Shown piece by piece: positions 1 through 64,000 of a DNA stretch of 64,000 bases. The stretch is from NCBI GenBank assembly GCA_017438975.1, contig JAFRUH010000026.1, positions 1 through 64,000 of the forward strand, given 5' to 3'. This stretch comes from Bacteroidales bacterium. GTDB lineage: Bacteria; Bacteroidota; Bacteroidia; Bacteroidales; UBA932. Under the pieces are notes generated by a model. That model worked only from the letters and a program-made list of their open reading frames with translations, did no database searches and was not told the origin of the DNA. How positions within the stretch are numbered: the first letter of the stretch is position 1; each line of letters opens with the position of its first letter. The translations under genes and the position numbers were made by a program.

Positions 1-2
1 CT

Positions 3-788
3 CCCTATGGATATGCGAACAAGAGGACGGGCAAGCACGAGTGTTGGATAGAGTTCGACCCCAAGGAAGCCCCGTTTGTCACCGAAGCATTCCATCGTGT
101 TGCCTACGGAGTGGAGTCACCAACCGTCGTATGGAGGGACCTTCGTTCACGCGGGATGAAAGTCAGCGAATCCACTTTCTTCCGCATCCTGCGTAACCGA
201 TTCTACATCGGTCAAGTGTTCGTACCCGAGTACGGCGATTCGCCCGAGCAGTATGTCAAAGGAAAGCATCAGGCATTGACGGATGCCAAGTCATTCTACC
301 TTGTTCAAGACCGTTTGGACGGCAATCGAGACAAGGCAGAGCCCGAAGTGAAGAAGGTCCCCGACGAGACCTTCTTTATGCGTTCTTTCCTGCGTTGTCC
401 TCACTGTGGTCAAACGGTGTACGGTTCGTTCAGCAAAGGTCGCAACAAGCGATATGCGTACTATCACTGCAACTACTGCGGGAAGTATCGTATTGCAGCG
501 GAGGATGCCAAGGAGCAGCCGATGGACAAGGAGGTGGAGGAGAAGATGAAGTTTTCACTCTCGTTCATCGAGAATATGGGCTCCTGCGTGGCTGCAGCCC
601 CGATTCATCTCAAGTTGAACATCCTCGGTTCGATTTTCAACGGAAAAATCGTTTTCGAAAATTCCGAGCCTCGAACCGCAACACTTTCTCCGCTCGTTTC
701 TCTAATTGTTGGAGAACCAAGTGTTTACAAGACCCCAAAAAGAAAGCAACCCTCGGAATCCTCCGAGAGTTGCAGCAGGGGTGGATGA
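3..788 (+). CDS. Large serine recombinase, C-terminal part (5' end outside window)
   Basis: The frame is open from base 3, so only the last 261 codons of a site-specific serine recombinase are visible; the catalytic resolvase domain would lie to the left. The visible part starts with a PYGY motif and a Recombinase-type DNA-binding domain containing ILRNRFYIG, followed by a zinc ribbon at bases 396-480 (C-P-H-C and C-N-Y-C). The extreme C-terminus keeps the family motif LGSIFNGKIVFEN and an R-T-A pattern. The stretch between the zinc ribbon and that motif is about 45 residues; from memory, relatives in Bacteroidota have roughly 110 there (coiled coil), so it may carry an internal deletion. The last codons read through the tRNA-His terminator and into the 3' end of tRNA-His, which suggests the element sits at that tRNA. 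Base composition is less GC-rich than the neighbours. Confidence 0.85.
   Translation, partial: PYGYANKRTGKHECWIEFDPKEAPFVTEAFHRVAYGVESPTVVWRDLRSRGMKVSESTFFRILRNRFYIGQVFVPEYGDSPEQYVKGKHQALTDAKSFYLVQDRLDGNRDKAEPEVKKVPDETFFMRSFLRCPHCGQTVYGSFSKGRNKRYAYYHCNYCGKYRIAAEDAKEQPMDKEVEEKMKFSLSFIENMGSCVAAAPIHLKLNILGSIFNGKIVFENSEPRTATLSPLVSLIVGEPSVYKTPKRKQPSESSESCSRGG
736..772 (-). terminator. Rho-independent terminator of tRNA-His
   Basis: On the minus strand a stem CAAC-T-CTCGGA with loop GGAT and TCCGAG-G-GTTG (bases 772 to 747) is followed by CTTTCTTTTT. It lies directly downstream of tRNA-His and is read through, on the other strand, by the recombinase frame. Confidence 0.75.
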
Positions 789-853
789 TGGGGCTCGAAC
801 CCACGACACTCGGAACCACAATCCGATGCTCTACCAGCTGAACTACATCCACC
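780..853 (-). tRNA. tRNA-His (anticodon GTG)
   Basis: The minus strand folds into a full cloverleaf. The acceptor stem GTGGATG pairs with CATCCAC, with an additional 5' G (base 853) opposite discriminator C (base 780), the G-1:C73 pair that identifies histidine tRNA. The anticodon stem TCGGA/TCCGA holds loop TTGTGGT with anticodon GTG. The T arm is GTGGG-TTCGAGC-CCCAT. No CCA is encoded. A good promoter lies upstream and a terminator downstream, so it is probably functional despite the overlapping recombinase frame. Confidence 0.97.
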
Positions 854-865
854 ATGTAAGGATTG

Positions 866-895
866 CAAAGGTACGAAAAAAATCCGTGCTTGCAA
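866..895 (-). promoter_or_regulatory. Bacteroidota-type promoter of tRNA-His
   Basis: Minus strand TTG (895-893), 19-nt spacer, TACCTTTG (873-866), matching the TTG-N19-TAnnTTTG consensus of the primary sigma factor in this phylum. The box ends 12 nt before the tRNA 5' end. Confidence 0.8.
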
Positions 896-912
896 TACCC
901 GAATCCATTTTT

Positions 913-1653
913 TTACTGATTGAACGTTCCGTATGAATAGAACATCTGCGTCTCCCTGTCGACCAGATCGAGTTCGTAGGTATGCCAGAGGCGTCCGAGA
1001 CGCATAAGCATCCCGCTTTCCGGCTTGCCTCCATGAAGAGGATCCAGCTGCTCCACAGGAATGCTGAGATAGGTGTTGACCTGGCGGAGTTCGCTCATCT
1101 CGATATCCGGATTGGCGAAGGACTCCCCGCCTCCTTCGTGGTACAGGTGGAGATTGACATCGATCTGCTTCCCCTTGTCCTCATCATAGGTCGAAGGTTC
1201 CTGGACCAGCAGGAGTTTATGCGGAGTCGAAGATCCGGTCTTGACATAATAGCTGATGCCGATGTTCAGATATCCGCCCCCGAACCAGCAGGAACTGACA
1301 TAGACGGGATCGTCGAACTGCCGGTCACGTGCCTCCTGGGAGGAGAAGAGGACAGTGCTCCGGACCTTGACGGAGACGATCTGTTTCAGGATGATTTCGT
1401 AGGGATCCGTTTCGGACGCCGGTCTCAATACGTCACAAAGGAACATGACGCGGGACATCGTATCCAGGTTGGCGTCGCATTCTTTCCCGACGATGTTCAA
1501 TACGACACCTTCGTCCGACAGGATCGAATTGCTGTTCTTCACAACGCCGAACTCGGTAAGATTGTAATACAGGTAACCGTCGTCCTTGATGCAGGAAGAT
1601 GCCAAGGCAAGGGAAAGGATCGCGGCGACGATGATGAAAAGTCTGTTTTTCAT
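913..1653 (-). CDS. NigD-like lipoprotein
   Basis: A 246-residue secreted lipoprotein. The signal peptide ends in the lipobox L-A-S-S-C with Cys21, followed by C-I-K-D-D-G-Y. Length, the N-terminal segment (YYNLTEFGVVKN) and the C-terminal region around Y-H-E-G-G-G-E-S-F resemble the NigD family of Bacteroidota outer-membrane lipoproteins, whose function is poorly defined (NigD was named from a bacteriocin-associated operon). Its start overlaps the stop of the upstream Fur-type gene by 4 bases (ATGA), so the two are translationally coupled. I see no clear terminator before tRNA-His. Confidence 0.75.
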   Translation of the reverse strand: MKNRLFIIVAAILSLALASSCIKDDGYLYYNLTEFGVVKNSNSILSDEGVVLNIVGKECDANLDTMSRVMFLCDVLRPASETDPYEIILKQIVSVKVRSTVLFSSQEARDRQFDDPVYVSSCWFGGGYLNIGISYYVKTGSSTPHKLLLVQEPSTYDEDKGKQIDVNLHLYHEGGGESFANPDIEMSELRQVNTYLSIPVEQLDPLHGGKPESGMLMRLGRLWHTYELDLVDRETQMFYSYGTFNQ

Positions 1654-2105
1654 GATATTTTGTGTTTCTTAGTAGGTCTTGCGACCAGTTGAATATCAAT
1701 ATCTTCTATCGTAAAGCCCTTGAATTTCCGCCTCTTCAGGCGAGAGGAGATCAGGTCCATGAGTTCGTCGTCGAAAACATCGCGGAAAGAATGGTTCTCC
1801 CGGTCATACAGGTGCACGTGGCGGAAACTGTTGACGTCGAAATACATCTTGTTGTTGCTGCTCATCCTGCGTCCGTAAACATGGATGTCGGCCAACTGGG
1901 ACAGGATGTTATACACCGAGGCGACTGTGATCTTGGTCCCGGACCGGAGGATCTCTTCGGTTACCATATCCGCGGACGCATGGCCGAGGCGCATCATGGT
2001 TTCATGGACGGCAAGCCGCTGGCGCGTCGCCTTCAGGCCGTGCCGGCGGAGCTGGTGGAGGAAATCCTCCCGGGAGGGCATTTTCTGTTGGGTCGGATTT
2101 GTCAT
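1650..2105 (-). CDS. Fur-family transcriptional regulator
   Basis: A 151-residue Fur-type repressor. The N-terminal winged helix-turn-helix starts with GLKATRQRLAVHETM, with a recognition helix around T-V-A-S-V-Y-N-I-L-S-Q-L. The short dimerisation part carries histidines (R-H-V-H-L-Y-D-R-E-N-H) that could bind a regulatory metal. It has no cysteine at all, so the structural Cys4 zinc site of PerR or many Fur proteins is missing. The family senses iron, zinc, manganese or peroxide; which one here cannot be told. It shares a transcript with the NigD-like lipoprotein and has its own promoter. Confidence 0.88.
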   Translation of the reverse strand: MTNPTQQKMPSREDFLHQLRRHGLKATRQRLAVHETMMRLGHASADMVTEEILRSGTKITVASVYNILSQLADIHVYGRRMSSNNKMYFDVNSFRHVHLYDRENHSFRDVFDDELMDLISSRLKRRKFKGFTIEDIDIQLVARPTKKHKIS

Positions 2106-2124
2106 AGCTGCTCAATAATCCCTG

Positions 2125-2154
2125 CAAAAATAGAATTCTTTTTGAACTTTTCAA
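2125..2154 (-). promoter_or_regulatory. Promoter of the fur-nigD operon
   Basis: Minus strand TTG (2154-2152), 19-nt spacer, TATTTTTG (2132-2125), an exact fit to TTG-N19-TAnnTTTG, 20 nt before the ATG at 2105. Confidence 0.8.
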
Positions 2155-2158
2155 AATA

Positions 2159-2190
2159 CGAAAAAAGCCGGCCACGAAGGACCGGCTTCC
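2159..2190 (-). terminator. Rho-independent terminator of the SusCD-type operon
   Basis: Minus strand AAGCCGG, 10-nt loop, CCGGCTT followed by TTTT (stem at 2188-2182 and 2171-2165), 17 nt after the stop of the last operon gene. Confidence 0.8.
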
Positions 2191-2206
2191 TGCCTTTTGG
2201 AATCAG

Positions 2207-4660
2207 CTACTTGTTGTAGCGTATCGCAATGTATTCGATGCTGCTCGCATGCGCGCCTTCCCCGGCCGGTTGGTCGCGGAGATGGGCGTTGGCATAGTCG
2301 GCACCATCGCTGCAGAGATCACTCGTCGGGACGAGCCGGATGTAAACATTCGGCTGTCCGAGGATTTCCTGCGGCAGTTCCCAGTCAAGCGTCTTGTATC
2401 CGACAATCGACGAGTACAGCGTGTTGGCCCAGACTGAAACATCGGGAATCGTGTACTCTCCGATCAGGTGCCACTGGTTGTCATCCCTGGCGGCCATGCT
2501 GTCGACGAAGGACCATTCCGCTTTCCAGAAACGCGGCGAATACCAGTTCTGCTGCGTATTCATGACCGAAATCTGCAGGGAAATGTGGTCGGTCACGACA
2601 CCTTCCGTCGAGAAGTTCAGCATCCATCCGTACGGACGGTTGGTATCGTAATCCCACCAGTAATGGGAGGCCCATCCGGTGAAGCAGCCGCCATAGGCGT
2701 TGCCCTTGCCATACATGGACGTACTCTGGTTGTTGATGCCGCCCGCACCCTTGGCGGAATTGTTGACGGCATCCTTGCTGGTGGCGTAAGGACCGCACCA
2801 TTCGATCGTCCCGTCCGGATTGTTGCTCAGGAGGGCGGTCAGTCCGGAGATCGTCGTGTTCCAATGCTCCTTGGCCGGGTCAAGCACGATGCCGAGGCCG
2901 TTGTGGTTGCCCCAGTTGTCGCCGAACATCCGGGTCGTGGAGTTGCCGATCGGACCCAGATATTCATAGGTGCCGGCGCCCCACATATGCTGCTTGTAAG
3001 TCGCCTGCATATACTCTTTTGCCTCGGAACCGGTATACTTTCTCTGGTAGGTGTGGGTGAACCAGCCGTTGGTCCCGTATGTCGGGAGACAGACCTCGTT
3101 CTCCAGGTCCGGATTCCAGAAGCGGTATTCGGTCAGGAGGGCGCTGAAACTGTCTTCCACGCTGTCATTCATCTGACCCCAGACGTCGTCCTTGGTCTGA
3201 TGCCGGATCTGGTAACGGCCGATGTTGCCGAGCGTCACATCGTCTTCCACCTCGAGCGGATCGGCTCCGTCCCTCCATTCGAAGCGCGAGAAACGCTCAT
3301 GGACGATGACGCCGCTGATCTTGCCGGATCCGTACGGAAGACGGGTTCCGTCGTTGCGGTAGAGGCAGACGGTGTTGGTGTACATGTAGAGATGGTCGGC
3401 GTTCCGGTCGCGGACCATCAGCGGGTACTTCGACAGACGGTTCGCTCCCGTTCCGATGGAGTAGCCTTCGTTGACCGGCGAAATCGCACCCTTGCGGACG
3501 GGCAGTTCGACGTCCTTCAAAGTAACATAAGTATACAAGTCATTGTCGTTCAATTCATTGATACTCTTCTCCTTGACAGGAATGTCAGACTTGGAGCCGG
3601 CGATCTTGGAAACGACCATGCTGCTGGTCACGCCCTTGACATTGACGCGGTCCGGATCGGAATAGAGGTTCGCAGTCGTCCCGTACATAAGGACCTGGAC
3701 CTTGTCGAACTGGCCGAAGACATTGTCCGCAGGAGTAGCGGTAAGGAGCATGATACCGAGAGAGGCATCGTCGTTCTGGAGGTACACGGTCTTCTGGGAG
3801 CCGGTATAGTCGATGGCGGAAGTCGTCGTCTGCTCGTTCTCGCCGGCATTTCCCTGTTCGGTATTGCTGACGACCGTGCCTTCGAGGATGATGTACTCGT
3901 CGATCGGCTTGCCGGTAGCGTAATTGTCCATGAATTCCTTAAAGGTGACGACGCGGCCAAGGCCTTCCTTTGAGTTGCGCTGGACAAGGTTCAGCGTGAT
4001 TCCGACCCGGTCTCCCCAACCGTCCGTGAAGGAGAAATCGATCGCGGCCGTACGGGGATTTGAGGCATCGGGATTGGGGGTCGTCGTGATCGTCAGTGCC
4101 CGGTTGTCGGATGCGTCACCGCTGTCGTCGATCTTGATTCCACTGATCCAGGTCGAATCCGCCCCTTCCGGGAAGGAAGTCTTGACAGTCATGTAGGAGA
4201 ACGGGACATTGGTCCGGATGGTTTCGACCAGGTCCCCGCCTTTGCCGGGAGCGATCAGGGAGGTATTCTCTTTGGTCAGGAGGGCCGAGATGGTCCCCTG
4301 CTGCTTGAGGGAAAGGGTATCCCTTCTGCTGTCGACGTCGCTGCAAAGGACGAAGCGGGTCATACGCTTGAACTCCTCGTTCATCGTATAGGAAACGTTC
4401 AGCGTCCCGTCTCCCTCACCGGAAGTCCGGTCGAAGGAGATCCAGTCCGCGTCGTCCAGCTGCTCGACATGGTAGGCGCCGTTGGAGAGGACATTGACTT
4501 CGAGGATTCCCGCTTCTTCGCTGACCGTGTAGACTTTCTGGGTCGCACCTAGTTCGACGAGATCGATCTGTGCGGCATCGTCGACGTTACACGCAGCCAG
4601 AAGGCCAGCCGCCGCAAGCAGGACGGAAGCATGTCCGAAGATGGATATATTCTTTTTCAT
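2207..4660 (-). CDS. BACON/DUF5689 surface lipoprotein (last gene of the operon)
   Basis: An 817-residue predicted lipoprotein with lipobox L-L-A-A-C (Cys24). Residues about 30-235 form two BACON-like beta modules (for example D-W-I-S-F-D-R-T-S-G-E-G followed by the L-S-L-K-Q-Q-G strand end). Residues about 236-480 match the DUF5689 pattern: F-K-E-F-M at the start, I-I-L-E-G-T-V-V-S-N and Y-L-Q-N-D-D, which looks like an OB-type fold. The Trp-rich C-terminal half probably forms a ligand-binding beta domain. BACON modules are linked to binding at the cell surface. It starts 12 nt after the paralogous gene upstream, so it is the promoter-distal member of the SusCD operon. No enzymatic motif is visible. 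Confidence 0.85.
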   Translation of the reverse strand: MKKNISIFGHASVLLAAAGLLAACNVDDAAQIDLVELGATQKVYTVSEEAGILEVNVLSNGAYHVEQLDDADWISFDRTSGEGDGTLNVSYTMNEEFKRMTRFVLCSDVDSRRDTLSLKQQGTISALLTKENTSLIAPGKGGDLVETIRTNVPFSYMTVKTSFPEGADSTWISGIKIDDSGDASDNRALTITTTPNPDASNPRTAAIDFSFTDGWGDRVGITLNLVQRNSKEGLGRVVTFKEFMDNYATGKPIDEYIILEGTVVSNTEQGNAGENEQTTTSAIDYTGSQKTVYLQNDDASLGIMLLTATPADNVFGQFDKVQVLMYGTTANLYSDPDRVNVKGVTSSMVVSKIAGSKSDIPVKEKSINELNDNDLYTYVTLKDVELPVRKGAISPVNEGYSIGTGANRLSKYPLMVRDRNADHLYMYTNTVCLYRNDGTRLPYGSGKISGVIVHERFSRFEWRDGADPLEVEDDVTLGNIGRYQIRHQTKDDVWGQMNDSVEDSFSALLTEYRFWNPDLENEVCLPTYGTNGWFTHTYQRKYTGSEAKEYMQATYKQHMWGAGTYEYLGPIGNSTTRMFGDNWGNHNGLGIVLDPAKEHWNTTISGLTALLSNNPDGTIEWCGPYATSKDAVNNSAKGAGGINNQSTSMYGKGNAYGGCFTGWASHYWWDYDTNRPYGWMLNFSTEGVVTDHISLQISVMNTQQNWYSPRFWKAEWSFVDSMAARDDNQWHLIGEYTIPDVSVWANTLYSSIVGYKTLDWELPQEILGQPNVYIRLVPTSDLCSDGADYANAHLRDQPAGEGAHASSIEYIAIRYNK

Positions 4661-4672
4661 AAGCGATATCTG

Positions 4673-7174
4673 TTAATTGTAACGGACGGTGATGGTACCG
4701 ATGCGGATACCGGTCGCCTTGTCGGTGAGCGTACCATTCTCGATGCCCACGTTAGTCAGGTAGGAAGCGGCCGCCGTTCCCGGCTTGGTGTCGGTCACCT
4801 TATCGGCTACCTGGACACGGAGAATGACCTGATCCTGGTTGAAGCATTCCTGCGGAAGCTTTCTCAGATGGTCCTTGAATCCCGGGCAGCTGTCCTGCGA
4901 CGTGGTGGACCACCAGACGATGGACCGGTTCTTGATCATCCCGGCACCCGGGACGGCCTGGAAGGTAGCTCCGCCGTCGATGGAATAGAGGAGATTCCAA
5001 TGGGCCGGGGAATCCAGGGTCGTGTTGTTCATCTGCCCATGGTTCCAGACGAGACCGAAGATCATGTTGGATCCGGTGATTCCCTTGGTCGAGAAGGAAA
5101 TGTCGAAATACTCGCCCCGATTTTCGGCGAAGTTCCACCACTTCCGGGTCACGATCAGGGCGCCGCTCGGGACGAGACCCGCCTGGCCCTTCTTGTCATA
5201 TTCGTGGCTCATCATGGAATTGAAGTCGGAATTGGCGGCGGTGGTCGCTCCATAGAGATTGAGGGTACCCTCCCCTATTTCAGGGACGACATCCGCCACC
5301 TTGTCGTTCCAGTTCCATTCGACGATGGTCTTGGAGAAGGCCGGATTCTCGAGCTGGATGTCGGCACGGTCCATCGGCCGGATCTTATAGCGTCCGAGAT
5401 CGCCGTAGCGGACCAGTTCCTCCGCGACGATGATGCCCCGGTAGGTTCCGGAACCCTGGGCAACGACTTCGGTTCCGTTTCCGTAGAAGGTTCCGTCACG
5501 GCGCCAGGGAACATAGGCGTTCGTCAGCATGTAGATGACGTTTCCGCCCTTGTCGCTCATCAGGAGCGGAGCGCAGTCCCATCTGGGACTGGTGGTGCCG
5601 GACAGCGGGTTGATACCCTTGGCCGCATCCTTGATGGAATAGCCGTCCGTCGCGTTCGTGTACGCGCCATCCTTGCACATGATTTCGATATCCTGCAGGG
5701 AAACCATCGTGAAGATATCGTCGTCGGTCAGCTGGGAGACGGACTTCTTCTTGGCGGGGACGAGGAATTCATCCGGCGTGCCGATCACTTCGATGATGCT
5801 TTCGGCGGTCAGGCCGGTCAGGGTGTAGCAGGTCGCCGGAGCGGTCTCCTTGACAAGGGTCAGTCCTTCGAGGTTGACCCGGACCTTCTGCCAGCGCTCG
5901 GTCGTGTTGTCCGCACGGGTCTTGAACTTGAGCTGGAAACCGTATTTCCCGTCCAGGCTCTCGATGTAGGCAGTCTTGTAATTCTCCTCGAAGTCGAACT
6001 TGAACTGTGCGGTCTGCGGACTCTGGCAGACATTGGCGCTGCCGGGATCGCTGACGATGAAGCCTTCGATGTACTGCTTGACGGCCAGTTCGCCCGGGGC
6101 AAGCGCACGGACTTCCCCGAAGGAGATCGAAGAAGGATAGGACTTCTGCGAGACCTTGTAGGAGGTCGTCACGGTGCCGCCCTTCAGGGCATAGGTCACA
6201 TTGATCGTCGCGCGGCGGTCCGCGCCGGTCTCGTTCTTCGTCACATTGAAGACCAGTCCTTCGGAAGTCATCTGGACTCCGTCGATCCAAGGTTCGGCTC
6301 CCCCCTCATACGCGACTTCGTACTGGAAGTCGCCGACATAGGGATAGACGTTGTTGACGCTGGTTTCCGCCGTATACTCACCGCTGAAACCGGCATATTC
6401 CCCTTCCTTCGAAACCAGGTCGAGTTCCGGCGAGGAAAGCGTCTGGGTAATCGTCTGGACGGTACTGAGGATATTGCCGTTGGCATCTTCTACCCGGAGC
6501 GTCAGGACGGCGGTCCTGGGTTCGGAGCCGTTGTTCTCGGTTACACTGTATCCTGCCCAGCCGGTCGAAAGGGAGGTAAACTCGACCCAGGGCAGCGTCT
6601 TGAGAGTATCAGGGACTTCCCCGCCCGTGACGACACCGAGGGAGTTCCCTTCGAGGTCGAAGTACTCGACGGAAGGGGTCACCTGGTCGAGGCTGTAACG
6701 CAGATTGGTCGTGACCGGAGTCTTTATGTCCGCCCCTCCTTTAAGAAGGGTCACGGCGGGGACCTTGAAAGCGAATCCCGCGTCATCGTGGCCGGATTCT
6801 CCGGCGATCGTCAGTTCACCGTCCTGGACCACCTTGATCGTATCCTTCAGTTCGGCCTTGGTCAGGATGATGCCGACGGTACGGGAAATCCCGTAGTTGG
6901 CCGAGAAAGTCAGGACGATTTCGTTGTTTCCGGATCCGCTGAGTTTGTTCAGGGATGCCCAGTCGACAGTCTTGTCGAATCCTGCCGTCCAGGGACCGTC
7001 CGCATAGATGAGGATGTGGGTGGACCCGGCCTCCTTGTTCAGGGAAAGCTTGTGGGAATTGACCGCAAGCGGGAGGTCCATCTCGAAACGTTTGTCCTCG
7101 CAGGAAAGAACCGTCAGCAAGCCCACGAAGAGGGCTGCCAGGGTTTTGAAAATATGTTTCATGGTATTGTTCAT
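4673..7174 (-). CDS. BACON/DUF5689 surface lipoprotein
   Basis: An 833-residue predicted lipoprotein (T-V-L-S-C, Cys25; the ATG four codons in, at 7162, is an equally good start). Several BACON-like repeats occupy residues about 30-340, each with the D-W-A-S-L or P-W-V-E-F type strand and a closing Q-T/K-V-S-Q. A DUF5689-like segment follows at about 345-590 (E-G-F-I-V-S-D, Y-G-F-Q-L-K-F), then a C-terminal beta domain with N-W-N-D-K-V-A-D. It is a diverged paralogue of the gene downstream and sits 15 nt after susD. The position suggests a surface binding protein for the substrate imported by the SusCD pair; the ligand is unknown. Confidence 0.85.
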   Translation of the reverse strand: MNNTMKHIFKTLAALFVGLLTVLSCEDKRFEMDLPLAVNSHKLSLNKEAGSTHILIYADGPWTAGFDKTVDWASLNKLSGSGNNEIVLTFSANYGISRTVGIILTKAELKDTIKVVQDGELTIAGESGHDDAGFAFKVPAVTLLKGGADIKTPVTTNLRYSLDQVTPSVEYFDLEGNSLGVVTGGEVPDTLKTLPWVEFTSLSTGWAGYSVTENNGSEPRTAVLTLRVEDANGNILSTVQTITQTLSSPELDLVSKEGEYAGFSGEYTAETSVNNVYPYVGDFQYEVAYEGGAEPWIDGVQMTSEGLVFNVTKNETGADRRATINVTYALKGGTVTTSYKVSQKSYPSSISFGEVRALAPGELAVKQYIEGFIVSDPGSANVCQSPQTAQFKFDFEENYKTAYIESLDGKYGFQLKFKTRADNTTERWQKVRVNLEGLTLVKETAPATCYTLTGLTAESIIEVIGTPDEFLVPAKKKSVSQLTDDDIFTMVSLQDIEIMCKDGAYTNATDGYSIKDAAKGINPLSGTTSPRWDCAPLLMSDKGGNVIYMLTNAYVPWRRDGTFYGNGTEVVAQGSGTYRGIIVAEELVRYGDLGRYKIRPMDRADIQLENPAFSKTIVEWNWNDKVADVVPEIGEGTLNLYGATTAANSDFNSMMSHEYDKKGQAGLVPSGALIVTRKWWNFAENRGEYFDISFSTKGITGSNMIFGLVWNHGQMNNTTLDSPAHWNLLYSIDGGATFQAVPGAGMIKNRSIVWWSTTSQDSCPGFKDHLRKLPQECFNQDQVILRVQVADKVTDTKPGTAAASYLTNVGIENGTLTDKATGIRIGTITVRYN

Positions 7175-7189
7175 TTTCCTGTCAGTTCA

Positions 7190-8725
7190 TTAAAGTCCAT
7201 ACTTCGCATATTCCTTGTTGTCGAGGTTGTACTTGGACTTGACGACTTCGAGGTCAGGAATCGGGTAATATTCGTGGCAGGGCTTGACGTTGTCCTTGAG
7301 CGCCTGGTAGTCGCTGTAATCGAGAATCGACTGGTAGAAGATTCCCCAGCGGACCAGGTCGAACTTACGCTGGAACTCGCCGAAGAGCTCGCGGGCGCGC
7401 TCGTTCCGGATTTCGTCCTGGAGACGGGCATGGGTACGGTAAACATATTCAGCGAGACCGGCACGGGTGCGGGTCTTGTTGAGATACTCGACCGCCTTGG
7501 CGTCCTGGTTCAGCTCATTGTAGCATTCCGCCATCATCAGGATCGCATCCGCATAACGGAAAACCTTATAATTGTTTCCGTCATTGGACGTGTACATGTT
7601 CGGGCACCAGAATTTCGGGCCGCACCAGGGACGGGTGTTGACACTCTTGAAGTCGTGGCCGTTGTAGCTCCAGGCCATGTTGTAGTTCTTGCGGATGTCT
7701 TTGCCCATCTTGGTCTGGAGACCCTGGCAGAAGAGGACGTTCGGACGCATGGCCGCCCAGGCGGTGGCATTGTTGCCGAGTTCTTCTACGACAACGCCGT
7801 CGTACATATTCCCGTTCGTCCGGGGGTACGGCATGCAGATGCAGGCTGCGTTGGACGTGTAGGTCACGCCGCCCTGGGTATAGGTATGCTGGATTTCGAG
7901 GATGGACTCCGGCGTATTCTTGTTCCGGAACATGACATTCTCAGCATAATCATACTGGGAGAAGTCCCCGTAGATGTTCTCCAGGCTTCCGAGGGCCGTG
8001 AGGGCCGTGTTCCAGTCCTTGTTCCACATGGCCATCTTCGCGATGAGCATATAGGCGCAGGCGGCTCCGAGACGGTTTTCCCTGTTGTCGCTGGTACGGG
8101 TCTGGGTTGCCAGCGGAGCGATTCCCTGGAGATCGGCGATGCAAGCCTTGCGGGTCTCGACCGCGCTCATTCTCGGGAGCTGGGAGATCCGGTCTAGGGT
8201 CTCGAGATCCGAAACGTCGTCGAAATAGAACGGGACATCCCCGAAGAAGCTCGTCAGCGTATAATAATAGAAGGCGCGGAGGACCTTGGCCTCGCACAGG
8301 AGACGGACCCGGTCGGCATTCTTTTCGTCCACCTTCCCATCCTTGTCAAGGAAGGCCGGGGACTTTTCAATACCCTGGATGGCGAAGTTGCAGCGCTGAA
8401 CGCCGATATAGCACTGGGTCCATACGGTCGAACCGTGACGCGGGGTGACCGGAGAGACGTCCAGCCTGGCGTCGAGGGTTCCGGAAGGGCAGTAAGCGAT
8501 ATCGGACACGCACTCGGTCGCGAGCAGATAGGTATAATTGTAGAAATTCTTCATCGGGATGTAGCAGCTGTTGACGACGGTTTCGCATTCAGCGGCTTTC
8601 CTGAAAAAGTTGTCCGGAGTGGAGAGGGCGGAGAGGTCCTCGTCCAGCGAGCAGGCGGAAAGAGAGATCACGGCCAGTCCGGAAAGCGTATAAAGGATAT
8701 GTTTCAGTTTCATAATATCTTCCAT
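7190..8725 (-). CDS. SusD/RagB family outer-membrane lipoprotein
   Basis: A 511-residue SusD homologue. The lipobox S-L-S-A-C (Cys25) is followed by S-L-D-E-D, and the protein has the typical T-P-D-N-F-F, C-Y-I-P-M, an R-A-F-Y-Y-Y helix and the C-terminal pattern R-T-R-A-G-L ... E-I-R-N-E-R-A-R-E-L-F-G-E with R-K-F-D-L-V-R-W-G. SusD proteins cap a SusC barrel and bind the incoming glycan, peptide or other oligomer. It begins one base after the susC stop (an ATG at 8713 is an alternative start), so the two are co-translated. TPR-like helices rather than enzyme motifs are seen. Confidence 0.95.
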   Translation of the reverse strand: MEDIMKLKHILYTLSGLAVISLSACSLDEDLSALSTPDNFFRKAAECETVVNSCYIPMKNFYNYTYLLATECVSDIAYCPSGTLDARLDVSPVTPRHGSTVWTQCYIGVQRCNFAIQGIEKSPAFLDKDGKVDEKNADRVRLLCEAKVLRAFYYYTLTSFFGDVPFYFDDVSDLETLDRISQLPRMSAVETRKACIADLQGIAPLATQTRTSDNRENRLGAACAYMLIAKMAMWNKDWNTALTALGSLENIYGDFSQYDYAENVMFRNKNTPESILEIQHTYTQGGVTYTSNAACICMPYPRTNGNMYDGVVVEELGNNATAWAAMRPNVLFCQGLQTKMGKDIRKNYNMAWSYNGHDFKSVNTRPWCGPKFWCPNMYTSNDGNNYKVFRYADAILMMAECYNELNQDAKAVEYLNKTRTRAGLAEYVYRTHARLQDEIRNERARELFGEFQRKFDLVRWGIFYQSILDYSDYQALKDNVKPCHEYYPIPDLEVVKSKYNLDNKEYAKYGL

Positions 8726-8726
8726 T

Positions 8727-11700
8727 TTAATATCTTACCTGAACACTGAACGTAACCGTACGGGCCTTCGGATAAGCACCGAGGTCGACACGGCGGAGGG
8801 TCGAGGAGGTTCCTTCGGAAGAAACGTCCGGATCGAATCCGTTGTAGTTCTTCCAGAGATAGAGGTTCTCCCCGATGACGCTGAAGGTGACATCCCGGAT
8901 GCCCGCCGTTTTCTTGAACGGAAGGGTATAGGACAGGGAGATGTTCTTCAGGCGGAGGTAGGATGCGTCATGGACCATGAAATCGCTCGGGAGGGCGGCG
9001 TCGCTCTTGCTCGCGACGCGCGGGATATCGGACTCCGGATTCCGCTCAGGATGCCAGGCGTTCAGCATGTAACGGTACTGGTTCGTGAAGATGGATCCGG
9101 CCATGTAGATTTCCGAGAAATTATAGATCTTGCCGCCGAGGGAATAGGCGAAATAGACGCCGAGACGGAGATTCTTGTAATGGAAGGTGTTCTGCATACC
9201 GCCGTAGATGTACGGATCGGCGTTGCCCTGGTAGACCAGGTCGGCCTGGCTGAGGATTCCGTCGTGGTTGATATCGTAGTAGCGGGCGGCGCCGCTGGCG
9301 GTGGAAGTTCCGACATAGGTGTTCGTGACCTTGTTGCGGGCCTTCTCGTCGTCGTTCTTCCAGGTTCCGCCGTACTTGAAGCCCCAGAGGGAGTTCAGCG
9401 GATAGCCGGCGACATAACCGTACATCATGTACTTGTTGTTGCCCCAGCTGTCATAAGCGGAAACGAACTCCTCGCCGCCGATGTCCTCGACTTTCTGGTC
9501 GTTGTGGGAAATCGTGAAACTGGTCTCCCAGCCGAAGTTCTTCTTGACGATATTCCGGGTCTCGACCGTGAGTTCCACACCCTTGTTGGAGGTCTTTCCG
9601 ATGTTGACGAACTTCGAGGAATAACCGGCCGTCTGGGCGACCTGGACATTGAGAAGAAGGTCGGAAGTATGGGAAGAATAGACTTCAGCGGTAACGGAAA
9701 GGCGGTTCTTGAAGGCGGAGAAATCAAGGGCGGCGTTATAGGCCGTCGTGGTCTCCCACTTCAGGTCCGGAGAGTCCAGCCGGCTCCGGTAGGTCGCGAC
9801 AGGCTGTTTGCCGTCGAACAGGTAGCCGCCCGTCGTCGTAGAAAGGATAGCGTGGGAGCGGTAGGCGCTGATGGCGTCGTTACCGGAGATACCTGCGCTC
9901 AGACGGAGGGACAGGTCATCGATCCAGCTGACGTTCTTCATCCAGGGTTCGTTGGAGATGCTCCACTTGAAAGCGCCCGAAGGGAAGGTTGCGTACTTGT
10001 TGTTCGGGGCGAAGTTGGAGGCGCCGTCCCGCCGGACCGTCGCAGTCAGGTAGTAGCGGGAGCCATAGTTCCAGTTGAAACGTCCGAAAACGGAGAATTT
10101 CTCTTTCGCGGAGTAACCAGTTCCGGCGCTGTAGGTTTCCTTGTCCTGGACCGCGTTCATGTTGTTCCACATGACGACATCGTCCATGTACCCTTTTCCG
10201 GAAAGTGAGAAGCTGTTGCTTGCGAAAGTATAATAGGAAAGTCCGGCCATAAAGTCGAAGGAGTGCTTTCCGGCCTTCAACTTGTAGGTCGCGGTATTCT
10301 CGGAGGACAGGGAATGCTCGTCGTACTCCGCCCGGTATGCATATCCGCCTTCATCTCCCTGGATCTTGGTCGGAAGGGTGCCGGGCTGGTACTGATACGT
10401 ATGGCGCTGGTAATAATAATAGGAAGCCGTGCTCCGGATCTCGAAGTTCTTGATCGGGGTGATGACGGCCGTGAAGTTATGGCTCATCGAATGACGGACC
10501 AGATAGTGGACGTTCATGTCGATGAGGGCCCGCGGTGAGTTGATCCAGCTTCCACTGTAATAAAAATCGTTAATCGTATCTTCGGGTTTCATGAGCGGAC
10601 TCAGATAGATGGCGCCGTTCGTCCAGGAACTGCCACCGATGTTGGTCTTGTTCTCATCATTGTCTCGCCAGGTGTAGGAACCGTTGTAACCGACTTTCAG
10701 CCATTTGAAAAGCTTGCGGTCAAGGTTGATACGGCCGGTGAAACGCTTCTGGCCGCTGCCCTGGACGATACCCTGGGTATCATTGTACGAGAAAGAGGCG
10801 TACCGGCTGCTCGCATCGGTCCTTCCGGAAAGGGAAAGGGCGTAGTTCTGCGTAATCGCGGTACGGGTAACCTCGTCGATCCAGTCGGTTCCCTGGCCGG
10901 CGGCGAGCGGGTCCTTGAACCTGCTCAGATAAAGCGGGACATCCAGTCCGGACGCGATGCCGGCTGCCGCCGCATTCGAATCTCCTCCGAAGGATACCAC
11001 CTCGTTGCGGTAGATCTGGAGCTCGCTCGCGTTCATGATGTCGAGTTTCTTCGGCAGCTGCGAGAATCCGATATCGGACTTGAAGGTAATGTTGGTCTTG
11101 TCCTTCTGGCCCTGGCCCTGCTTCGTCGTGATGATGATGACGCCGTTCGCACCGCGGGATCCGTAGATGGCGGTGGAGGAGGCGTCCTTCAGGACGGAAA
11201 TATTCGCGATATCGTCCGCATTGATATCGTTCAGGTCGTGGATGGCATCGATGATGCCGTCCACGACGTAGAGCGGTTCATTGGACGCCGTAATGGAACG
11301 GGATCCACGGATACGGACCGTCGTGGTCGAGCCCGGGGCGCCGTCGGTGGACATGAAGTCCGCACCTGCGATACGGCCCTGGAGGGCGTTGTCGACGGAA
11401 AGGACCGGAAGGCTCTGGATATCAGCCATCTTGACATTCGTCACGGAACCGGTCAGGTCTTCTTTCTTGACCGAGCCGTAACCGATCATGACGACTTCCT
11501 GAAGGACGTTTTCATCCTCGGAGAGGGTGATATTGTATTTGGTCCGGTTCCTGGAGACCTGGACGGTCTGCGTCTCGTATCCCATATAGAGGATCTCGAG
11601 GGTCCTTCCGGGACGGACCTTGAGGGTGAATGCGCCGTTCCCGTCCGTCGAGGTTCCCTGGGTGGTACCTGCGATCCTGATGGTCGCGCCGGGGAGAGGG

Positions 11701-11855
11701 GCCCCGTCCTTGTCGACGACCGTTCCCGTGATGGTCATGGGTTCGGAGGATCCCTGTGCATAAAGCGTTACCGCCGCTGTTGCATGGAGGCAGAACAGCA
11801 GCACCGTTGCCACGAAGGGCAAAGCTAGTTTTTTCAATATTGCATGCATCTCCAT
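8727..11855 (-). CDS. SusC/RagA family TonB-linked outer-membrane transporter
   Basis: A 1042-residue SusC-type transporter. In order: signal peptide (about residues 1-34, ending near Y-A-Q-G), a carboxypeptidase-regulatory-like domain (G-T-V-V-D-K-D-G-A-P-L-P-G-A-T-I), a TonB-box-like segment (E-V-V-M-I-G-Y-G) and the plug with V-R-I-R-G-S-R-S-I, V-V-D-G-I and L-K-D-A-S-S-T-A-I-Y-G-S-R-G-A-N-G-V. A large beta barrel follows, ending in the aromatic-containing strand F-S-V-Q-V-R-Y. It works with the adjacent SusD and uses TonB energy to import a ligand. It is not an FecI/FecR-type transducer: there is no N-terminal STN domain. Confidence 0.96.
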   Translation of the reverse strand: MEMHAILKKLALPFVATVLLFCLHATAAVTLYAQGSSEPMTITGTVVDKDGAPLPGATIRIAGTTQGTSTDGNGAFTLKVRPGRTLEILYMGYETQTVQVSRNRTKYNITLSEDENVLQEVVMIGYGSVKKEDLTGSVTNVKMADIQSLPVLSVDNALQGRIAGADFMSTDGAPGSTTTVRIRGSRSITASNEPLYVVDGIIDAIHDLNDINADDIANISVLKDASSTAIYGSRGANGVIIITTKQGQGQKDKTNITFKSDIGFSQLPKKLDIMNASELQIYRNEVVSFGGDSNAAAAGIASGLDVPLYLSRFKDPLAAGQGTDWIDEVTRTAITQNYALSLSGRTDASSRYASFSYNDTQGIVQGSGQKRFTGRINLDRKLFKWLKVGYNGSYTWRDNDENKTNIGGSSWTNGAIYLSPLMKPEDTINDFYYSGSWINSPRALIDMNVHYLVRHSMSHNFTAVITPIKNFEIRSTASYYYYQRHTYQYQPGTLPTKIQGDEGGYAYRAEYDEHSLSSENTATYKLKAGKHSFDFMAGLSYYTFASNSFSLSGKGYMDDVVMWNNMNAVQDKETYSAGTGYSAKEKFSVFGRFNWNYGSRYYLTATVRRDGASNFAPNNKYATFPSGAFKWSISNEPWMKNVSWIDDLSLRLSAGISGNDAISAYRSHAILSTTTGGYLFDGKQPVATYRSRLDSPDLKWETTTAYNAALDFSAFKNRLSVTAEVYSSHTSDLLLNVQVAQTAGYSSKFVNIGKTSNKGVELTVETRNIVKKNFGWETSFTISHNDQKVEDIGGEEFVSAYDSWGNNKYMMYGYVAGYPLNSLWGFKYGGTWKNDDEKARNKVTNTYVGTSTASGAARYYDINHDGILSQADLVYQGNADPYIYGGMQNTFHYKNLRLGVYFAYSLGGKIYNFSEIYMAGSIFTNQYRYMLNAWHPERNPESDIPRVASKSDAALPSDFMVHDASYLRLKNISLSYTLPFKKTAGIRDVTFSVIGENLYLWKNYNGFDPDVSSEGTSSTLRRVDLGAYPKARTVTFSVQVRY

Positions 11856-11863
11856 GGTCGGTA

Positions 11864-12985
11864 TTACTGATTATCGTCATCTTTCTGGAAGACCGTGTCC
11901 CTACCGCTCTTCCCGCCGTTCAGGAGGAAGAGGTCTTCGTCCTGGACGTGCTTGTTGCTGGTGATTTTCCTCAGGTAGACATTGTCCAGGAAAATCCGGT
12001 TCGGCTTGCCGGGGACCGGAGACAGTGAACCGGCCGTGAACCGGATCCGGGTATTCGAAGTGAGCGGATTGGTGTCCGTCCCGACGATGCCGACAAGGAA
12101 CTGGCCCTCATCCCACATGTCACTCGGGAATTTCTCCGAGTTGAGATCATAATAGGGTGCTTCGAATTCGATCTTGGTCGTTCCCTGGGCCTCGAAATCA
12201 CGGATGACACCGCCGCCGACCACTTCCACGGTCAGCTTGTTGGCATCCTTGTTTCCGTCGAGGTCCGTGTAGGCGACCGCCCGGAAGGAGAGGACGATGA
12301 GGGTGTCCCTGTGGAGATCGTCCACATAAGGGGTTAAGAGATCGGCACCGTAACCGTCTCCGCTTCCCAGCATCAGATAGCCGTTCTTGCCGTAGAGATA
12401 AGCCTCTTCCCGGCCATCGATCACAGTGGATTCCCAGCCGCGGTTCTTGTCGGTGGCGGACCACTCGGAGGAGATTTTACCGTCCAGTTTCCGGGGATCG
12501 GAGGATCCGTACTTGGACCAGGACATATCGCTGGATAGTCTTGCCGTAAGGCCCTGATGGACAGGAAGATAAGAACCAAGCGACAAATCCGGTGCGGTCA
12601 GCATGAGCGTTCCGCTGCGACGGGTGTAATAAGGGATGTTGTAACGTTTGGCGTAGGTCAGCTGCAGTTCGTACAGATCGTCCTTGATCTTTTCGAAACG
12701 GGTCACTGATGCCCATGGCTTCGTTTCGGCATCCTGCCATCTGGGGGTGACTTCCACGTTGGTTTTGACGTAGAAGGTTGCCTCGCCCTTCCGAACGCTG
12801 ACGCTGGCGGCGCTCAGGGGTGTCAGGGAATCGGGGTGCTCATAGACTTCGACGAACTCCGGCCGTTCCGCATTCGGATCGTCGTGACGGCACGACGACA
12901 GGAAAGGGAAGACCAGCATTGCCGCAGCCCCGGCCAGAAGGCCGGAAAGACGGACCGGATTCCCGGTAAGGGATTGGTTTGACAT
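11864..12985 (-). CDS. BACON-like lipoprotein of unknown function
   Basis: A 373-residue predicted lipoprotein (F-L-S-S-C, Cys32). Residues about 55-145 look like a BACON-type beta module (V-S-V-R-K-G-E-A-T-F-Y-V-K-T-N and P-W-A-S-V-T). The C-terminal part, about 160-360, is a second beta-rich domain ending in N-R-I-F-L-D-N-V-Y-L-R-K, a pattern common in carbohydrate-binding jelly-rolls of Bacteroidota. It lies 8 nt upstream of susC and 33 nt downstream of the phosphodiesterase-fold gene, so it is part of the same operon. I do not recognise the exact family. Confidence 0.7.
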   Translation of the reverse strand: MSNQSLTGNPVRLSGLLAGAAAMLVFPFLSSCRHDDPNAERPEFVEVYEHPDSLTPLSAASVSVRKGEATFYVKTNVEVTPRWQDAETKPWASVTRFEKIKDDLYELQLTYAKRYNIPYYTRRSGTLMLTAPDLSLGSYLPVHQGLTARLSSDMSWSKYGSSDPRKLDGKISSEWSATDKNRGWESTVIDGREEAYLYGKNGYLMLGSGDGYGADLLTPYVDDLHRDTLIVLSFRAVAYTDLDGNKDANKLTVEVVGGGVIRDFEAQGTTKIEFEAPYYDLNSEKFPSDMWDEGQFLVGIVGTDTNPLTSNTRIRFTAGSLSPVPGKPNRIFLDNVYLRKITSNKHVQDEDLFLLNGGKSGRDTVFQKDDDNQ

Positions 12986-13018
12986 AATTATTGATGTTAA
13001 TAGTTTTGGTTGTTTCTG

Positions 13019-15487
13019 CTATCGGGTCAGGTCGAAGTCGACCAGGATCGGACGGTGGTCCGATGGATCGTAGAAAGCACTTACATAGGTGCTCGGACGG
13101 CTGGAGGTCCATTTGTCGACCAGGATGCCGGCATCGACGACGGACCGCATCATGGACGGGTTGGCGTACATGAAATCGATCCGGGAATTGCCGTAGGTGC
13201 TGGAGCAGAAGGAGCCTTTCCAGGTCTCGGCGATGATGTCGACGAGGTCGGTCTGCTCGAGGATCACGTCCTGGGTCAGGAGACGGGTGTCGTTCTCCGG
13301 ATACCCGTAGAACCAGTTGTCCTTCCGGGAACGGGAATTCAGGTCGCCCATCAGCAGCCAGTCGGCATTGGCATATTTCGGATCGTTGACGGTATGGGCG
13401 ACGATATACTGCATCTCGAACTGGCGGTAGTAATCGCCGCCGTGCTCCGCCTTGCTCGCTTCCTGGGCCGCAGTTCCGGACACTCCGAACGAATAGGCCT
13501 GGGGCCACATATGGCAGGTCACGATATTGATTTTCCGGCCGGCCACCTCGATCTGCTGGATGGCTGCGCCATGGGAGACGGGTTTGCCCGTCACGTCGGT
13601 ATCGGTAATCTTGAGGAGCGTCCTCACCGGGTACTTGGAGGTGGTTTCCTGGGGATAGTTGTCACGCTTCCCGCTCAGGGCCGTGTAGTTGTGGCCGTAC
13701 CGGGCCGCCAGGGAGGCCCATCCGTCCGGCAGGAACCGCTCCTGGGACGGGGCGGACTGGTTCGTGTTGTTCTTGTAGATGGAAGCCGCCTCGCACCAGA
13801 CGCAGACATCCGGATCATATTTCTTGACCCACTTGACGAAGGTATTGTAGTTGTTGGCCTGGTCCGCCCACATCCCGTTCTGGATGTTCCAGTAAAGGAT
13901 GCGGAGATTGCCCTTCCGCTGCTGGGCCTCCCCTTTCCGGACCATGATATTGTCGACCCAGAAGCCGTGGACCCCGCTTCCAGTATCGTTGCCGGCGAGA
14001 TAAAGGGCCATCCCGTCCGTCGCCCGATCGACTTCCAGTTCCACGTGATGCCACGCCTTCGCCTCGGAGAGGGAGGACGGGGCTGGAACCGCAGTCCGGG
14101 GAACGACGATGCTGGATGAGACGCCCGTATAAGAAGGAGTCACCTCGATTCCCTTCCCGTCCAGTTTGCAGGAACGGATCATTCCGCCGTTCTCGACATG
14201 GATGAGCAGGTCGTCGGTCACCCCGTTCTGGAAACAGAAATCGAAGGATGCCGTGACGGAATACATCCCCTCCAGGTTCCCGACCGCCGGGGTCTGGAGG
14301 ATTCCCCGGGCTGAATTGCCCATTCCGACGGAGACATAACCCTGCCATTCCATGCAGCGGAACAGGTATTTCCAATCCGCGAGATTCCGGGAAACCACAT
14401 AGGAATCAGACATCGCATGGGACTCCCCTATCGTCTTTCCGCTGACATCCGCCCATGTATTGGACTGGATGAAACCGGTTCCGGGCATATTGTACGAAAC
14501 GGGGGTATACGAATCGGCGTAACCGTTCCTCCCGTTTCCTCCGGCAATGCCGATATCCTGCCCGTCCGGAGCGAAACCGCTCCCCTTCTCACCCGCCATG
14601 ACATCTCCGCCCCAGACGAAATTGTCGAACCCTTCGAACCAGACGATTTCCTCGTCGGGGGTGTAGGTCAGCGGGATGGATTCCACTTCATCTGCTTTCA
14701 ACTCGAGAGGGCCCGAGGACCATATCATGACCCTGTGATCCTTGTCACAGAGCGTGATTTCAAGGCCTTTGGATAGTTTGGCGGGAACGACGGGAATATA
14801 AAGATGAAAGTCCTTTTCCCCGATTGACGTTCCGGAGCCGCCGCCGTTGCAGTTCAGCACGACGAAATCCGTGCTTTCCGCAAGAAGCAGCTGGCTTTTG
14901 GACGGCAGATAGGATGCGATGCCGGCGATTTTCTCGCCGCCCGCCGCCTTGACTTTCACGGATGTGAGGCTTCCTTTGCCGGAAATGGCTAGATCGAGGA
15001 GGCAGATCGCATCGGAAAAAGACAGGACGTTGCCGGTCCGTTCCGAATACTCAGCATACTGGGGGAAGGCGTCCAGCGCGCCGGCCGTCGACGGATAGGA
15101 CTGCGAATAGGGGACCTTGATCTCACGATAGGGCGTAGAGCCGTGCCAGGCGGATGTTTTCGGGACGGAAAGGACTGCGGAATAGGTATTTGCGGATGAT
15201 TCATCCACATCGCAGTACCAGTTTCCTTCGGCATCCTTGAGGAGCGGATAGTTTTTACTGTTCATCCGGACGGAATATCCGGTGAAATCATCGGGCTTTT
15301 CCAGGAGCTGCCGGCGTATCGCTCCGCTCCGCTCCGCATAGAAACGGACTTTCCCGTCGACGACTTCGATCGGGTCGCCTTTCTTGCCGTCCGGTTTGTT
15401 CTGGCCGTTCGGATCGGGGACGGGTTTCTTGCACGAAAAGGCAGCTATTATAAGAAGGACCGCTGCCAAAGTCCGGCGAATTTCCAT
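13019..15487 (-). CDS. Endonuclease/exonuclease/phosphatase-fold surface lipoprotein
   Basis: An 822-residue predicted lipoprotein (A-A-F-S-C, Cys19) and first gene of the operon. The N-terminal 500 residues are beta-rich and include a jelly-roll-like segment (E-G-F-D-N-F ... W-V-D-N-I-M-V). The last 290 residues are an endonuclease/exonuclease/phosphatase (EEP) domain: I-L-Y-W-N-I-Q-N-G-M (metal-binding Asn), C-E-A in place of the usual metal Glu loop, I-V-T-C-H-M-W (catalytic His region), L-M-G-D-L-N-S-R-S, R-I-D-F-M-Y and the final S-D-H-R-P-I catalytic His. All core EEP motifs are present, so it is probably an active surface phosphodiesterase, such as a nuclease. The substrate cannot be read from the sequence. 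Confidence 0.85.
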   Translation of the reverse strand: MEIRRTLAAVLLIIAAFSCKKPVPDPNGQNKPDGKKGDPIEVVDGKVRFYAERSGAIRRQLLEKPDDFTGYSVRMNSKNYPLLKDAEGNWYCDVDESSANTYSAVLSVPKTSAWHGSTPYREIKVPYSQSYPSTAGALDAFPQYAEYSERTGNVLSFSDAICLLDLAISGKGSLTSVKVKAAGGEKIAGIASYLPSKSQLLLAESTDFVVLNCNGGGSGTSIGEKDFHLYIPVVPAKLSKGLEITLCDKDHRVMIWSSGPLELKADEVESIPLTYTPDEEIVWFEGFDNFVWGGDVMAGEKGSGFAPDGQDIGIAGGNGRNGYADSYTPVSYNMPGTGFIQSNTWADVSGKTIGESHAMSDSYVVSRNLADWKYLFRCMEWQGYVSVGMGNSARGILQTPAVGNLEGMYSVTASFDFCFQNGVTDDLLIHVENGGMIRSCKLDGKGIEVTPSYTGVSSSIVVPRTAVPAPSSLSEAKAWHHVELEVDRATDGMALYLAGNDTGSGVHGFWVDNIMVRKGEAQQRKGNLRILYWNIQNGMWADQANNYNTFVKWVKKYDPDVCVWCEAASIYKNNTNQSAPSQERFLPDGWASLAARYGHNYTALSGKRDNYPQETTSKYPVRTLLKITDTDVTGKPVSHGAAIQQIEVAGRKINIVTCHMWPQAYSFGVSGTAAQEASKAEHGGDYYRQFEMQYIVAHTVNDPKYANADWLLMGDLNSRSRKDNWFYGYPENDTRLLTQDVILEQTDLVDIIAETWKGSFCSSTYGNSRIDFMYANPSMMRSVVDAGILVDKWTSSRPSTYVSAFYDPSDHRPILVDFDLTR

Positions 15488-15511
15488 TGCTTCAGTCTAA
15501 ATATGTAAGTA

Positions 15512-15519
15512 CAAAATTA
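15512..15519 (-). promoter_or_regulatory. Likely -7 box of the EEP-SusCD operon promoter
   Basis: TAATTTTG on the minus strand, 24 nt before the ATG at 15487. There is no TTG at the expected -33 position, which would fit a promoter needing an activator. The surrounding 15540-15650 is very AT-rich compared with the rest of the window. Confidence 0.5.
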
Positions 15520-15639
15520 GCAAGAAAACGCCGGTGCTGTTTTTAAAAATCTTAAGTAAAGTTCAAATCAAGATTACAATATGATAGAATTACCAATATT
15601 TACCAATATAATGAATTGATAATTAATATAATAATTCAA

Positions 15640-15670
15640 TAAAAGAAAAGTCGGTTCCGAGGCCGAAATC
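15640..15670 (-). terminator. Possible weak terminator after the regulator gene
   Basis: Minus strand TCGG, 8-nt loop, CCGA, then CTTTTCTTTT. The stem is only four to five base pairs, so the call is tentative, but its place directly after the stop at 15675 fits. Confidence 0.4.
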
Positions 15671-15674
15671 AAGG

Positions 15675-17225
15675 TCAGAGAGTCTTGATCATCTCTTCGA
15701 ATCTGTCCTTTCCGCAGAGCGCGGCGGCCTTCAGGCGGGAGCGGTACGTATAGACGGTCGAAGGAGAACAGTTCAGGAACCGTGCGATCTCCCCGCTCTC
15801 CGTGATGCCGATCCGGATGGCCGCCAGGATCCGAAGTTCCGTCGGCAGTTCCGCTTCCCGGGTTTCCGGGAACCTCGCTTCTTCACTTAAAAGCGCATTG
15901 ACTTTAGATATGAAATCGGGATAGAGTTTCAGGAAGGTTTCATCAAAGGATTTGAAATAGTCCTGGTATCTCTCGTGGATGCCGGAAGGCTGACGAAGTT
16001 TTTTCACGAGCGCATCGGGGCCTCCGCTCCGCAGGATCTGCTTCAATTCCTTCCGCTGTCGCTCCGGTTCTTCCAGATACTCCGTAGCAAGCGTCATGTA
16101 CCGGATGATGTAATTGTCCCGGATATTGTTGGCGTCCTGAAGCAGACGGTTTGTCTTTTCCAGCATGCGGGAGCGGTGGGCCAGGAGGGTCATGAGCAGG
16201 AGAACGGCCAGGAGAAGGACCAGAAGGGTGAGGATGATCAGGTTCAGGAAATGGTCGGAACGGGCGTGCTCCCGGTCCAGCGCAGTTCCTATTACCGCCA
16301 AAGCCGGCCCCGAGAAACGCATCCGCTGGTTGAAACCCGCAACGGAAACATCCGTAAGAGTCTGTCTCATATAACGTGCAGACCTCTCGAAGTCACCCTC
16401 CTTGTAGAGAATCCGGGCAAGTTGATAGGGTGAAAGGTAATTCATGTTTGCGGCTTCATAATCATGGATGGACGACATGATCAGCCAGTGCTTTTTCTCA
16501 TCCGGATTATCAGCCAGCCCATTGAAATAAGCCATATAATTTGAAAAAACCGCTTTCCAATGCAGACTTTCCGTCCGGTCGTAAAGATCCTTCATGATGG
16601 CGAGCCCCCGGTCCGTATCGCCACCTTCCGCGAAAAGATGGGCCAGATTGATCCTTCCTTGATAAGAAACCGTATCCTCCCGGGCATACCGTTGCCGGGA
16701 CGCCAGGATCAGGGTATCGAGAGGGACGCGATGATACTTGGAATGGTGATGTTTCGCCTCGATGAGAAGCCGGACTTCCGTCCAGAGCCGGTTCCTGCGG
16801 AGACCCTCCCGGTCATACGCAGCGGTATCCAACTGATACAGCCAGTCAAGGGCAGTCATTTCCATATTTTTAAGTGCGAGGAAGCGGATTTCGGAAAGTT
16901 CCGTCCGAAATTTCTGCTCCCGGTTGGCCGCAGCGAGCCCCATCCTGCGTGTATACCGCTCCACCGAATCCAGACTGAAACTCATATAATACTTCCGGAG
17001 ACTGTCCGCCATGACCCAGCGGAGAGAATCCGACTCCGCCTTGTCAAAACTCTGACGGATCGGAACCGCCCCGGCTTCAAATCGTTCCCGGTACTCATCC
17101 CTTTGTTCGATGACCCGGTCCAGCCGCTCCAGGTCGGACAGGAATGGATCTTTGCGGCAACCTGTTACAACTGTCAGTGCCAGAAGAAGAAAGAAAGTTT
17201 TCCGGGAATGAAGTTTCATATCCAT
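15675..17225 (-). CDS. Membrane-anchored TPR/helix-turn-helix regulator (DUF6377-like)
   Basis: A 516-residue protein that starts with a signal sequence and the lipobox-like V-V-T-G-C (Cys23). A helical, TPR-like sensor part follows (residues about 30-320, for example the L-A-R-I-L-Y-K-E-G-D-F-E-R-S-A-R-Y-M repeat). One strong membrane helix sits near 325-350 (L-N-L-I-I-L-T-L-L-V-L-L). The cytoplasmic C-terminus ends in a LuxR-type helix-turn-helix around residues 475-503 (E-I-A-R-F-L-N-C-S-P-S-T-V-Y-T-Y-R-S-R-L). Proteins of this layout commonly sit beside SusCD loci in Bacteroidota. It is on the same strand just upstream of the EEP-SusCD operon, so it is the obvious candidate regulator. ATG at 17219 is an alternative start. 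Confidence 0.75.
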   Translation of the reverse strand: MDMKLHSRKTFFLLLALTVVTGCRKDPFLSDLERLDRVIEQRDEYRERFEAGAVPIRQSFDKAESDSLRWVMADSLRKYYMSFSLDSVERYTRRMGLAAANREQKFRTELSEIRFLALKNMEMTALDWLYQLDTAAYDREGLRRNRLWTEVRLLIEAKHHHSKYHRVPLDTLILASRQRYAREDTVSYQGRINLAHLFAEGGDTDRGLAIMKDLYDRTESLHWKAVFSNYMAYFNGLADNPDEKKHWLIMSSIHDYEAANMNYLSPYQLARILYKEGDFERSARYMRQTLTDVSVAGFNQRMRFSGPALAVIGTALDREHARSDHFLNLIILTLLVLLLAVLLLMTLLAHRSRMLEKTNRLLQDANNIRDNYIIRYMTLATEYLEEPERQRKELKQILRSGGPDALVKKLRQPSGIHERYQDYFKSFDETFLKLYPDFISKVNALLSEEARFPETREAELPTELRILAAIRIGITESGEIARFLNCSPSTVYTYRSRLKAAALCGKDRFEEMIKTL

Positions 17226-17279
17226 GGGTTTTGGGACCTAAAGTTAACACTTTTCCCGGACAGATTGCGCAAAAAGTAT

Positions 17280-17287
17280 TATCTTTG
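17280..17287 (+). promoter_or_regulatory. -7 box upstream of the carboxyltransferase gene
   Basis: TATCTTTG, 19 nt before the ATG at 17307. No matching -33 TTG is visible. Confidence 0.55.
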
Positions 17288-17306
17288 TAGAAAGAATCTC
17301 AGAATT

Positions 17307-19094
17307 ATGGCGAAACGTGAAATAAAGTTTTCCCTCGTGTACAGGGATATGTGGCAGAGCTCGGGAAAGTATGTCCCGAGGGTGGACCAGCTCGTCGAAG
17401 TCGCCCCGGCGATCATCGACATGGGCTGCTTCGACAGGGTCGAGACGAACGGCGGAGCCTTCGAACAGGTGAACCTTCTCTTCGGCGAGAACCCGAACAA
17501 AGCCGTCCGCGCCTGGACCGCTCCCTTCCATAAGGCCGGTATCCAGACCCATATGCTGGAGCGCGGCCTGAACGCCCTCCGTATGAACCCGGTTCCCCTC
17601 GACGTCCGCGAACTGATGTTCAAGGTCAAGAAGAAACAGGGCACCGACATCGCCCGATCGTTCTGCGGCCTGAACGACCACCGCAACCTCAAAGGATCCG
17701 TCATCGGGGCGAAGAAGGGCGGGATGATCTCGCAGGTCGCCCTCTCGATTACCTACTCGCCTGTCCACACGGTCGCCTACTATATGGACATCGTCGACAA
17801 GGTTGTCGGATACGGGGCGGATGAAATCTGCCTCAAGGACATGGCCGGAATCGGACGTCCCTCCTTCCTCGGGGAACTCGTCCGGGACATCAAGGCCAAA
17901 TACCCGCATATCATCGTCCAGTACCATGGGCACAGCGGTCCCGGATTCGCCCCGGCGTCGATGCTGGAGGTCGCCCGTGCCGGCGCCGATTACCTGGACG
18001 TCGCCGTCGAGCCCCTCTCCTGGGGCAAGGTCCATCCCGATGTCATCACGATCCGCGAGATGCTTCGCGCGGACGGATTCCTGGTCAAGGACCTCAACAT
18101 GGACGCATATATGGAAGTGCGCCGGCTGACCCAGAAATTCATCGACGACTTCCTCGGCTATTGGATCAATCCCTCGAACGCGAAGATGACCTCCCTGCTT
18201 GTCGGCTGCGGCCTTCCCGGCGGCATGATGGGATCCATGATGGCCGACCTCAAGGGCTTCCAGGGGGCGATCAACGCCGCCCAGCGCGCCCACGGACGTC
18301 CCGAGATGTCCCTCGACACCTTGATGGTGAAGCTTTTCGAAGAGGTCGAGTACGTCTGGCCGCGCCTCGGCTATCCCCCGCTCGTGACTCCGTTCAGCCA
18401 GTATGTCAAGAACACGGCCCTGATGAACCTCTTCAACATGCTGAACGACAAGCCTCGCTGGACCACGATCGACAAGGACACCTGGGGAATGATCCTCGGG
18501 CATATGGGGCGCCTTCCCGGCCCCCTCGCCCCGGAAATCGTCGCTCTCGCCAAGGAGAAAGGCCTGGAATTCAGCGATGTGAATCCCCAGGACAACTACC
18601 CGGACGAACTGCCGAAATTCCGTCAGATGATGAAGGAAGAAGGCTGGGACGAGGGCGAAGACGAGGAAGAGCTCTTCGAATTCGCCATGCACGAACGGCA
18701 GTACCGCGACTACAAGAGCGGCATTGCCAAGGAACGTTTCAACAACGAACTCCGGGAATTCAAGGTGAAGACCGGCGCACCGATCGAGATCGTCCGTCCG
18801 GTCGTCGAAATGCCGAAATTCAAGGTGGAAGAATATGCGGAGAAATATCCGCACGCCGTCCCGGTTCAGGCTCCCGCAAAGGGGAAACTCCTTTGGGAAC
18901 ACGACGTAGACGATTCGTCGGCCGCCCCGATTGCCGGAACCGCCGTCAAGGCCGGCGAGGCAATGGGATATGTCCAGACCTATTACGGCATGGAAGAGAT
19001 TGTTCCGGCCGTGACGGGCCGGGTCGTCGCCGTCACCGGAAAGCAGGGCGAGGATGTCGCCAAGGGCGAAATCGTCGTCTTCGTCCAGGAATAG
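17307..19094 (+). CDS. Pyruvate/oxaloacetate carboxyltransferase subunit (PycB/OadA-like)
   Basis: A 595-residue protein. The N-terminal two-thirds is a pyruvate carboxyltransferase TIM barrel: S-L-V-Y-R-D-M-W-Q-S in place of the usual D-A-H-Q-S, E-T-N-G-G-A-F, M-L-E-R-G-L-N, C-L-K-D-M-A-G and Y-H-G-H-S-G-P-G with metal-binding His. A conserved carboxylase domain follows, and the last 75 residues have a biotinyl/lipoyl-like fold. The biotin lysine motif (A-M-K-M) is replaced by Y-Y-G-M-E near residues 559-563, so this protein probably cannot be biotinylated itself. It may transfer carboxyl groups from a separate biotin carrier. The ATG at 17307 fits the family N-terminus and the promoter; an in-frame extension to 16560 runs through the neighbouring gene and is not real. 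Confidence 0.9.
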   Translation: MAKREIKFSLVYRDMWQSSGKYVPRVDQLVEVAPAIIDMGCFDRVETNGGAFEQVNLLFGENPNKAVRAWTAPFHKAGIQTHMLERGLNALRMNPVPLDVRELMFKVKKKQGTDIARSFCGLNDHRNLKGSVIGAKKGGMISQVALSITYSPVHTVAYYMDIVDKVVGYGADEICLKDMAGIGRPSFLGELVRDIKAKYPHIIVQYHGHSGPGFAPASMLEVARAGADYLDVAVEPLSWGKVHPDVITIREMLRADGFLVKDLNMDAYMEVRRLTQKFIDDFLGYWINPSNAKMTSLLVGCGLPGGMMGSMMADLKGFQGAINAAQRAHGRPEMSLDTLMVKLFEEVEYVWPRLGYPPLVTPFSQYVKNTALMNLFNMLNDKPRWTTIDKDTWGMILGHMGRLPGPLAPEIVALAKEKGLEFSDVNPQDNYPDELPKFRQMMKEEGWDEGEDEEELFEFAMHERQYRDYKSGIAKERFNNELREFKVKTGAPIEIVRPVVEMPKFKVEEYAEKYPHAVPVQAPAKGKLLWEHDVDDSSAAPIAGTAVKAGEAMGYVQTYYGMEEIVPAVTGRVVAVTGKQGEDVAKGEIVVFVQE

Positions 19095-19121
19095 TTTCCT
19101 CTATTCAGTACTTTCTTCCCG

Positions 19122-20717
19122 TCAGTGTGTGGCGGGAAGGTCCATCGTGAACTTCGGGAGAAGGCCTTCGGGGACGGTGTGGGAGTTTTCCATGACCGTC
19201 CAGAGACGATCGACGATATCCGGATGTTCGGCGGCGACGTCACGGGATTCCTGCGGGTCTTCCGCAAGGTTGAAGAGTTCCATCTTCGCATCCTCGGACC
19301 GGGCTTTCTGGATCAGTCCCTTCCAGTCTCCGCTGCGGACGGCGAACCATCCCTTCCCGCCCGGAAACTCCCAGTAAAGCGCCTCATGCTTCTCTTTCTG
19401 CTTCTTTCCGAGAAGGATCGGAGCGAAGGAGATCCCGTCGTTCTCGGGAGCCGTGGTCCCGGCGAGTTCCGCAAACGTCGGCATCAGGTCCGTGAACTGG
19501 GAGATGTGGTTCTCGATCCGCCCGCCAGCAGGCAGGGGGAAAGGCGTTTCCTGGACTCCCGTTCCCTTCAGGCGGTCTCCCCAGGCGACGATGAAAGGCA
19601 TGCGGATGCCGCCCTCGTGGAGGGAGGACTTGCCCCAGCCTTTCCGGCACTTGAACGGGCCTCCGCTCTTGAAATACTCCATCGGAGAGTTGGAATTGTT
19701 CGCGGGACCGTTGTCGGAGGTCACGATAATGATGGTATTGTCATAGATGCCGAGTTCCTTGAGCCGGGCGACGAGTTTCCCGACCTGGGTGTCGATATGG
19801 GTCACCATGGCGGCATAGGCGGAATGGGGATACAGGACCGGATAGTACCAGCCGCCGTCCGTAACGGGGGTTTTCTCCTCCCCCAGCTTGTCGACATAGT
19901 ACATGACTTCGTCTTCGGGAGCCTGCACGGTACTGTGCGGGACGGTTGTCGTCCACATCAGCATGAACGGTTCCCCGGCGTTTTCCCCGATCCATCGGTC
20001 GATCTTCTCGTACATCAGGTCCGGGGAATAATACTGCTGGTTGAACTTGTCGTAGGAGCGGATGTCATAGGGATCTGCGCCGGGATCGAGCCGGCGGGTC
20101 ACCGGCATGTACAGGTTCCCGGTCGGAACCCGGTGGTCATTCTCCCAGAGCAGGTCGGGGTAATAGGAATGGGCCAGGAGCTGGCAGACGAATCCATAGA
20201 AATAGTCGAAGCCCATGTCGCAGGGCATGGACCCCGATCCGGGATTTCCGAGGCCCCATTTCCCGACCATCGCGGTCCGGTAACCCGCCTCCTTCATCAT
20301 CCGGGCGATCGTGGGCGTGTCCGGCGCAAGGGGCCACTGACCTTCGAAGGTCGAATCGGCGAGCATCCGGGCGAAGAGCGCTTCCGGGTCGTCGAGACGG
20401 GCATTGGCCTCTTCATTGTGCCGGATCTGGCTGTGTCCGGTATGCTTTCCTGTCATGATCGAACAGCGGGACGGAGCGGAAAGGGGGCATGCCGTGTACA
20501 TGTCCGTGAACCGGATTCCCCGCTCGGCCAGGGCATCGATGTTCGGGGTTTCGATCATCTCCTGTCCATAACAGCCGAGATCGCCGTAGCCGAGGTCGTC
20601 GAACATGAGGTAGATGATGTTCGGCCGCGGGGCGGCCTGTTCTCCGGTACACCCGGACAGTCCGGGAAGGGCGGCGGCGGGGAGTAGCGCGGCCGCGAGA
20701 TGTCTGCTCTTTCTCAT
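19122..20717 (-). CDS. Secreted sulfatase, serine type (S1 family)
   Basis: A 531-residue predicted lipoprotein (L-S-G-C, Cys23) with all main sulfatase motifs. These are the calcium-binding M-F-D-D-L-G-Y-G-D (Asp40, Asp41), the active-site signature S80-A-P-S-R84-C-S-I-M-T-G, V-G-K-W-G-L-G, V-T-S-D-N-G-P and the late K-C-R-K-G-W-G-K-S-S-L-H-E-G-G-I-R-M-P-F. The first signature residue is Ser, so maturation to formylglycine would need an anaerobic radical-SAM sulfatase maturase, which is not in this window. Likely substrates are sulfated glycans or aryl sulfates. Divergent from the metallophosphoesterase gene; no SusCD pair adjoins it. Confidence 0.93.
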   Translation of the reverse strand: MRKSRHLAAALLPAAALPGLSGCTGEQAAPRPNIIYLMFDDLGYGDLGCYGQEMIETPNIDALAERGIRFTDMYTACPLSAPSRCSIMTGKHTGHSQIRHNEEANARLDDPEALFARMLADSTFEGQWPLAPDTPTIARMMKEAGYRTAMVGKWGLGNPGSGSMPCDMGFDYFYGFVCQLLAHSYYPDLLWENDHRVPTGNLYMPVTRRLDPGADPYDIRSYDKFNQQYYSPDLMYEKIDRWIGENAGEPFMLMWTTTVPHSTVQAPEDEVMYYVDKLGEEKTPVTDGGWYYPVLYPHSAYAAMVTHIDTQVGKLVARLKELGIYDNTIIIVTSDNGPANNSNSPMEYFKSGGPFKCRKGWGKSSLHEGGIRMPFIVAWGDRLKGTGVQETPFPLPAGGRIENHISQFTDLMPTFAELAGTTAPENDGISFAPILLGKKQKEKHEALYWEFPGGKGWFAVRSGDWKGLIQKARSEDAKMELFNLAEDPQESRDVAAEHPDIVDRLWTVMENSHTVPEGLLPKFTMDLPATH

Positions 20718-20721
20718 AGGG

Positions 20722-20729
20722 CAAATATA
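20722..20729 (-). promoter_or_regulatory. -7 box of the sulfatase gene
   Basis: TATATTTG on the minus strand ends only 4 nt before the ATG at 20717. If the usual spacing holds, transcription would begin at or next to the start codon and give a leaderless mRNA. Confidence 0.6.
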
Positions 20730-20762
20730 ACAAACAGGAAGGGTATTTTAAAGAATTATCGC

Positions 20763-20770
20763 TATTTTTG
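20763..20770 (+). promoter_or_regulatory. -7 box of the metallophosphoesterase operon
   Basis: TATTTTTG, 17 nt before the ATG at 20788. A -33 TTG is not obvious. Confidence 0.55.
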
Positions 20771-20787
20771 CAGGACAAAAACACGCC

Positions 20788-21987
20788 ATGAAACGATTCG
20801 TAATCCTTCTTCTCCTTCTTGCCGGCTGGACCGCTTATGCGCAGCAGGACGGGAACATCGAAATCCGGCATGTCAAATATGAGTGCCATCCCTATCTCCA
20901 GAACGTGACGGAAACCTCCTTTACCGTAATCTGGACGACCAACATGGACGCAATCTCCTGGGTCGAAGTCGCCCCCGACGACGGAACGCATTTCTACAAT
21001 GTCGAACGCCCTAAATACTATGACCTAAGGGGACTCGGCCGCCGGCCGATCGGCCGTCTGCACAAGGTTACGGTGTCCGGCCTCGAACCGGGAACGACCT
21101 ACCGCTACCGGATCATGATGCAGGGCGTCCTGAACGCGGACAACCGGAAGAGCATCGTCTACACGGAAGGATACGGAATGGATATCCTCCGCCACAAGGT
21201 CACGACGGTCACGACGCTGAAGAAAGAGTATGACCATGTCAAATTCGCCGTCGTCAATGACATGCACGAGCACGACTCGGTCCTCCGGGCGGATTTCAAG
21301 GATGCGCGCGGGAAGTATGACTTCGTCGTATTCAACGGGGACATGACCTCGTCGATCGACCGGGAAGAGGATGTCGTGGAGAACTATCTCAACTCAGCCG
21401 GGGAGCTCTTCGCAGACGGGACCCCGATCTTTATCGTCCGCGGGAACCATGAATACCGGGGCAACGACGCCCTCAAATGGTATGACTATATGGACAATCC
21501 GGGCGGAAAGACCTATTACACATTCAAATACGGGAAATTCTTCTTCATTGTGCTCGACAGCGGAGAAGACAAGCCGGACAGCGATATCCGGAACCTCGGG
21601 GTCATGGCCGTGGAACCCTACGTCCGCGAAGAGGCCGAATGGCTGAAGGAAGTCGTCAGAAGCGAGGATTTCCTCCAGGCGGAGACACGGATTGTCTTTT
21701 CCCACATCCCGCCGTCCCCGAAAGGGTGGCACGGCAACCGGATGGTCTCCGAACTCTTCGTCCCGATCCTGAACGAAGCGGGGGTGGATTTCATGCTCTG
21801 CGCCCATATCCACTCGCACAAGGTCTACGACACCTCCGAGACGCAGACGCGTTTCCCGGTCGTCTGCAACAAGAACCAGACGCTCCTCGAGTGCGACCTC
21901 GACGCGAAGAGGCTGAAGATGGACTTCTACGACCAGAACCAGAAAATCTGGAAAACCCTTACCTACAAAGTCGGAACATTCAAATAA
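20788..21987 (+). CDS. Secreted metallophosphoesterase (purple-acid-phosphatase-like)
   Basis: A 399-residue exported protein (signal peptide ending near A-Y-A-Q-Q). Residues about 25-140 resemble the fibronectin-like N-domain of purple acid phosphatases (T-S-F-T-V-I-W-T-T-N, L-E-P-G-T-T-Y-R-Y-R). The rest is a calcineurin-like phosphoesterase with N-D-M-H, N-G-D-M-T, R-G-N-H-E-Y, F-S-H-I-P-P and C-A-H-I-H-S-H providing the two-metal site. It probably removes phosphate from periplasmic or exogenous esters. It is followed 7 nt later by a HAD phosphatase, so the two form a small operon. Confidence 0.9.
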   Translation: MKRFVILLLLLAGWTAYAQQDGNIEIRHVKYECHPYLQNVTETSFTVIWTTNMDAISWVEVAPDDGTHFYNVERPKYYDLRGLGRRPIGRLHKVTVSGLEPGTTYRYRIMMQGVLNADNRKSIVYTEGYGMDILRHKVTTVTTLKKEYDHVKFAVVNDMHEHDSVLRADFKDARGKYDFVVFNGDMTSSIDREEDVVENYLNSAGELFADGTPIFIVRGNHEYRGNDALKWYDYMDNPGGKTYYTFKYGKFFFIVLDSGEDKPDSDIRNLGVMAVEPYVREEAEWLKEVVRSEDFLQAETRIVFSHIPPSPKGWHGNRMVSELFVPILNEAGVDFMLCAHIHSHKVYDTSETQTRFPVVCNKNQTLLECDLDAKRLKMDFYDQNQKIWKTLTYKVGTFK

Positions 21988-21994
21988 TATCGAT

Positions 21995-22882
21995 ATGGCA
22001 GAGAATTACAACAAGGTCCTGACCCCGGAACTGAAGGAAAAACTCCGTCCCCTCAAGCACCTTGCCCTGGATATGGATGGGACCATCTATCTGGGTTCCA
22101 ACCTTTTCCCTTTTACGATTGGGTTCCTCGACTCCATGGAAAAAGCCGGAGTCGGGCACTCTTTCCTGACCAACAATCCGACCAAATCCGTCGCGGATTA
22201 TCTCCACAAGCTAGAAGGAATGGGCATCCACGCCTCCGAGGACAATATGTACACGACCTCCCTTGCGGCGATCGACTATATCAGGAAAACCTATCCGGAA
22301 GCGAAACGTCTTTTCATGCTGGGGACGCCGAGCATGGTCTCCCAGTTCGAGAAAGCCGGTTTCGAAGCCTGCGCGGACGACCCGGACGACGTTCCGGACG
22401 TTCTGGTCGTAGCCTTTGACACGACGCTCGTCTATCCGCGCCTCTGCCGGGCGGCCTGGTGGGCGGCCCAGGGCATCCCCTATGTCGCTACGAATCCCGA
22501 CAGGGTCTGCCCGACGGACCAGCGGGTCATTCTCGTGGACTGCGGTTCGCTGCAACGCTGCATCGAGCATGCGACCGGCCGGAAACCGGACATCGTTCTC
22601 GGAAAACCCGATCCTACGATGCTGTACGGCATCATGGACCGGCACGGAATCAAGCCGGAGGAGATTGCGATGATCGGGGACCGGATCTACACGGATACGG
22701 CGATGGCCCACAACGCGGGGGCGGTCGGTGTCCTGGTGCTTTCGGGAGAAACAACGCTGGAAACGGCCCTGAAGGTGGCGGAAGACGCTCGTACGAACCC
22801 GAATCCGGAATTCTATCCGCCGGACGTAATCGTCCGCGACATCGCCGAGCTCGGCGAACTCATTCTCGCCGCCAAGGCCTGA
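21995..22882 (+). CDS. HAD-IIA family sugar phosphatase (NagD/phosphoglycolate-type)
   Basis: A 295-residue cytoplasmic HAD phosphatase. Motif I is L-A-L-D26-M-D28-G-T, motif II is F-L-T-N-N-P-T-K, motif III Lys lies in L-G-K-P-D-P, and motif IV is M-I-G-D-R-I-Y-T-D. The large C2-type cap between motifs II and III is typical of subclass IIA (NagD, AraL, p-nitrophenyl phosphatases). The natural substrate is unknown, probably a small sugar phosphate. It is co-transcribed with the exported phosphoesterase. Confidence 0.88.
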   Translation: MAENYNKVLTPELKEKLRPLKHLALDMDGTIYLGSNLFPFTIGFLDSMEKAGVGHSFLTNNPTKSVADYLHKLEGMGIHASEDNMYTTSLAAIDYIRKTYPEAKRLFMLGTPSMVSQFEKAGFEACADDPDDVPDVLVVAFDTTLVYPRLCRAAWWAAQGIPYVATNPDRVCPTDQRVILVDCGSLQRCIEHATGRKPDIVLGKPDPTMLYGIMDRHGIKPEEIAMIGDRIYTDTAMAHNAGAVGVLVLSGETTLETALKVAEDARTNPNPEFYPPDVIVRDIAELGELILAAKA

Positions 22883-22917
22883 CACCGTTTTCCGGGATAA
22901 TACTATCACCCCCCGGA

Positions 22918-23027
22918 GAAGACATTCCCCTTGTCCTGAAACCGCCTTCGGCCCCTCCCACTGCGTGGGCCCCTCCCTCTTATAGTGCCGAGGGTGGCAT
23001 AGGTTTCAGGGCAAGGGGAATGTCTTC
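22918..23027 (+). repeat. Palindromic repeat element, copy A (intergenic)
   Basis: Two 26-nt arms (22918-22943 and 23002-23027) are inverted complements with one mismatch, which is a G-U pair in RNA. The arm ends next to the core as CTGAAACC and GGTTTCAG. The 58-nt core can fold as GCC-ttc-GGC, CCCAC-tgc-GTGGG and CCCTC-10 nt-GAGGG. It shares GGGCCCCTCCCTCTTA and TGCCGAGGGTGGCAT with copy B. It sits between two convergent genes (HAD phosphatase and upp) and may end transcription from both sides. Read on the minus strand it holds an open frame giving A-T-L-G-T-I-R-G-R-G-P. Confidence 0.85.
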
Positions 23028-23040
23028 CCGTAAAAGAGCA

Positions 23041-23694
23041 TCAGAGTTTTCCGCCGAAGGCGAGGTCGCCGGCGTCGCCGAGACCGGGGATGATCAGGCT
23101 GCGGCTGGTCAGCTCCTCGTCGATGGCGGCCGTCCAGAGGGTCACATTGTCAGGCATCGTCATCTGCAGGTGATCGACGGCATAGGCGCTGGCGATCGGA
23201 GTGACGAGATGGACCTGCTCGGGCTCACCGCCCTCTTTCAGAAGTTCGTCGTAAGCCACCTTGATCGAGGATCCCGTCGCAATCATGGAATCGGCCAGGA
23301 CAAGCGTCTTGCCGATGAGGTCAGGGCAGATGCAGTAATCGACCTTGATCTCGAAATAATCGCCTTTCCCGTACTTGCGGTACGTTGCCACGAACCCGGT
23401 TTCAGCGTGGTCGAAATAATTCTGAAGGCCCCGGTGCAGCGGAAGTCCCGCCCTCAGGATCGTCGCGAGGACGAGTCTCGTAACCGGCGTCCGGACCGTC
23501 GCGATGCCAAGCGGGGTGGTCACGTCCTTCCCGATATAATCCAGGCGCCTGCTGATCTCATAGGCGAAAATCTCGCCGAGCCGCTCGAGATTGGTGCGGA
23601 AACGAAGACTGTCTTTCTGGATGGCGATATCGCGCATCTCAGCCATGAACGAATTGAGAACGGAATCGTTCTCCCCGAGATTGATGACCTTCAT
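23041..23694 (-). CDS. upp: Uracil phosphoribosyltransferase
   Basis: A 217-residue enzyme that makes UMP from uracil and PRPP (pyrimidine salvage). It has the PRPP-binding loop V-L-A-D-S-M-I-A-T-G-S-S-I, the C-terminal uracil-binding region I-P-G-L-G-D-A-G-D-L-A-F-G, and R-A-G-L-P-L-H-R-G earlier. A longer frame begins at 23724, but that codon lies inside a promoter -7 box (23722-23729), so the ATG at 23694 (M-K-V-I-N-L-G) is taken as the start. Confidence 0.93.
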   Translation of the reverse strand: MKVINLGENDSVLNSFMAEMRDIAIQKDSLRFRTNLERLGEIFAYEISRRLDYIGKDVTTPLGIATVRTPVTRLVLATILRAGLPLHRGLQNYFDHAETGFVATYRKYGKGDYFEIKVDYCICPDLIGKTLVLADSMIATGSSIKVAYDELLKEGGEPEQVHLVTPIASAYAVDHLQMTMPDNVTLWTAAIDEELTSRSLIIPGLGDAGDLAFGGKL

Positions 23695-23721
23695 AACCTT
23701 TTTCGTATTGGTGACCGAGAA

Positions 23722-23729
23722 CAAATATA
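23722..23729 (-). promoter_or_regulatory. -7 box of upp
   Basis: TATATTTG on the minus strand, with a TTG 21 nt further upstream. It gives a leader of about 20 nt to the ATG at 23694 and lies just beyond the stop of radC. Confidence 0.7.
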
Positions 23730-23735
23730 CGTTTT

Positions 23736-24446
23736 TTATTCGTTTTCGGACAACTTTTTTCCCGCACTCGTGATTTTTTCCTCCGAAAAGCTGTAATAAC
23801 TGTCTTCGGCGACGATGACATGGTCCAGGAGGAGGATGTCGAAGGTCGAGAGGGCGTGGCGGACGATGTCCGTCTGCCGGATATCACTCTCCCCGGGGGC
23901 GGGATTCCCGGAGGGATGGTTATGGACCAGGATGACGGAGCGGGCCCTTTTTTCCAGCGCTCTCCGGGCGACCTGACGGGAATCGATCATCGTCCGGTCC
24001 AGGGTTCCGCTGGTCAGGAGCTCTTTTCCGAGAAGATAGCCGGAGGCGTTCAGGAAGACCGCCCAGCATTCCTCGTGGTCGAGGCCCCTCAAGACAGGGA
24101 TGAGGAGGGAATAGACGTCACGGGCGTCCCTGACGGCTCTCTTTTCGGGGGTCGACAGTTCCACGAGGGTGCGCTTCCCCAGTTCCAGCGCGGCCTGGAG
24201 GGTCAGGGCCTTGGCCGGCCCGATCCCCTTGAAAGCGCAGAAAGACTCCAGAGGGAAAGAGGAGAGGACGGAAAGCCGCCCTTCGGCGGCAGAAAGCAGG
24301 GAACGGGCGAGGTCCAGCACGTTCTCCTCCCCCGTTCCGGAGCGGAGCAGGACGGCCAGGAGTTCGGCATGGCTCAGGGATGCCGGTCCCTTCGATAGCA
24401 TCTTTTCACGGGGGCGCTCGTCTGCGCAGAGGTCTTTGAGTTTCAT
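23736..24446 (-). CDS. radC: RadC family JAMM-domain protein
   Basis: A 236-residue RadC protein. The N-terminus carries a helix-hairpin-helix segment (F-K-G-I-G-P-A-K-A-L-T-L). The C-terminal MPN/JAMM domain has the metal motif V-H-N-H-P-S-G-N-P-A-P-G-E-S-D. The link to DNA repair is historical; biochemical function is uncertain, and a metalloprotease-like or nuclease role is possible. Standard family length. It lies directly upstream of upp on the same strand, though upp has its own promoter. Confidence 0.93.
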   Translation of the reverse strand: MKLKDLCADERPREKMLSKGPASLSHAELLAVLLRSGTGEENVLDLARSLLSAAEGRLSVLSSFPLESFCAFKGIGPAKALTLQAALELGKRTLVELSTPEKRAVRDARDVYSLLIPVLRGLDHEECWAVFLNASGYLLGKELLTSGTLDRTMIDSRQVARRALEKRARSVILVHNHPSGNPAPGESDIRQTDIVRHALSTFDILLLDHVIVAEDSYYSFSEEKITSAGKKLSENE

Positions 24447-24591
24447 CTTTTTTCCGTCAAGTTATAGAGAATGCGGAGAATGCGGGACAAGAAACGGAAA
24501 AACGATTTTGAAGAAGCGGTTTCACGAAGGAAGTTCCGGTTTTTTATCGTGAATCCGGCAATTATTGCTATCTTAGTGCGATTAAACCGAA

Positions 24592-25911
24592 ATGATGAAA
24601 AAAGTATATATAGAGACGTATGGCTGCCAGATGAATGTAAGCGACACGGAAGTGATCTTTTCCATTCTCGGCAAGGAAGGCTACGGGCGGACGGAATCGA
24701 TGGACGAGGCGGATGTGATCCTCGCCAATACCTGTTCCGTCCGGGACAACGCCGAACAGCGGATCTGGGGCCGGATCGAACAGTTCAACCTGCAGAAAAG
24801 GCACCGGAAAGGAGTTGTCGTCGGAATCGTCGGCTGCATGGCGGAACGCCTGAAGGACCGTCTCCTCGATACCGGGAAGGTCGATCTCGTCGCGGGACCG
24901 GATTCCTACCGGACCCTGCCGGAACTCCTCAGGCAGATTACCCCGGACCATCCCGCCATCAACGTCCTCCTTTCCCACGAGGAGACCTACGCGGACATCA
25001 TTCCCGTCCGGACGGACCGGAACGGGGTTTCCGCCTTTATCTCCATCATGCGCGGCTGCAACAATGTCTGCTCTTACTGCGTCGTCCCCTATACCCGCGG
25101 CGCCGAACGCTCCCGGGACCCGCATTCCATCGTCCGGGAGGCCTGCGACGTGTTCCGGAAAGGCTACCGGGAAGTCACGCTTCTCGGCCAGAACGTCGAC
25201 AGCTATCTCTGGAAATCGGAAGAAGAAACCGTGAATTTCGCGGAACTCCTCCGCCGGGTCGCCTCCGTCGATCCGCTCCTGAGGGTCCGGTTCTCGACCT
25301 CGCACCCGAAGGACATCTCGGACGAAGTCATTGAAACGATGGCCTCGATGCCGAACATCTGCCGCCATATCCACCTTCCCGTCCAGTCCGGCAGTTCGCG
25401 GATGCTTGAGAAGATGCGCCGGAAATATACCCGGGAGTGGTATCTGGAAAGGGTCGCGAAGATCCGGGAGGTCATGCCCGACTGCGGGCTGACGACGGAT
25501 GTGATCGCGGGGTTCTGCTCCGAAACGGAGGAAGACCACGCCCAGACCCTCTCCCTTATGGAAGAAGTCGGTTTCGACTGGGCATTCATGTTCCAGTATT
25601 CGGAACGCCCCGGGACTCTCGCCGCCCGCAACTATCCGGACGACGTTCCCCCCGAAGTCAAGACCCGTCGCCTGAACGAGATCATCGAACTCCAGAACCG
25701 GAAAGGCCTCGAAAGCTACCGGAGGGACCTCGGGAAACGCCTGACCGTCCTCGTGGAAGGACCCTCCAAGCGCAATCCCGACGACCTCTGCGGACGGGCG
25801 TCTAACAACAAGATGTGCGTCTTCCCCGCCGGCGGGCACAAGGTCGGCGACTATGTCGACGTCATCGTGGAATCCTGCACGTCAGCCACTTTAATCTGTT
25901 CCTTGGCATAA
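24592..25911 (+). CDS. miaB: tRNA-2-methylthio-N6-dimethylallyladenosine synthase
   Basis: A 439-residue radical-SAM methylthiotransferase that modifies A37 of tRNAs reading UNN codons. The N-terminal domain holds the auxiliary cluster cysteines Cys12 (T-Y-G-C-Q-M-N), Cys48 (A-N-T-C-S-V-R) and Cys82 (V-G-C-M-A). The radical-SAM motif is M-R-G-C-N-N-V-C-S-Y-C-V-V-P-Y, followed by T-R-G-A-E-R-S-R, which favours MiaB over MtaB. A TRAM domain closes the protein. glpK follows after 16 nt, so the two may share a transcript. Confidence 0.96.
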   Translation: MMKKVYIETYGCQMNVSDTEVIFSILGKEGYGRTESMDEADVILANTCSVRDNAEQRIWGRIEQFNLQKRHRKGVVVGIVGCMAERLKDRLLDTGKVDLVAGPDSYRTLPELLRQITPDHPAINVLLSHEETYADIIPVRTDRNGVSAFISIMRGCNNVCSYCVVPYTRGAERSRDPHSIVREACDVFRKGYREVTLLGQNVDSYLWKSEEETVNFAELLRRVASVDPLLRVRFSTSHPKDISDEVIETMASMPNICRHIHLPVQSGSSRMLEKMRRKYTREWYLERVAKIREVMPDCGLTTDVIAGFCSETEEDHAQTLSLMEEVGFDWAFMFQYSERPGTLAARNYPDDVPPEVKTRRLNEIIELQNRKGLESYRRDLGKRLTVLVEGPSKRNPDDLCGRASNNKMCVFPAGGHKVGDYVDVIVESCTSATLICSLA

Positions 25912-25927
25912 TCAATAACACGATCAT

Positions 25928-27406
25928 ATGGGAAAATTCATCCTCGCCCTCGACCAGGGCACCAGCAGTTCAAGAGCCATCGTCTTCGACCACGAAGGCA
26001 ATGTCCGCTCCGTCGCACAGAAAGAATTCACGCAGCACTTCCCCCGTCCGGGCTGGGTCGAACATGATCCCCGCGAGATCTGGTCCTCCGAGGCCGCCGT
26101 CGTCGCCGAAGCCGTCGCCGAAATCGGCATCACCGGCAGCGACATCGCCGCCATCGGCATCACGAACCAGCGCGAAACCACGATCGTCTGGGACGCTGCG
26201 ACCGGGGAACCCGTCCACAACGCCATCGTCTGGCAGGACCGCCGGACCTCCGAATTCTGCGACTCCCTCAAGGAGCGCGGCCTGACCGACAGGATCCGGG
26301 AGAAGACCGGCCTGATCATCGACGCCTATTTCAGCGGGACCAAGATCCGCTGGATCCTCGAGAACGTCCCGGGTGCCCGGGAGAAGGCGGAAGCCGGACG
26401 GCTCCGTTTCGGGACCGTCGACTCCTGGCTCGTCTGGAACCTCACCGGCGGCAAGGTCCATGTCACCGACGTCACCAACGCCTCCCGGACCATGCTGTTC
26501 AACATCCATACTTTGGAGTGGGACAAGGAACTGCTTGACCTTCTGGGCGTTCCGGCGTCCATGATGCCCGAAGTCCGCTCTTCCAGCGAGGTCTACGGCT
26601 TTACGAAGACCGGCCTTTTCGCGGACAACGTCTCGATCGCCGGCATCGCGGGCGACCAGCAGGCCGCCCTCTTCGGCCAGATGTGCACCGATCCCGGCGC
26701 CGTCAAGAACACCTACGGCACGGGCTGCTTCCTGCTGATGAACACCGGAGAAAAGCCGATCCTATCCCGGAACAACCTCCTGACGACGATCGCCTGGAAA
26801 ATCGGGAATACGGTCAACTACGCCCTGGAAGGCTCGATTTTCGTCGGCGGTTCCGTCGTCCAGTGGCTCAGGGACGGACTCGGCATCATCAAGTCCTCCT
26901 CTGAGATCGAGGCGCTCGCCGCTTCCGTTCCGGACAACGGCGGGGTCTACTTCGTCCCGGCCCTGACCGGCATGGGCGCCCCCTACTGGGACCAGTACGC
27001 CCATGGAACGATCTGTGGCATCACCCGCGGAACGACCGCGGCCCATATCGCCCGCGCCGCCCTCGAAGGCATCGCCTTCCAGACGATGGACATCGTCGGA
27101 GCCATGGAAAAAGACGCCGGCGTACGCCTTTCCGAACTCAAGGTCGACGGCGGAGCATCGCGGAACAATCTTATGATGCAGTTCCAGTCCGACATCCTCG
27201 GAGCCTCCGTCATCCGCCCCGAAGTCACCGAAACGACCGCCCTCGGCGCCTGCTACCTGGCGGGTCTCGCCGTCGGATTCTGGTCTTCGCTCGATGAAGT
27301 CAAGAAACAGTGGAAAGCCGAACGGACCTTCAACCCCTCCTCCGCTGACACGACACCCCTCAAAGCCGGCTGGGCCGACGCCATCAACAGAACCATTAAC
27401 CGCTAA
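25928..27406 (+). CDS. glpK: Glycerol kinase
   Basis: A 492-residue FGGY kinase making glycerol 3-phosphate. The N-terminal phosphate loop is [10 protein letters not shown], the glycerol-binding motif is N-Q-R-E-T-T-I-V-W and W-Q-D-R-R-T, and the C-terminal ATPase part has [11 protein letters not shown] and the FGGY signature [13 protein letters not shown]. Length is normal. It is followed 5 nt later by the glycerol channel, so import and phosphorylation are coupled; no glycerol-3-phosphate dehydrogenase gene is in the window. Confidence 0.97.
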
Positions 27407-27411
27407 ATACT

Positions 27412-28152
27412 ATGCTTACCCAATCCATCTTCGAATTCCTGGGGACGATGATCCTCGTTCTCCTCGGCGACGGCGTCTGCGCCGCCTGCACGCTCAATAA
27501 ATCCAAGGCCCAGGGGGCCGGCTGGGTCGTCATCACCCTCGCTTGGGGCTTCGCCGTCATGTGCGGCGTCTTCGTGGCCGGACCCGTCTCCGGGGCCCAT
27601 CTGAACCCTGCCGTCACCCTCGGCCTCGCTCTCGCGGGACTCTTCCCGTGGGCGGGCGTCCTCCCGTACATCGTCGCCCAGATGCTGGGCGGATTCGCCG
27701 GCGCCGTCCTCGTATATGCCTTCTATGTCGATCATTTCGCGGCTACCTCAGACAATCCCGACGGGATGCTGGGATGCTTCTGCACCATGCCCGCCATCGA
27801 GCACAAGACCGTCAATTTCTTCAGCGAGTTCCTCGCGACTTTCGTCCTGGTGTTCGTGATCATGGCCATCGGGACGAAAGGCAACACCCCGATGGCAGGC
27901 GACGTTCCCGTCGGCCTCGGCGCCGTCGGAGCCTTCCCGGTCACAGCCCTCATCATGTCCCTCGGCATGTCCCTCGGCGCGACCACGGGATACGCCATGA
28001 ACCCTGCCCGTGACCTGAGTCCCCGCTGCGCCCACGCGATCCTTCCGATCCGCGGCAAGCGCGACAGCGGCTGGGGCTATAGCTGGATTCCGGTCTTCGG
28101 CCCGCTCACCGGCGGCGCCTTCGCGGCCGCGATCTACCTGATCCTTTTCTGA
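27412..28152 (+). CDS. glpF: Glycerol facilitator (aquaglyceroporin)
   Basis: A 246-residue MIP-family channel of six membrane helices and two pore half-helices. Both NPA motifs are intact: Asn65 in A-H-L-N-P-A-V and Asn197 in A-M-N-P-A-R-D. The Asp after the second NPAR is typical of glycerol facilitators rather than strict water channels. It forms an operon with glpK. Confidence 0.94.
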   Translation: MLTQSIFEFLGTMILVLLGDGVCAACTLNKSKAQGAGWVVITLAWGFAVMCGVFVAGPVSGAHLNPAVTLGLALAGLFPWAGVLPYIVAQMLGGFAGAVLVYAFYVDHFAATSDNPDGMLGCFCTMPAIEHKTVNFFSEFLATFVLVFVIMAIGTKGNTPMAGDVPVGLGAVGAFPVTALIMSLGMSLGATTGYAMNPARDLSPRCAHAILPIRGKRDSGWGYSWIPVFGPLTGGAFAAAIYLILF

Positions 28153-28169
28153 GAATAAAGGATTTTTCG

Positions 28170-28177
28170 TATCTTTG
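28170..28177 (+). promoter_or_regulatory. -7 box upstream of the LEA-like lipoprotein operon
   Basis: TATCTTTG ends 7 nt before the ATG at 28185, so the transcript would have a very short leader. No -33 TTG at 19 nt. Confidence 0.55.
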
Positions 28178-28184
28178 TCCCGCT

Positions 28185-28667
28185 ATGTCGAACTGGAAAA
28201 AGATCATCGTGTTTTTCTCGGCCGCGGTCCTCGCCCTGGCCGTGACCGGTTGCGGCAACCTCCGGAAGCTGAAGGACATACAGGTGAACCACGTCGGCGT
28301 AAAGTATTTCGCTCCGACGAGCGCCCGATCGGTGGACGCCGTCCTCCTTCTCGAGATCGACAACCCGGCGATGGGGCTGACCCTCTCCAACGTAGACGGG
28401 ACCGTACGCAAAGACGGAGAGGTCCTCGGCTATTTCACGGCCGGGGAACTCCCCCTTCAGGGGAAGAGCGTCCAGGTCTATGAACTCCCCTGCACTGCCA
28501 CGATCGCAGACAACATCTCGCTCGTCCGGATCCTGGGCCTGATCGCCCAGATGAGCCTGGACGGCATGACTGTTGATATAACCCTCCATGTTAAACTGGA
28601 CAACGGCATGGGCCGGAACCTGACCTTCAACGACCTAGCCTTGAGCCAATTGACCGAAAGCAAATGA
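28185..28667 (+). CDS. LEA/WHy-like lipoprotein
   Basis: A 160-residue predicted lipoprotein (A-V-T-G-C). The single domain resembles the LEA type-2 or WHy fold (L-L-L-E-I-D-N-P-A, L-T-L-S-N-V-D-G-T-V-R, L-P-L-Q-G-K-S). Such proteins are associated with the envelope but have no defined activity. Its stop overlaps the start of the SPOR-protein gene (ATGA), and rpoN follows. Confidence 0.7.
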   Translation: MSNWKKIIVFFSAAVLALAVTGCGNLRKLKDIQVNHVGVKYFAPTSARSVDAVLLLEIDNPAMGLTLSNVDGTVRKDGEVLGYFTAGELPLQGKSVQVYELPCTATIADNISLVRILGLIAQMSLDGMTVDITLHVKLDNGMGRNLTFNDLALSQLTESK

Positions 28668-29164
28668 AAAGAGTCCTCGTCATACTGGTCCTTCTGTTCA
28701 CCGCCGCGGCGGCGGGAGCCCAGGACTTCACGGACAGCCTGAACGTGCAGGCAGCCGTCGACTCCACCCTGAGGGGGAAGGACATCCTCAACATCATCCA
28801 AACCCCTTCCGGAGATGTCTACATCCGCCAGTCCGACGCCGTCCGCAATGCATTCCGGAAGTATGTCTCCAACAATGCCTCCCGGTCGATCTCCGGATAC
28901 CGGATTAGGGTCTACTACGACAATGAGCAGAGGGCCAGGGCCAAGTCCGAGTCCATCGCACGCGCCGTAGCGGGACGCTATCCCGGGGTGAAGGTCTACC
29001 GGACCTTCGAGAGCCCGAACTTCAAAGTCTCCGTCGGGGATTTCCGGACCAAGGACGAGGCGCTGCGCCTGTTCAACGAACTGAAAATCCTCTATCCCAC
29101 GGCATTCATCATCAAGGAGAACATCAACTACCCCCTGATCGATGCCGATGCCATTTTCAACTAG
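28664..29164 (+). CDS. Exported SPOR-domain protein
   Basis: A 166-residue protein with a cleavable signal peptide (ending near A-A-A-G-A-Q-D) and a C-terminal SPOR-type domain: Y-R-I-R-V-Y-Y-D-N-E-Q-R-A-R, Y-P-G-V-K-V-Y, F-K-V-S-V-G-D-F-R-T-K-D-E-A. SPOR domains bind denuded peptidoglycan glycan strands, often at division sites, so a periplasmic cell-wall role is likely. Overlaps the lipoprotein gene by 4 nt and precedes rpoN by 3 nt. Confidence 0.8.
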   Translation: MKRVLVILVLLFTAAAAGAQDFTDSLNVQAAVDSTLRGKDILNIIQTPSGDVYIRQSDAVRNAFRKYVSNNASRSISGYRIRVYYDNEQRARAKSESIARAVAGRYPGVKVYRTFESPNFKVSVGDFRTKDEALRLFNELKILYPTAFIIKENINYPLIDADAIFN

Positions 29165-29167
29165 CCG

Positions 29168-30625
29168 ATGAAACAGGGACTCGAGACCAGACAGACCCTC
29201 CAGCAGAAGCTTTCTCCGCTGCAGATCCAGACCATCAAACTGATCGAAATGCCGATCCAGGTCCTGGAACCCTTCGTGCGCGAGGAGCTCAACAACAATC
29301 CCGTCCTGGACGACACGCCGCAGGAAAGAAAGGATGACGAGGGGCCCAAGGATGTCTCGATTTCCGAAATGGAAGACAACGAGAAGAGCGGCGGGAGCAT
29401 GGAGGACAATTACTCCGACTACTCCGACGACGATATCCCGAGCTACAACCTCCACATCAACAACTGGGGAAAGGACGAACGTCCCGAATACAACACATTC
29501 TCCGTCAAGCAGAGTTTCACCCAGAGCCTCCAGGAGCAGCTGGGATTCCGCAACCTTACCGAGCACGAACGGGCCGTCGCCCTGTTCATCATCGGCAGCC
29601 TCGACGATTCCGGCTACCTCAGGAGGGACCTGGAAGCCCTCGTGGACGACATGGCCTTCCGGGCCGGGATCGAGACCAATGCGGAAGAGATCGAAAAGAT
29701 GCTCAAGGTCATCCAGCAGTTCGAGCCCTCCGGCGTTGGTGCCAGGGACCTCCGGGAATGCCTGATGATCCAGCTCGAAGACAAGAAACAGACGCCGTCC
29801 GTCCAGAACGCCCTCCGGATCATCCGGGATGCCTTCGCCGATTTCTCGGGAAGGCATTTCCAGAAAATCATGTCGCGTCTCCACCTGTCCCGGGAGGAGA
29901 TGCAGGACGCGATGAACGAAATCCGCCACCTGAACCCTTCTCCAGGCGGTCAGGTCGACGACTCCTATGATGACAAGATCCAGCAGGTCATTCCCGACTT
30001 CCGTCTCGATTATGAGAACGGGGAACTGATCCTGTCCATGCCCCGCTTCTCCATCCCCGAACTGCGGATCAAGCGGGAATACGCGGATATCCTCGAGTCC
30101 GGGAAATACTCCGCCGAGCGTTCCCAGAAGGAAGCGGCGTCTTTCGTAAAGCAGAAGATAGACTCCGCGAAATGGTTCATCGAAGCCCTGCGCCAGCGCC
30201 AGAACACCCTCGAGAGCACGATGCGGGCGATCATCACCTACCAGCACGACTATTTCATCGACGGGGACGAGTCCAACCTCCGGCCAATGGTCCTGAAGGA
30301 CATCGCCGAGATGACGGGATTCGACATCTCTACCATCTCCCGGGTCGTCAACAGCAAGTGGATCGAGACTCATTTCGGCGTCTTCCGGCTGAAGGATTTC
30401 TTCTCGGAAGGACTTGAGAACCAGGACGGTGAGGAAGTTTCGACACGGGAAATCAAGAAAGTGCTCCGGGAATGCGTCGACAACGAAGACAAGCACAATC
30501 CGCTGACCGACGACGAACTAGTCGACGCCCTCAACACGAAGGGATACAAGGTCGCCCGGCGGACGATCGCGAAATACCGTTCCCAGCTCGACATCCCGAA
30601 AGCCCGTCTCAGGCGGGAACTTTGA
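29168..30625 (+). CDS. rpoN: RNA polymerase sigma-54 factor
   Basis: A 485-residue sigma-54. The Gln-rich activator region I is at the N-terminus (R-Q-T-L-Q-Q-K-L-S-P-L-Q-I-Q-T-I-K-L), then an acidic region II, the core-binding region, the helix-turn-helix (M-T-G-F-D-I-S-T-I-S-R-V-V-N-S-K) and the RpoN box A-R-R-T-I-A-K-Y-R near the end. It needs AAA+ activators, none of which is encoded in this window. Last gene of the short operon with the two envelope proteins. Confidence 0.97.
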   Translation: MKQGLETRQTLQQKLSPLQIQTIKLIEMPIQVLEPFVREELNNNPVLDDTPQERKDDEGPKDVSISEMEDNEKSGGSMEDNYSDYSDDDIPSYNLHINNWGKDERPEYNTFSVKQSFTQSLQEQLGFRNLTEHERAVALFIIGSLDDSGYLRRDLEALVDDMAFRAGIETNAEEIEKMLKVIQQFEPSGVGARDLRECLMIQLEDKKQTPSVQNALRIIRDAFADFSGRHFQKIMSRLHLSREEMQDAMNEIRHLNPSPGGQVDDSYDDKIQQVIPDFRLDYENGELILSMPRFSIPELRIKREYADILESGKYSAERSQKEAASFVKQKIDSAKWFIEALRQRQNTLESTMRAIITYQHDYFIDGDESNLRPMVLKDIAEMTGFDISTISRVVNSKWIETHFGVFRLKDFFSEGLENQDGEEVSTREIKKVLRECVDNEDKHNPLTDDELVDALNTKGYKVARRTIAKYRSQLDIPKARLRREL

Positions 30626-30674
30626 CACCACATTAACCCAATCATACGGAAAAACTGATAACCGAACCACAAGA

Positions 30675-32381
30675 ATGAAGAGAATCATCGAATGCGTCCC
30701 CAATTACAGCGAGGGGCGCAACCGTACCGTAATCGACCGCATCGTAGAGGCAATCGCCTCCGTGAAGGAGGTCCGGGTGCTCGACGTAGACCCGGGCGAA
30801 GCGACCAACCGCACCGTCGTAACCTTCGTCGGCGAGCCGGAACCCGTTCTCGAAGCCGCCTTCCGCGGGGCCCGGAAGGCCCTCGAACTCATCGACATGC
30901 GTCTCCACCACGGGGCCCATCCCCGCAGCGGGGCGACGGACGTACTCCCCCTCATCCCGGTCTCCGGAATCACCCTCGAAGAATGCGCCGTGCTCGCCAG
31001 GGGACTGGCGGAACGGCTCTACAAGGAACTCGGCATTCCCTGCTACTGTTATGAGGCCGCAGCTTTCAAGCCCGAAAGAAAAAATCTCGCCGTCTGCCGC
31101 GCCGGTGAATACGAGGCCCTTCCCGAGAAGATGGCCGACCCGGACCGCAGGCCCGATTTCGGCGGAACCTTTGACGAAACGGCAGCGAAGGCGGGGGCGA
31201 CGAACGTCGGTGCTCGCAACTTCCTCGTAGCCGTCAACTTCAACCTCAATACAACCTCGACACGCCGGGCCATGGCGGTCGCCTTCGATGTCCGCGAAAA
31301 GGGCCGGAAGGCCCGCGAGGGAGGCTCCCTGACGGGAAAACTCCTCAAGGACGGGGACGGGAACCAGATCTGGATTCCCGGAACGCTGAAGGGCTGCAAG
31401 GCCATCGGCTGGTTCATCGACGAATACGGAATCGCGCAGGTCTCGATGAACATCACGGACATCGATGCCGTTCCGCTCCATATCGCTTTCGAAGAGGTCT
31501 GCCGGGCGGCCACAGCACGGGGCCTCCGGGTCACCGGGACCGAAATCGTCGGGCTGGTTCCGAAAAGGGTCCTCCTCGAGGCCGGTCGGTTCTATCTGGA
31601 GAAACAGCAGCGCTCCCTCGGCATCTCCGAGGAAGAGATCATCCGGATTGCCGTCAAATCAATGTCCCTGGACGACCTGAAACCGTTCAATCCCAGGGAG
31701 AAGGTCATCGAATACCTGATGGAGGACGAAGCTGAACTCGCCGCCCGCGAACGCCTGGTCCGGATGAGCGTCAAGGACTTCACGGTCGAGACCGCCTCCG
31801 AATCGGCTGCCCCCGGCGGAGGATCCATCTCCGCCTGCATGGGAGCGTTCGGAGCCGCCCTTGCGACGATGGTCGCGAACCTTTCCGCCCATAAACGGGG
31901 CTGGGACGACCGCTGGAAGGAATTCTCGGACGTCGCAGTCCGGGGGCAGGCCCTCATCTCGGAACTCCTCGCCCTCATCGACGAGGACACCGCCGCCTTC
32001 AACCGGATCATGGATGTTTTTTCCATGCCGAAAGGGACTCCGGAGGAGAAAGCTGCGCGGGATGCCGCCCTCGAGGAGGCGACCCTGTATGCGGCTTCCG
32101 TACCGCTCCGGACGATGGAAACGGCCCTGAAAGCCCTTCCGCTCGCCCTCGAGATGGCGGAGAAGGGCAATCCGGCCTCGGCATCCGATGCCGGGGTCGC
32201 GGCTCTCGCAGCCGTGGCGGGTATCCGCGGAGCGGCCCTCAACGTGCGGATCAATGCCTCCGGCCTGAAGGACAAGACCCCTGCGGAACCGCTCCTGAAG
32301 CGGGCTGACGCCATCGTTACCGAAGCCCTTGCCCTTCAGGACAAGGTTCTCGCCACCGTAAATGACCACATAAGTTTATAA
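30675..32381 (+). CDS. ftcD: Glutamate formimidoyltransferase / formimidoyl-THF cyclodeaminase
   Basis: A 568-residue two-domain enzyme for the last step of histidine breakdown: it moves the formimino group from formiminoglutamate to tetrahydrofolate and then releases ammonia. Residues about 1-325 are the transferase (C-V-P-N-Y-S-E-G-R-N, H-H-G-A-H-P-R-S-G-A-T-D, F-L-V-A-V-N-F-N). Residues about 350-565 are the helical cyclodeaminase (S-A-A-P-G-G-G-S-I-S-A). The fusion is the same as in animals and Bacteroidota. It is first of the hut genes, and repeat copy B separates it from hutU. Confidence 0.96.
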   Translation: MKRIIECVPNYSEGRNRTVIDRIVEAIASVKEVRVLDVDPGEATNRTVVTFVGEPEPVLEAAFRGARKALELIDMRLHHGAHPRSGATDVLPLIPVSGITLEECAVLARGLAERLYKELGIPCYCYEAAAFKPERKNLAVCRAGEYEALPEKMADPDRRPDFGGTFDETAAKAGATNVGARNFLVAVNFNLNTTSTRRAMAVAFDVREKGRKAREGGSLTGKLLKDGDGNQIWIPGTLKGCKAIGWFIDEYGIAQVSMNITDIDAVPLHIAFEEVCRAATARGLRVTGTEIVGLVPKRVLLEAGRFYLEKQQRSLGISEEEIIRIAVKSMSLDDLKPFNPREKVIEYLMEDEAELAARERLVRMSVKDFTVETASESAAPGGGSISACMGAFGAALATMVANLSAHKRGWDDRWKEFSDVAVRGQALISELLALIDEDTAAFNRIMDVFSMPKGTPEEKAARDAALEEATLYAASVPLRTMETALKALPLALEMAEKGNPASASDAGVAALAAVAGIRGAALNVRINASGLKDKTPAEPLLKRADAIVTEALALQDKVLATVNDHISL

Positions 32382-32387
32382 TCCATA

Positions 32388-32503
32388 TTCCGTAGCGGGG
32401 GTCTCTCCTGAAACCGTCGCTTCGCGACCCCCTCCCTGAAGGGCCCCTCCCTCTTACAGTGCCGAGGGTGGCATGGGTTTCAGGGGAGACCTCCGCTACG
32501 GAA
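32388..32503 (+). repeat. Palindromic repeat element, copy B (between ftcD and hutU)
   Basis: Arms of 28 nt (32388-32415 and 32476-32503) pair with two mismatches, both of which are G-U pairs in the plus-strand RNA. The core folds as GTCGC-ttc-GCGAC (32416-32428), CCC-tgaa-GGG (32434-32443) and CCCTC-10 nt-GAGGG (32449-32468). The inner 18 nt of the arm, GGGGTCTCTCCTGAAACC, are identical to copy E; the outer part differs. It starts 6 nt after the ftcD stop and ends 16 nt before hutU, so it is probably transcribed within the hut operon. Confidence 0.88.
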
Positions 32504-32519
32504 AAACAATGATTAACCA

Positions 32520-34538
32520 ATGACTTTTCAAGAAGAACTGCTTGCGGGAATTCCGGCGGAACTGCCGGAGGTGAAACCGTATGATCCCGCCGTCAGCCAC
32601 GCCCCTAAACGGAAAGACATCCTCTCCGAAGAAGAGAAGGTGCTCGCCTTGAAAAATGCCCTCCGGTACTTTCCGGAGCGGCATCATGCCGTCCTCGCCC
32701 CGGAATTCGCCGAAGAACTCCGCTGCTACGGACGCATCTACATGTACCGCTTCCGCCCTTCGTACGAGATGTACGCCCGGCCGGTCGGGGAATATCCCGC
32801 CCGGTCCCGCCAGGCGGCCGCGATCATGGCCATGATCCAGAACAACCTCGACCCGAGGGTCGCCCAGCATCCTCATGAACTGATCATCTACGGCGGAAAC
32901 GGAGCCATCTTCCAGAACTGGGCCCAGTACCGCCTCACCATGCAGTACCTCGCGACGATGACCGACGAGCAGACCCTCGTCATGTACTCCGGGCACCCGC
33001 TGGGCCTCTTCCCGTCTCGGAAAGACGCCCCGAGGGTCATCGTCACCAACGGCATGGTCATCCCGAACTATTCCAAGCCGGATGACTGGGAGCGGTTCAA
33101 CGCCCTCGGCGTCTCCCAGTACGGGCAGATGACCGCCGGTTCCTATATGTACATAGGCCCCCAGGGCATCGTCCACGGAACGACCATCACGGTCATGAAC
33201 GCCGCCCGGAAACAGCTCAGGGCCAAGGGGCTCAGCGGTGACGACCGGGGCGGCCTGCTCTTCGTGACGGCGGGACTCGGCGGCATGTCCGGCGCCCAGC
33301 CGAAGGCCGGGAACATCGCGGGAGTCGTCAGCGTGACGGCTGAAATCAACCCGCTGGCCGCCGAAAAACGGTATCGCCAGGGCTGGGTCGACGAACTCCA
33401 CCGGGACCTCGACGCCCTGGTGGACCGCATCCGGAAAGCCGTCTCCGCCAAGGAGGTCGTCTCCCTCGCCTATGTCGGGAATGTCGTGGACCTCTGGGAG
33501 CGGCTCGCCGACGAAGGAATCCACGTCGACCTCGGATCCGACCAGACCTCCCTCCACAACCCCTGGGCGGGCGGCTACTATCCGGTCGGGTATTCCTTCG
33601 AGGAATCCGGAAGGATGATGGCCGAAGAGCCGGAACGCTTCCGGGAGGCCGTCCGGGCGTCGCTCCGCCGCCATGTCGCGGCCGTCAACCGGCTCGCCGC
33701 GAAGGGAATGTACTTCTTCGACTACGGCAACGCTTTCCTGCTGGAGAGTTCCCGCGCCGGGGCGGACATCCTCCTCCCCGACGGACGGTTCCGCTATCCC
33801 TCCTATGTCCAGGACATCATGGGACCGCTCTATTTCGACTACGGATTCGGGCCCTTCCGCTGGGTCTGCATGAGCGAAGACCCCGCCGACCTCGCCAGGA
33901 CCGACGCCCTCGCCATGCAGGTGCTCTCGGACATCGCCCGTACCGCCCCGGAAGAGATCGCCGGTCAGATGCGGGACAACATCCACTGGATCGAAGAGGC
34001 CGGGCGCAATCACCTTGTCGTGGGCTCGCAGGCCCGGATCCTCTACGCCGACTGCGAAGGAAGGACGAAGATCGCCTTGGCATTCAACGACGCGATCCGC
34101 CGCGGGGAAATCACGGCCCCGATCGTTCTCGGACGCGACCACCATGACGTTTCCGGTACGGATTCCCCTTTCCGGGAGACCTCCAACATCTACGACGGTT
34201 CCCGTTTCACCGCGGACATGGCGGTCCAGAACGTCATCGGCGACGCCTTCCGGGGCGCCACCTGGGTCTCGATCCACAACGGTGGCGGCGTCGGCTGGGG
34301 CGAAGTTATCAACGGCGGCTTCGGAATGGTCATCGACGGCTCCGAAGACTCCGCCCGCCACATCCGGGACATGCTCTTCTGGGATGTGAACAATGGCATC
34401 GCCCGCCGCTCCTGGGCCCGGAACGAGGGGGCACGGATGGCCATAGAACGGGAAATGGCCCGCACCCCCGGCCTGAAAGTGACCCTCCCCAACTTCGCCG
34501 ATGAATCTTTGATCCGTAAAACTATTGAAAAAGCATGA
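32520..34538 (+). CDS. hutU: Urocanate hydratase
   Basis: A 672-residue NAD-dependent urocanase (urocanate to imidazolonepropionate). Family signatures are clear: Y-G-G-N-G-A-I-F-Q-N-W-A-Q-Y, the NAD-binding area G-G-M-S-G-A-Q-P-K-A, D-L-G-S-D-Q-T-S-L-H-N-P-W and H-N-G-G-G-V-G-W-G. It is longer than the roughly 550-residue proteobacterial enzyme, as expected for the larger Bacteroidota/Firmicutes form. Its stop overlaps the hutH start by 4 nt. Confidence 0.96.
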   Translation: MTFQEELLAGIPAELPEVKPYDPAVSHAPKRKDILSEEEKVLALKNALRYFPERHHAVLAPEFAEELRCYGRIYMYRFRPSYEMYARPVGEYPARSRQAAAIMAMIQNNLDPRVAQHPHELIIYGGNGAIFQNWAQYRLTMQYLATMTDEQTLVMYSGHPLGLFPSRKDAPRVIVTNGMVIPNYSKPDDWERFNALGVSQYGQMTAGSYMYIGPQGIVHGTTITVMNAARKQLRAKGLSGDDRGGLLFVTAGLGGMSGAQPKAGNIAGVVSVTAEINPLAAEKRYRQGWVDELHRDLDALVDRIRKAVSAKEVVSLAYVGNVVDLWERLADEGIHVDLGSDQTSLHNPWAGGYYPVGYSFEESGRMMAEEPERFREAVRASLRRHVAAVNRLAAKGMYFFDYGNAFLLESSRAGADILLPDGRFRYPSYVQDIMGPLYFDYGFGPFRWVCMSEDPADLARTDALAMQVLSDIARTAPEEIAGQMRDNIHWIEEAGRNHLVVGSQARILYADCEGRTKIALAFNDAIRRGEITAPIVLGRDHHDVSGTDSPFRETSNIYDGSRFTADMAVQNVIGDAFRGATWVSIHNGGGVGWGEVINGGFGMVIDGSEDSARHIRDMLFWDVNNGIARRSWARNEGARMAIEREMARTPGLKVTLPNFADESLIRKTIEKA

Positions 34539-36022
34539 CACATCATATTTCCAAAACCCGCCTTTCACTTGAAAAACTCAAGGCAATCATAGACAGCCAC
34601 GAAAAGATCGCCCTCTCCGAAGAGGCGGTCCACGATGTAATCAAATGCCGGAAGTACCTGGACAGCAAGATGGAAGACATCGGGCGCCCCGTATACGGCA
34701 TCACCACGGGATTCGGGTCCTTGTACAACGTGACCATCCCCAAGGACGAGCTTTCCCAGCTCCAGTACAACCTCGTCGTGTCGCACGCCTGCGGAGCCGG
34801 GGAGACCGTCCGTCCCGAGATCGTCAAGATCATGCTGTTCCTCAAGGCCCAGAGTCTTTCCTACGGTCATTCCGGGGCCCAGCTGATCACCGTCCAGCGG
34901 CTGATCGACATGTTCAACGAGGATATCCTTCCGGTTGTCTACCAGCAGGGTTCCCTCGGTGCCTCGGGCGACCTGGCCCCGCTGGCCCACCTGAGCCTCC
35001 CGCTCATCGGGCTCGGCGAAGTCCTGTACCGGGGCCGGATCCGTCCGTCCGCCGAAGTCTGGGCGGAAAAGGGTTGGGAGCCGATCCAGCTCCAGTCCAA
35101 GGAAGGGCTTGCCCTTCTGAACGGCACCCAGTTCATGAGCGCCCACGCCGTCTGGTCCATCCTCAAGAGCATGCGGCTTTCCCGCTGGGCCGACCGGATC
35201 GGAGCCATGTCCCTGGACGCGTACGACGGCCGGATCGAACCGTTCCTGCCGCTGACCCATCAGCTCCGTCCCCATGTCGGCCAGATCGAGACCGGAAGGG
35301 TGTTCCTCGAGACCCTGGAGGGAAGCGAACTGATCAACCGGCCGAAGGAGCACGTGCAGGATCCCTACAGTTTCCGGTGCATCCCGCAGGTCCATGGCGC
35401 CGTGAAGGACAACATCATGTATGTCAAGTCGGTTATAGAGAATGAGATCAACTCGGCGACGGACAACCCGAACATCTTCCCGGACGAGGACATGGTCATT
35501 TCAGCCGGCAACTTCCACGGCGAGCCGATCGCGATTCCGATGGACGCCCTTGCGATCGCCATGTCCGAACTGGCCAGCATTTCCGAGCGGCGGACCTATC
35601 AGCTGATCCACGGGCTCCGCGGCCTCCCGAAGTACCTCGTAGCCAATCCGGGGCTGAACAGCGGGTTCATGATTCCGCAGTATACGGCGGCTTCGATCGT
35701 GAGCCAGAACAAGGGGCTCTGCTGGGCGGCTTCCTGCGATTCGATCCCTTCGTCGCAAGGTCAGGAGGACCATGTCAGCATGGGGTCGAACGCGGCGACG
35801 AAGCTGGTGCGGGTCGTGGACAACGTGGAGACGGTTCTCGGTATCGAACTCTTCAACGCGGCCCAGGCGCTGGAATTCCGCCGGCCGGCGAAGTCTTCCC
35901 CGATCCTCGAGCGGATTTTCGAAGATTTCCGGAAGGTCGTCCCCTTCATCGACAACGACACCTATATGCATCCCCTGATCGAGAAATCCGTCCGGTTCCT
36001 CCGTCAGGAGCAGTATTTATAG
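34535..36022 (+). CDS. hutH: Histidine ammonia-lyase
   Basis: A 495-residue lyase converting histidine to urocanate. The self-forming MIO cofactor triad A143-S144-G145 lies in G-S-L-G-A-S-G-D-L-A-P-L-A-H; G-I-T-T-G-F-G and Q-G-Q-E-D-H-V-S-M-G are also present. Length is standard. The overlap with hutU implies coupled translation; repeat copy C begins 2 nt after the stop. Confidence 0.97.
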   Translation: MTHHISKTRLSLEKLKAIIDSHEKIALSEEAVHDVIKCRKYLDSKMEDIGRPVYGITTGFGSLYNVTIPKDELSQLQYNLVVSHACGAGETVRPEIVKIMLFLKAQSLSYGHSGAQLITVQRLIDMFNEDILPVVYQQGSLGASGDLAPLAHLSLPLIGLGEVLYRGRIRPSAEVWAEKGWEPIQLQSKEGLALLNGTQFMSAHAVWSILKSMRLSRWADRIGAMSLDAYDGRIEPFLPLTHQLRPHVGQIETGRVFLETLEGSELINRPKEHVQDPYSFRCIPQVHGAVKDNIMYVKSVIENEINSATDNPNIFPDEDMVISAGNFHGEPIAIPMDALAIAMSELASISERRTYQLIHGLRGLPKYLVANPGLNSGFMIPQYTAASIVSQNKGLCWAASCDSIPSSQGQEDHVSMGSNAATKLVRVVDNVETVLGIELFNAAQALEFRRPAKSSPILERIFEDFRKVVPFIDNDTYMHPLIEKSVRFLRQEQYL

Positions 36023-36024
36023 CT

Positions 36025-36161
36025 TTTTCGGGGGACAGGGGTTATTCACCCGAAACCCATGGCCACCCTCGGCCATGTATGAGGGAGGGGCCCGGCCGGC
36101 AGGCCGGGAGGGGTCGGAGCGAAGCGGAGACGGTTTCGGGGAATACCCCTGCCCCCGAAAA
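36025..36161 (-). repeat. Palindromic repeat element, copy C (between hutH and hutI)
   Basis: Arms at 36025-36057 and 36132-36161 pair over 30 nt with three single-base bulges in the left arm. The core shares CATGGCCACCCTCGGCCATG and GAGGGAGGGGCCCGG with copy D, and is the reverse orientation of copies A and B. The core can form a CCCGGCC/GGCCGGG hairpin and either CCCTC/GAGGG or CATGGCC/GGCCATG. Unlike A, B and D, the frame reading A-T-L-G-x-V is broken here by TGA. Confidence 0.86.
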
Positions 36162-36183
36162 GTGAAAAACAAACTGTGACCTT

Positions 36184-37401
36184 ATGAAAACGATCATAAA
36201 CATCGGCGAGCTGGTCGGAATAGTTCCCGAAGGCGTCCTGCGCAAGCAGGGAGCCGAGATGGCAGTGACCGGCATCCTCCAGAACGCCTGGCTCTCCATC
36301 GACGATGGCCGGATCACCGGTTTCGGCCCTATGGCGGACTGCCCTTCCGGCAAAGGGGAAGTAATTGACGCCGAGGGCGGAATGGTCCTTCCGGCCTTCT
36401 GCGACAGCCACACCCACATCGTCTATGCCGGAAGCCGCGACGGAGAATTCCTCGACAAGATCAACGGTCTCTCCTATGAAGAGATCGCCGAAAGGGGCGG
36501 GGGCATCCTCAACTCCTCCGACCTCCTCGCCCGCACCTCCGAAGAGGACCTGTTTCTCCAGTCGGTCGCCCGCGCGCGGGAAATGATGGAAAAGGGAACC
36601 GGCGCCCTCGAGATCAAGAGCGGATACGGACTCTGTCCGGAGGGCGAACTGAAGATGCTCCGGGTCATCCGCCGCATCCGCGAGAGCATCCCCGCCACGG
36701 TCCGCGCTACCTATCTCGGCGCCCACGCCGTCGGACGCGGCTACACCCGCGAAGAGTATGTCCGGGTCGTCATAGACCTCCTCCCGGAAGCCGCTCCACT
36801 GGCCGATTTCATCGATGTATTCTGCGACGAAGGATTCTTCACGGTCGAAGATACGGAGCGGATCCTGACGGCGGCCGCCCCGTTCGGACTCCGGCCGAAA
36901 ATCCATGCCAACGAACTGGCCGTCAGCGGAGGCGTCCAGGCCGGCGTCCGGCACAACGCCCTTTCCGTGGACCATCTGGAACGGACCACGGATGCTGAAA
37001 TCGAAGTCCTGAAGGGCACAGGGACCATGCCCGTGATGCTGCCGGGCTCTTCCTTCTTCCTCGGCATTCCCCTCGGCCGCGCCCGGGAATTCATCTCTTC
37101 CGGACTGGGCATCGCCCTGGCCTCGGACTACAATCCCGGCTCCTCTCCTTCCGGAGACATGCGCTTCGTGATGGCCCTCGGATGCATCAAGATGCGTCTT
37201 ACACCCGTTGAGGCCCTCAATGCCGTGACCCTCAACGGCGCCTATGCGATGGGCCTGGGCGAAGAAACCGGATCCGTCACGCCCGGAAAAAGGGCGGATC
37301 TGATTCTGACCCGCCCAGGATGGACCTTGACAAAACTGCCTTATCTGTACCAGACGCCCTTTATCCGCAGCGTCTTCCTCGGCGGAGAACCGCTAACGTA
37401 G
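36184..37401 (+). CDS. hutI: Imidazolonepropionase
   Basis: A 405-residue amidohydrolase of the histidine pathway. The metal-binding D-S-H-T-H motif is followed by I-V-Y-A-G-S-R-D-G-E-F, then G-A-H-A-V-G, the catalytic region K-I-H-A-N-E-L-A and the late S-D-Y-N-P-G-S-S-P-S. With ftcD, hutU and hutH this gives a complete route from histidine to glutamate via formiminoglutamate. The 3' end overlaps the convergent P-ATPase gene by 9 nt. Confidence 0.96.
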   Translation: MKTIINIGELVGIVPEGVLRKQGAEMAVTGILQNAWLSIDDGRITGFGPMADCPSGKGEVIDAEGGMVLPAFCDSHTHIVYAGSRDGEFLDKINGLSYEEIAERGGGILNSSDLLARTSEEDLFLQSVARAREMMEKGTGALEIKSGYGLCPEGELKMLRVIRRIRESIPATVRATYLGAHAVGRGYTREEYVRVVIDLLPEAAPLADFIDVFCDEGFFTVEDTERILTAAAPFGLRPKIHANELAVSGGVQAGVRHNALSVDHLERTTDAEIEVLKGTGTMPVMLPGSSFFLGIPLGRAREFISSGLGIALASDYNPGSSPSGDMRFVMALGCIKMRLTPVEALNAVTLNGAYAMGLGEETGSVTPGKRADLILTRPGWTLTKLPYLYQTPFIRSVFLGGEPLT

Positions 37402-39285
37402 AGCCCGCATCGCGTTCAGAACGGCCAGGACGGTAACGCCCACGTCCGCGAAGACGGCCATCCAGAGGGTGGCTGCGCCGCACGCGGCCAGCACCAGCAC
37501 GAGAAGTTTGATCCCGATTGCAAACCACATGTTCTCCCGGGCGATGCGAAGCGTCCTCCGGGCGATCCGGATCGAGAGCGCCACCTTCGAAGGCTTGTCA
37601 TCCATCAGGACGACGTCCGCTGCTTCGATGGCCGCATCCGAACCGAGGGCGCCCATCGCGATCCCGAGATCGGCCCGCGCGAGGACCGGAGCGTCATTGA
37701 TTCCGTCCCCGACGAATGCCAGCGGGCCCTCTTCGAGAAGTCCTTCGACCTTCTGCACCTTGTCGGTGGGCAGGAGCCCGGCATAGAAATCGTCGAGTTT
37801 CAGCGTTCCGGCGACGGACGCCGCGACGGCTTCCTGATCCCCGGTCAGCATGACGACCTTGCCGATACCGGTCCCGTGCAGGGCTGCGACCGCCTCCGCC
37901 GCATCCTCCTTGATCTTGTCCGAGATGACGATATGACCGGCATATTCCCCGTCCACGGCGACATGGACGATTGTCCCGACATGGGTGCAGGGACGGGAGG
38001 CGGCTCCGACTTCCTGCATCAGCTTCTCATTTCCCACGGCGACGGTTTTCCCGTTCACGAGGGCGGTCAGCCCTTTTCCGGCAATCTCGCGGATGTCGGT
38101 GACCGAGCATCCGTCCTTCTCCCCGGGATAGGCGTTGCGGAGGGCGGCAGCGACCGGGTGGGTCGAGTGGCGCTCCACATGGGCGGCAAGGTGCAGGAGT
38201 CCGGTCTCGTCGAGCTTTTCCGGATGGACCGCGGTCACGGCGAAGACCCCCTCCGTCAGGGTTCCCGTCTTGTCGAACACGACGGTCCGGATGCGGGAAA
38301 GCGTGTCCATGAAGGCGGCACCCTTGATGAGGATTCCCTTGCGGGAGGCCCCGCCGATTCCGCCGAAGAAGGTAAGGGGGATCGAGATGACAAGCGCGCA
38401 GGGGCAGGAAACGACGAGGAACATCAGCGCCCGGTAGATCCAGGTTCCCCAGGCTCCGGTCAGCAGGGACGGGACGATGGCCAGAAGCACCGCCAGGGCG
38501 ACGACGACCGGGGTGTAGATCCGGGCGAAACGGGTGATGAAGTGCTCGCTGCGGGATTTGTTCCCGGCCGCATGCTCGACCAGTTCCAGGATGCGCGAGG
38601 CGGTCGAGTCGCCGGCGCTCCGGAGGGTCTTCACGCGGAGGAGGCCCGAAAGATTGACGCAGCCGGAAAGGATCGCATCCCCTTCCCCGACTTCCCGGGG
38701 GACGCTCTCCCCTGTCAGGGCGACGGTGTCCAGGGTCGAATTCCCTTCGACGACCGTTCCGTCGAGGGGAACGCGGTCGCCGGGACGGACCAGGATCATG
38801 GACCCGGGTTCCACTTCTTCCGGGGAGACCTCTACCCAGTCCCCGTCACGTTCGATGCGGGCGAGGTCAGGACGGATGTCCATCAGATGGGAGATGGACT
38901 TCCGTGAACGGCCTTCGGCGATTCCCTCGAAGAGTTCGCCGACCTGGAAGAAGAGCATGACGAAGACGGCTTCCGGGAACTGCGTGGAGGCTTCGGGGAG
39001 GAATCCGATCGCGAGGGCGCCGAGAGTCGCGACGCTCATCAGGAAGTTTTCGTCCAGGGCCTCTCCGTGGCAGACGGCCTCAGCCGCCTCTTTCAGGGTA
39101 TCCCATCCGACGATGAGGTACGGGACGAGATAGAGAAGCAGATACTGCCAGGTTTTCCAGTCCGTGTTCTTTTCCGTCAGGATCGCGGCGACGAGCAGGA
39201 CGGATGCGGCGATAATCCTGGTCAGTCCTTCCTTCAGGCCGCCTTCCTCTTCGTGGTGGTGTTCGTGGTGATGTTCATGTGCCAT
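37393..39285 (-). CDS. Heavy-metal P1B-type ATPase, probably zinc/cadmium exporting
   Basis: A 630-residue P-type ATPase. It has the transmembrane metal motif S-C-P-C-A-L-V-I, actuator T-G-E-S-V-P, phosphorylation site Asp338 in D-K-T-G-T-L-T-E-G, the H-P dipeptide of P1B pumps (S-T-H-P-V-A-A-A) and hinge G-D-G-I-N-D-A-P. The C-P-C and C-terminal D-V-G-V-T-V-L-A-V-L-N-A-M-R pattern favour the Zn/Cd/Pb subgroup. There is no CxxC metal-binding domain; instead the N-terminus is a His-rich tail (H-E-H-H-H-E-H-H-H). A longer frame begins at 39330 but that lies upstream of the -7 box at 39306-39313, so the ATG at 39285 is chosen. Confidence 0.93.
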   Translation of the reverse strand: MAHEHHHEHHHEEEGGLKEGLTRIIAASVLLVAAILTEKNTDWKTWQYLLLYLVPYLIVGWDTLKEAAEAVCHGEALDENFLMSVATLGALAIGFLPEASTQFPEAVFVMLFFQVGELFEGIAEGRSRKSISHLMDIRPDLARIERDGDWVEVSPEEVEPGSMILVRPGDRVPLDGTVVEGNSTLDTVALTGESVPREVGEGDAILSGCVNLSGLLRVKTLRSAGDSTASRILELVEHAAGNKSRSEHFITRFARIYTPVVVALAVLLAIVPSLLTGAWGTWIYRALMFLVVSCPCALVISIPLTFFGGIGGASRKGILIKGAAFMDTLSRIRTVVFDKTGTLTEGVFAVTAVHPEKLDETGLLHLAAHVERHSTHPVAAALRNAYPGEKDGCSVTDIREIAGKGLTALVNGKTVAVGNEKLMQEVGAASRPCTHVGTIVHVAVDGEYAGHIVISDKIKEDAAEAVAALHGTGIGKVVMLTGDQEAVAASVAGTLKLDDFYAGLLPTDKVQKVEGLLEEGPLAFVGDGINDAPVLARADLGIAMGALGSDAAIEAADVVLMDDKPSKVALSIRIARRTLRIARENMWFAIGIKLLVLVLAACGAATLWMAVFADVGVTVLAVLNAMRALR

Positions 39286-39305
39286 ATCGATTCGTTTTTT
39301 CGATG

Positions 39306-39313
39306 CAAATATA
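39306..39313 (-). promoter_or_regulatory. -7 box of the P-type ATPase gene
   Basis: TATATTTG on the minus strand, 20 nt before the ATG at 39285. It lies back to back with the acyltransferase promoter, so one regulator could cover both. Confidence 0.6.
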
Positions 39314-39324
39314 AGGGGCACGCC

Positions 39325-39354
39325 TTGCAACCGGGTTGCAAATTGCTATCTTTG
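39325..39354 (+). promoter_or_regulatory. Promoter of the acyltransferase gene
   Basis: TTG (39325-39327), 19-nt spacer, TATCTTTG (39347-39354), 15 nt before the ATG at 39370. Full match to the phylum consensus. Confidence 0.75.
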
Positions 39355-39369
39355 CAAAAAACGAACGAT

Positions 39370-40563
39370 ATGAATCCACAACTGACGAACGGAACCGCCG
39401 CACGCCCGAGGGAGGCCTGGGTCGACTGGATGCGGGTATTCGCCTGTTTCATGGTCATGTGCGTCCACAGCACGGAGCCCTTCTACCTCGGAGGCGACGG
39501 ATCGCAGATCCTGACCCGGGCGGATATGTACTGGTCTTCTTTCTTCGATTGCTTCGTACGCGCCTGCGTCCCCCTTTTCATCATCGCTTCGAGCTATCTC
39601 CAGTTCCCCCTGCACTATGATACCGGCGAGTTTTTCCGTCGCCGGACAATCCGGATCCTGGTGCCCTTCCTGGTATGGACGCTCGTCTACGCCCTGATCT
39701 GGGGCGAGCCGGTGCAGAATTTCAAGGACCTCCTCCTGAATTTCAATTACGCGGCCGGCCATCTCTGGTTCGTGTACATGCTGGTCGGGCTCTACCTGGT
39801 GATGCCCCTCCTCTCTCCATGGGCGGAGAAGGTCGGGAAGAAAGAATTGCAGGTCTATCTCGCAATCTGGCTGTTCACGACCCTGATTCCATTGATCCGG
39901 GATTTCGCCGCGGGCGGAGCGAGGACCGTCGTCTACGGGCCTTCCGGGATTCCGAATTCCGCACTCTATCCCCTTTGGGGTGAAGCCAGCTGGAACGCAT
40001 ACGGCACGTTCTATTACCTGAGCGGGGTCATCGGTTACCTCCTCGTCGGCCTCTATTTCCGAAAATTCGTCGGTGAACTGTCCTGGGGCAAGACGCTCCT
40101 GACCGCCGTCCCATGCTTCCTCGCCGGCTTCTTCCTCTGCTTCTTCGGATTCATCCAGAAGGTACTCGCCACCTCCGGCGGAACCTTCCCCGCCACGGGG
40201 CTTGTCGAAGTCGCCGTCGGATGGGAGACCTTCTGGATCAACGACACCATCGGCGTAGCACTGATGGCGGTCGCCTGGGTCCTGCTCTTCAAGAAAATCA
40301 AGGCCTCCGGGCCCTTCTACCAGCGCGTTCTCCTGCCAGTTTCCAAGGCCAGTTACGGGATGTACCTCTGTCACATGATCGCCCTCGCCTTCTTCTCCGG
40401 AATGTACCGGAACTGGCTCGGCATCGGAGCAGAGGGACGGCTCGGCTTCTGGACTTCCGGCGTCGAGATCCTCCTCACCGCCGTGACTTCCTTCCTCGTC
40501 GTCGCCCTCTTCTCCGTCTGCATCCGCAGCATCCCCAAAGCCGGCCGCTGGATCATCGGCTGA
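39370..40563 (+). CDS. Membrane-bound acyltransferase (acyltransferase 3 family)
   Basis: A 397-residue protein with about ten membrane helices. It begins with W-V-D-W-M-R-V-F-A-C-F-M-V-M-C-V-H-S, the usual first helix and catalytic His of the acyltransferase-3 family, and has R-R-R-T-I-R-I-L-V-P-F-L-V-W shortly after. Such enzymes O-acetylate or O-acylate envelope sugars (O-antigen, peptidoglycan, exopolysaccharide); the acceptor is unknown. The ATG at 39370 follows a good promoter; an in-frame extension to 39067 runs back through the divergent gene. It ends just before a strong terminator. Confidence 0.88.
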   Translation: MNPQLTNGTAARPREAWVDWMRVFACFMVMCVHSTEPFYLGGDGSQILTRADMYWSSFFDCFVRACVPLFIIASSYLQFPLHYDTGEFFRRRTIRILVPFLVWTLVYALIWGEPVQNFKDLLLNFNYAAGHLWFVYMLVGLYLVMPLLSPWAEKVGKKELQVYLAIWLFTTLIPLIRDFAAGGARTVVYGPSGIPNSALYPLWGEASWNAYGTFYYLSGVIGYLLVGLYFRKFVGELSWGKTLLTAVPCFLAGFFLCFFGFIQKVLATSGGTFPATGLVEVAVGWETFWINDTIGVALMAVAWVLLFKKIKASGPFYQRVLLPVSKASYGMYLCHMIALAFFSGMYRNWLGIGAEGRLGFWTSGVEILLTAVTSFLVVALFSVCIRSIPKAGRWIIG

Positions 40564-40600
40564 CGCGCAGCACCCAAGCCGCTGAATATCAACGAGACAC

Positions 40601-40642
40601 GCCGTGGCCTTTGTCCCGAAAAGGACAAAGGCCACGGCTTTT
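40601..40642 (+). terminator. Strong Rho-independent terminator
   Basis: A perfect 16-bp stem (40601-40616 with 40623-40638), loop CGAAAA, followed by TTTTA. It ends the acyltransferase transcript and insulates the division cluster downstream. Confidence 0.92.
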
Positions 40643-40708
40643 ATGCCTTGTAATCAGCACCTTACGAGATGCGGGATTTCGGCCATTCCGGCATATTTCT
40701 TTGCGTAG

Positions 40709-40748
40709 TGGAAAATTTTGGAAGAAAATGGTTGAAAATGGAAAAATT
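40709..40748 (+). promoter_or_regulatory. Putative MraZ operator (four 10-bp direct repeats)
   Basis: Four repeats in register at 40709, 40719, 40729 and 40739: TGGAAAATTT, TGGAAGAAAA, TGGTTGAAAA, TGGAAAAATT. MraZ is known to bind three or four short direct repeats about 10 bp apart just upstream of its own gene. These overlap the -33 element of the mraZ promoter, as expected for autorepression. Confidence 0.8.
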
Positions 40749-40760
40749 GTTTTATCTTTG
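40732..40760 (+). promoter_or_regulatory. Promoter of the division and cell-wall cluster
   Basis: TTG (40732-40734), 18-nt spacer, TATCTTTG (40753-40760), 38 nt before the mraZ ATG. The -33 part lies inside the third MraZ repeat. It is the only clear promoter seen upstream of the 17-kb cluster. Confidence 0.75.
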
Positions 40761-40798
40761 TAACTCGTAGCGTGAAAGTATAAGTTTAATTGAGAGTT

Positions 40799-41269
40799 AT
40801 GGTCAGGTTCTACGGAAAAACCACCGGCAAGGTAGACGACAAGGGACGCCTCGTGTTCCCTGCCGTATTCCGTGATGCGATGGCAAGGGCCGGAGAAACT
40901 GACATGACCCTCATCATCAAGAAAAGCGTCCATGGAGAGTGTCTGGACCTGTTCTCCCTGAAAGAATGGGAGACCCGTTCGGACAAGGTCATGGATTCTC
41001 TTGACACGGAACTCGATCCCGATCACGCTGCATTCTGGAGCAAATACAATGACGAAGTCTATTCCGTCGTTCCCGACGGGAAACTTTGCCGCATCAATGT
41101 TCCAGAAGAACTTCTCAGGGCCGCCGGTATCACCAGGGAGGTTATTTTCGCAGGCGTCGGTTACAAGATTGAGATCTGGGACAAGGATAAAAGAGAATCG
41201 TATCTGATCTCCCAGGAACAGTTCAGGCAGACCGCCAAGGAAATCTCCCGCAGCAAGCAGGAGGGGTAG
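40799..41269 (+). CDS. mraZ: Transcriptional regulator MraZ
   Basis: A 156-residue protein with two AbrB-like SpoVT halves, each with the family pattern: K-V-D-D-K-G-R-L-V-F-P-A-V-F-R and D-G-K-L-C-R-I-N-V-P-E-E-L-L-R-A-A-G. MraZ binds repeats upstream of itself and controls the dcw cluster. The ATG at 40799 (M-V-R-F-Y-G) is preferred over an in-frame TTG at 40790. First gene of the cluster, 2 nt before rsmH. Confidence 0.95.
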   Translation: MVRFYGKTTGKVDDKGRLVFPAVFRDAMARAGETDMTLIIKKSVHGECLDLFSLKEWETRSDKVMDSLDTELDPDHAAFWSKYNDEVYSVVPDGKLCRINVPEELLRAAGITREVIFAGVGYKIEIWDKDKRESYLISQEQFRQTAKEISRSKQEG

Positions 41270-41271
41270 GA

Positions 41272-42336
41272 ATGTCGGAATACCATGTCCCTGTGATGCT
41301 CGATGAAAGCGTTACGGCGCTGATTACAAATCCCCAAGGTACATACGCAGACTGCACTTTCGGAGGCGGTGGGCACACCGCTGAGATACTTTCACGCTTA
41401 CAAGATGGCGGACGCGTCATCGCCTTCGATCGTGACAGTGATGCACTGGCCAATGCTCCGGACGATCCCCGCCTGACGCTGGTCCATAACAACTTCCGCT
41501 TTATCGAGAACTACGCCGAACTGCTCCGCCGGGAAGAACCGGGGAAGAGGGTATTCCCCTCAGAACCCATGGCCACCCTCGGCCATGTAAGAGGGAGGGG
41601 CCCGGCTTGCCGGGAGGGGTCGGAGCGAAGCGAAGACGGTTCGGAGGAGAATACCCTCTTCCCCGGTGCCCCCGAGGTATTTGACGGGATCCTGGCGGAC
41701 CTGGGAGTTTCCTCGCACCAGTTCGACACCGCCGAACGCGGATTTTCCTTCCGGTACGACGCCCCGCTCGACATGCGGATGGGCCTTGAATCGGAGACTA
41801 CCGCCGCCGACATCGTCAACACCCGCTCCCAGGAAGACCTCGAACGCATCCTGCGGCTCTACGGAGAAGTGGACGGGGCCCGCAATATCGCCCGGCTCAT
41901 CGTCGCCGCCCGTGCGGTAGAGCCGATCCGGACGACCGGGAACCTCGACAGGGCGATTGAAAAGGCGCTCCCGAAAACGGCCGCCCACAAGCAGCTCGCC
42001 AAGATCTACCAGGCCCTCCGCATCGAGGTCAACCAGGAGATGCGCGCCCTCGAGAAATTCCTCGACGGAGCCGCCCGAAGCCTCAAGGAAGGCGGACGCC
42101 TCGTCGTCATCACCTATCATAGCCTCGAGGACCGGATGGTCAAGAATTTCATCCGCACCGGCAATGTGGAAGGCAAGGAGGAGAAAGACATGTACGGAAG
42201 GGTCCATGCGCCCCTCGCCGCCGTCCTGAGGAAGCCCCTCACCCCGGGCGAGGAAGAAATCGCCGGAAATACCCGGGCGCGGAGCGCGAAACTGAGGGTG
42301 GCCGAAAAACCGATGGAAAGGGGGACCGGAGCATGA
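41272..42336 (+). CDS. rsmH: 16S rRNA m4C1402 methyltransferase, with a repeat-derived insertion
   Basis: A 354-residue RsmH/MraW. SAM-binding and family motifs are intact: Y-H-V-P-V-M-L-D-E-S, T-F-G-G-G-G-H-T, L-A-D-L-G-V-S-S-H-Q-F-D, R-G-F-S-F-R-Y-D, R-I-E-V-N-Q-E-M and V-I-T-Y-H-S-L-E-D-R-M-V-K. Residues about 89-132 are foreign to the family and are encoded by palindromic repeat copy D; compared with the remembered Bacteroides protein there are about 47 extra residues between N-N-F-R-F and D-G-I-L-A-D-L-G. The insertion keeps the frame and falls in a loop between two core strands, so the enzyme is probably active. Overlaps ftsL by 4 nt. Confidence 0.95.
   Translation: MSEYHVPVMLDESVTALITNPQGTYADCTFGGGGHTAEILSRLQDGGRVIAFDRDSDALANAPDDPRLTLVHNNFRFIENYAELLRREEPGKRVFPSEPMATLGHVRGRGPACREGSERSEDGSEENTLFPGAPEVFDGILADLGVSSHQFDTAERGFSFRYDAPLDMRMGLESETTAADIVNTRSQEDLERILRLYGEVDGARNIARLIVAARAVEPIRTTGNLDRAIEKALPKTAAHKQLAKIYQALRIEVNQEMRALEKFLDGAARSLKEGGRLVVITYHSLEDRMVKNFIRTGNVEGKEEKDMYGRVHAPLAAVLRKPLTPGEEEIAGNTRARSAKLRVAEKPMERGTGA
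41538..41667 (-). repeat. Palindromic repeat element, copy D (inside rsmH)
   Basis: Two 30-nt arms (41538-41567 and 41638-41667) pair with two mismatches. The core matches copy C in CATGGCCACCCTCGGCCATG, GAGGGAGGGGCCCGG and GGGAGGGGTCGGAGCGAAGC. Where copy C has TGA in the corresponding frame, this copy has AGA and stays open. The coding strand reads E-P-M-A-T-L-G-H-V-R-G-R-G-P through the element. Confidence 0.9.
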
Positions 42337-42677
42337 AAGAGAAGAAGAAAAAGACCTTCCTGGAAAAGTTCCGCTCTTTCTATAAGGGCGAGTTCCTACT
42401 CAATGTCCACGCGGACGAGTACTTCGTCCACATCATCTGGGTATTCTTCCTGGCGATGTTCATGATCTGGGCCGGGTACAAGATAGACAAGTCCCTGACG
42501 GTCATGGAACGGAACAAAGCCGTCCTGGAAGACCTCGAGATACAGTATACGCAGCGGAAGAGCGAACTGATCCGGCTGGACCGGATCTCGACCATCCAGA
42601 AAAACCTCTCGGACCTCGGGTCCGACCTGCAGATGCCGGAACGTCCGGCGACCGTGATCAAGAAGAAAGGAAAATAA
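42333..42677 (+). CDS. FtsL-like cell division protein
   Basis: A 114-residue bitopic membrane protein. It has a basic N-terminus (K-E-K-K-K-K), one membrane helix near residues 31-50 (V-H-I-I-W-V-F-F-L-A-M-F-M-I-W) and a periplasmic coiled coil (V-M-E-R-N-K-A-V-L-E-D-L-E-I-Q-Y). Position between rsmH and ftsI and this layout match the FtsL-type divisome protein of Bacteroidota; sequence identity within the family is always low. Confidence 0.8.
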   Translation: MKEKKKKTFLEKFRSFYKGEFLLNVHADEYFVHIIWVFFLAMFMIWAGYKIDKSLTVMERNKAVLEDLEIQYTQRKSELIRLDRISTIQKNLSDLGSDLQMPERPATVIKKKGK

Positions 42678-42680
42678 GAA

Positions 42681-44810
42681 ATGGCAAGGCAGCAGAAAAG
42701 AATCAAGGACAAAGCGCTACTGGGCAAGGACAGGGTGGGATTCATCCTGGACACCACGTATGCGCTCGTCATCCTGCTGTCCGCGCTGATCTTCTTCAAG
42801 ATCATCTACATCCAATTGACCTACAAAGTCGACCCGCGCGTAGAATCCCTCTTCCGCCCGACCGCGACCAAACAGATCGAACGCCCGAAACGCGGAGCGA
42901 TCCTCGCCTCGGACGGAAAGATCCTCGCCATCTCGACCCCGGTCTACCAGATCTATATGGACTGCGCCGTCCAGTATGACATCTACAGGCAGGACGGGGA
43001 AAAGGGCGGCCTGAAGGAACAGCAGTGGAGAGAGGACGCAAAGGAACTCTCCAAGGGTCTCGCGTCCATCTTCCAGGACAAGACGGCCGACCAGTACTAT
43101 CAGTTCATCCTGTCCAAACGCGAAGCCGGACGGCATTATGAGAAGATCGGAAAGCCCGTCGACCATGCCACCCTCCAGCGCATCAAGGCCCTCCCCCTCT
43201 TCAACAGGGGTCCGAACACCGGCGGCCTGATCTATGAGACCCGCGACAGCCGGCAGTATCCCTACGGCACGATCGCCCGGAGGACCATCGGTTATGTCAA
43301 GGACAATTCCAACTCCAACGGGAACAACCTGATCGGCATCGAGGGACGGTTCAACTTCGAACTCCACGGAAAGGAAGGCCACGCCTGGCTGCGCAAGGCC
43401 GAGATGAACAAGCGGATCCACAACTTCGACAGCACCGCCGTCAGGGCCGTCGACGGAAACGATGTCCGGACCACCCTGAACATCGACCTCCAGGACATCG
43501 CGGACCGCGCCCTGAGGAAGAACATCCAGGAAGAGGAACGGATCAGCGGAGCCTGCGCCATCCTTATGGAAGTAGAAACCGGAGCGATCCGGGCGATGGT
43601 CAACCTCCAGCGGGACACGACCGTGGAGGGCCACCCTCTCTCCGAACGGATGAACCTGGCTATCAGCCAGATCGGTGAACCCGGCTCGGTCTTCAAGACC
43701 GTGACCCTGACCAGCGTCGTCGAAGACGGCTTCGTCCATTCAGTCGACGAGACCGTCCCGACCTTCCGGGGCAATCTCCCCGGATATCCCCGCGTCCGGA
43801 CCGACCCCCACATCGTGGACTGGGAAGACAGCACCCACCGGAAAGAGATTCCGATCAAGCGCGGTCTGGAGATTTCCTCCAACTATGTCTTCGCCTATCT
43901 CGCGACCAAGTGCTACGAATCCCGCCCGAAGGACTTCTACGACAAGATCTACCGGTATAAGCTCGGAGAGAAATTCGATTTCGACATCGACGGTCTCGGG
44001 ACCCCGCAGGTCGTCACGCCGGACAACAACCCCTTCTGGGAGAAGACCTCCCTCGCCACGGCCGGCTACGGCTATTCCATCGCCGTCACGCCGCTCCACC
44101 TGATTACCTTCTACAACGCCATCGCCAATGACGGGAAGATGATGAGACCTTACCTGGTCGAAGATGTCGAGAAAGACGGGAAGGTCATCCGGAAATACGG
44201 TCCCGGCATCCTCGGGAACATCTGCTCGAAAGCGACCGCCGATACCGTCACGCGGGCCCTCAAGGGGGTTCCGCAGTACGGAACCGCGAAAAAGCTCAGG
44301 AGAGCAAGGCTGCAGGTCGCCGGCAAGACCGGGACCGCCCAGGTCGCCCTCCGGGCCGATGAAAAGCCCCGGGCCGGGGATCAGTACCATGACGAGTGGG
44401 GGCGGAAGAAGAACCAGGGAACCTTCGTCGGATTCTTCCCCGCCGACAATCCGAAATATTCCATCCTCGTCACGGTCTACTCGCGCCTCTCGCTGGGCAG
44501 TTTCTACGGCGGCGACGCGCCCGCCTCGACCGTACGGGAGATCGTGGACGCGATCTATTCGATGGACTCCTCCTGCGGGACGTCGATCTCCCGAAGCGGA
44601 GAACTGCCCGTGATGGAGGTCCGGGAAGCGGAAATCGCCGAAGGGAAGGTCCCGGATGTCAAGGGATTCGGACTGATCGATGCGATCTACGCCATCGAGA
44701 ACGGCGGATACCGCTGCGCCTATGAAGGGAGCGGACATGTCGTCTCCCAGTCCCCCGCAGGCGGAACGGCTTTGAAAACAGGGGAAACCATAACATTGAA
44801 ACTGAAATGA
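42681..44810 (+). CDS. ftsI: Septal peptidoglycan transpeptidase (PBP3) with PASTA domain
   Basis: A 709-residue class B penicillin-binding protein. There is one N-terminal membrane helix (about 18-40), a pedestal domain with R-P-K-R-G-A-I-L-A-S-D-G-K, and the transpeptidase with catalytic Ser336 in S-V-F-K, the S-S-N motif in I-S-S-N-Y-V-F and K549-T-G-T. The final 60 residues form one PASTA domain (K-V-P-D-V-K-G-F-G-L-I-D-A-I). It crosslinks septal peptidoglycan together with FtsW. Confidence 0.95.
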   Translation: MARQQKRIKDKALLGKDRVGFILDTTYALVILLSALIFFKIIYIQLTYKVDPRVESLFRPTATKQIERPKRGAILASDGKILAISTPVYQIYMDCAVQYDIYRQDGEKGGLKEQQWREDAKELSKGLASIFQDKTADQYYQFILSKREAGRHYEKIGKPVDHATLQRIKALPLFNRGPNTGGLIYETRDSRQYPYGTIARRTIGYVKDNSNSNGNNLIGIEGRFNFELHGKEGHAWLRKAEMNKRIHNFDSTAVRAVDGNDVRTTLNIDLQDIADRALRKNIQEEERISGACAILMEVETGAIRAMVNLQRDTTVEGHPLSERMNLAISQIGEPGSVFKTVTLTSVVEDGFVHSVDETVPTFRGNLPGYPRVRTDPHIVDWEDSTHRKEIPIKRGLEISSNYVFAYLATKCYESRPKDFYDKIYRYKLGEKFDFDIDGLGTPQVVTPDNNPFWEKTSLATAGYGYSIAVTPLHLITFYNAIANDGKMMRPYLVEDVEKDGKVIRKYGPGILGNICSKATADTVTRALKGVPQYGTAKKLRRARLQVAGKTGTAQVALRADEKPRAGDQYHDEWGRKKNQGTFVGFFPADNPKYSILVTVYSRLSLGSFYGGDAPASTVREIVDAIYSMDSSCGTSISRSGELPVMEVREAEIAEGKVPDVKGFGLIDAIYAIENGGYRCAYEGSGHVVSQSPAGGTALKTGETITLKLK

Positions 44811-46282
44811 AACTGAGTGAGATCATAGAGAACGCGGGCGTCGTCAGGGTCGTCGGGACCCCGGACCGGGAGATCGTGTCCATCACGGCCGATTCCAGGA
44901 AGGTCGTCCCCGGGAGCCTTTTCATCGCGGTGAAGGGATTCGCCAGCGACGGACACGCCTATATCGCCTCCGCCCTCGAAAAGGGCGCCGCAGCCATCCT
45001 GTTCGACAATCCGGAAGCCCTCTCCGGAGAGAGGGTTGCGGAGACGGCCGAACCTGCGACGTGGGTCCAGGTCGGGAATTCCCGGCACGCCCTCGGCATC
45101 GCCGCGGACAACTTCTTCGGCCACCCCTCCTCCAAGCTCACCCTCGTCGGCATCACCGGCACCAACGGCAAGACGACGACCGTCACCCTCCTCTACCACC
45201 TGTTCATGGGCCTCGGATACAACTGCGGCCTCCTCTCCACCATCGCCAACTATGTCGGCGAAAAACGGACGGAGACGGAGAACACGACCGCCGATCCGAT
45301 CACCATGGGCGCCCTGATGGCCGAAATGGTCGAGGCCGGCTGCGAATACTGTTTCATGGAGGTCAGTTCCATCGGCGTCGAGCAGGAGCGGATCGCCGGA
45401 CTCCGCTTCCGCGCCGGCATCTTCTCCAACCTCACCCACGACCACCTGGACTACCACAAGACCTTCGCGGAATACCTGCGCTGCAAGAAACTCTTCTTCG
45501 ACAACCTCCCCGCAGACGCCTTCGCCATCACCAACACAGACGACAAGAACGGCTCCGTGATGGTCCAGAACACCCGCGCCAACGTCGTGACCTATTCCTG
45601 CCGGAACCTCGCCGACCACACCGCCCGCATCCTCGAGGAAAGCTTCGAGGGGATGCTCCTCCGCATCGACGGACAGGAGGCATGGACCCGTCTCATCGGC
45701 CGCCACAACGCGTACAACATCCTCGCAATCTATACGACCGCCGTCTGCCTCGGCGCCGATCCGACCGAAACCCTCGTCGCCATCAGCCGCCTGGCCTCGG
45801 CGCCCGGACGCCTCGAGACGCTCCGGGGGCCCCGCGACCTCTCCGTCGTCATCGACTATGCCCATACGCCCGACGCCCTGGAGAACGTCCTCGGAACCCT
45901 CCGGGAAATCGCCCCCGAAAAGCAGCTCGTCTGCCTCTTCGGCTGCGGCGGGGACCGGGACAGGACCAAACGCCCCGAAATGGCCGCGATCGCCGAAAAG
46001 ATGGCGGACCGCCTCGTCATCACCTCGGACAATTGCCGGACCGAGGACCCCGTGGCCATCATCGAAGAGATCAAGACCGGCCTGACCGTCAAGGGGCTGG
46101 CGAAATCCGTCTGCATCACGGACCGGCGGGAAGCCATCCGGACGGCCATCCTTACCGCCGCCGACGGCGCCACGATCCTCCTGGCGGGGAAAGGGCACGA
46201 GACCTACCAGGTCATCGGCCACGAGAAACTGCACTTCGACGAAAAAGAAATCGTTACTGAAACCTTCAACCTGATCCGATAG
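44807..46282 (+). CDS. murE: UDP-MurNAc-tripeptide synthetase
   Basis: A 491-residue Mur ligase that adds the third amino acid to the peptidoglycan stem. It has T-A-D-S-R at the N-terminus, the ATP loop G-I-T-G-T-N-G-K-T-T-T, and E-V-S-S-I-G-V-E-Q. The motif that reads meso-diaminopimelate (D-N-P-R in enterobacteria) is D408-N-C-R411 here, with Cys for Pro, so mDAP is still the likely substrate because the Asp, Asn and Arg are kept, but this is less certain than usual. Overlaps ftsI by 4 nt. Confidence 0.95.
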   Translation: MKLSEIIENAGVVRVVGTPDREIVSITADSRKVVPGSLFIAVKGFASDGHAYIASALEKGAAAILFDNPEALSGERVAETAEPATWVQVGNSRHALGIAADNFFGHPSSKLTLVGITGTNGKTTTVTLLYHLFMGLGYNCGLLSTIANYVGEKRTETENTTADPITMGALMAEMVEAGCEYCFMEVSSIGVEQERIAGLRFRAGIFSNLTHDHLDYHKTFAEYLRCKKLFFDNLPADAFAITNTDDKNGSVMVQNTRANVVTYSCRNLADHTARILEESFEGMLLRIDGQEAWTRLIGRHNAYNILAIYTTAVCLGADPTETLVAISRLASAPGRLETLRGPRDLSVVIDYAHTPDALENVLGTLREIAPEKQLVCLFGCGGDRDRTKRPEMAAIAEKMADRLVITSDNCRTEDPVAIIEEIKTGLTVKGLAKSVCITDRREAIRTAILTAADGATILLAGKGHETYQVIGHEKLHFDEKEIVTETFNLIR

Positions 46283-46284
46283 TT

Positions 46285-47595
46285 ATGTTCTACCATCTGT
46301 TCCAATTCCTTGAGAAAGCCGGGGTCGACATCCCGGGCAGCGGGCTCATGCACTATATCTCCTTCCGCGCCATGATGGCCAGCGTGACGGCCGTCCTGGT
46401 CGCCCTCTTCGCGGGAAAGGGGATCATCCGGTGGCTCCAGCGGAAACAGATCGGGGAAACGGTCCGCGATCTGGGCCTCCAGGGCCAGATTGAAAAGAAA
46501 GGGACCCCTACGATGGGCGGAATCATCATCCTCCTTTCGATCCTTTCGGGCGTACTGCTCTTCTGCGACCTGACCAACATCTATGTCATCCTGCTGATCG
46601 TCAGCACCCTCTGGTGCGGCGGACTCGGCTTCGCGGACGACTATATCAAGGTCTTCAGGCATAACAAGAACGGCCTGAGCGAAAAGGCCAAGCTCCTCGG
46701 ACAGATCGTTCTCGGGTTCATCATCGGAATCACCGTCTGGCAGAGCAAGGACATCGTCGTCCGGGAGAAAGTGATGGATCCCTCCGTCGAAATCGTCGCC
46801 CAGGGCATGGGCAAGGACATCAATACCGAAACCCTTGTCACCAACAGCGTCTACAAGGACGAAAATGTCGTCAAGAGCACCAAGACGACCATCCCCTTCG
46901 TCAAGAACCATGAATTCGACTACCGCTGGCTCTCCCCCTTCAAGGGGACCTGGGGCTGGTATACCAAATGGGCGATCTACGTCCTGATGATCGTCGTAGT
47001 CATCACGGCCTGCTCCAACGGAACGAACCTGACGGACGGACTGGACGGACTGGCCGCCGGTTCCTCGGCTATCGTCGGGGTCGTCATCGGCATTCTCGCC
47101 TGGCTCAGCGGCAACCTCATCGACTCGAACTACCTGAATATCATGTACCTGCCCGGAACGGGAGAGATCGCGATCTTCATGTCCGCCTTCGTCGGCGCCC
47201 TGATCGGATTCCTCTGGTACAACTCCTATCCGGCCCAGGTTTTCATGGGCGATACCGGCAGCCTCGCCATCGGCGGGATCATCGGCGTAGGCGCCGTCCT
47301 GATCCGCAAGGAACTGCTCCTGCCCCTGCTCTGCGGCATCTTCTTCGTCGAGAGCCTCTCGGTGCTGATGCAGCGGACCTATTTTAAATATACGAAGAAG
47401 AAATACGGCGCCGGGCGCCGGATCTGGAGCATGACCCCGCTCCACCACCATTACCAGGACAAGAAGGAACTTCCGGGCGAAGTCCTTTTCCATAAACCGG
47501 TCCCCCCGCACCACGAAGCGAAGATCGTAAGCCGCTTCTGGATCGTCGGGATCATCCTCGCAGTATCAACTTTGGCATTATTGAAAATCAGATAG
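46285..47595 (+). CDS. mraY: Phospho-N-acetylmuramoyl-pentapeptide transferase
   Basis: A 436-residue multispanning enzyme that makes lipid I. It has K-G-T-P-T-M-G-G, L-G-F-A-D-D-Y-I-K (metal-binding Asp pair), the N-L-T-D-G-L-D-G-L-A motif, M-G-D-T-G-S-L-A-I-G and the final T-P-L-H-H-H-Y. A long periplasmic-side insertion (about residues 160-225) makes it larger than the 360-residue E. coli protein, which is normal for Bacteroidota. Confidence 0.96.
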   Translation: MFYHLFQFLEKAGVDIPGSGLMHYISFRAMMASVTAVLVALFAGKGIIRWLQRKQIGETVRDLGLQGQIEKKGTPTMGGIIILLSILSGVLLFCDLTNIYVILLIVSTLWCGGLGFADDYIKVFRHNKNGLSEKAKLLGQIVLGFIIGITVWQSKDIVVREKVMDPSVEIVAQGMGKDINTETLVTNSVYKDENVVKSTKTTIPFVKNHEFDYRWLSPFKGTWGWYTKWAIYVLMIVVVITACSNGTNLTDGLDGLAAGSSAIVGVVIGILAWLSGNLIDSNYLNIMYLPGTGEIAIFMSAFVGALIGFLWYNSYPAQVFMGDTGSLAIGGIIGVGAVLIRKELLLPLLCGIFFVESLSVLMQRTYFKYTKKKYGAGRRIWSMTPLHHHYQDKKELPGEVLFHKPVPPHHEAKIVSRFWIVGIILAVSTLALLKIR

Positions 47596-47599
47596 AAGC

Positions 47600-48940
47600 A
47601 TGTCCAGAATCGTAGTATTGGGCGGAGCGGAAAGCGGCGTCGGGGCCGCGGTTCTCGCCAAGACAAAAGGATTTGACGTATTTCTTTCCGACAACGGAAA
47701 GATCAAGGAAGAGTATCTGGAGACCCTGCGCAAGTGGGAGATCCCCTTCGAGGAAGGGGGCCATACCGAGGCCCTGATCCTCAACGCGGACGAAGTCGTC
47801 AAGAGCCCGGGCATCCCGTCCGCGGCTCCGATGGTCTGCAAACTGCGGGACCAGGGGACCCGCATCATCTCCGAGATCGAATTCGCCGGCCGCTACGACA
47901 CGGCGAAGAAGATCTGCGTGACCGGGTCCAACGGCAAGACCACGACGACCTCGCTGATCTACTACCTGTTGCAGAACGCGGGGCTCAACGTCGGCCTCGG
48001 CGGCAACATCGGCAAGAGCTACGCCTACCAGGTCGCGACCGAGCATTTCGACTATTATGTACTGGAAGTCAGCAGCTTCCAGCTCGATGACGTCTACGAT
48101 TTCAAACCCGACATCGCCATCATCACCAACATCACCCCCGACCATCTGGACCGTTACGAACACCGCTTCGAAAACTATATCGCCGCCAAGTTCAAGATCG
48201 TCCGGAACCTGACGCCGGAAGACTGCTTCATCTTCGACAGCGATGACGAAATCACCGTCGGCCACCTCAACGACATCGTCCTCCGCTGCAAGCGGCTCCC
48301 CTTCACCCAGAAGGAAGAAGTCAAGGAGGGCGCCTTCCTCAACGGAGACAGGATCACAATCCGCTACGAAGAGGAAGAGACTGACATCTACCTCAAGGAA
48401 CTCGCCCTCGGCGGAAAGCACAACATCTACAATTCCATGGCCGCGGCCCTCGCCGCGAAAGCCACGGGCATCGACAATGCCGTCATCCGGAACTCCCTCG
48501 CGACTTTCCAGCCGGTCGAGCACCGTCTCGAACCGGTCCTCAGCATCAAGGACGTCCTCTATATCAACGATTCCAAGGCGACCAACATCGACGCGGCCTG
48601 GTACGCGCTCGAATGCCAGAAGAAACCGGTCGTCTGGATCGTCGGCGGGACGGACAAGGGCAATGACTACAGCATCCTGAACGACCTGGTCCGGGAAAAA
48701 GTCAAGGCCATCGTCTGCCTCGGCGTCGACAACGCCAAGATCCACGCCGCCTTCGAAAGCATCGTTGGGAGCGACCGGATCGTCGACACCCTCTCTGCGG
48801 AAGAAGCCGTCAAGGCCTCCGCCGCTTTCGCCGAAGCCGGCGACGTCGTGCTGCTCAGCCCCTGCTGCGCCAGCTTCGACCTTTTCAAGAATTATGAAGA
48901 CAGGGGCAGGAAATTCAAGGAAGCCGTAAGGGCGCTGTAA
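47600..48940 (+). CDS. murD: UDP-MurNAc-L-alanine:D-glutamate ligase
   Basis: A 446-residue Mur ligase. The ATP loop is V-T-G-S-N-G-K-T-T-T-T, followed by L-E-V-S-S-F-Q-L and N-I-T-P-D-H-L-D-R; the C-terminal domain has I-N-D-S-K-A-T-N. It adds D-Glu to UDP-MurNAc-L-Ala. Very short gaps on both sides (4 and 1 nt) show a single transcript with mraY and ftsW. Confidence 0.96.
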   Translation: MSRIVVLGGAESGVGAAVLAKTKGFDVFLSDNGKIKEEYLETLRKWEIPFEEGGHTEALILNADEVVKSPGIPSAAPMVCKLRDQGTRIISEIEFAGRYDTAKKICVTGSNGKTTTTSLIYYLLQNAGLNVGLGGNIGKSYAYQVATEHFDYYVLEVSSFQLDDVYDFKPDIAIITNITPDHLDRYEHRFENYIAAKFKIVRNLTPEDCFIFDSDDEITVGHLNDIVLRCKRLPFTQKEEVKEGAFLNGDRITIRYEEEETDIYLKELALGGKHNIYNSMAAALAAKATGIDNAVIRNSLATFQPVEHRLEPVLSIKDVLYINDSKATNIDAAWYALECQKKPVVWIVGGTDKGNDYSILNDLVREKVKAIVCLGVDNAKIHAAFESIVGSDRIVDTLSAEEAVKASAAFAEAGDVVLLSPCCASFDLFKNYEDRGRKFKEAVRAL

Positions 48941-48941
48941 G

Positions 48942-50309
48942 ATGGAAGAGAACGGAAGCAAGACCGGTTCGGGATTCTGGACCATGATCGGGAATTTCAA
49001 GGGTGACAAGGTAATCTGGATGATTGTCTTGATGCTCATGATGTTCTCCCTGCTCTCGGTCTTCTCTTCCACGTCCCTCCTCGCCCAGCAGCTGAAGACC
49101 GACCGGCTGGCGATCCTCAAGGAGCAGATTCTGACCGTCGCCATCGGACTCGGGGTCATCTGGGTCTGCTACCGCTTCGTCTCGATCAAGGTCTTCGAGA
49201 CCCTGTCCCAGTTCGGTTTCATCGTATCGCTCGCCCTGCTGGTCATCCTCGTCGGAAAACTCAACCTCGGGTTCATCAAATCGGCGGAGATCAACGGAGC
49301 CCAGCGGATCCTCAAGATGTTCGGGTTCCAGATCCACGTCTATGAGATTGTCAAGATCGCCATGGTGATGTACCTCGCCTGGGCGGTCAACGCCTTCAAG
49401 GAAGACAGGCTCTGGGCCGCCAATTTCCTGGCGGGCCACTTCAAGCGCCTGGAATTCCTGGCTTCCCCGCTCGCGAAAAAGATCATCTACATCTATGTGC
49501 CGATCTTCGTCACGACCGCCCTCATCCTCGTCGGAGGAACCTCTTCCGCCCTCTTCATCGGCGGAATCATGATCCTGACCATCTTCGTCGGGGGCGTGGA
49601 CCTGAAGGAAATCATCATCCTCGGCCTGGTCGCCGTCCTGTACCTTGGTTCCGCCGTGGCGCTGGACAAGCTCACGGACGGGAAAGTCGTCCTTTCCGGC
49701 CGGATCCATACCGCCCTGCACCGTCTCGACAACGACGATGAAACCAATATGCAGATCCTCCTTACCCAGCCGAAGAATTCCAAGGCGTTCCAGGATGCGG
49801 CCGACCAGCTCAAGCAGCCGGTCAGCGCCCTGATCGCCATCAAGGAAGGCGGCGTCCTGGGGAAAGGCCCCGGAGGGAGCACCCAGCGCTATGTCGTTCC
49901 GGTCATCTTCGGGGACTATATGTTCAGTTTCATCGTGGAAGAATACGGACTCTGGGGGGCGCTGATCATCCTGCTCCTCTATTCGAGTCTCATCCCGCGG
50001 GGAGCCCTCCTCGCGAAGAACTGCGAAAACTATTACGGGAAAGTCGTCCTGGCGGGCCTGACGCTGACCATCTCCCTGCAGGCGTTCATGCATATCTGCA
50101 TCAATGTCCATCTTGTCCCCCAGACGGGGCAGACCCTGCCGCTGATCAGTCACGGCACCTCGTCCTTCCTTGTCTTCTGCATCGCCTTCGGGGTCATCCT
50201 GTCGATCAGCCGGACGATCCACGCCAACAGCACGAAGGCAAAGAAGAAAGAAACGACCCCGCAGGAGGAGCCGGAAGCAATTGAACCACTGGAGTATAAC
50301 GAAACATAG
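48942..50309 (+). CDS. ftsW: Septal peptidoglycan glycosyltransferase FtsW
   Basis: A 455-residue SEDS-family membrane protein with about ten helices. It has the family patterns I-N-G-A-Q-R and G-P-G-G-S-T-Q-R-Y-V-V-P and the late H-G-T-S-S-F-L. It polymerises lipid II at the septum with FtsI. A cytoplasmic Lys/Glu-rich tail follows the last helix. The four-base gap to murG indicates co-transcription. Confidence 0.94.
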   Translation: MEENGSKTGSGFWTMIGNFKGDKVIWMIVLMLMMFSLLSVFSSTSLLAQQLKTDRLAILKEQILTVAIGLGVIWVCYRFVSIKVFETLSQFGFIVSLALLVILVGKLNLGFIKSAEINGAQRILKMFGFQIHVYEIVKIAMVMYLAWAVNAFKEDRLWAANFLAGHFKRLEFLASPLAKKIIYIYVPIFVTTALILVGGTSSALFIGGIMILTIFVGGVDLKEIIILGLVAVLYLGSAVALDKLTDGKVVLSGRIHTALHRLDNDDETNMQILLTQPKNSKAFQDAADQLKQPVSALIAIKEGGVLGKGPGGSTQRYVVPVIFGDYMFSFIVEEYGLWGALIILLLYSSLIPRGALLAKNCENYYGKVVLAGLTLTISLQAFMHICINVHLVPQTGQTLPLISHGTSSFLVFCIAFGVILSISRTIHANSTKAKKKETTPQEEPEAIEPLEYNET

Positions 50310-50313
50310 CACT

Positions 50314-51450
50314 ATGGACTACAAAGCAATCAGGGCCATCATCAGCGGCGGAGGGACCGGAGGACACATCTTCCCGGCCATCTCCATCGCGAACAAACTG
50401 AAGGAACTCAATCCGGATACCGAAATCCTCTTCGTCGGCGCGGAAGGGAAGATGGAAATGGAAAAGGTCCCGGCCGCGGGCTACCGGATCGTGGGCCTGC
50501 CCATCGTCGGACTCCAGCGGCAGCTGAACCTGAAGAACATCTGGAATGACATCCAGGTGCCCTTCAAGCTGGTTTCCAGCACGGGAAAGGCCTGGAAGAC
50601 GCTCCGGGATTTCCGTCCCGACATCGCCATCGGCGTCGGCGGGTATGCCAGCGGTCCCCTTCTCTGGACGGCGACCACGATGAAGGTTCCCGCCCTGATC
50701 CAGGAGCAGAACAGCTTCGCCGGACTGACCAACAAGATGCTCGGAAACCGCGTCCAGTCCATTTGCGTCGCCTACGAAGGGATGGAGAAATTCTTCCCCG
50801 CCGACCGAATCGTGATGAGCGGAAACCCGATCCGGAAAGAGGTCTCCCAGCCTGCGACGCCCCAGATGCGGGAGGAAGCCTGCCGTTATTACGGGCTCGA
50901 TCCAGAGAAGAAGCACCTTTTCATCGTCGGGGGAAGCCTCGGCAGCGGAACCCTCAACAAGGCGATGAAACAGTGGATCACGGACGGATGCCCCGGCGGT
51001 GAAGACGTGGAAATCATCTGGCAGTGCGGAAAATACTATAAGGCAGGAATCGACTCGTTCATGGAAGGACGGGTCATCCCGGACCTGCAGTGGTCCGACT
51101 TCATCAAACGGATGGACCTGGCTTATGCCGCGGCGGATGTCGTCGTGACCCGGAGCGGGGCCAGCACCGTTTCGGAACTCTGCGCCATGGAGAAAGCCAC
51201 CATTTTCGTGCCTTCGCCCAACGTCGCGGAGGACCACCAGACCCATAATGCCATGGCCCTTGTCAACAAGGATGCGGCGATGATCGTCAAGGACCGCGAC
51301 GCCGTGGAGATACTGATCCCCACCGCGATGGAACTGCTCCGCAATCCCGAAAAGATTGCCTATATGGAGCGGAATATCGGAAAACTCGCCCTCCGCGATG
51401 CCGCCCAGGTCATCTGCGACGAGGCCTACAAGATACTCGGCAAAAAATGA
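50314..51450 (+). CDS. murG: UDP-GlcNAc:lipid I N-acetylglucosaminyltransferase
   Basis: A 378-residue GT28 enzyme that turns lipid I into lipid II. The N-terminal glycine loop I-S-G-G-G-T-G-G-H-I-F-P is present, with G-G-Y-A-S-G-P, Q-E-Q-N-S-F-A-G-L-T and the UDP-GlcNAc site T-R-S-G-A-S-T-V-S-E-L. The ATG at 50314 fits the family N-terminus; the frame is open further upstream through ftsW. Overlaps murC by 4 nt. Confidence 0.96.
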   Translation: MDYKAIRAIISGGGTGGHIFPAISIANKLKELNPDTEILFVGAEGKMEMEKVPAAGYRIVGLPIVGLQRQLNLKNIWNDIQVPFKLVSSTGKAWKTLRDFRPDIAIGVGGYASGPLLWTATTMKVPALIQEQNSFAGLTNKMLGNRVQSICVAYEGMEKFFPADRIVMSGNPIRKEVSQPATPQMREEACRYYGLDPEKKHLFIVGGSLGSGTLNKAMKQWITDGCPGGEDVEIIWQCGKYYKAGIDSFMEGRVIPDLQWSDFIKRMDLAYAAADVVVTRSGASTVSELCAMEKATIFVPSPNVAEDHQTHNAMALVNKDAAMIVKDRDAVEILIPTAMELLRNPEKIAYMERNIGKLALRDAAQVICDEAYKILGKK

Positions 51451-52799
51451 AAAACGTCTATTTCATAGGAATCGGAGGCATCGGCATGAGTGCCATCGCC
51501 CGCTACTACAACGGAAAGGGATTCTGGGTTTCCGGCTATGACCGGACGCCCTCCGAACTGACCGGCCAGCTGGAAGCGGAAGGGATCGGCGTCCATTACA
51601 CCGACGATATCTCTTTCATTCCGAAGGATGTCGCGGAGACCCTCGTCGTCTACACCCCCGCGGTTCCGGCCGACATGGGGGAACTGGTCTATGTGCAGAA
51701 GCACGGATACCGGGTCATCAAACGGTCCCGGATGCTGGGTGAAATCTCCAGCGGACAGGCCTGCATGGCCGTCGCCGGCACACACGGAAAGACGACGACC
51801 TCGACCCTTGCCGCCCATATCTTCACGGAAGCCGGACCCGGCTGCTCGGCCTTCCTCGGGGGCATCTCCAAGAATTACGGGACCAATCTCCTGGTCAGCG
51901 ACAATCCGGTCATCGTCGCGGAAGCGGACGAATTCGACCGCTCTTTCCTGCAGCTCTTCCCGGAGACCGCCGTCATCACCGCGATCGACGCGGACCATCT
52001 CGACATCTACGGGGACTATGCCCATGTCCTCGAAGCCTTCCGGATCTTCGCCTCGCAGGTCAGCGGGACCCTGATCCTGAAAAAGGGCCTGCCTGTCTCC
52101 GGCGCCGACACGAAGGCCCGGATCCTGACCTACAGCTATACCGATCCCGGAGCGGATTTCCACCCGGAAAACGCCCGTCCAGACGCGCTCGGCCATTATA
52201 TCTTCGATCTCGTATGGCCGAAGGGGCGCATCGACGGAATCCGGGTCGGCGTTCCCGGCTGGGTCAATGCCGAGAACAGCATCGCCGCCGCCGCGATCGC
52301 CCTGACCCATGGGCTCGATCCGGAAAAGGTGCGGAGCGCAATCGGCTCCTTCCAGGGGGTCAAACGCCGCCTTGATGCCCATATCAATACGGAAAAGCTC
52401 TCATACATAGACGATTACGCCCACCACCCGAAGGAGCTTTCCTCAGCGCTCTCCTCGATCCGCGAGATGTTCCCCGGACGGAAGGTCACGGCGATCTTCC
52501 AGCCGCATCTCTATACCCGGACCCGGGATTTCGCCCCGGAATTCGCCGCCGCCCTCAGCGCTGCGGACAAACTGATCCTCCTCGACATCTATCCCGCCCG
52601 GGAAGAGCCGATCCCCGGGGTCACCTCGGAAATCATTTTCAAGGACGTGACGGCCCCGGAAAAGGTCCTTCTCCGGAAAGAAGAACTGATGGACTATCTC
52701 GAAAAGGAACCCGTCGACGTGCTGGTCACCTTCGGCGCGGGCAATATAGACCGATTTATCGAACCCATTACCGCCCTCCTCGAAAAACGTCTCGGATAA
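51447..52799 (+). CDS. murC: UDP-N-acetylmuramate:L-alanine ligase
   Basis: A 450-residue Mur ligase for the first stem-peptide residue. It has the N-terminal G-I-G-G-I-G-M-S-A-I-A, the ATP loop A-G-T-H-G-K-T-T-T-S-T, E-A-D-E-F-D-R-S-F and Y-A-H-H-P-K-E-L. No ddl gene follows, unlike the proteobacterial order; ftsQ is next after one base. Confidence 0.96.
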   Translation: MKNVYFIGIGGIGMSAIARYYNGKGFWVSGYDRTPSELTGQLEAEGIGVHYTDDISFIPKDVAETLVVYTPAVPADMGELVYVQKHGYRVIKRSRMLGEISSGQACMAVAGTHGKTTTSTLAAHIFTEAGPGCSAFLGGISKNYGTNLLVSDNPVIVAEADEFDRSFLQLFPETAVITAIDADHLDIYGDYAHVLEAFRIFASQVSGTLILKKGLPVSGADTKARILTYSYTDPGADFHPENARPDALGHYIFDLVWPKGRIDGIRVGVPGWVNAENSIAAAAIALTHGLDPEKVRSAIGSFQGVKRRLDAHINTEKLSYIDDYAHHPKELSSALSSIREMFPGRKVTAIFQPHLYTRTRDFAPEFAAALSAADKLILLDIYPAREEPIPGVTSEIIFKDVTAPEKVLLRKEELMDYLEKEPVDVLVTFGAGNIDRFIEPITALLEKRLG

Positions 52800-52800
52800 T

Positions 52801-53580
52801 ATGAAAGCATCGCTCAGGTTCACCCTCTCCCTCGCCGGCACCGCGGTCCTCGCGGCGCTCCTGGTCCTCGTATCGGGAGCGGCGGCGGGACAGCGGCACC
52901 TGACGACATGCAAGGGACTGGAAGTCACGATCCTGGACAGCCTGGAACGGAACTTCGTATCGCCCGGGGACGTCAAGCGGTACATGGAGGACTACGGGGA
53001 CTACATCGGGCAGCGGATCGACAGCGTCAACCTCTGCAGGATCGAGGACCTGCTCGACGGGCGCAGCGCCATCCGCAAGAGCGAGGCCTATGTCACCCGG
53101 GACGGGATGCTCCATATCGACATCACCCAGCGGGAGCCGGCAGTCCGGTTCCACACGGGCGGAAACGGATTCTACGCAGATGAATCCGGTTTCCTCTTCC
53201 CGCTCCAGAGCAAGTTCACCGCCCGGGTTCCGATCGTCGACGGGGCCGTCCCTGTCACGGTCCCGAAAGGATTCAAGGGAAGACCGGAAGACCCGAAGGA
53301 GCAGCAGTGGCTCGAAGAGGTGCTCAGCCTCATCCGGTACCTCGGCCGCGACAAGACCTTCAAGGACGCCTTCAGCCAGATTACCGTCCTCAGGGGCGGA
53401 GAACTGGTCCTCATCCCCCGGACTGGACAGGAACGCTTCCTCTTCGGACAGCCCCGCGGATTCGCGGAAAAATTCGAACGGATCCGGACCTATTACGAGG
53501 CCATCGCCCCGTCCAGGGACCCGGGAGCCTACCGGAAAGTCGACGTACGATACGACAGACAGATCATCTGCAGCAAATAA
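52801..53580 (+). CDS. ftsQ: FtsQ/DivIB-like cell division protein
   Basis: A 259-residue bitopic protein with one N-terminal helix (A-G-T-A-V-L-A-A-L-L-V-L-V-S-G) and a periplasmic part. A POTRA-like piece (V-S-P-G-D-V-K-R-Y-M-E, R-I-E-D-L-L) is followed by the beta-type FtsQ domain (H-I-D-I-T-Q-R-E-P-A-V-R-F). The family is poorly conserved, so the name rests also on the place between murC and ftsA. Confidence 0.85.
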   Translation: MKASLRFTLSLAGTAVLAALLVLVSGAAAGQRHLTTCKGLEVTILDSLERNFVSPGDVKRYMEDYGDYIGQRIDSVNLCRIEDLLDGRSAIRKSEAYVTRDGMLHIDITQREPAVRFHTGGNGFYADESGFLFPLQSKFTARVPIVDGAVPVTVPKGFKGRPEDPKEQQWLEEVLSLIRYLGRDKTFKDAFSQITVLRGGELVLIPRTGQERFLFGQPRGFAEKFERIRTYYEAIAPSRDPGAYRKVDVRYDRQIICSK

Positions 53581-53591
53581 AAACACCATCC

Positions 53592-55049
53592 ATGATAACT
53601 GAGAAATACATAGCCGCCATCGACCTGGGAACCGCCAAGTTCGCCCTCAGCGTCGCCAAAGTGAAAGGAGACGACGTGCAGGTCATCTACTACCGGGAAG
53701 TCCCGGCCGTGGGGATGCGCAACAGCAACATCGCCATCCCGAAGAAGGCGTCGGATCCGCTGGAGAAACTGATCCGCGAGGCCGAGAACGAACTGATGAT
53801 CAAGATTATGCAGGTCGTCATCGGTCTCCCGCGCTACAGTGTCACGCAAGAAATCGCAAACGGCGGGATCCCGCGGGGCAACCCGGACGATTACATCACC
53901 CGCGAAGAGGTCGAGGCGCTCAAGTCCATCGCCGTCGAGTCCTACCCGCTGGACGATCCGGACACCCAGATCATGTTCGGAGCCGTCGCCCAGTCCTTCT
54001 CCATCGACGACCAGATCCAGCTCGTCGAGGAAGATGTGATCGGGACCCTGAGTTCGACCCTCGAAGGCAGTTTCAAGGTCTTCGTAGGGAGCCGGAGGGC
54101 GACGACCGCGATCGACAAGATCTTCAACAGCCTCGGCATCGCGATCGCGAAGAAGTACTTCCTGCCGGATGTCGTCGCGGAGACCGTTCTCAGCGAAGAG
54201 GAGAAGGACAACGGAGTCGCCCTGATCGATTTCGGCGCCGGTGTCACCTCCGTCGCAATCTATCACGGCGGAATCATGCGCCATTACGCGGCCATCCCCT
54301 TCGGCGGACGATCCATCACCTCGGATATCCGGAGCGAATGCTCCATCTCCGAGAAACTGGCCGAGAATATCAAGCTCGCCTATGGTGCCTGCCTCCCGAG
54401 CCGGCTCTCCAGCCTAAGCGAAAAGATCATCCAGATCCGCTACGAGGACGCACCGTACAAGGAGGTCCCGGTCAAGTACCTCTCCGAAATCATAGACGCG
54501 CGCGCCCGTGAAATCATCGACGCCATCCTCTTCGGCATCCAGGAGAGCGGACTCGAGAAGGCGCTCCGGAGCGGCATCGTCCTGACCGGCGGCGGAGCAA
54601 ACCTCGCCAACCTGAAAAATCTCATCAAGGATATGAGTGGTTACAATGTCCGGGTCGGCTATCCGAAGCACCTGTTCTCCGCATCGGGCTGCCTGGGCGT
54701 GTACGACCCGTCCGCCACTTCGGCGATCGGTATGCTGCTCGCCGCCAAGCGGGACAATCTCCCTGACTGTGCGATGGCGCCGGAAGCCCCGAAGGTGGAA
54801 GTCCCCGCCGAAGAGCCGGCCTGGGAGGAAGCGGTTCCCATCGCCCAGATGACGGAAGAGGAATTCATCCACGGCACTTCGGGCAAACTGATCGAAGACG
54901 AGGCCTTCGGGGAGCCGGTCAAGCCGCAGAAGAAACCCAAGGCCCCGAAGACCCCGAGCGTATTCTGGAAAAAGATCAACGTCAAGCTGAGCGGACTGAA
55001 GGGCGGACTCGACAAACTGTATACGGATATTACGGACGACAACATTTAG
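53592..55049 (+). CDS. ftsA: Cell division protein FtsA
   Basis: A 485-residue actin-like ATPase that links FtsZ to the membrane. It has phosphate 1 A-A-I-D-L-G-T-A-K-F, phosphate 2 L-I-D-F-G-A-G-V-T-S and the adenosine motif I-V-L-T-G-G-G-A-N-L. The C-terminal extension is rich in Glu and Pro and ends in a Lys-containing amphipathic segment (F-W-K-K-I-N-V-K-L) that could be the membrane anchor. The ATG at 53592 matches the family start (M-I-T-E-K-Y-I-A-A-I-D). Confidence 0.95.
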   Translation: MITEKYIAAIDLGTAKFALSVAKVKGDDVQVIYYREVPAVGMRNSNIAIPKKASDPLEKLIREAENELMIKIMQVVIGLPRYSVTQEIANGGIPRGNPDDYITREEVEALKSIAVESYPLDDPDTQIMFGAVAQSFSIDDQIQLVEEDVIGTLSSTLEGSFKVFVGSRRATTAIDKIFNSLGIAIAKKYFLPDVVAETVLSEEEKDNGVALIDFGAGVTSVAIYHGGIMRHYAAIPFGGRSITSDIRSECSISEKLAENIKLAYGACLPSRLSSLSEKIIQIRYEDAPYKEVPVKYLSEIIDARAREIIDAILFGIQESGLEKALRSGIVLTGGGANLANLKNLIKDMSGYNVRVGYPKHLFSASGCLGVYDPSATSAIGMLLAAKRDNLPDCAMAPEAPKVEVPAEEPAWEEAVPIAQMTEEEFIHGTSGKLIEDEAFGEPVKPQKKPKAPKTPSVFWKKINVKLSGLKGGLDKLYTDITDDNI

Positions 55050-55053
55050 GAAT

Positions 55054-56289
55054 ATGGAACTCGATAAGGATTTCATCGTTTTCAGAGACTGGAACATGGA
55101 GAATTCGATCATCAAGGTCATCGGTGTGGGCGGAGGCGGTTGCAACGCCGTTACCTATATGTACAACCAGAAGATAGAAGGTTGCAGTTTCATTGTCTGC
55201 AATACCGACTCGCAGGCGCTCCAGAAGAGCAACGTGCCCGTCAAGATCCAGCTCGGAGAAGGACTCGGGGCCGGAACGGACCCGACCAGCGGCCGGAACG
55301 CCGCCCTGGATTCGCAGGACACGATCGCGAAGATCGCCCTTGACAGCGGGACCAAGATGCTCTTCATCACCGCAGGTCTCGGCGGCGGAACGGGGACCGG
55401 CGCTTCGCCCGTCATCGCCGAAATGGCCAAGAAACGGGGCATCCTCACGGTCGCCGTCGTCACCCTCCCCTTCAGCAACGAGGGCAGCGAATTCCAGTCC
55501 AAGGCCATCGACGGCGTACGCGAACTGGAGAAGAATGTCGACAGCCTCCTCATCATCAACAATGACAAGCTCTATGAATTCTACGGGGACGAACTGATCC
55601 AGGATGCCTTCCCGAAAGCGGACGAAGTGCTTGCCACCGCCGTGAGGGGCATCATCGAGATCATCAGCAAGCCGGGATACATCAACGTCGACTTCAAGGA
55701 TGTGACCAATATGATGAAGAGCAGCGGCATGGCCCTGATGGGATGCGGCACGGGAACCGGAGAGCACCGTCTCGAGGACGCCGTCCGCGGCGCGTTCGAG
55801 TCTCCGCTCCTCAATGACTTCGACCTCAAGACGGCGAAGAACGTCCTGATCAACATCACGGCTTCCCGGAATGAGAAGGGAATCAAGATGAGCGACCTCG
55901 ACCAGATCAACAAGATGATCAGCGAATACACGGGCAGCGCCAACAAGTTCAAGCGGGGCATCATCTACGACGATGATCCCGAATGCGGCGACCTGGTCAA
56001 GATCACGGCCATCGCGACCGGATTCGACATGGGCAGGCTCGGGGACATCACCGACGTCAACCTCGGGAACCTGATCATCCTCGACCCGGATTTCACTTAT
56101 ACCCCCAGCCATGCGGAGAAGGGCGCGGAAATCGACCTGCCGGAGATTACGACCATCAAGATCGGCCCCGGGACGAACACGACCTGCACCTTCAACTACG
56201 ATCCCGCGGAACCTCCGTGCCTGTATGTCAGCCCGGGACAGTCCCTGAGCGACCTGGAAAGTACCCCTGCAATCAGAAGAAAGAAATAG
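55054..56289 (+). CDS. ftsZ: Cell division protein FtsZ
   Basis: A 411-residue tubulin homologue forming the Z-ring. It has V-G-G-G-G-C-N-A-V, N-T-D-S-Q-A-L, the GTP signature G-G-G-T-G-T-G-A-S-P-V near residues 110-120 and the T7 synergy loop N-V-D-F-K-D-V. The linker is short and the tail ends E-S-T-P-A-I-R-R-K-K, the likely FtsA-binding peptide. Compared with longer-linker FtsZ proteins of Bacteroides this is compact. Confidence 0.96.
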   Translation: MELDKDFIVFRDWNMENSIIKVIGVGGGGCNAVTYMYNQKIEGCSFIVCNTDSQALQKSNVPVKIQLGEGLGAGTDPTSGRNAALDSQDTIAKIALDSGTKMLFITAGLGGGTGTGASPVIAEMAKKRGILTVAVVTLPFSNEGSEFQSKAIDGVRELEKNVDSLLIINNDKLYEFYGDELIQDAFPKADEVLATAVRGIIEIISKPGYINVDFKDVTNMMKSSGMALMGCGTGTGEHRLEDAVRGAFESPLLNDFDLKTAKNVLINITASRNEKGIKMSDLDQINKMISEYTGSANKFKRGIIYDDDPECGDLVKITAIATGFDMGRLGDITDVNLGNLIILDPDFTYTPSHAEKGAEIDLPEITTIKIGPGTNTTCTFNYDPAEPPCLYVSPGQSLSDLESTPAIRRKK

Positions 56290-56291
56290 CT

Positions 56292-57968
56292 ATGGAAAGA
56301 AGAACAAGAGTCAGATTCGCCCCGTCGCCGACCGGACCGCTGCATATGGGCGGTGTCCGTACGGCCCTGTATAACTATCTTTATGCCAAGCAGAAAGGCG
56401 GTGATTTCATCATCCGCATCGAAGATACCGATTCCCACCGTTTCGTCCCGGGCGCAGAAGAGTACATCATCGAAGCCCTGAATTGGTGCGGAATCATACC
56501 CGACGAGGGAGTGGACGCGAACGGAAAGGTCGTAGAGACCCCGTCCGAGCGCCATCCCCACGCCCCCTACCGCCAGTCCCAGCGACGCGACATATACCGC
56601 AAGTATGCGGAAGACCTCGTTTCCGCCGGCTGGGCCTACTATGCGTTCGACACCCCCGAAGAACTCGAGGAGCGACGCAAGGAGGCCGAGTCCCGGGGGA
56701 ACACTTTTATTTATAACCTCACGACCCGTAAGTCCCTCCGGAATTCCCTGACACTCAGCGAAGAGGAAACCCGTCGCCTGGTGGAAGAGACTTCCGGATG
56801 GACGGTACGGTTCAAGATGCCCGAGAACCGGGTCGTCAAGATGGACGACCTGATCCGCGGTCACATCGAAGTCAACACAGGGACCCTGGATGACAAGGTA
56901 CTCTGGAAAAGGGCGGACGAACTTCCGACCTATCACCTCGCGAACATCGTGGATGACCATCTGATGGAGATATCAGAGGTCATCCGCGGCGAGGAATGGC
57001 TTCCCTCCCTCCCCCTCCACTACCTCCTGTACGAGGCCTTCGGATGGACCGATACGATGCCGCGTTTCGCCCACCTTTCCCTCCTGCTCAAGCCGGACGG
57101 GAAGGGAAAACTGTCGAAACGGGACGGCGACCGTCTCGGATTCCCGGTATTCCCGCTGAAGTGGGTCAGTCCGGACGGTGAAGTCTCCCGCGGCTACCGT
57201 GAAGACGGGTATTTCCCGGAGGCGTTCGTGAACATGCTCGCCTTCCTCGGATGGAATCCCGGCGGAGAGCGGGAACTCTATACGATCGACGAACTGGTCG
57301 ACGTCTTTTCGCTGGAACGGGTCGTCAAATCCGGCGCCCGGTTCAATGCCGAAAAGGCAAAGTGGTACAACAAGGAATACCTCCGCCTCAAGAGCGACGC
57401 GGAGCTCGCGAAACTCTTCGTCCCGGTTCTCGAAAGCCACGGTATCCAGGTTGTGGAGTGCCCCGCCTGCGCCCTGACGGCCGGGGCCGAACTGTCTCCG
57501 GAAGGATTTGATTTCAAGAACCATATCTTCACCCTCGACTATGTAGAAAGGGTCGTCTCCCTGGTCAAGGAGAGGGCGACCTTCGTGGAGGACCTCTGGA
57601 CGGCGTCGAAATGCCTGTTCGTCCGTCCGGAAGAATACGTGCAGAAGGATGTCGACAAGTTCTGGAAACTCGAGAATTACGACTGCGCCTTCGAGGTGAC
57701 CCAGTTCATCACGGGGGCCGAGTTCGGTTATGACGATATCGATCCGTACTACCGGGGTCCCCTCGGGAAAGCGGCCGTCGAAGAAGCCCTGGAGGGCTAT
57801 ATCAAAATGCGGGAATATCCGATGGGAAAGACGATGAACTGCCTGAGGCTCGCCCTGACGGGCGCTTCGAGCGGTCTCGGCATCGCCGACATCATCTCTT
57901 TCATCGGACGGGCCGAAACCGCCGAAAGGATGGGACTGGCCGCAGACCGCCTGGGAAGGATCCAATGA
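56292..57968 (+). CDS. gltX: Glutamyl-tRNA synthetase
   Basis: A 558-residue class I synthetase. The HIGH motif appears as H-M-G-G in S-P-T-G-P-L-H-M-G-G and KMSKS as K-L-S-K-R. It is longer than the usual 470-510 residues, mainly through extra segments in the middle, as is common in Bacteroidota. Two nt after ftsZ, so it probably extends the division transcript. The ATG at 56292 fits the family start; the upstream open frame runs through ftsZ. Confidence 0.95.
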   Translation: MERRTRVRFAPSPTGPLHMGGVRTALYNYLYAKQKGGDFIIRIEDTDSHRFVPGAEEYIIEALNWCGIIPDEGVDANGKVVETPSERHPHAPYRQSQRRDIYRKYAEDLVSAGWAYYAFDTPEELEERRKEAESRGNTFIYNLTTRKSLRNSLTLSEEETRRLVEETSGWTVRFKMPENRVVKMDDLIRGHIEVNTGTLDDKVLWKRADELPTYHLANIVDDHLMEISEVIRGEEWLPSLPLHYLLYEAFGWTDTMPRFAHLSLLLKPDGKGKLSKRDGDRLGFPVFPLKWVSPDGEVSRGYREDGYFPEAFVNMLAFLGWNPGGERELYTIDELVDVFSLERVVKSGARFNAEKAKWYNKEYLRLKSDAELAKLFVPVLESHGIQVVECPACALTAGAELSPEGFDFKNHIFTLDYVERVVSLVKERATFVEDLWTASKCLFVRPEEYVQKDVDKFWKLENYDCAFEVTQFITGAEFGYDDIDPYYRGPLGKAAVEEALEGYIKMREYPMGKTMNCLRLALTGASSGLGIADIISFIGRAETAERMGLAADRLGRIQ

Positions 57969-57989
57969 TCACCCGAATACTTTCTTCAG

Positions 57990-58028
57990 CCGGGCAGGAG
58001 TCGTGGTGATTCCGGCCCGGTATTTTTT
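57990..58028 (+). terminator. Rho-independent terminator after gltX
   Basis: CCGGGC (57990-57995), a 19-nt loop, GCCCGG (58015-58020) and TATTTTTT. It ends the division cluster transcript and overlaps the stop codon of the convergent GH125 gene. Confidence 0.75.
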
Positions 58029-59418
58029 ACAGGGAGTTCAGAAGTCCGAGCTTGCCGTCGGCAAGAAGTTTGAGAACGAGTTCGCCGAAAAGGGTGTTCT
58101 GCCAGGCAAACCAGTCGCGGGTATACTTCAAAGGGTTGTCCTTGTGGAAGGATTCGTGGATGAATCCCTTCCCGGCGTCGGTCGAAAGGAGCATCTCCAG
58201 ACAGGAGCGGATTTCAGCGTCGTCCGTCGAGGTGAAAGCCCGCATCATGATGCTCATCGGCCAGATCATGTCGACCCCGATGTGCGGTCCCCCGATTCCT
58301 TCCGCAGCCTTCCCCCTAAAGAAATAGGGATTGCTTTCGCTCAGGACGAAACGCCTGGTATTCAGATAGACGGGGTCGTCTGCGGGAACATCTCCGAGGT
58401 ATGGCATGGCAAGAAGGCTCGGCACATTCGCGTCATCCATCAGGTAGCGGTTCCCGAATCCGTCGACCTCGAAAGCATAGATGGGGCCGAAGTCGGGATG
58501 GTCATGGACGGCGTAGCGTTTCAGGGCGGCTTCGACTTCTTCCGCGAGGGCGAGGCATTCCTTCGCAAGGCGTTTCTCCCGGTTGACCTTCCGGAGGATC
58601 TCCGCCGCCTTCCGGAGCGAAGAAACGGCGAAGAAGTTCGACGGGACGAGGAACTCGAACTGGGTCGCATCATCGGAAGGACGGAACGCCGAGGCGATCA
58701 AGCCGACCGGACGGACGGGATGGCCGTAGCCGCTGTTGGACTTGGTGTCGAGCTGGGCGGTAGTCCTGCGCTGGAAATGGTAGGGACCTTGTCCATCCTT
58801 CCGCTGCTGGTCCCGGAAGGTCGCGAGGATCTTCCGGACAGCCTCCAGCCAGGTTTTCCCGAAAACGGAGGCGTCTCCCGTTACCTGCCAGTAGTGGTAG
58901 GCCAGCCGGATGGGATAGCAGAGGGAATCGATCTCCCACTTCCGCTCATGGAGGTTCGGGTCCATATCCGTCAGGTCCTGCTGCCAGCCGGTGCCGGTCG
59001 GGCCGTCGTTGAACGCATTGGCGTAGGGGTCGATGCAGATCAGGGAGAACTGGCAGTTGATGACCCCTGCGAGCATTTTCCGAAGATGCTCATCCTGAGG
59101 CGCCAGGGCCACATAGGGCCATACCTGGGCGCCCGAGTCCCGGAGCCACATGGCGTGGATGTCCCCGGTATAGACGAAGGTCCGGCGGCGATCCTCGTCG
59201 TAATGGACGGTCGTGTCGAGGGTATTCGGGAAGCAGTTCCCGAACATCCAGGCGAGTTTCGGATTCGTCAGGAGGGACTGGACCTCGGCAATCGTCTTCT
59301 CCACCGCATCGGAAACGAAAAGACGGTCCCGGGGTGCGGGACGGCAGGATGTATAGGTCTGGGCATGCAGGGTCCATCCGAAAAGGGTCAGGACGGAAAG
59401 GAGGAGGATGCGTTTCAT
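58027..59418 (-). CDS. Exported GH125 exo-alpha-1,6-mannosidase
   Basis: A 463-residue exported protein (signal peptide ending near L-H-A-Q-T) of the GH125 family. Typical blocks are F-V-Y-T-G-D-I-H-A-M-W-L-R-D-S, N-A-F-N-D-G-P-T-G, W-E-I-D-S-L-C-Y-P, R-P-S-D-D-A and G-G-P-H-I-G-V-D-M-I-W-P-M-S. Characterised members remove alpha-1,6-mannose from N-glycans or yeast mannan. It is 3 nt downstream of truB and last in the minus-strand operon, an unusual partner for housekeeping genes. Confidence 0.9.
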   Translation of the reverse strand: MKRILLLSVLTLFGWTLHAQTYTSCRPAPRDRLFVSDAVEKTIAEVQSLLTNPKLAWMFGNCFPNTLDTTVHYDEDRRRTFVYTGDIHAMWLRDSGAQVWPYVALAPQDEHLRKMLAGVINCQFSLICIDPYANAFNDGPTGTGWQQDLTDMDPNLHERKWEIDSLCYPIRLAYHYWQVTGDASVFGKTWLEAVRKILATFRDQQRKDGQGPYHFQRRTTAQLDTKSNSGYGHPVRPVGLIASAFRPSDDATQFEFLVPSNFFAVSSLRKAAEILRKVNREKRLAKECLALAEEVEAALKRYAVHDHPDFGPIYAFEVDGFGNRYLMDDANVPSLLAMPYLGDVPADDPVYLNTRRFVLSESNPYFFRGKAAEGIGGPHIGVDMIWPMSIMMRAFTSTDDAEIRSCLEMLLSTDAGKGFIHESFHKDNPLKYTRDWFAWQNTLFGELVLKLLADGKLGLLNSL

Positions 59419-59421
59419 GGC

Positions 59422-60429
59422 TTATTCGGAAAGGAGGAAGAGGACTTCCTCAAGGGAAAGGGTATTGTCGATGGAATAGGTTCCGCTGCGGGTGCGGACG
59501 AGGGAGTCGAGATGGGCACCGCTTCCGAGGGCCTCCCCGAGGTCGCGGGCGAAGGCGCGGATATAGGTGCCTTTGCTGCAGGCGATGCGGATCCGGGCGA
59601 GCGGAAGGCCTTGAAGGTCAGCTGTATCCGCCACATGTATCCGCGAGGACGCAGTACCGGTATCCCCTACTTTCGGAGAGGGGGTCTCTCCTGAAACCCA
59701 AGTCCCTCCCGGAATCTCGGGCCCGTCGTCCGATAGTGAACTATCGTCCATCGTTTCCTCCGATTCCGGGCCCCTCCCGTTCATGAGGCCACGGGCGGCC
59801 ACAGGTTTCAGGAGAGACCCCCTCTCCGAAACGGGGCCACCGGGCGTCGCCGCGCACGCAGAAAAGGAAAGCAGTTCCAGGGCGGAGATTTCGATCTTCG
59901 CGCACCGGAGCGTCTCCAGGGCGGCCGCATCGAAATCCTCCCCTGCCGACTCCCCTCTCTGCACCTTGCGGTACATCCTCCGGGCCATCTCATACGCCCG
60001 AACCCCGTCGACCGACTTCGCGCTGAAAAGCGGAGCGACCTGCTCCTGGACCCCGAGAAAGGACGGCAGGACAGCCTCGACTGCCTCCCGCGTTACATGT
60101 TCATAGGGGAAACGGCGGTCGACCTCTTTCTCGAGGTCATAGGAAGGCGTCGTCGCACCGAACCGGATTCCGGCGACGTATTCCTTGTCATGGGACTGAA
60201 GTTCCTCGGCCCGCTTGGTCGCATTCCCGATGCAGACGAGCAGAATTCCCGTCGCGAGCGGGTCCAGCGTCCCGGCGTGGCCGACTTTCAGGTTTTTTTT
60301 GCCGAAGTGACGGATGGCGGCGTACTTGACCTTCCGGATTACATCGGCGGAGGTCCACCGGTACGGCTTGTCCACGGGCAGGACAATCCCGTCCGGATAG
60401 TCGTCGATGGACCTGGAGAATTTATCCAT
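59422..60429 (-). CDS. truB: tRNA pseudouridine-55 synthase, with a repeat-derived insertion
   Basis: A 335-residue TruB. Catalytic Asp lies in V-G-H-A-G-T-L-D-P-L-A-T-G; Y-V-A-G-I-R-F-G and R-I-A-C-S-K-G-T-Y-I-R-A-F-A-R-D-L-G are intact. Between A-L-E-L-L and that last block there are about 90 residues where the remembered Bacteroides protein has about 8. Residues roughly 200-253 of this stretch are palindromic repeat copy E, in frame and without stops. The insertion is at a loop between two strands of the catalytic fold, so activity is likely kept. Overlaps rpiB by 8 nt. Confidence 0.93.
   Translation of the reverse strand: MDKFSRSIDDYPDGIVLPVDKPYRWTSADVIRKVKYAAIRHFGKKNLKVGHAGTLDPLATGILLVCIGNATKRAEELQSHDKEYVAGIRFGATTPSYDLEKEVDRRFPYEHVTREAVEAVLPSFLGVQEQVAPLFSAKSVDGVRAYEMARRMYRKVQRGESAGEDFDAAALETLRCAKIEISALELLSFSACAATPGGPVSERGSLLKPVAARGLMNGRGPESEETMDDSSLSDDGPEIPGGTWVSGETPSPKVGDTGTASSRIHVADTADLQGLPLARIRIACSKGTYIRAFARDLGEALGSGAHLDSLVRTRSGTYSIDNTLSLEEVLFLLSE
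59671..59831 (+). repeat. Palindromic repeat element, copy E (inside truB)
   Basis: Two perfectly complementary 28-nt arms (59671-59698 and 59804-59831), with weaker pairing extending to about 59657 and 59843. The 105-nt core is longer than in other copies and carries CGATAGT/ACTATCG and CCCGGAATC/GATTCCGGG stems and a CCCGT/ACGGG hairpin. It is in the orientation of copies A and B on the plus strand, hence reversed relative to truB. The coding strand reads K-P-V-A-A-R-G-L-M-N-G-R-G-P, in the same phase as the peptide of copy D. Confidence 0.92.
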
Positions 60430-60856
60430 TGCAGGGAATCTTCGCGATCCGGCGGGCGTGGCGTCCCCCTTCGAATGCGGTCCCGAGCCAGGTGTTCAGA
60501 ATCCGGGTCGCCATCTGATAGGAGATGAAGCGGGCGGGGAGAACGAGGACATTGGCATTGTTGTGGGCCTTGACGAGGCGGCCGATTTCACTGTTCCAGG
60601 CCAGTCCGGCCCGGATACCCTGATGCTTGTTCAGGGTGATGGCCATCCCGTTCCCGGTCCCGCAGAGGGCGATGCCGGCATCCACCGAGCCGCTCTCGAC
60701 GGCGGCTGCGAGCGGGTGGGCGAAATCCGAATAATCGACGCTCACGTCGGAATCCGTTCCGAAATCAACGGTCTCATAACCCTTGGACTGCAGGAGTCGG
60801 ACCAGCTTTACTTTGTAGGCATAGCCTGCATGGTCGTTGCAAATACCGATTTTCAT
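60422..60856 (-). CDS. rpiB: Ribose-5-phosphate isomerase B
   Basis: A 144-residue RpiB/LacAB-type isomerase linking ribose and ribulose 5-phosphate. It has the N-terminal N-D-H-A-G-Y-A-Y-K, D-Y-S-D-F-A-H and the catalytic Cys loop A-L-C-G-T-G-N-G-M-A-I-T. Length is standard. It sits between the HPr-kinase-like gene (1-nt gap) and truB (overlap). Confidence 0.94.
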   Translation of the reverse strand: MKIGICNDHAGYAYKVKLVRLLQSKGYETVDFGTDSDVSVDYSDFAHPLAAAVESGSVDAGIALCGTGNGMAITLNKHQGIRAGLAWNSEIGRLVKAHNNANVLVLPARFISYQMATRILNTWLGTAFEGGRHARRIAKIPCNG

Positions 60857-60857
60857 A

Positions 60858-61958
60858 TCAGAGGTTTTTGTTCATCAATCCGCGGAAACAGACTTCGACC
60901 GCTTCCCGGTCCGGACGGCAGGACAGCTTGTAGCATGGAATCTCCATCGCCGCCTTCTCGATCGTCGGGACCAGGAAGTCCATGATCTCCCGGCTCCAGC
61001 GGATCGTGGAGACCGCCGCGACGACGCTGGCGTAGGCATGGAGCCCGGCAAGACGCTCAATCCGGTTTTCAGGGGCCTGCTCAAGACGCACCAGGGCGCG
61101 GATCGGAGCCGAGATATTGCGGTAGCAGAGGGTCTTTCCGCTCCAAGGCGTACCGAAAACCCGCGCTTCCCCGTCGACGAACCGGATGACGGGATTGTCG
61201 TCGTTCATCAGGTCGCAGCCGGGGACATTCTCCAGCCAGAGGCGGCTGTGGGTGCTTTTTCCCGTACCGCTGACCCCGAAAAAGAGCTGTCCCTTCCCCT
61301 CGTACCGGATGACCGAGGAATGGAGAAGGATCGTATGGAAAGGGGCTGTCGCAAAGGTAAAGAGGATCATCAGGCTCGTGTTGAGCTGCATCATCGTGGT
61401 CCTGCTTCCAATCCCTTCCCGGGGGTAATAGACCCCGGCTTTGGCATCCGTTCCCATCACGAAGACGCCTGCGCTGACGTTCTCCTCGGGGAAGAACTCG
61501 TACGCGATCCGGTCCCCGTTACGGTAGCCGTACAGGAAGGGCGGGGTGGCATCGACCGAGACGACCCGTTCCCCGCCGAGAGCGGCCGCTCCCGCCCGGA
61601 ATTCTTCCGGGACGGGGCCTTTGACCTCCAGGGTGAACAGGGCCTCTCCGGTATCCTCCGTTTCAAACGGGGCGAACTGGACGAAGTCGAGCGCATGGCG
61701 GAAAGCGTCCCGCTCCGCATCGGACCAGCTTTCCCAGAGGTCCCGCGTCATCCGCTGCTTCCCCATCAGCTGGGCATTCGGGGCAAGCTGGTCCAGCCGG
61801 TCGGCGGGGACCGGAAGGACACCGAGGTCTCCCCCTTCCCGAAGGATGGCGACTATCTCTTCCTGCTCTTGCGTCAGGGACTTGAACGTCCAGGGAGCTT
61901 GCAGCACGACCCGGACACGATGGCCGGCGATGCAATAGGTTCTGCTTTCCGATTTCAT
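60858..61958 (-). CDS. HPr kinase/PEP-carboxykinase-like P-loop protein
   Basis: A 366-residue protein. The N-terminal 200 residues are not recognisable. The C-terminal half has a phosphate loop G-V-S-G-T-G-K-S-T-H, then N-D-D-N-P-V-I-R-F and G-T-P-W-S-G-K-T, the arrangement of the HPr kinase/PEP carboxykinase fold. No HPr or phosphotransferase gene is near, so the acceptor is unknown; proteins of this type in Bacteroidota are often mislabelled PEP carboxykinase. The frame can be extended to a TTG at 61967, but that codon is part of a -7-like CATCTTTG, so the ATG at 61958 is preferred, giving a very short leader. Confidence 0.72.
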   Translation of the reverse strand: MKSESRTYCIAGHRVRVVLQAPWTFKSLTQEQEEIVAILREGGDLGVLPVPADRLDQLAPNAQLMGKQRMTRDLWESWSDAERDAFRHALDFVQFAPFETEDTGEALFTLEVKGPVPEEFRAGAAALGGERVVSVDATPPFLYGYRNGDRIAYEFFPEENVSAGVFVMGTDAKAGVYYPREGIGSRTTMMQLNTSLMILFTFATAPFHTILLHSSVIRYEGKGQLFFGVSGTGKSTHSRLWLENVPGCDLMNDDNPVIRFVDGEARVFGTPWSGKTLCYRNISAPIRALVRLEQAPENRIERLAGLHAYASVVAAVSTIRWSREIMDFLVPTIEKAAMEIPCYKLSCRPDREAVEVCFRGLMNKNL

Positions 61959-61993
61959 ACTGTACAAAGATGGCCAAAAAGATTGAATAAAGC

Positions 61994-62027
61994 AAAATCA
62001 GGGCGGCCCGGAAAGGGTCGCCCTGAT
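61994..62027 (-). terminator. Rho-independent terminator of the BACON-protein operon
   Basis: Minus strand ATCAGGGCG (62027-62019) pairs with CGCCCTGAT (62005-61997), with an inner CCC/GGG pairing, followed by TTTGC. It lies 18 nt after the stop at 62048. Confidence 0.78.
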
Positions 62028-62047
62028 CAGAGAAGCGCGCCGGATGA

Positions 62048-63580
62048 CTATTCGGCCGCGCGGGTCATCTCGAACGGGAGCGGAATCACGCCGCTGGAGA
62101 CACTTGTGTTCAGGGAATACGTACTCCCATTTGAAATCCGGTAGAAATACAGCCGGAAGGCATCGAAATTATAATCGACACCATCGGAGGTCCGGATTCC
62201 CGGAGTGATCGTTATCGTCTTGTAATCCTCGGAGAATCTGGCGGTAAAGATCGTATAGGTACCGGTAACGCGGGACCAGGAAGTTCCGTTCTTGGTATAG
62301 AGTCCCTGCGGATACATATAGCAATCGCCGTAGGATTCACTGTACACGAAGGTCTTTCCGTTCTGGGCATGGAACTCGATGCTGCCGTCTTCCTTGTACT
62401 GCAGTTTTAGGGCGGCCGCATCGTTGTTGACGATGGAAGTCGTCGTCAGGGAATTCATTCCCCTGACCGTCAGGGTCTCGAATTCCACGTCGCTGTCGTC
62501 CTTGGTAATCGTCCAGACTTCGGAGCCGGTAAAGGTCTGACCGGTATACGGTACGGTCCTTCCGCTGATGTTCCAAGTTCCAGTCCACTTGTAATACGGC
62601 GGTTCGCGGTCCTCGATGGCGAGGTCGACATAACCCCAACGGCCGGTCACATAACCGTCGTCCTGGTAACCGACAAAGATGACATAGACATCCGAGTCGG
62701 CGTCGAGATCGTAGTACGTTCCGGTCACGTCTCCGGTCGTCAGGCCTTCGGCAAAGGACGAAAGCTGGCCGCTTTCCACTTTGGCCATGATCTCGTTCTT
62801 CTTCTCGACGGCAACGACGGAGAAGGCATAGTCCTCGAGATCCGTCACCTTGGACTTGCTCACGATGTCATATACGTACTTCTCACCCGAAACAGCAGAG
62901 GAAATGCTGATGACGTCGGACTGATGCGGATACTCGTAACCGCCGTCCGTGACGGAAGCCGACCAGGCGTCGGTCACGAGGACGGTCTCAGGATACTGAA
63001 GGACGTTGAAGGCCCCGGCATGTTCACCGACCTTATAATTGACGACTCCCAAACGGGTTCCGGCCAGGGGATTCTTGTCAATCGTGATCTTGATGATACC
63101 CTTTTCCTCGTCTACCGAGACATGGATCCAGTTCACCGCCGAATTCATGCTGACGGGCATATTGGAGACGAAGTTGAACTCCTTGACCGTGCCTTCGGCC
63201 GGAGAGGTCAGGTCGGCCATGTCGAGTCCGCCGATGACCTCGCCGAACTGCTGGGCGGTCAGGGAAATCTTATCATCGCCGGACTTGATGGTAATCTTGG
63301 CGTACCGGTTTTCCTTTTCTGTCCATTGGGGAACGGTCACGTTGACGGTCATTCCGCTGACAGAAACGTTACACCAGGGACGGTCGGCCGTGGCTGTGAT
63401 GGAAGACTCGGCTTCCACGACGATCGTACCCGTACCTCCCTGAGGCATGAAGACGATATCCTGGCTTACGACGGTGATGTTGTTGTTGATCTCGTAAGTC
63501 GGCTGCTCTTCCTGGCAGGAGACCGCCAGCAGGGCGGCTCCGGCCAATATGATAGTTAGATACTTTTTCATAGGCTTCAT
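62048..63580 (-). CDS. BACON-domain lipoprotein of unknown function
   Basis: A 510-residue predicted lipoprotein (L-L-A-V-S-C). Two BACON-like modules span about residues 35-200 (R-P-W-C-N-V-S-V-S-G, then N-W-I-H-V-S-V-D-E-E-K-G). A longer beta-rich C-terminal domain with Y-K-W-T-G-T-W-N-I and N-F-D-A-F-R-L-Y-F-Y suggests a calycin-like or jelly-roll fold. Its ATG follows directly on the stop of the upstream gene; ATG at 63571 is an alternative start. Probably a surface binding protein; there is no SusCD pair in sight, though one could lie beyond the window. Confidence 0.75.
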   Translation of the reverse strand: MKPMKKYLTIILAGAALLAVSCQEEQPTYEINNNITVVSQDIVFMPQGGTGTIVVEAESSITATADRPWCNVSVSGMTVNVTVPQWTEKENRYAKITIKSGDDKISLTAQQFGEVIGGLDMADLTSPAEGTVKEFNFVSNMPVSMNSAVNWIHVSVDEEKGIIKITIDKNPLAGTRLGVVNYKVGEHAGAFNVLQYPETVLVTDAWSASVTDGGYEYPHQSDVISISSAVSGEKYVYDIVSKSKVTDLEDYAFSVVAVEKKNEIMAKVESGQLSSFAEGLTTGDVTGTYYDLDADSDVYVIFVGYQDDGYVTGRWGYVDLAIEDREPPYYKWTGTWNISGRTVPYTGQTFTGSEVWTITKDDSDVEFETLTVRGMNSLTTTSIVNNDAAALKLQYKEDGSIEFHAQNGKTFVYSESYGDCYMYPQGLYTKNGTSWSRVTGTYTIFTARFSEDYKTITITPGIRTSDGVDYNFDAFRLYFYRISNGSTYSLNTSVSSGVIPLPFEMTRAAE

Positions 63581-64000
63581 TTATTGACGGACGAATGAAG
63601 TAATGTACAGAAGGGAATGCGCACCGGTTTTCCAGAACCAGTCCTCCGAGACGTATCCGACACTGTCGCTGGTGGAGAATGAATTCCGGCTGAGGAAAAA
63701 CAGAGCGAACGAATCGGTTCCCCTGGCCCATTTCCCGTTATCCGACATCGTAATCGTATCGGCACCGTCGATGGTAGAGAGGACTCCCTTCATGCCGTAG
63801 TTCTGGGAGAGGGAAGAGTAACCCGTAGCTTCGGAACGGCATCCCATCAGGATATAGTAACCCGTAGCCGGATCCGCTTCCTTAAGCATATGCTGGGTCC
63901 GGATTGAAATCGTACCCGTCCCGAGATCATATTCCGCGAGCACTTCCAATTTGTCGTGAAGACCGGAGATCAGGTATGACTTGCCGGGGGCATACTCCTT
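63581..64000 (-). CDS. Secreted protein of unknown function, C-terminal part
   Basis: The frame is open to the right edge of the window, so only the last 139 residues are visible; the start lies beyond base 64000. The piece is beta-rich (Y-D-L-G-T-G-T-I-S-I-R-T-Q, F-A-L-F-F-L-S-R) and resembles in composition the C-terminal domain of the next gene. It shares an operon with that gene (no intergenic base). The family is not recognised. Confidence 0.65.
   Translation of the reverse strand, partial: KEYAPGKSYLISGLHDKLEVLAEYDLGTGTISIRTQHMLKEADPATGYYILMGCRSEATGYSSLSQNYGMKGVLSTIDGADTITMSDNGKWARGTDSFALFFLSRNSFSTSDSVGYVSEDWFWKTGAHSLLYITSFVRQ

Follow-up and report, generated by a model that had tools for sequence, protein, structure and literature searches.

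A palindrome in frame within a Bacteroidales truB gene belongs to a family of miniature elements with paired arm changes and cores often inverted between species

A long perfect palindrome is read through by truB

How did a long, perfect palindrome come to lie in the reading frame of an RNA-modifying enzyme, and what keeps its two arms alike? The question is raised by truB in the window, by which we mean the whole 64-kb stretch (64,000 nucleotides) of Bacteroidales contig JAFRUH010000026.1 analysed here. The gene is a minus-strand open reading frame at 59422–60429 that scores above the cut-off of NCBIfam TIGR00431 (TruB) and, by this match, encodes the 335-aa tRNA pseudouridine(55) synthase. 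Within it lies the palindrome, copy E (59671–59831 on the plus strand, 161 nt), which consists of a left arm of 28 nt (59671–59698), a core or spacer of 105 nt (59699–59803) and a right arm of 28 nt (59804–59831), the arms being 100% complementary. The core-plus strand is the plus strand of the window and is thus antisense to truB. With a spacer of up to 150 nt allowed, no perfect inverted repeat in the window is longer, and the longest found in 30 first-order Markov sequences reached 15 nt. The palindrome, with the perfect 28-nt arms described in the initial annotation of this DNA, is therefore far above chance expectation, and on the minus strand the region 59656–59843 folds far more strongly than its shuffles (z −9.2).

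Copy E is in frame and codes for approximately residues 200–253. An AlphaFold2 model of TruB, built from 22 sequences, has a mean pLDDT of 75.5 with 223 of the 335 residues at 70 or above, and places residues 196–257, all with pLDDT below 50, between the strands 175–190 and 277–284. The product of copy E is thus predicted to be a disordered insert between two strands, in agreement with the 54–63 extra residues proposed initially. The core is also enlarged, as claimed at that time: 105 nt compared with 58–74 nt in 28 of the 30 other copies of the window's own genome (G000, 2.8 Mb), a size range that also covers 100 of the 136 copies in a multi-genome set.

We compared 30 truB loci, including that of the window, and the compared region is in one frame in all of them. 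Palindromes with arms of at least 22 nt are present in eight (L143, L144, L156, L162, L163, L166, L169, and L170) and an imperfect palindrome in L172, while the remaining 21 have no arm above 14 nt. On this ground we rejected the possibility, raised in the initial annotation against its own reading, that the insert is an ancient conserved TruB domain. As a separate observation, truB of L162, L172, and L148 carries other in-frame repeat-like peptides (SVIPSEVEGS-type and SFAVAQDD-type, named by eye), and inserts in general seem to land in TruB loops.

The palindrome is one copy of a dispersed, family-restricted element

The core motif CCCCTCCCTCWTAYANNGCCGAGGGTGGC has 31 matches in G000 at up to three mismatches and none for the reversed pattern; 30 of the 31 sites were taken on as loci. 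Copy E itself is too diverged for this pattern search and is absent from the 31 matches, its motif lying in the 3′ part of the core (approximately 59770–59799) with three mismatches to a probe for the family motif. A covariance model finds 32 copies in G000, copy E among them, and 32 in a sister species (G095) that is 87% identical near truB. G095 is very likely RUG13467, since its copies have the same arms as those on RUG13467 contigs. The motif occurs in 58 of the 101 genomes sampled from the genus, which may be Cryptobacteroides; a stricter pattern picks out 39 of 299 genomes in the bacterial family, from 4 of 25 genera, and in an order-wide draw of 295 genomes the window's own genome is the sole match. 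Among the genomes sampled, the element is therefore restricted to one Bacteroidales family. Of at least 109 contigs with matches, the 80 listed all have titles naming Bacteroidales or Bacteroidia, many with a ruminant source, and the contigs come from several sequencing projects.

In a search of the window against Rfam, tRNA alone reached the gathering score, and four loci searched at E-values up to 1 returned two miRNA models far under gathering, so a known RNA family was rejected as the identity of the element. A phage- or plasmid-borne origin was set aside as well, copy B (below), searched on its own, matching neither a phage nor a plasmid collection. We found no account of this palindrome family in a literature search whose coverage lay mostly outside subscription journals.

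The window holds four further copies. Copy A (22918–23027, plus strand) lies between convergent genes, and copy B (32388–32503, plus strand) between co-directional genes, with 16 nt left between its end and the next ORF start at 32520. Copy D (36024–36161, minus strand) has bulged arms and is directly past a stop codon (36020–36022). Copy C (41538–41667, core on the minus strand) is in frame inside rsmH (41272–42336, plus strand), which encodes the 354-aa 16S rRNA m4C1402 methyltransferase, so the second in-frame copy in a translation-related gene that had been reported from the sequence is real. By contrast, a link to translation genes, also proposed, falls away: in-gene copies occur in murE of G095, in a hisD–hisC-like read-through ORF and in a methyltransferase-like ORF (names given by eye for the last two), and an ORF heuristic places 24–26 of the 30 G000 copies between genes. 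What holds of that proposal is that copy E belongs to a dispersed family (32 copies) whose presence varies by species; the in-gene copies examined are in frame.

Two of the in-gene cases have features of their own. The murE copy of G095 (L179:1-3029) is in frame in the N-terminal region; murE of the window (44807–46282, plus strand) has no element and a 13-residue loop instead, the DNA of which contains CCGAACC, perhaps the scar of one arm. At L032 and L180 the element is, in both species, the linker of one continuous ORF resembling HisD followed by HisC, a possible gene fusion via the element.

By the same heuristic, the genes around the 30 G000 copies are convergent in 12 cases, co-directional in 12 and divergent in none, with four copies inside genes and two unclear. 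Across 154 copies the counts are 43 convergent, 6 divergent, 55 co-directional, 14 at edges, and 36 'genic', a class that the heuristic over-calls in a GC-rich genome; for copies inside genes we therefore rely on the named genes alone. With co-directional transcripts as the reference, the core points one way in 30 copies and the other way in 25, a balanced count. Either 3′ gene ends are favoured or promoters are avoided, and orientation has no preference.

Anatomy of the element

From the outside in, the element begins with largely locus-specific arms of approximately 25–35 nt, which end in a conserved inner end (CTGAAACC/GGTTTCAG). The core follows in the order hairpin P1, CCCCTCCC, hairpin P2, CCCCTCCCTC, TTAYA, and hairpin S2, whose loop GAGGG is complementary to an upstream CCCTC (S1). 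From its sequence, the core could fold into two hairpins and a pseudoknot. Core size is 58–74 nt in most copies and reaches 116 nt. In 38 aligned copies, 68 cells of P1, P2, and S2 are changed on both sides, compared with 20.8 in shuffles and at most 15 in slid pairings, and the outermost pair of S2 is broken in 20 of the 38. S1 is invariant in this alignment because the search pattern fixed it. When S1 was partly freed, at least the pair variants CAT/ATG, CGC/GCG, and CGT/ACG were seen, along with two broken ones; in the genus sample, the matches listed include at least CCCAC/GTGGG and CCCCC/GGGGG, and genome G089 shows a broken CCATC/GAGGG twice. Copy E is of the CCCGT:ACGGG subtype, and a second subfamily with CCCCC:GGGGG occurs in truB of L162, L163, and L170. 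Element copies fold strongly.

Some cores (L007, L011, L074, L142, L177, and L182) hold in the P2 loop an extra module of approximately 40 nt, a ACCCCAAGAATCAGAGATTCTCGGGG-like hairpin; it is confined to one species at L014/L182 and L016/L177. At L136, two element copies lie side by side, approximately 90 nt from start to start.

Arms are mostly locus-specific and change in pairs

Core and arms differ sharply in how they are shared among loci. For 129 of the 143 copies whose arms reach at least 22 nt, a non-syntenic copy lies within 1 mismatch of 33 positions at the core end, whereas in the outer arm 38 have such a neighbour, at a limit of 4 mismatches in 17; of the arms, the inner 6–8 nt are conserved. 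Most arms are nevertheless inherited, because outer-arm identity at 20 syntenic G000/G095 loci averages 0.72 compared with 0.54 under shuffled pairing (maximum 0.61 in 500 shuffles). At four of these loci (L008, L017, L029, and L030) the arms are no closer to the partner than to unrelated copies, the partner's outer arm ranking 8th–22nd of 29. The cores of 13 of the 20 loci are closest to their own syntenic partner, and at three loci the cores are dissimilar or resized (identity 0.57–0.73).

Alike cores in locus-specific arms could mean that the core alone is mobile and enters the loops of pre-existing hairpins, the arms belonging to the site. We consider this improbable. It would fit L012, where G095 has a coreless scar with 17-nt arms. 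However, L022 has a clean empty site in G095 that lacks arms; looking at this one site for a target-site duplication, as in a MITE, we saw AATTAT on both sides of the insert, not abutting it. In addition, related arms accompany the 14 copies (10 syntenic groups) of one lineage, which would follow from arms that come in together with the core and diverge afterwards. An exact coreless TGAAACC..GGTTTCA hairpin was found nowhere in G000 or G095, a weak point in that the exact pattern misses even the L012 scar.

Where the arms differ between the two species, they tend to differ in pairs. Over 21 G000/G095 pairs, decayed pairs included, 304 arm columns are unchanged, 114 are changed with a mirroring change in the opposite arm and 99 are unmirrored. 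L024/L174 (8 mirrored to 0 unmirrored), L025/L189 (4 to 0), and L027/L176 (17 to 0) are fully mirrored, and 74 of the 99 unmirrored columns fall in eight pairs with bulged or decayed arms, in an ungapped comparison. Leaving out these eight (L008, L013, L015, L018, L023, L028, L032, and L033), a post hoc choice, changes the counts to 89 mirrored and 25 unmirrored; when L017, L029, and L030, with arms that bear no recognisable relation, are dropped too, 53 and 20 remain. Mirrored columns would equally arise if one copy replaced the other. In truB, the arms of the two species have two differences, both mirrored in the opposite arm. The perfect arms of copy E had been taken as the mark of a young or actively maintained copy; that reading does not survive, as G095 has the copy too, with arms that differ by mirrored changes alone. 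Perfect arms do not date an insertion.

Paired change is also what selection for an RNA hairpin, as a terminator or 3′-end stabiliser, would produce through ordinary compensatory mutation, with inverted loci (below) being independent insertions at hot spots. The position of many copies close behind stop codons, the rarity of divergent placement (0 of 30 in G000; 6 against 43 convergent among the 154), the strong folding and the four syntenic loci with unrelated arms all speak for such selection. We still regard it as unlikely, for wobble-type arm mismatches show no transcript-strand bias (30 versus 33), which fits correction at the DNA level rather than RNA selection. Coding copies, too, have perfect arms, and inverted syntenic loci share arms and private core variants. 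In the frame of the core, non-Watson–Crick arm pairs are more often A:C than G:T (63 versus 39, p 0.02), a hint of strand-specific constraint.

The core is inverted at about half of the loci shared by two species

The truB element of G095 is 92% identical to that of G000 over 161 nt, in plus/minus alignment, and the covariance model places the two copies on opposite strands. A G095 partner colinear on both sides exists for 20 of the 30 G000 loci; the core is inverted at nine and not at 11. L013/L181, colinear on one side only, is counted in the 21 arm pairs above and lies outside this set of 20. For nine loci no partner turned up among the G095 copies retrieved; two of these loci (L012 and L022) were examined further. 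Counting truB as well, 10 of the 21 shared loci have a core turned round relative to its flanks. Further species pairs gave 70 locus pairs in 26 groups, after one pair (the two neighbouring copies of L136) was dropped; three of the 70 set G000, G095 or RUG13467 against a third species. The core is inverted in 31 of these pairs and in 12 of the 26 groups, and orientation is consistent in every group. Two pairs from other species have both flanks at 90% identity or more, and neither is inverted.

Every genome is a draft (those with names carry MAG or uncultured in their titles), and the inversions are seen between assemblies rather than in reads. An assembly artefact, in which the arms collapse in the graph and the orientation of the core is set arbitrarily, would yield inversion at about half of the loci, as is found. 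We nonetheless judge this artefact, a refuting case named in the initial annotation, very improbable. Reversing the truB spacer in silico creates one stop codon in G000 and two in G095, compared with none in the real orientations, so in both genomes the assembled orientation alone is open, which argues against an artefact. The other six of the eight palindromic truB alleles tested stay open whichever way the spacer runs. Moreover, the arms are approximately 30 nt, the family is found in several sequencing projects, and the orientations do not conflict within any of the 11 groups that have at least three members. As the spacers of the two truB genes are inverted, their TruB loops are unrelated in sequence though the DNA is homologous.

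The extent of the inverted segment can be read from arm mismatches that are asymmetric and shared between partners. In inverted pairs, four of four such positions (three loci) move with the core and none with the flank; in non-inverted pairs, five of six agree with the core. At L054/L107 and L103/L277, three such mismatches lie 11–15 nt from the inner end of the arm, so the switch lay farther out, in the variable arm. These data bear on whether a site-specific invertase acts at the conserved inner ends and flips the core, as in the invertons of Bacteroidales. Conserved inner 6–8 nt and core inversion at many loci are what an invertase would give, and invertons are described as common in gut bacteria (PMC11892184). 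Against it, the inverted segment at these two loci reaches at least 14–15 nt into the arm, past the conserved inner end, and an invertase leaves the mirrored arm changes unexplained. We think it a doubtful explanation. The alternatives considered here overlap, and their probabilities need not sum to one.

A proposed mechanism and its place among known systems

With a probability of roughly two in three, we consider the truB insert to be one copy, resident at this site, of a miniature palindromic element restricted to the bacterial family, in which template switching homogenises the arms and flips the core. For truB itself, an element similar to RPEs (Rickettsia palindromic elements) or REPINs, tolerated in a loop that is modelled as disordered, is the best explanation. 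By this proposal, the element would insert as a unit, arms included, and spread at a low rate, possibly aided by RAYT-like HUH transposases. After insertion, template or strand switching between the arms during replication would copy one arm onto the other, giving close pairing and mirrored mutations, and a switch spanning the spacer would leave the core inverted. Selection may hold the core in place, because old copies shared between species have near-identical cores. Coding copies would survive where the insertion and any flip keep the frame open in a floppy loop, so that one flip would rewrite approximately 35 TruB residues at once. By analogy with yeast, where such events have been described, both the likeness of the arms and the flips of the core are probably due to template switching between the arms; strand switching independent of RecA, or homologous recombination from arm to arm, would leave the same pattern.

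In truB, a block of an RNA-modifying enzyme has been replaced by its own reverse complement with the gene still open. Each species pair offers around twenty orthologous palindromes that can be scored for arm correction as well as for spacer inversion, and such a series would make the rate and rules of bacterial template switching directly measurable.

The family is a real one of miniature palindromes, RPE-like by in-frame insertion and REPIN-like by layout, and is set apart from both by variable, co-evolving arms and an often inverted core. RPEs are described as palindromic repeats of approximately 150 bp, many of them in frame in unrelated protein genes (PMC10969869). The element shares with them the in-frame position in protein genes (truB, rsmH, and others). 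In contrast to RPEs, it occurs in another phylum, its arms are largely locus-specific and co-diverge, its core inverts, and most copies are intergenic. The likeness rests on layout and insertion habit rather than sequence homology, the genomes sampled being within Bacteroidales.

In yeast, template switching at inverted repeats in coding genes is reported to homogenise the arms and invert the spacer, with inversions that changed 2–5 bp and up to two residues (PMC8604942). Mirrored arm changes and spacer inversion are both seen here, but the spacers are approximately 58–105 nt, about half of the G000/G095 loci are inverted, and approximately 35 TruB residues are rewritten. Long perfect inverted repeats are also reported in coding DNA of nematomorph mitochondria, where the arms code for conserved protein (PMC6649704); the arms of copy E code for an insert modelled as disordered, and they are part of a dispersed family whose core is conserved. 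In Bacteroidales invertons, too, DNA between inverted repeats switches orientation, whereas here no conserved recombinase site extends past 6–8 nt, the arms are mostly unique to the locus and the orientations are compared between species. That the element represents a class of invertons free of a recombinase, with paired arm rewriting, core flipping by template switching and both orientations within populations, is a bolder idea to which we give a low chance. In that case each flip in truB or other genes would swap approximately 13–36 residues, and the element would be a built-in source of alternative protein loops.

REPINs are described as two inverted units around a spacer, with an extragenic bias and a single-stranded DNA hairpin (PMC3116915). 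The element resembles them in its paired inverted units around a spacer, its extragenic bias and a correlation with RAYT-like genes, a label that stands here for a Y1_Tnp match and gene length. It differs in that REP arms are over-represented and conserved; here the arms are the variable part, their inner 6–8 nt alone being conserved. Unlike the arrangement in REPIN/RAYT systems, the four RAYT-like genes inspected have no adjoining element, as their loci (4.5 kb each) contain no core match and no inverted repeat above 18 nt. These loci (L207–L210) carry single-domain transposase genes with open frames of approximately 300–360 codons. The link to RAYT-like genes is a correlation only: with kinship ignored, the family is carried by 55 of the 78 genomes with Y1_Tnp compared with 3 of the 23 without, and among genomes at least 90% complete by 33 of 39 compared with 0 of 9.
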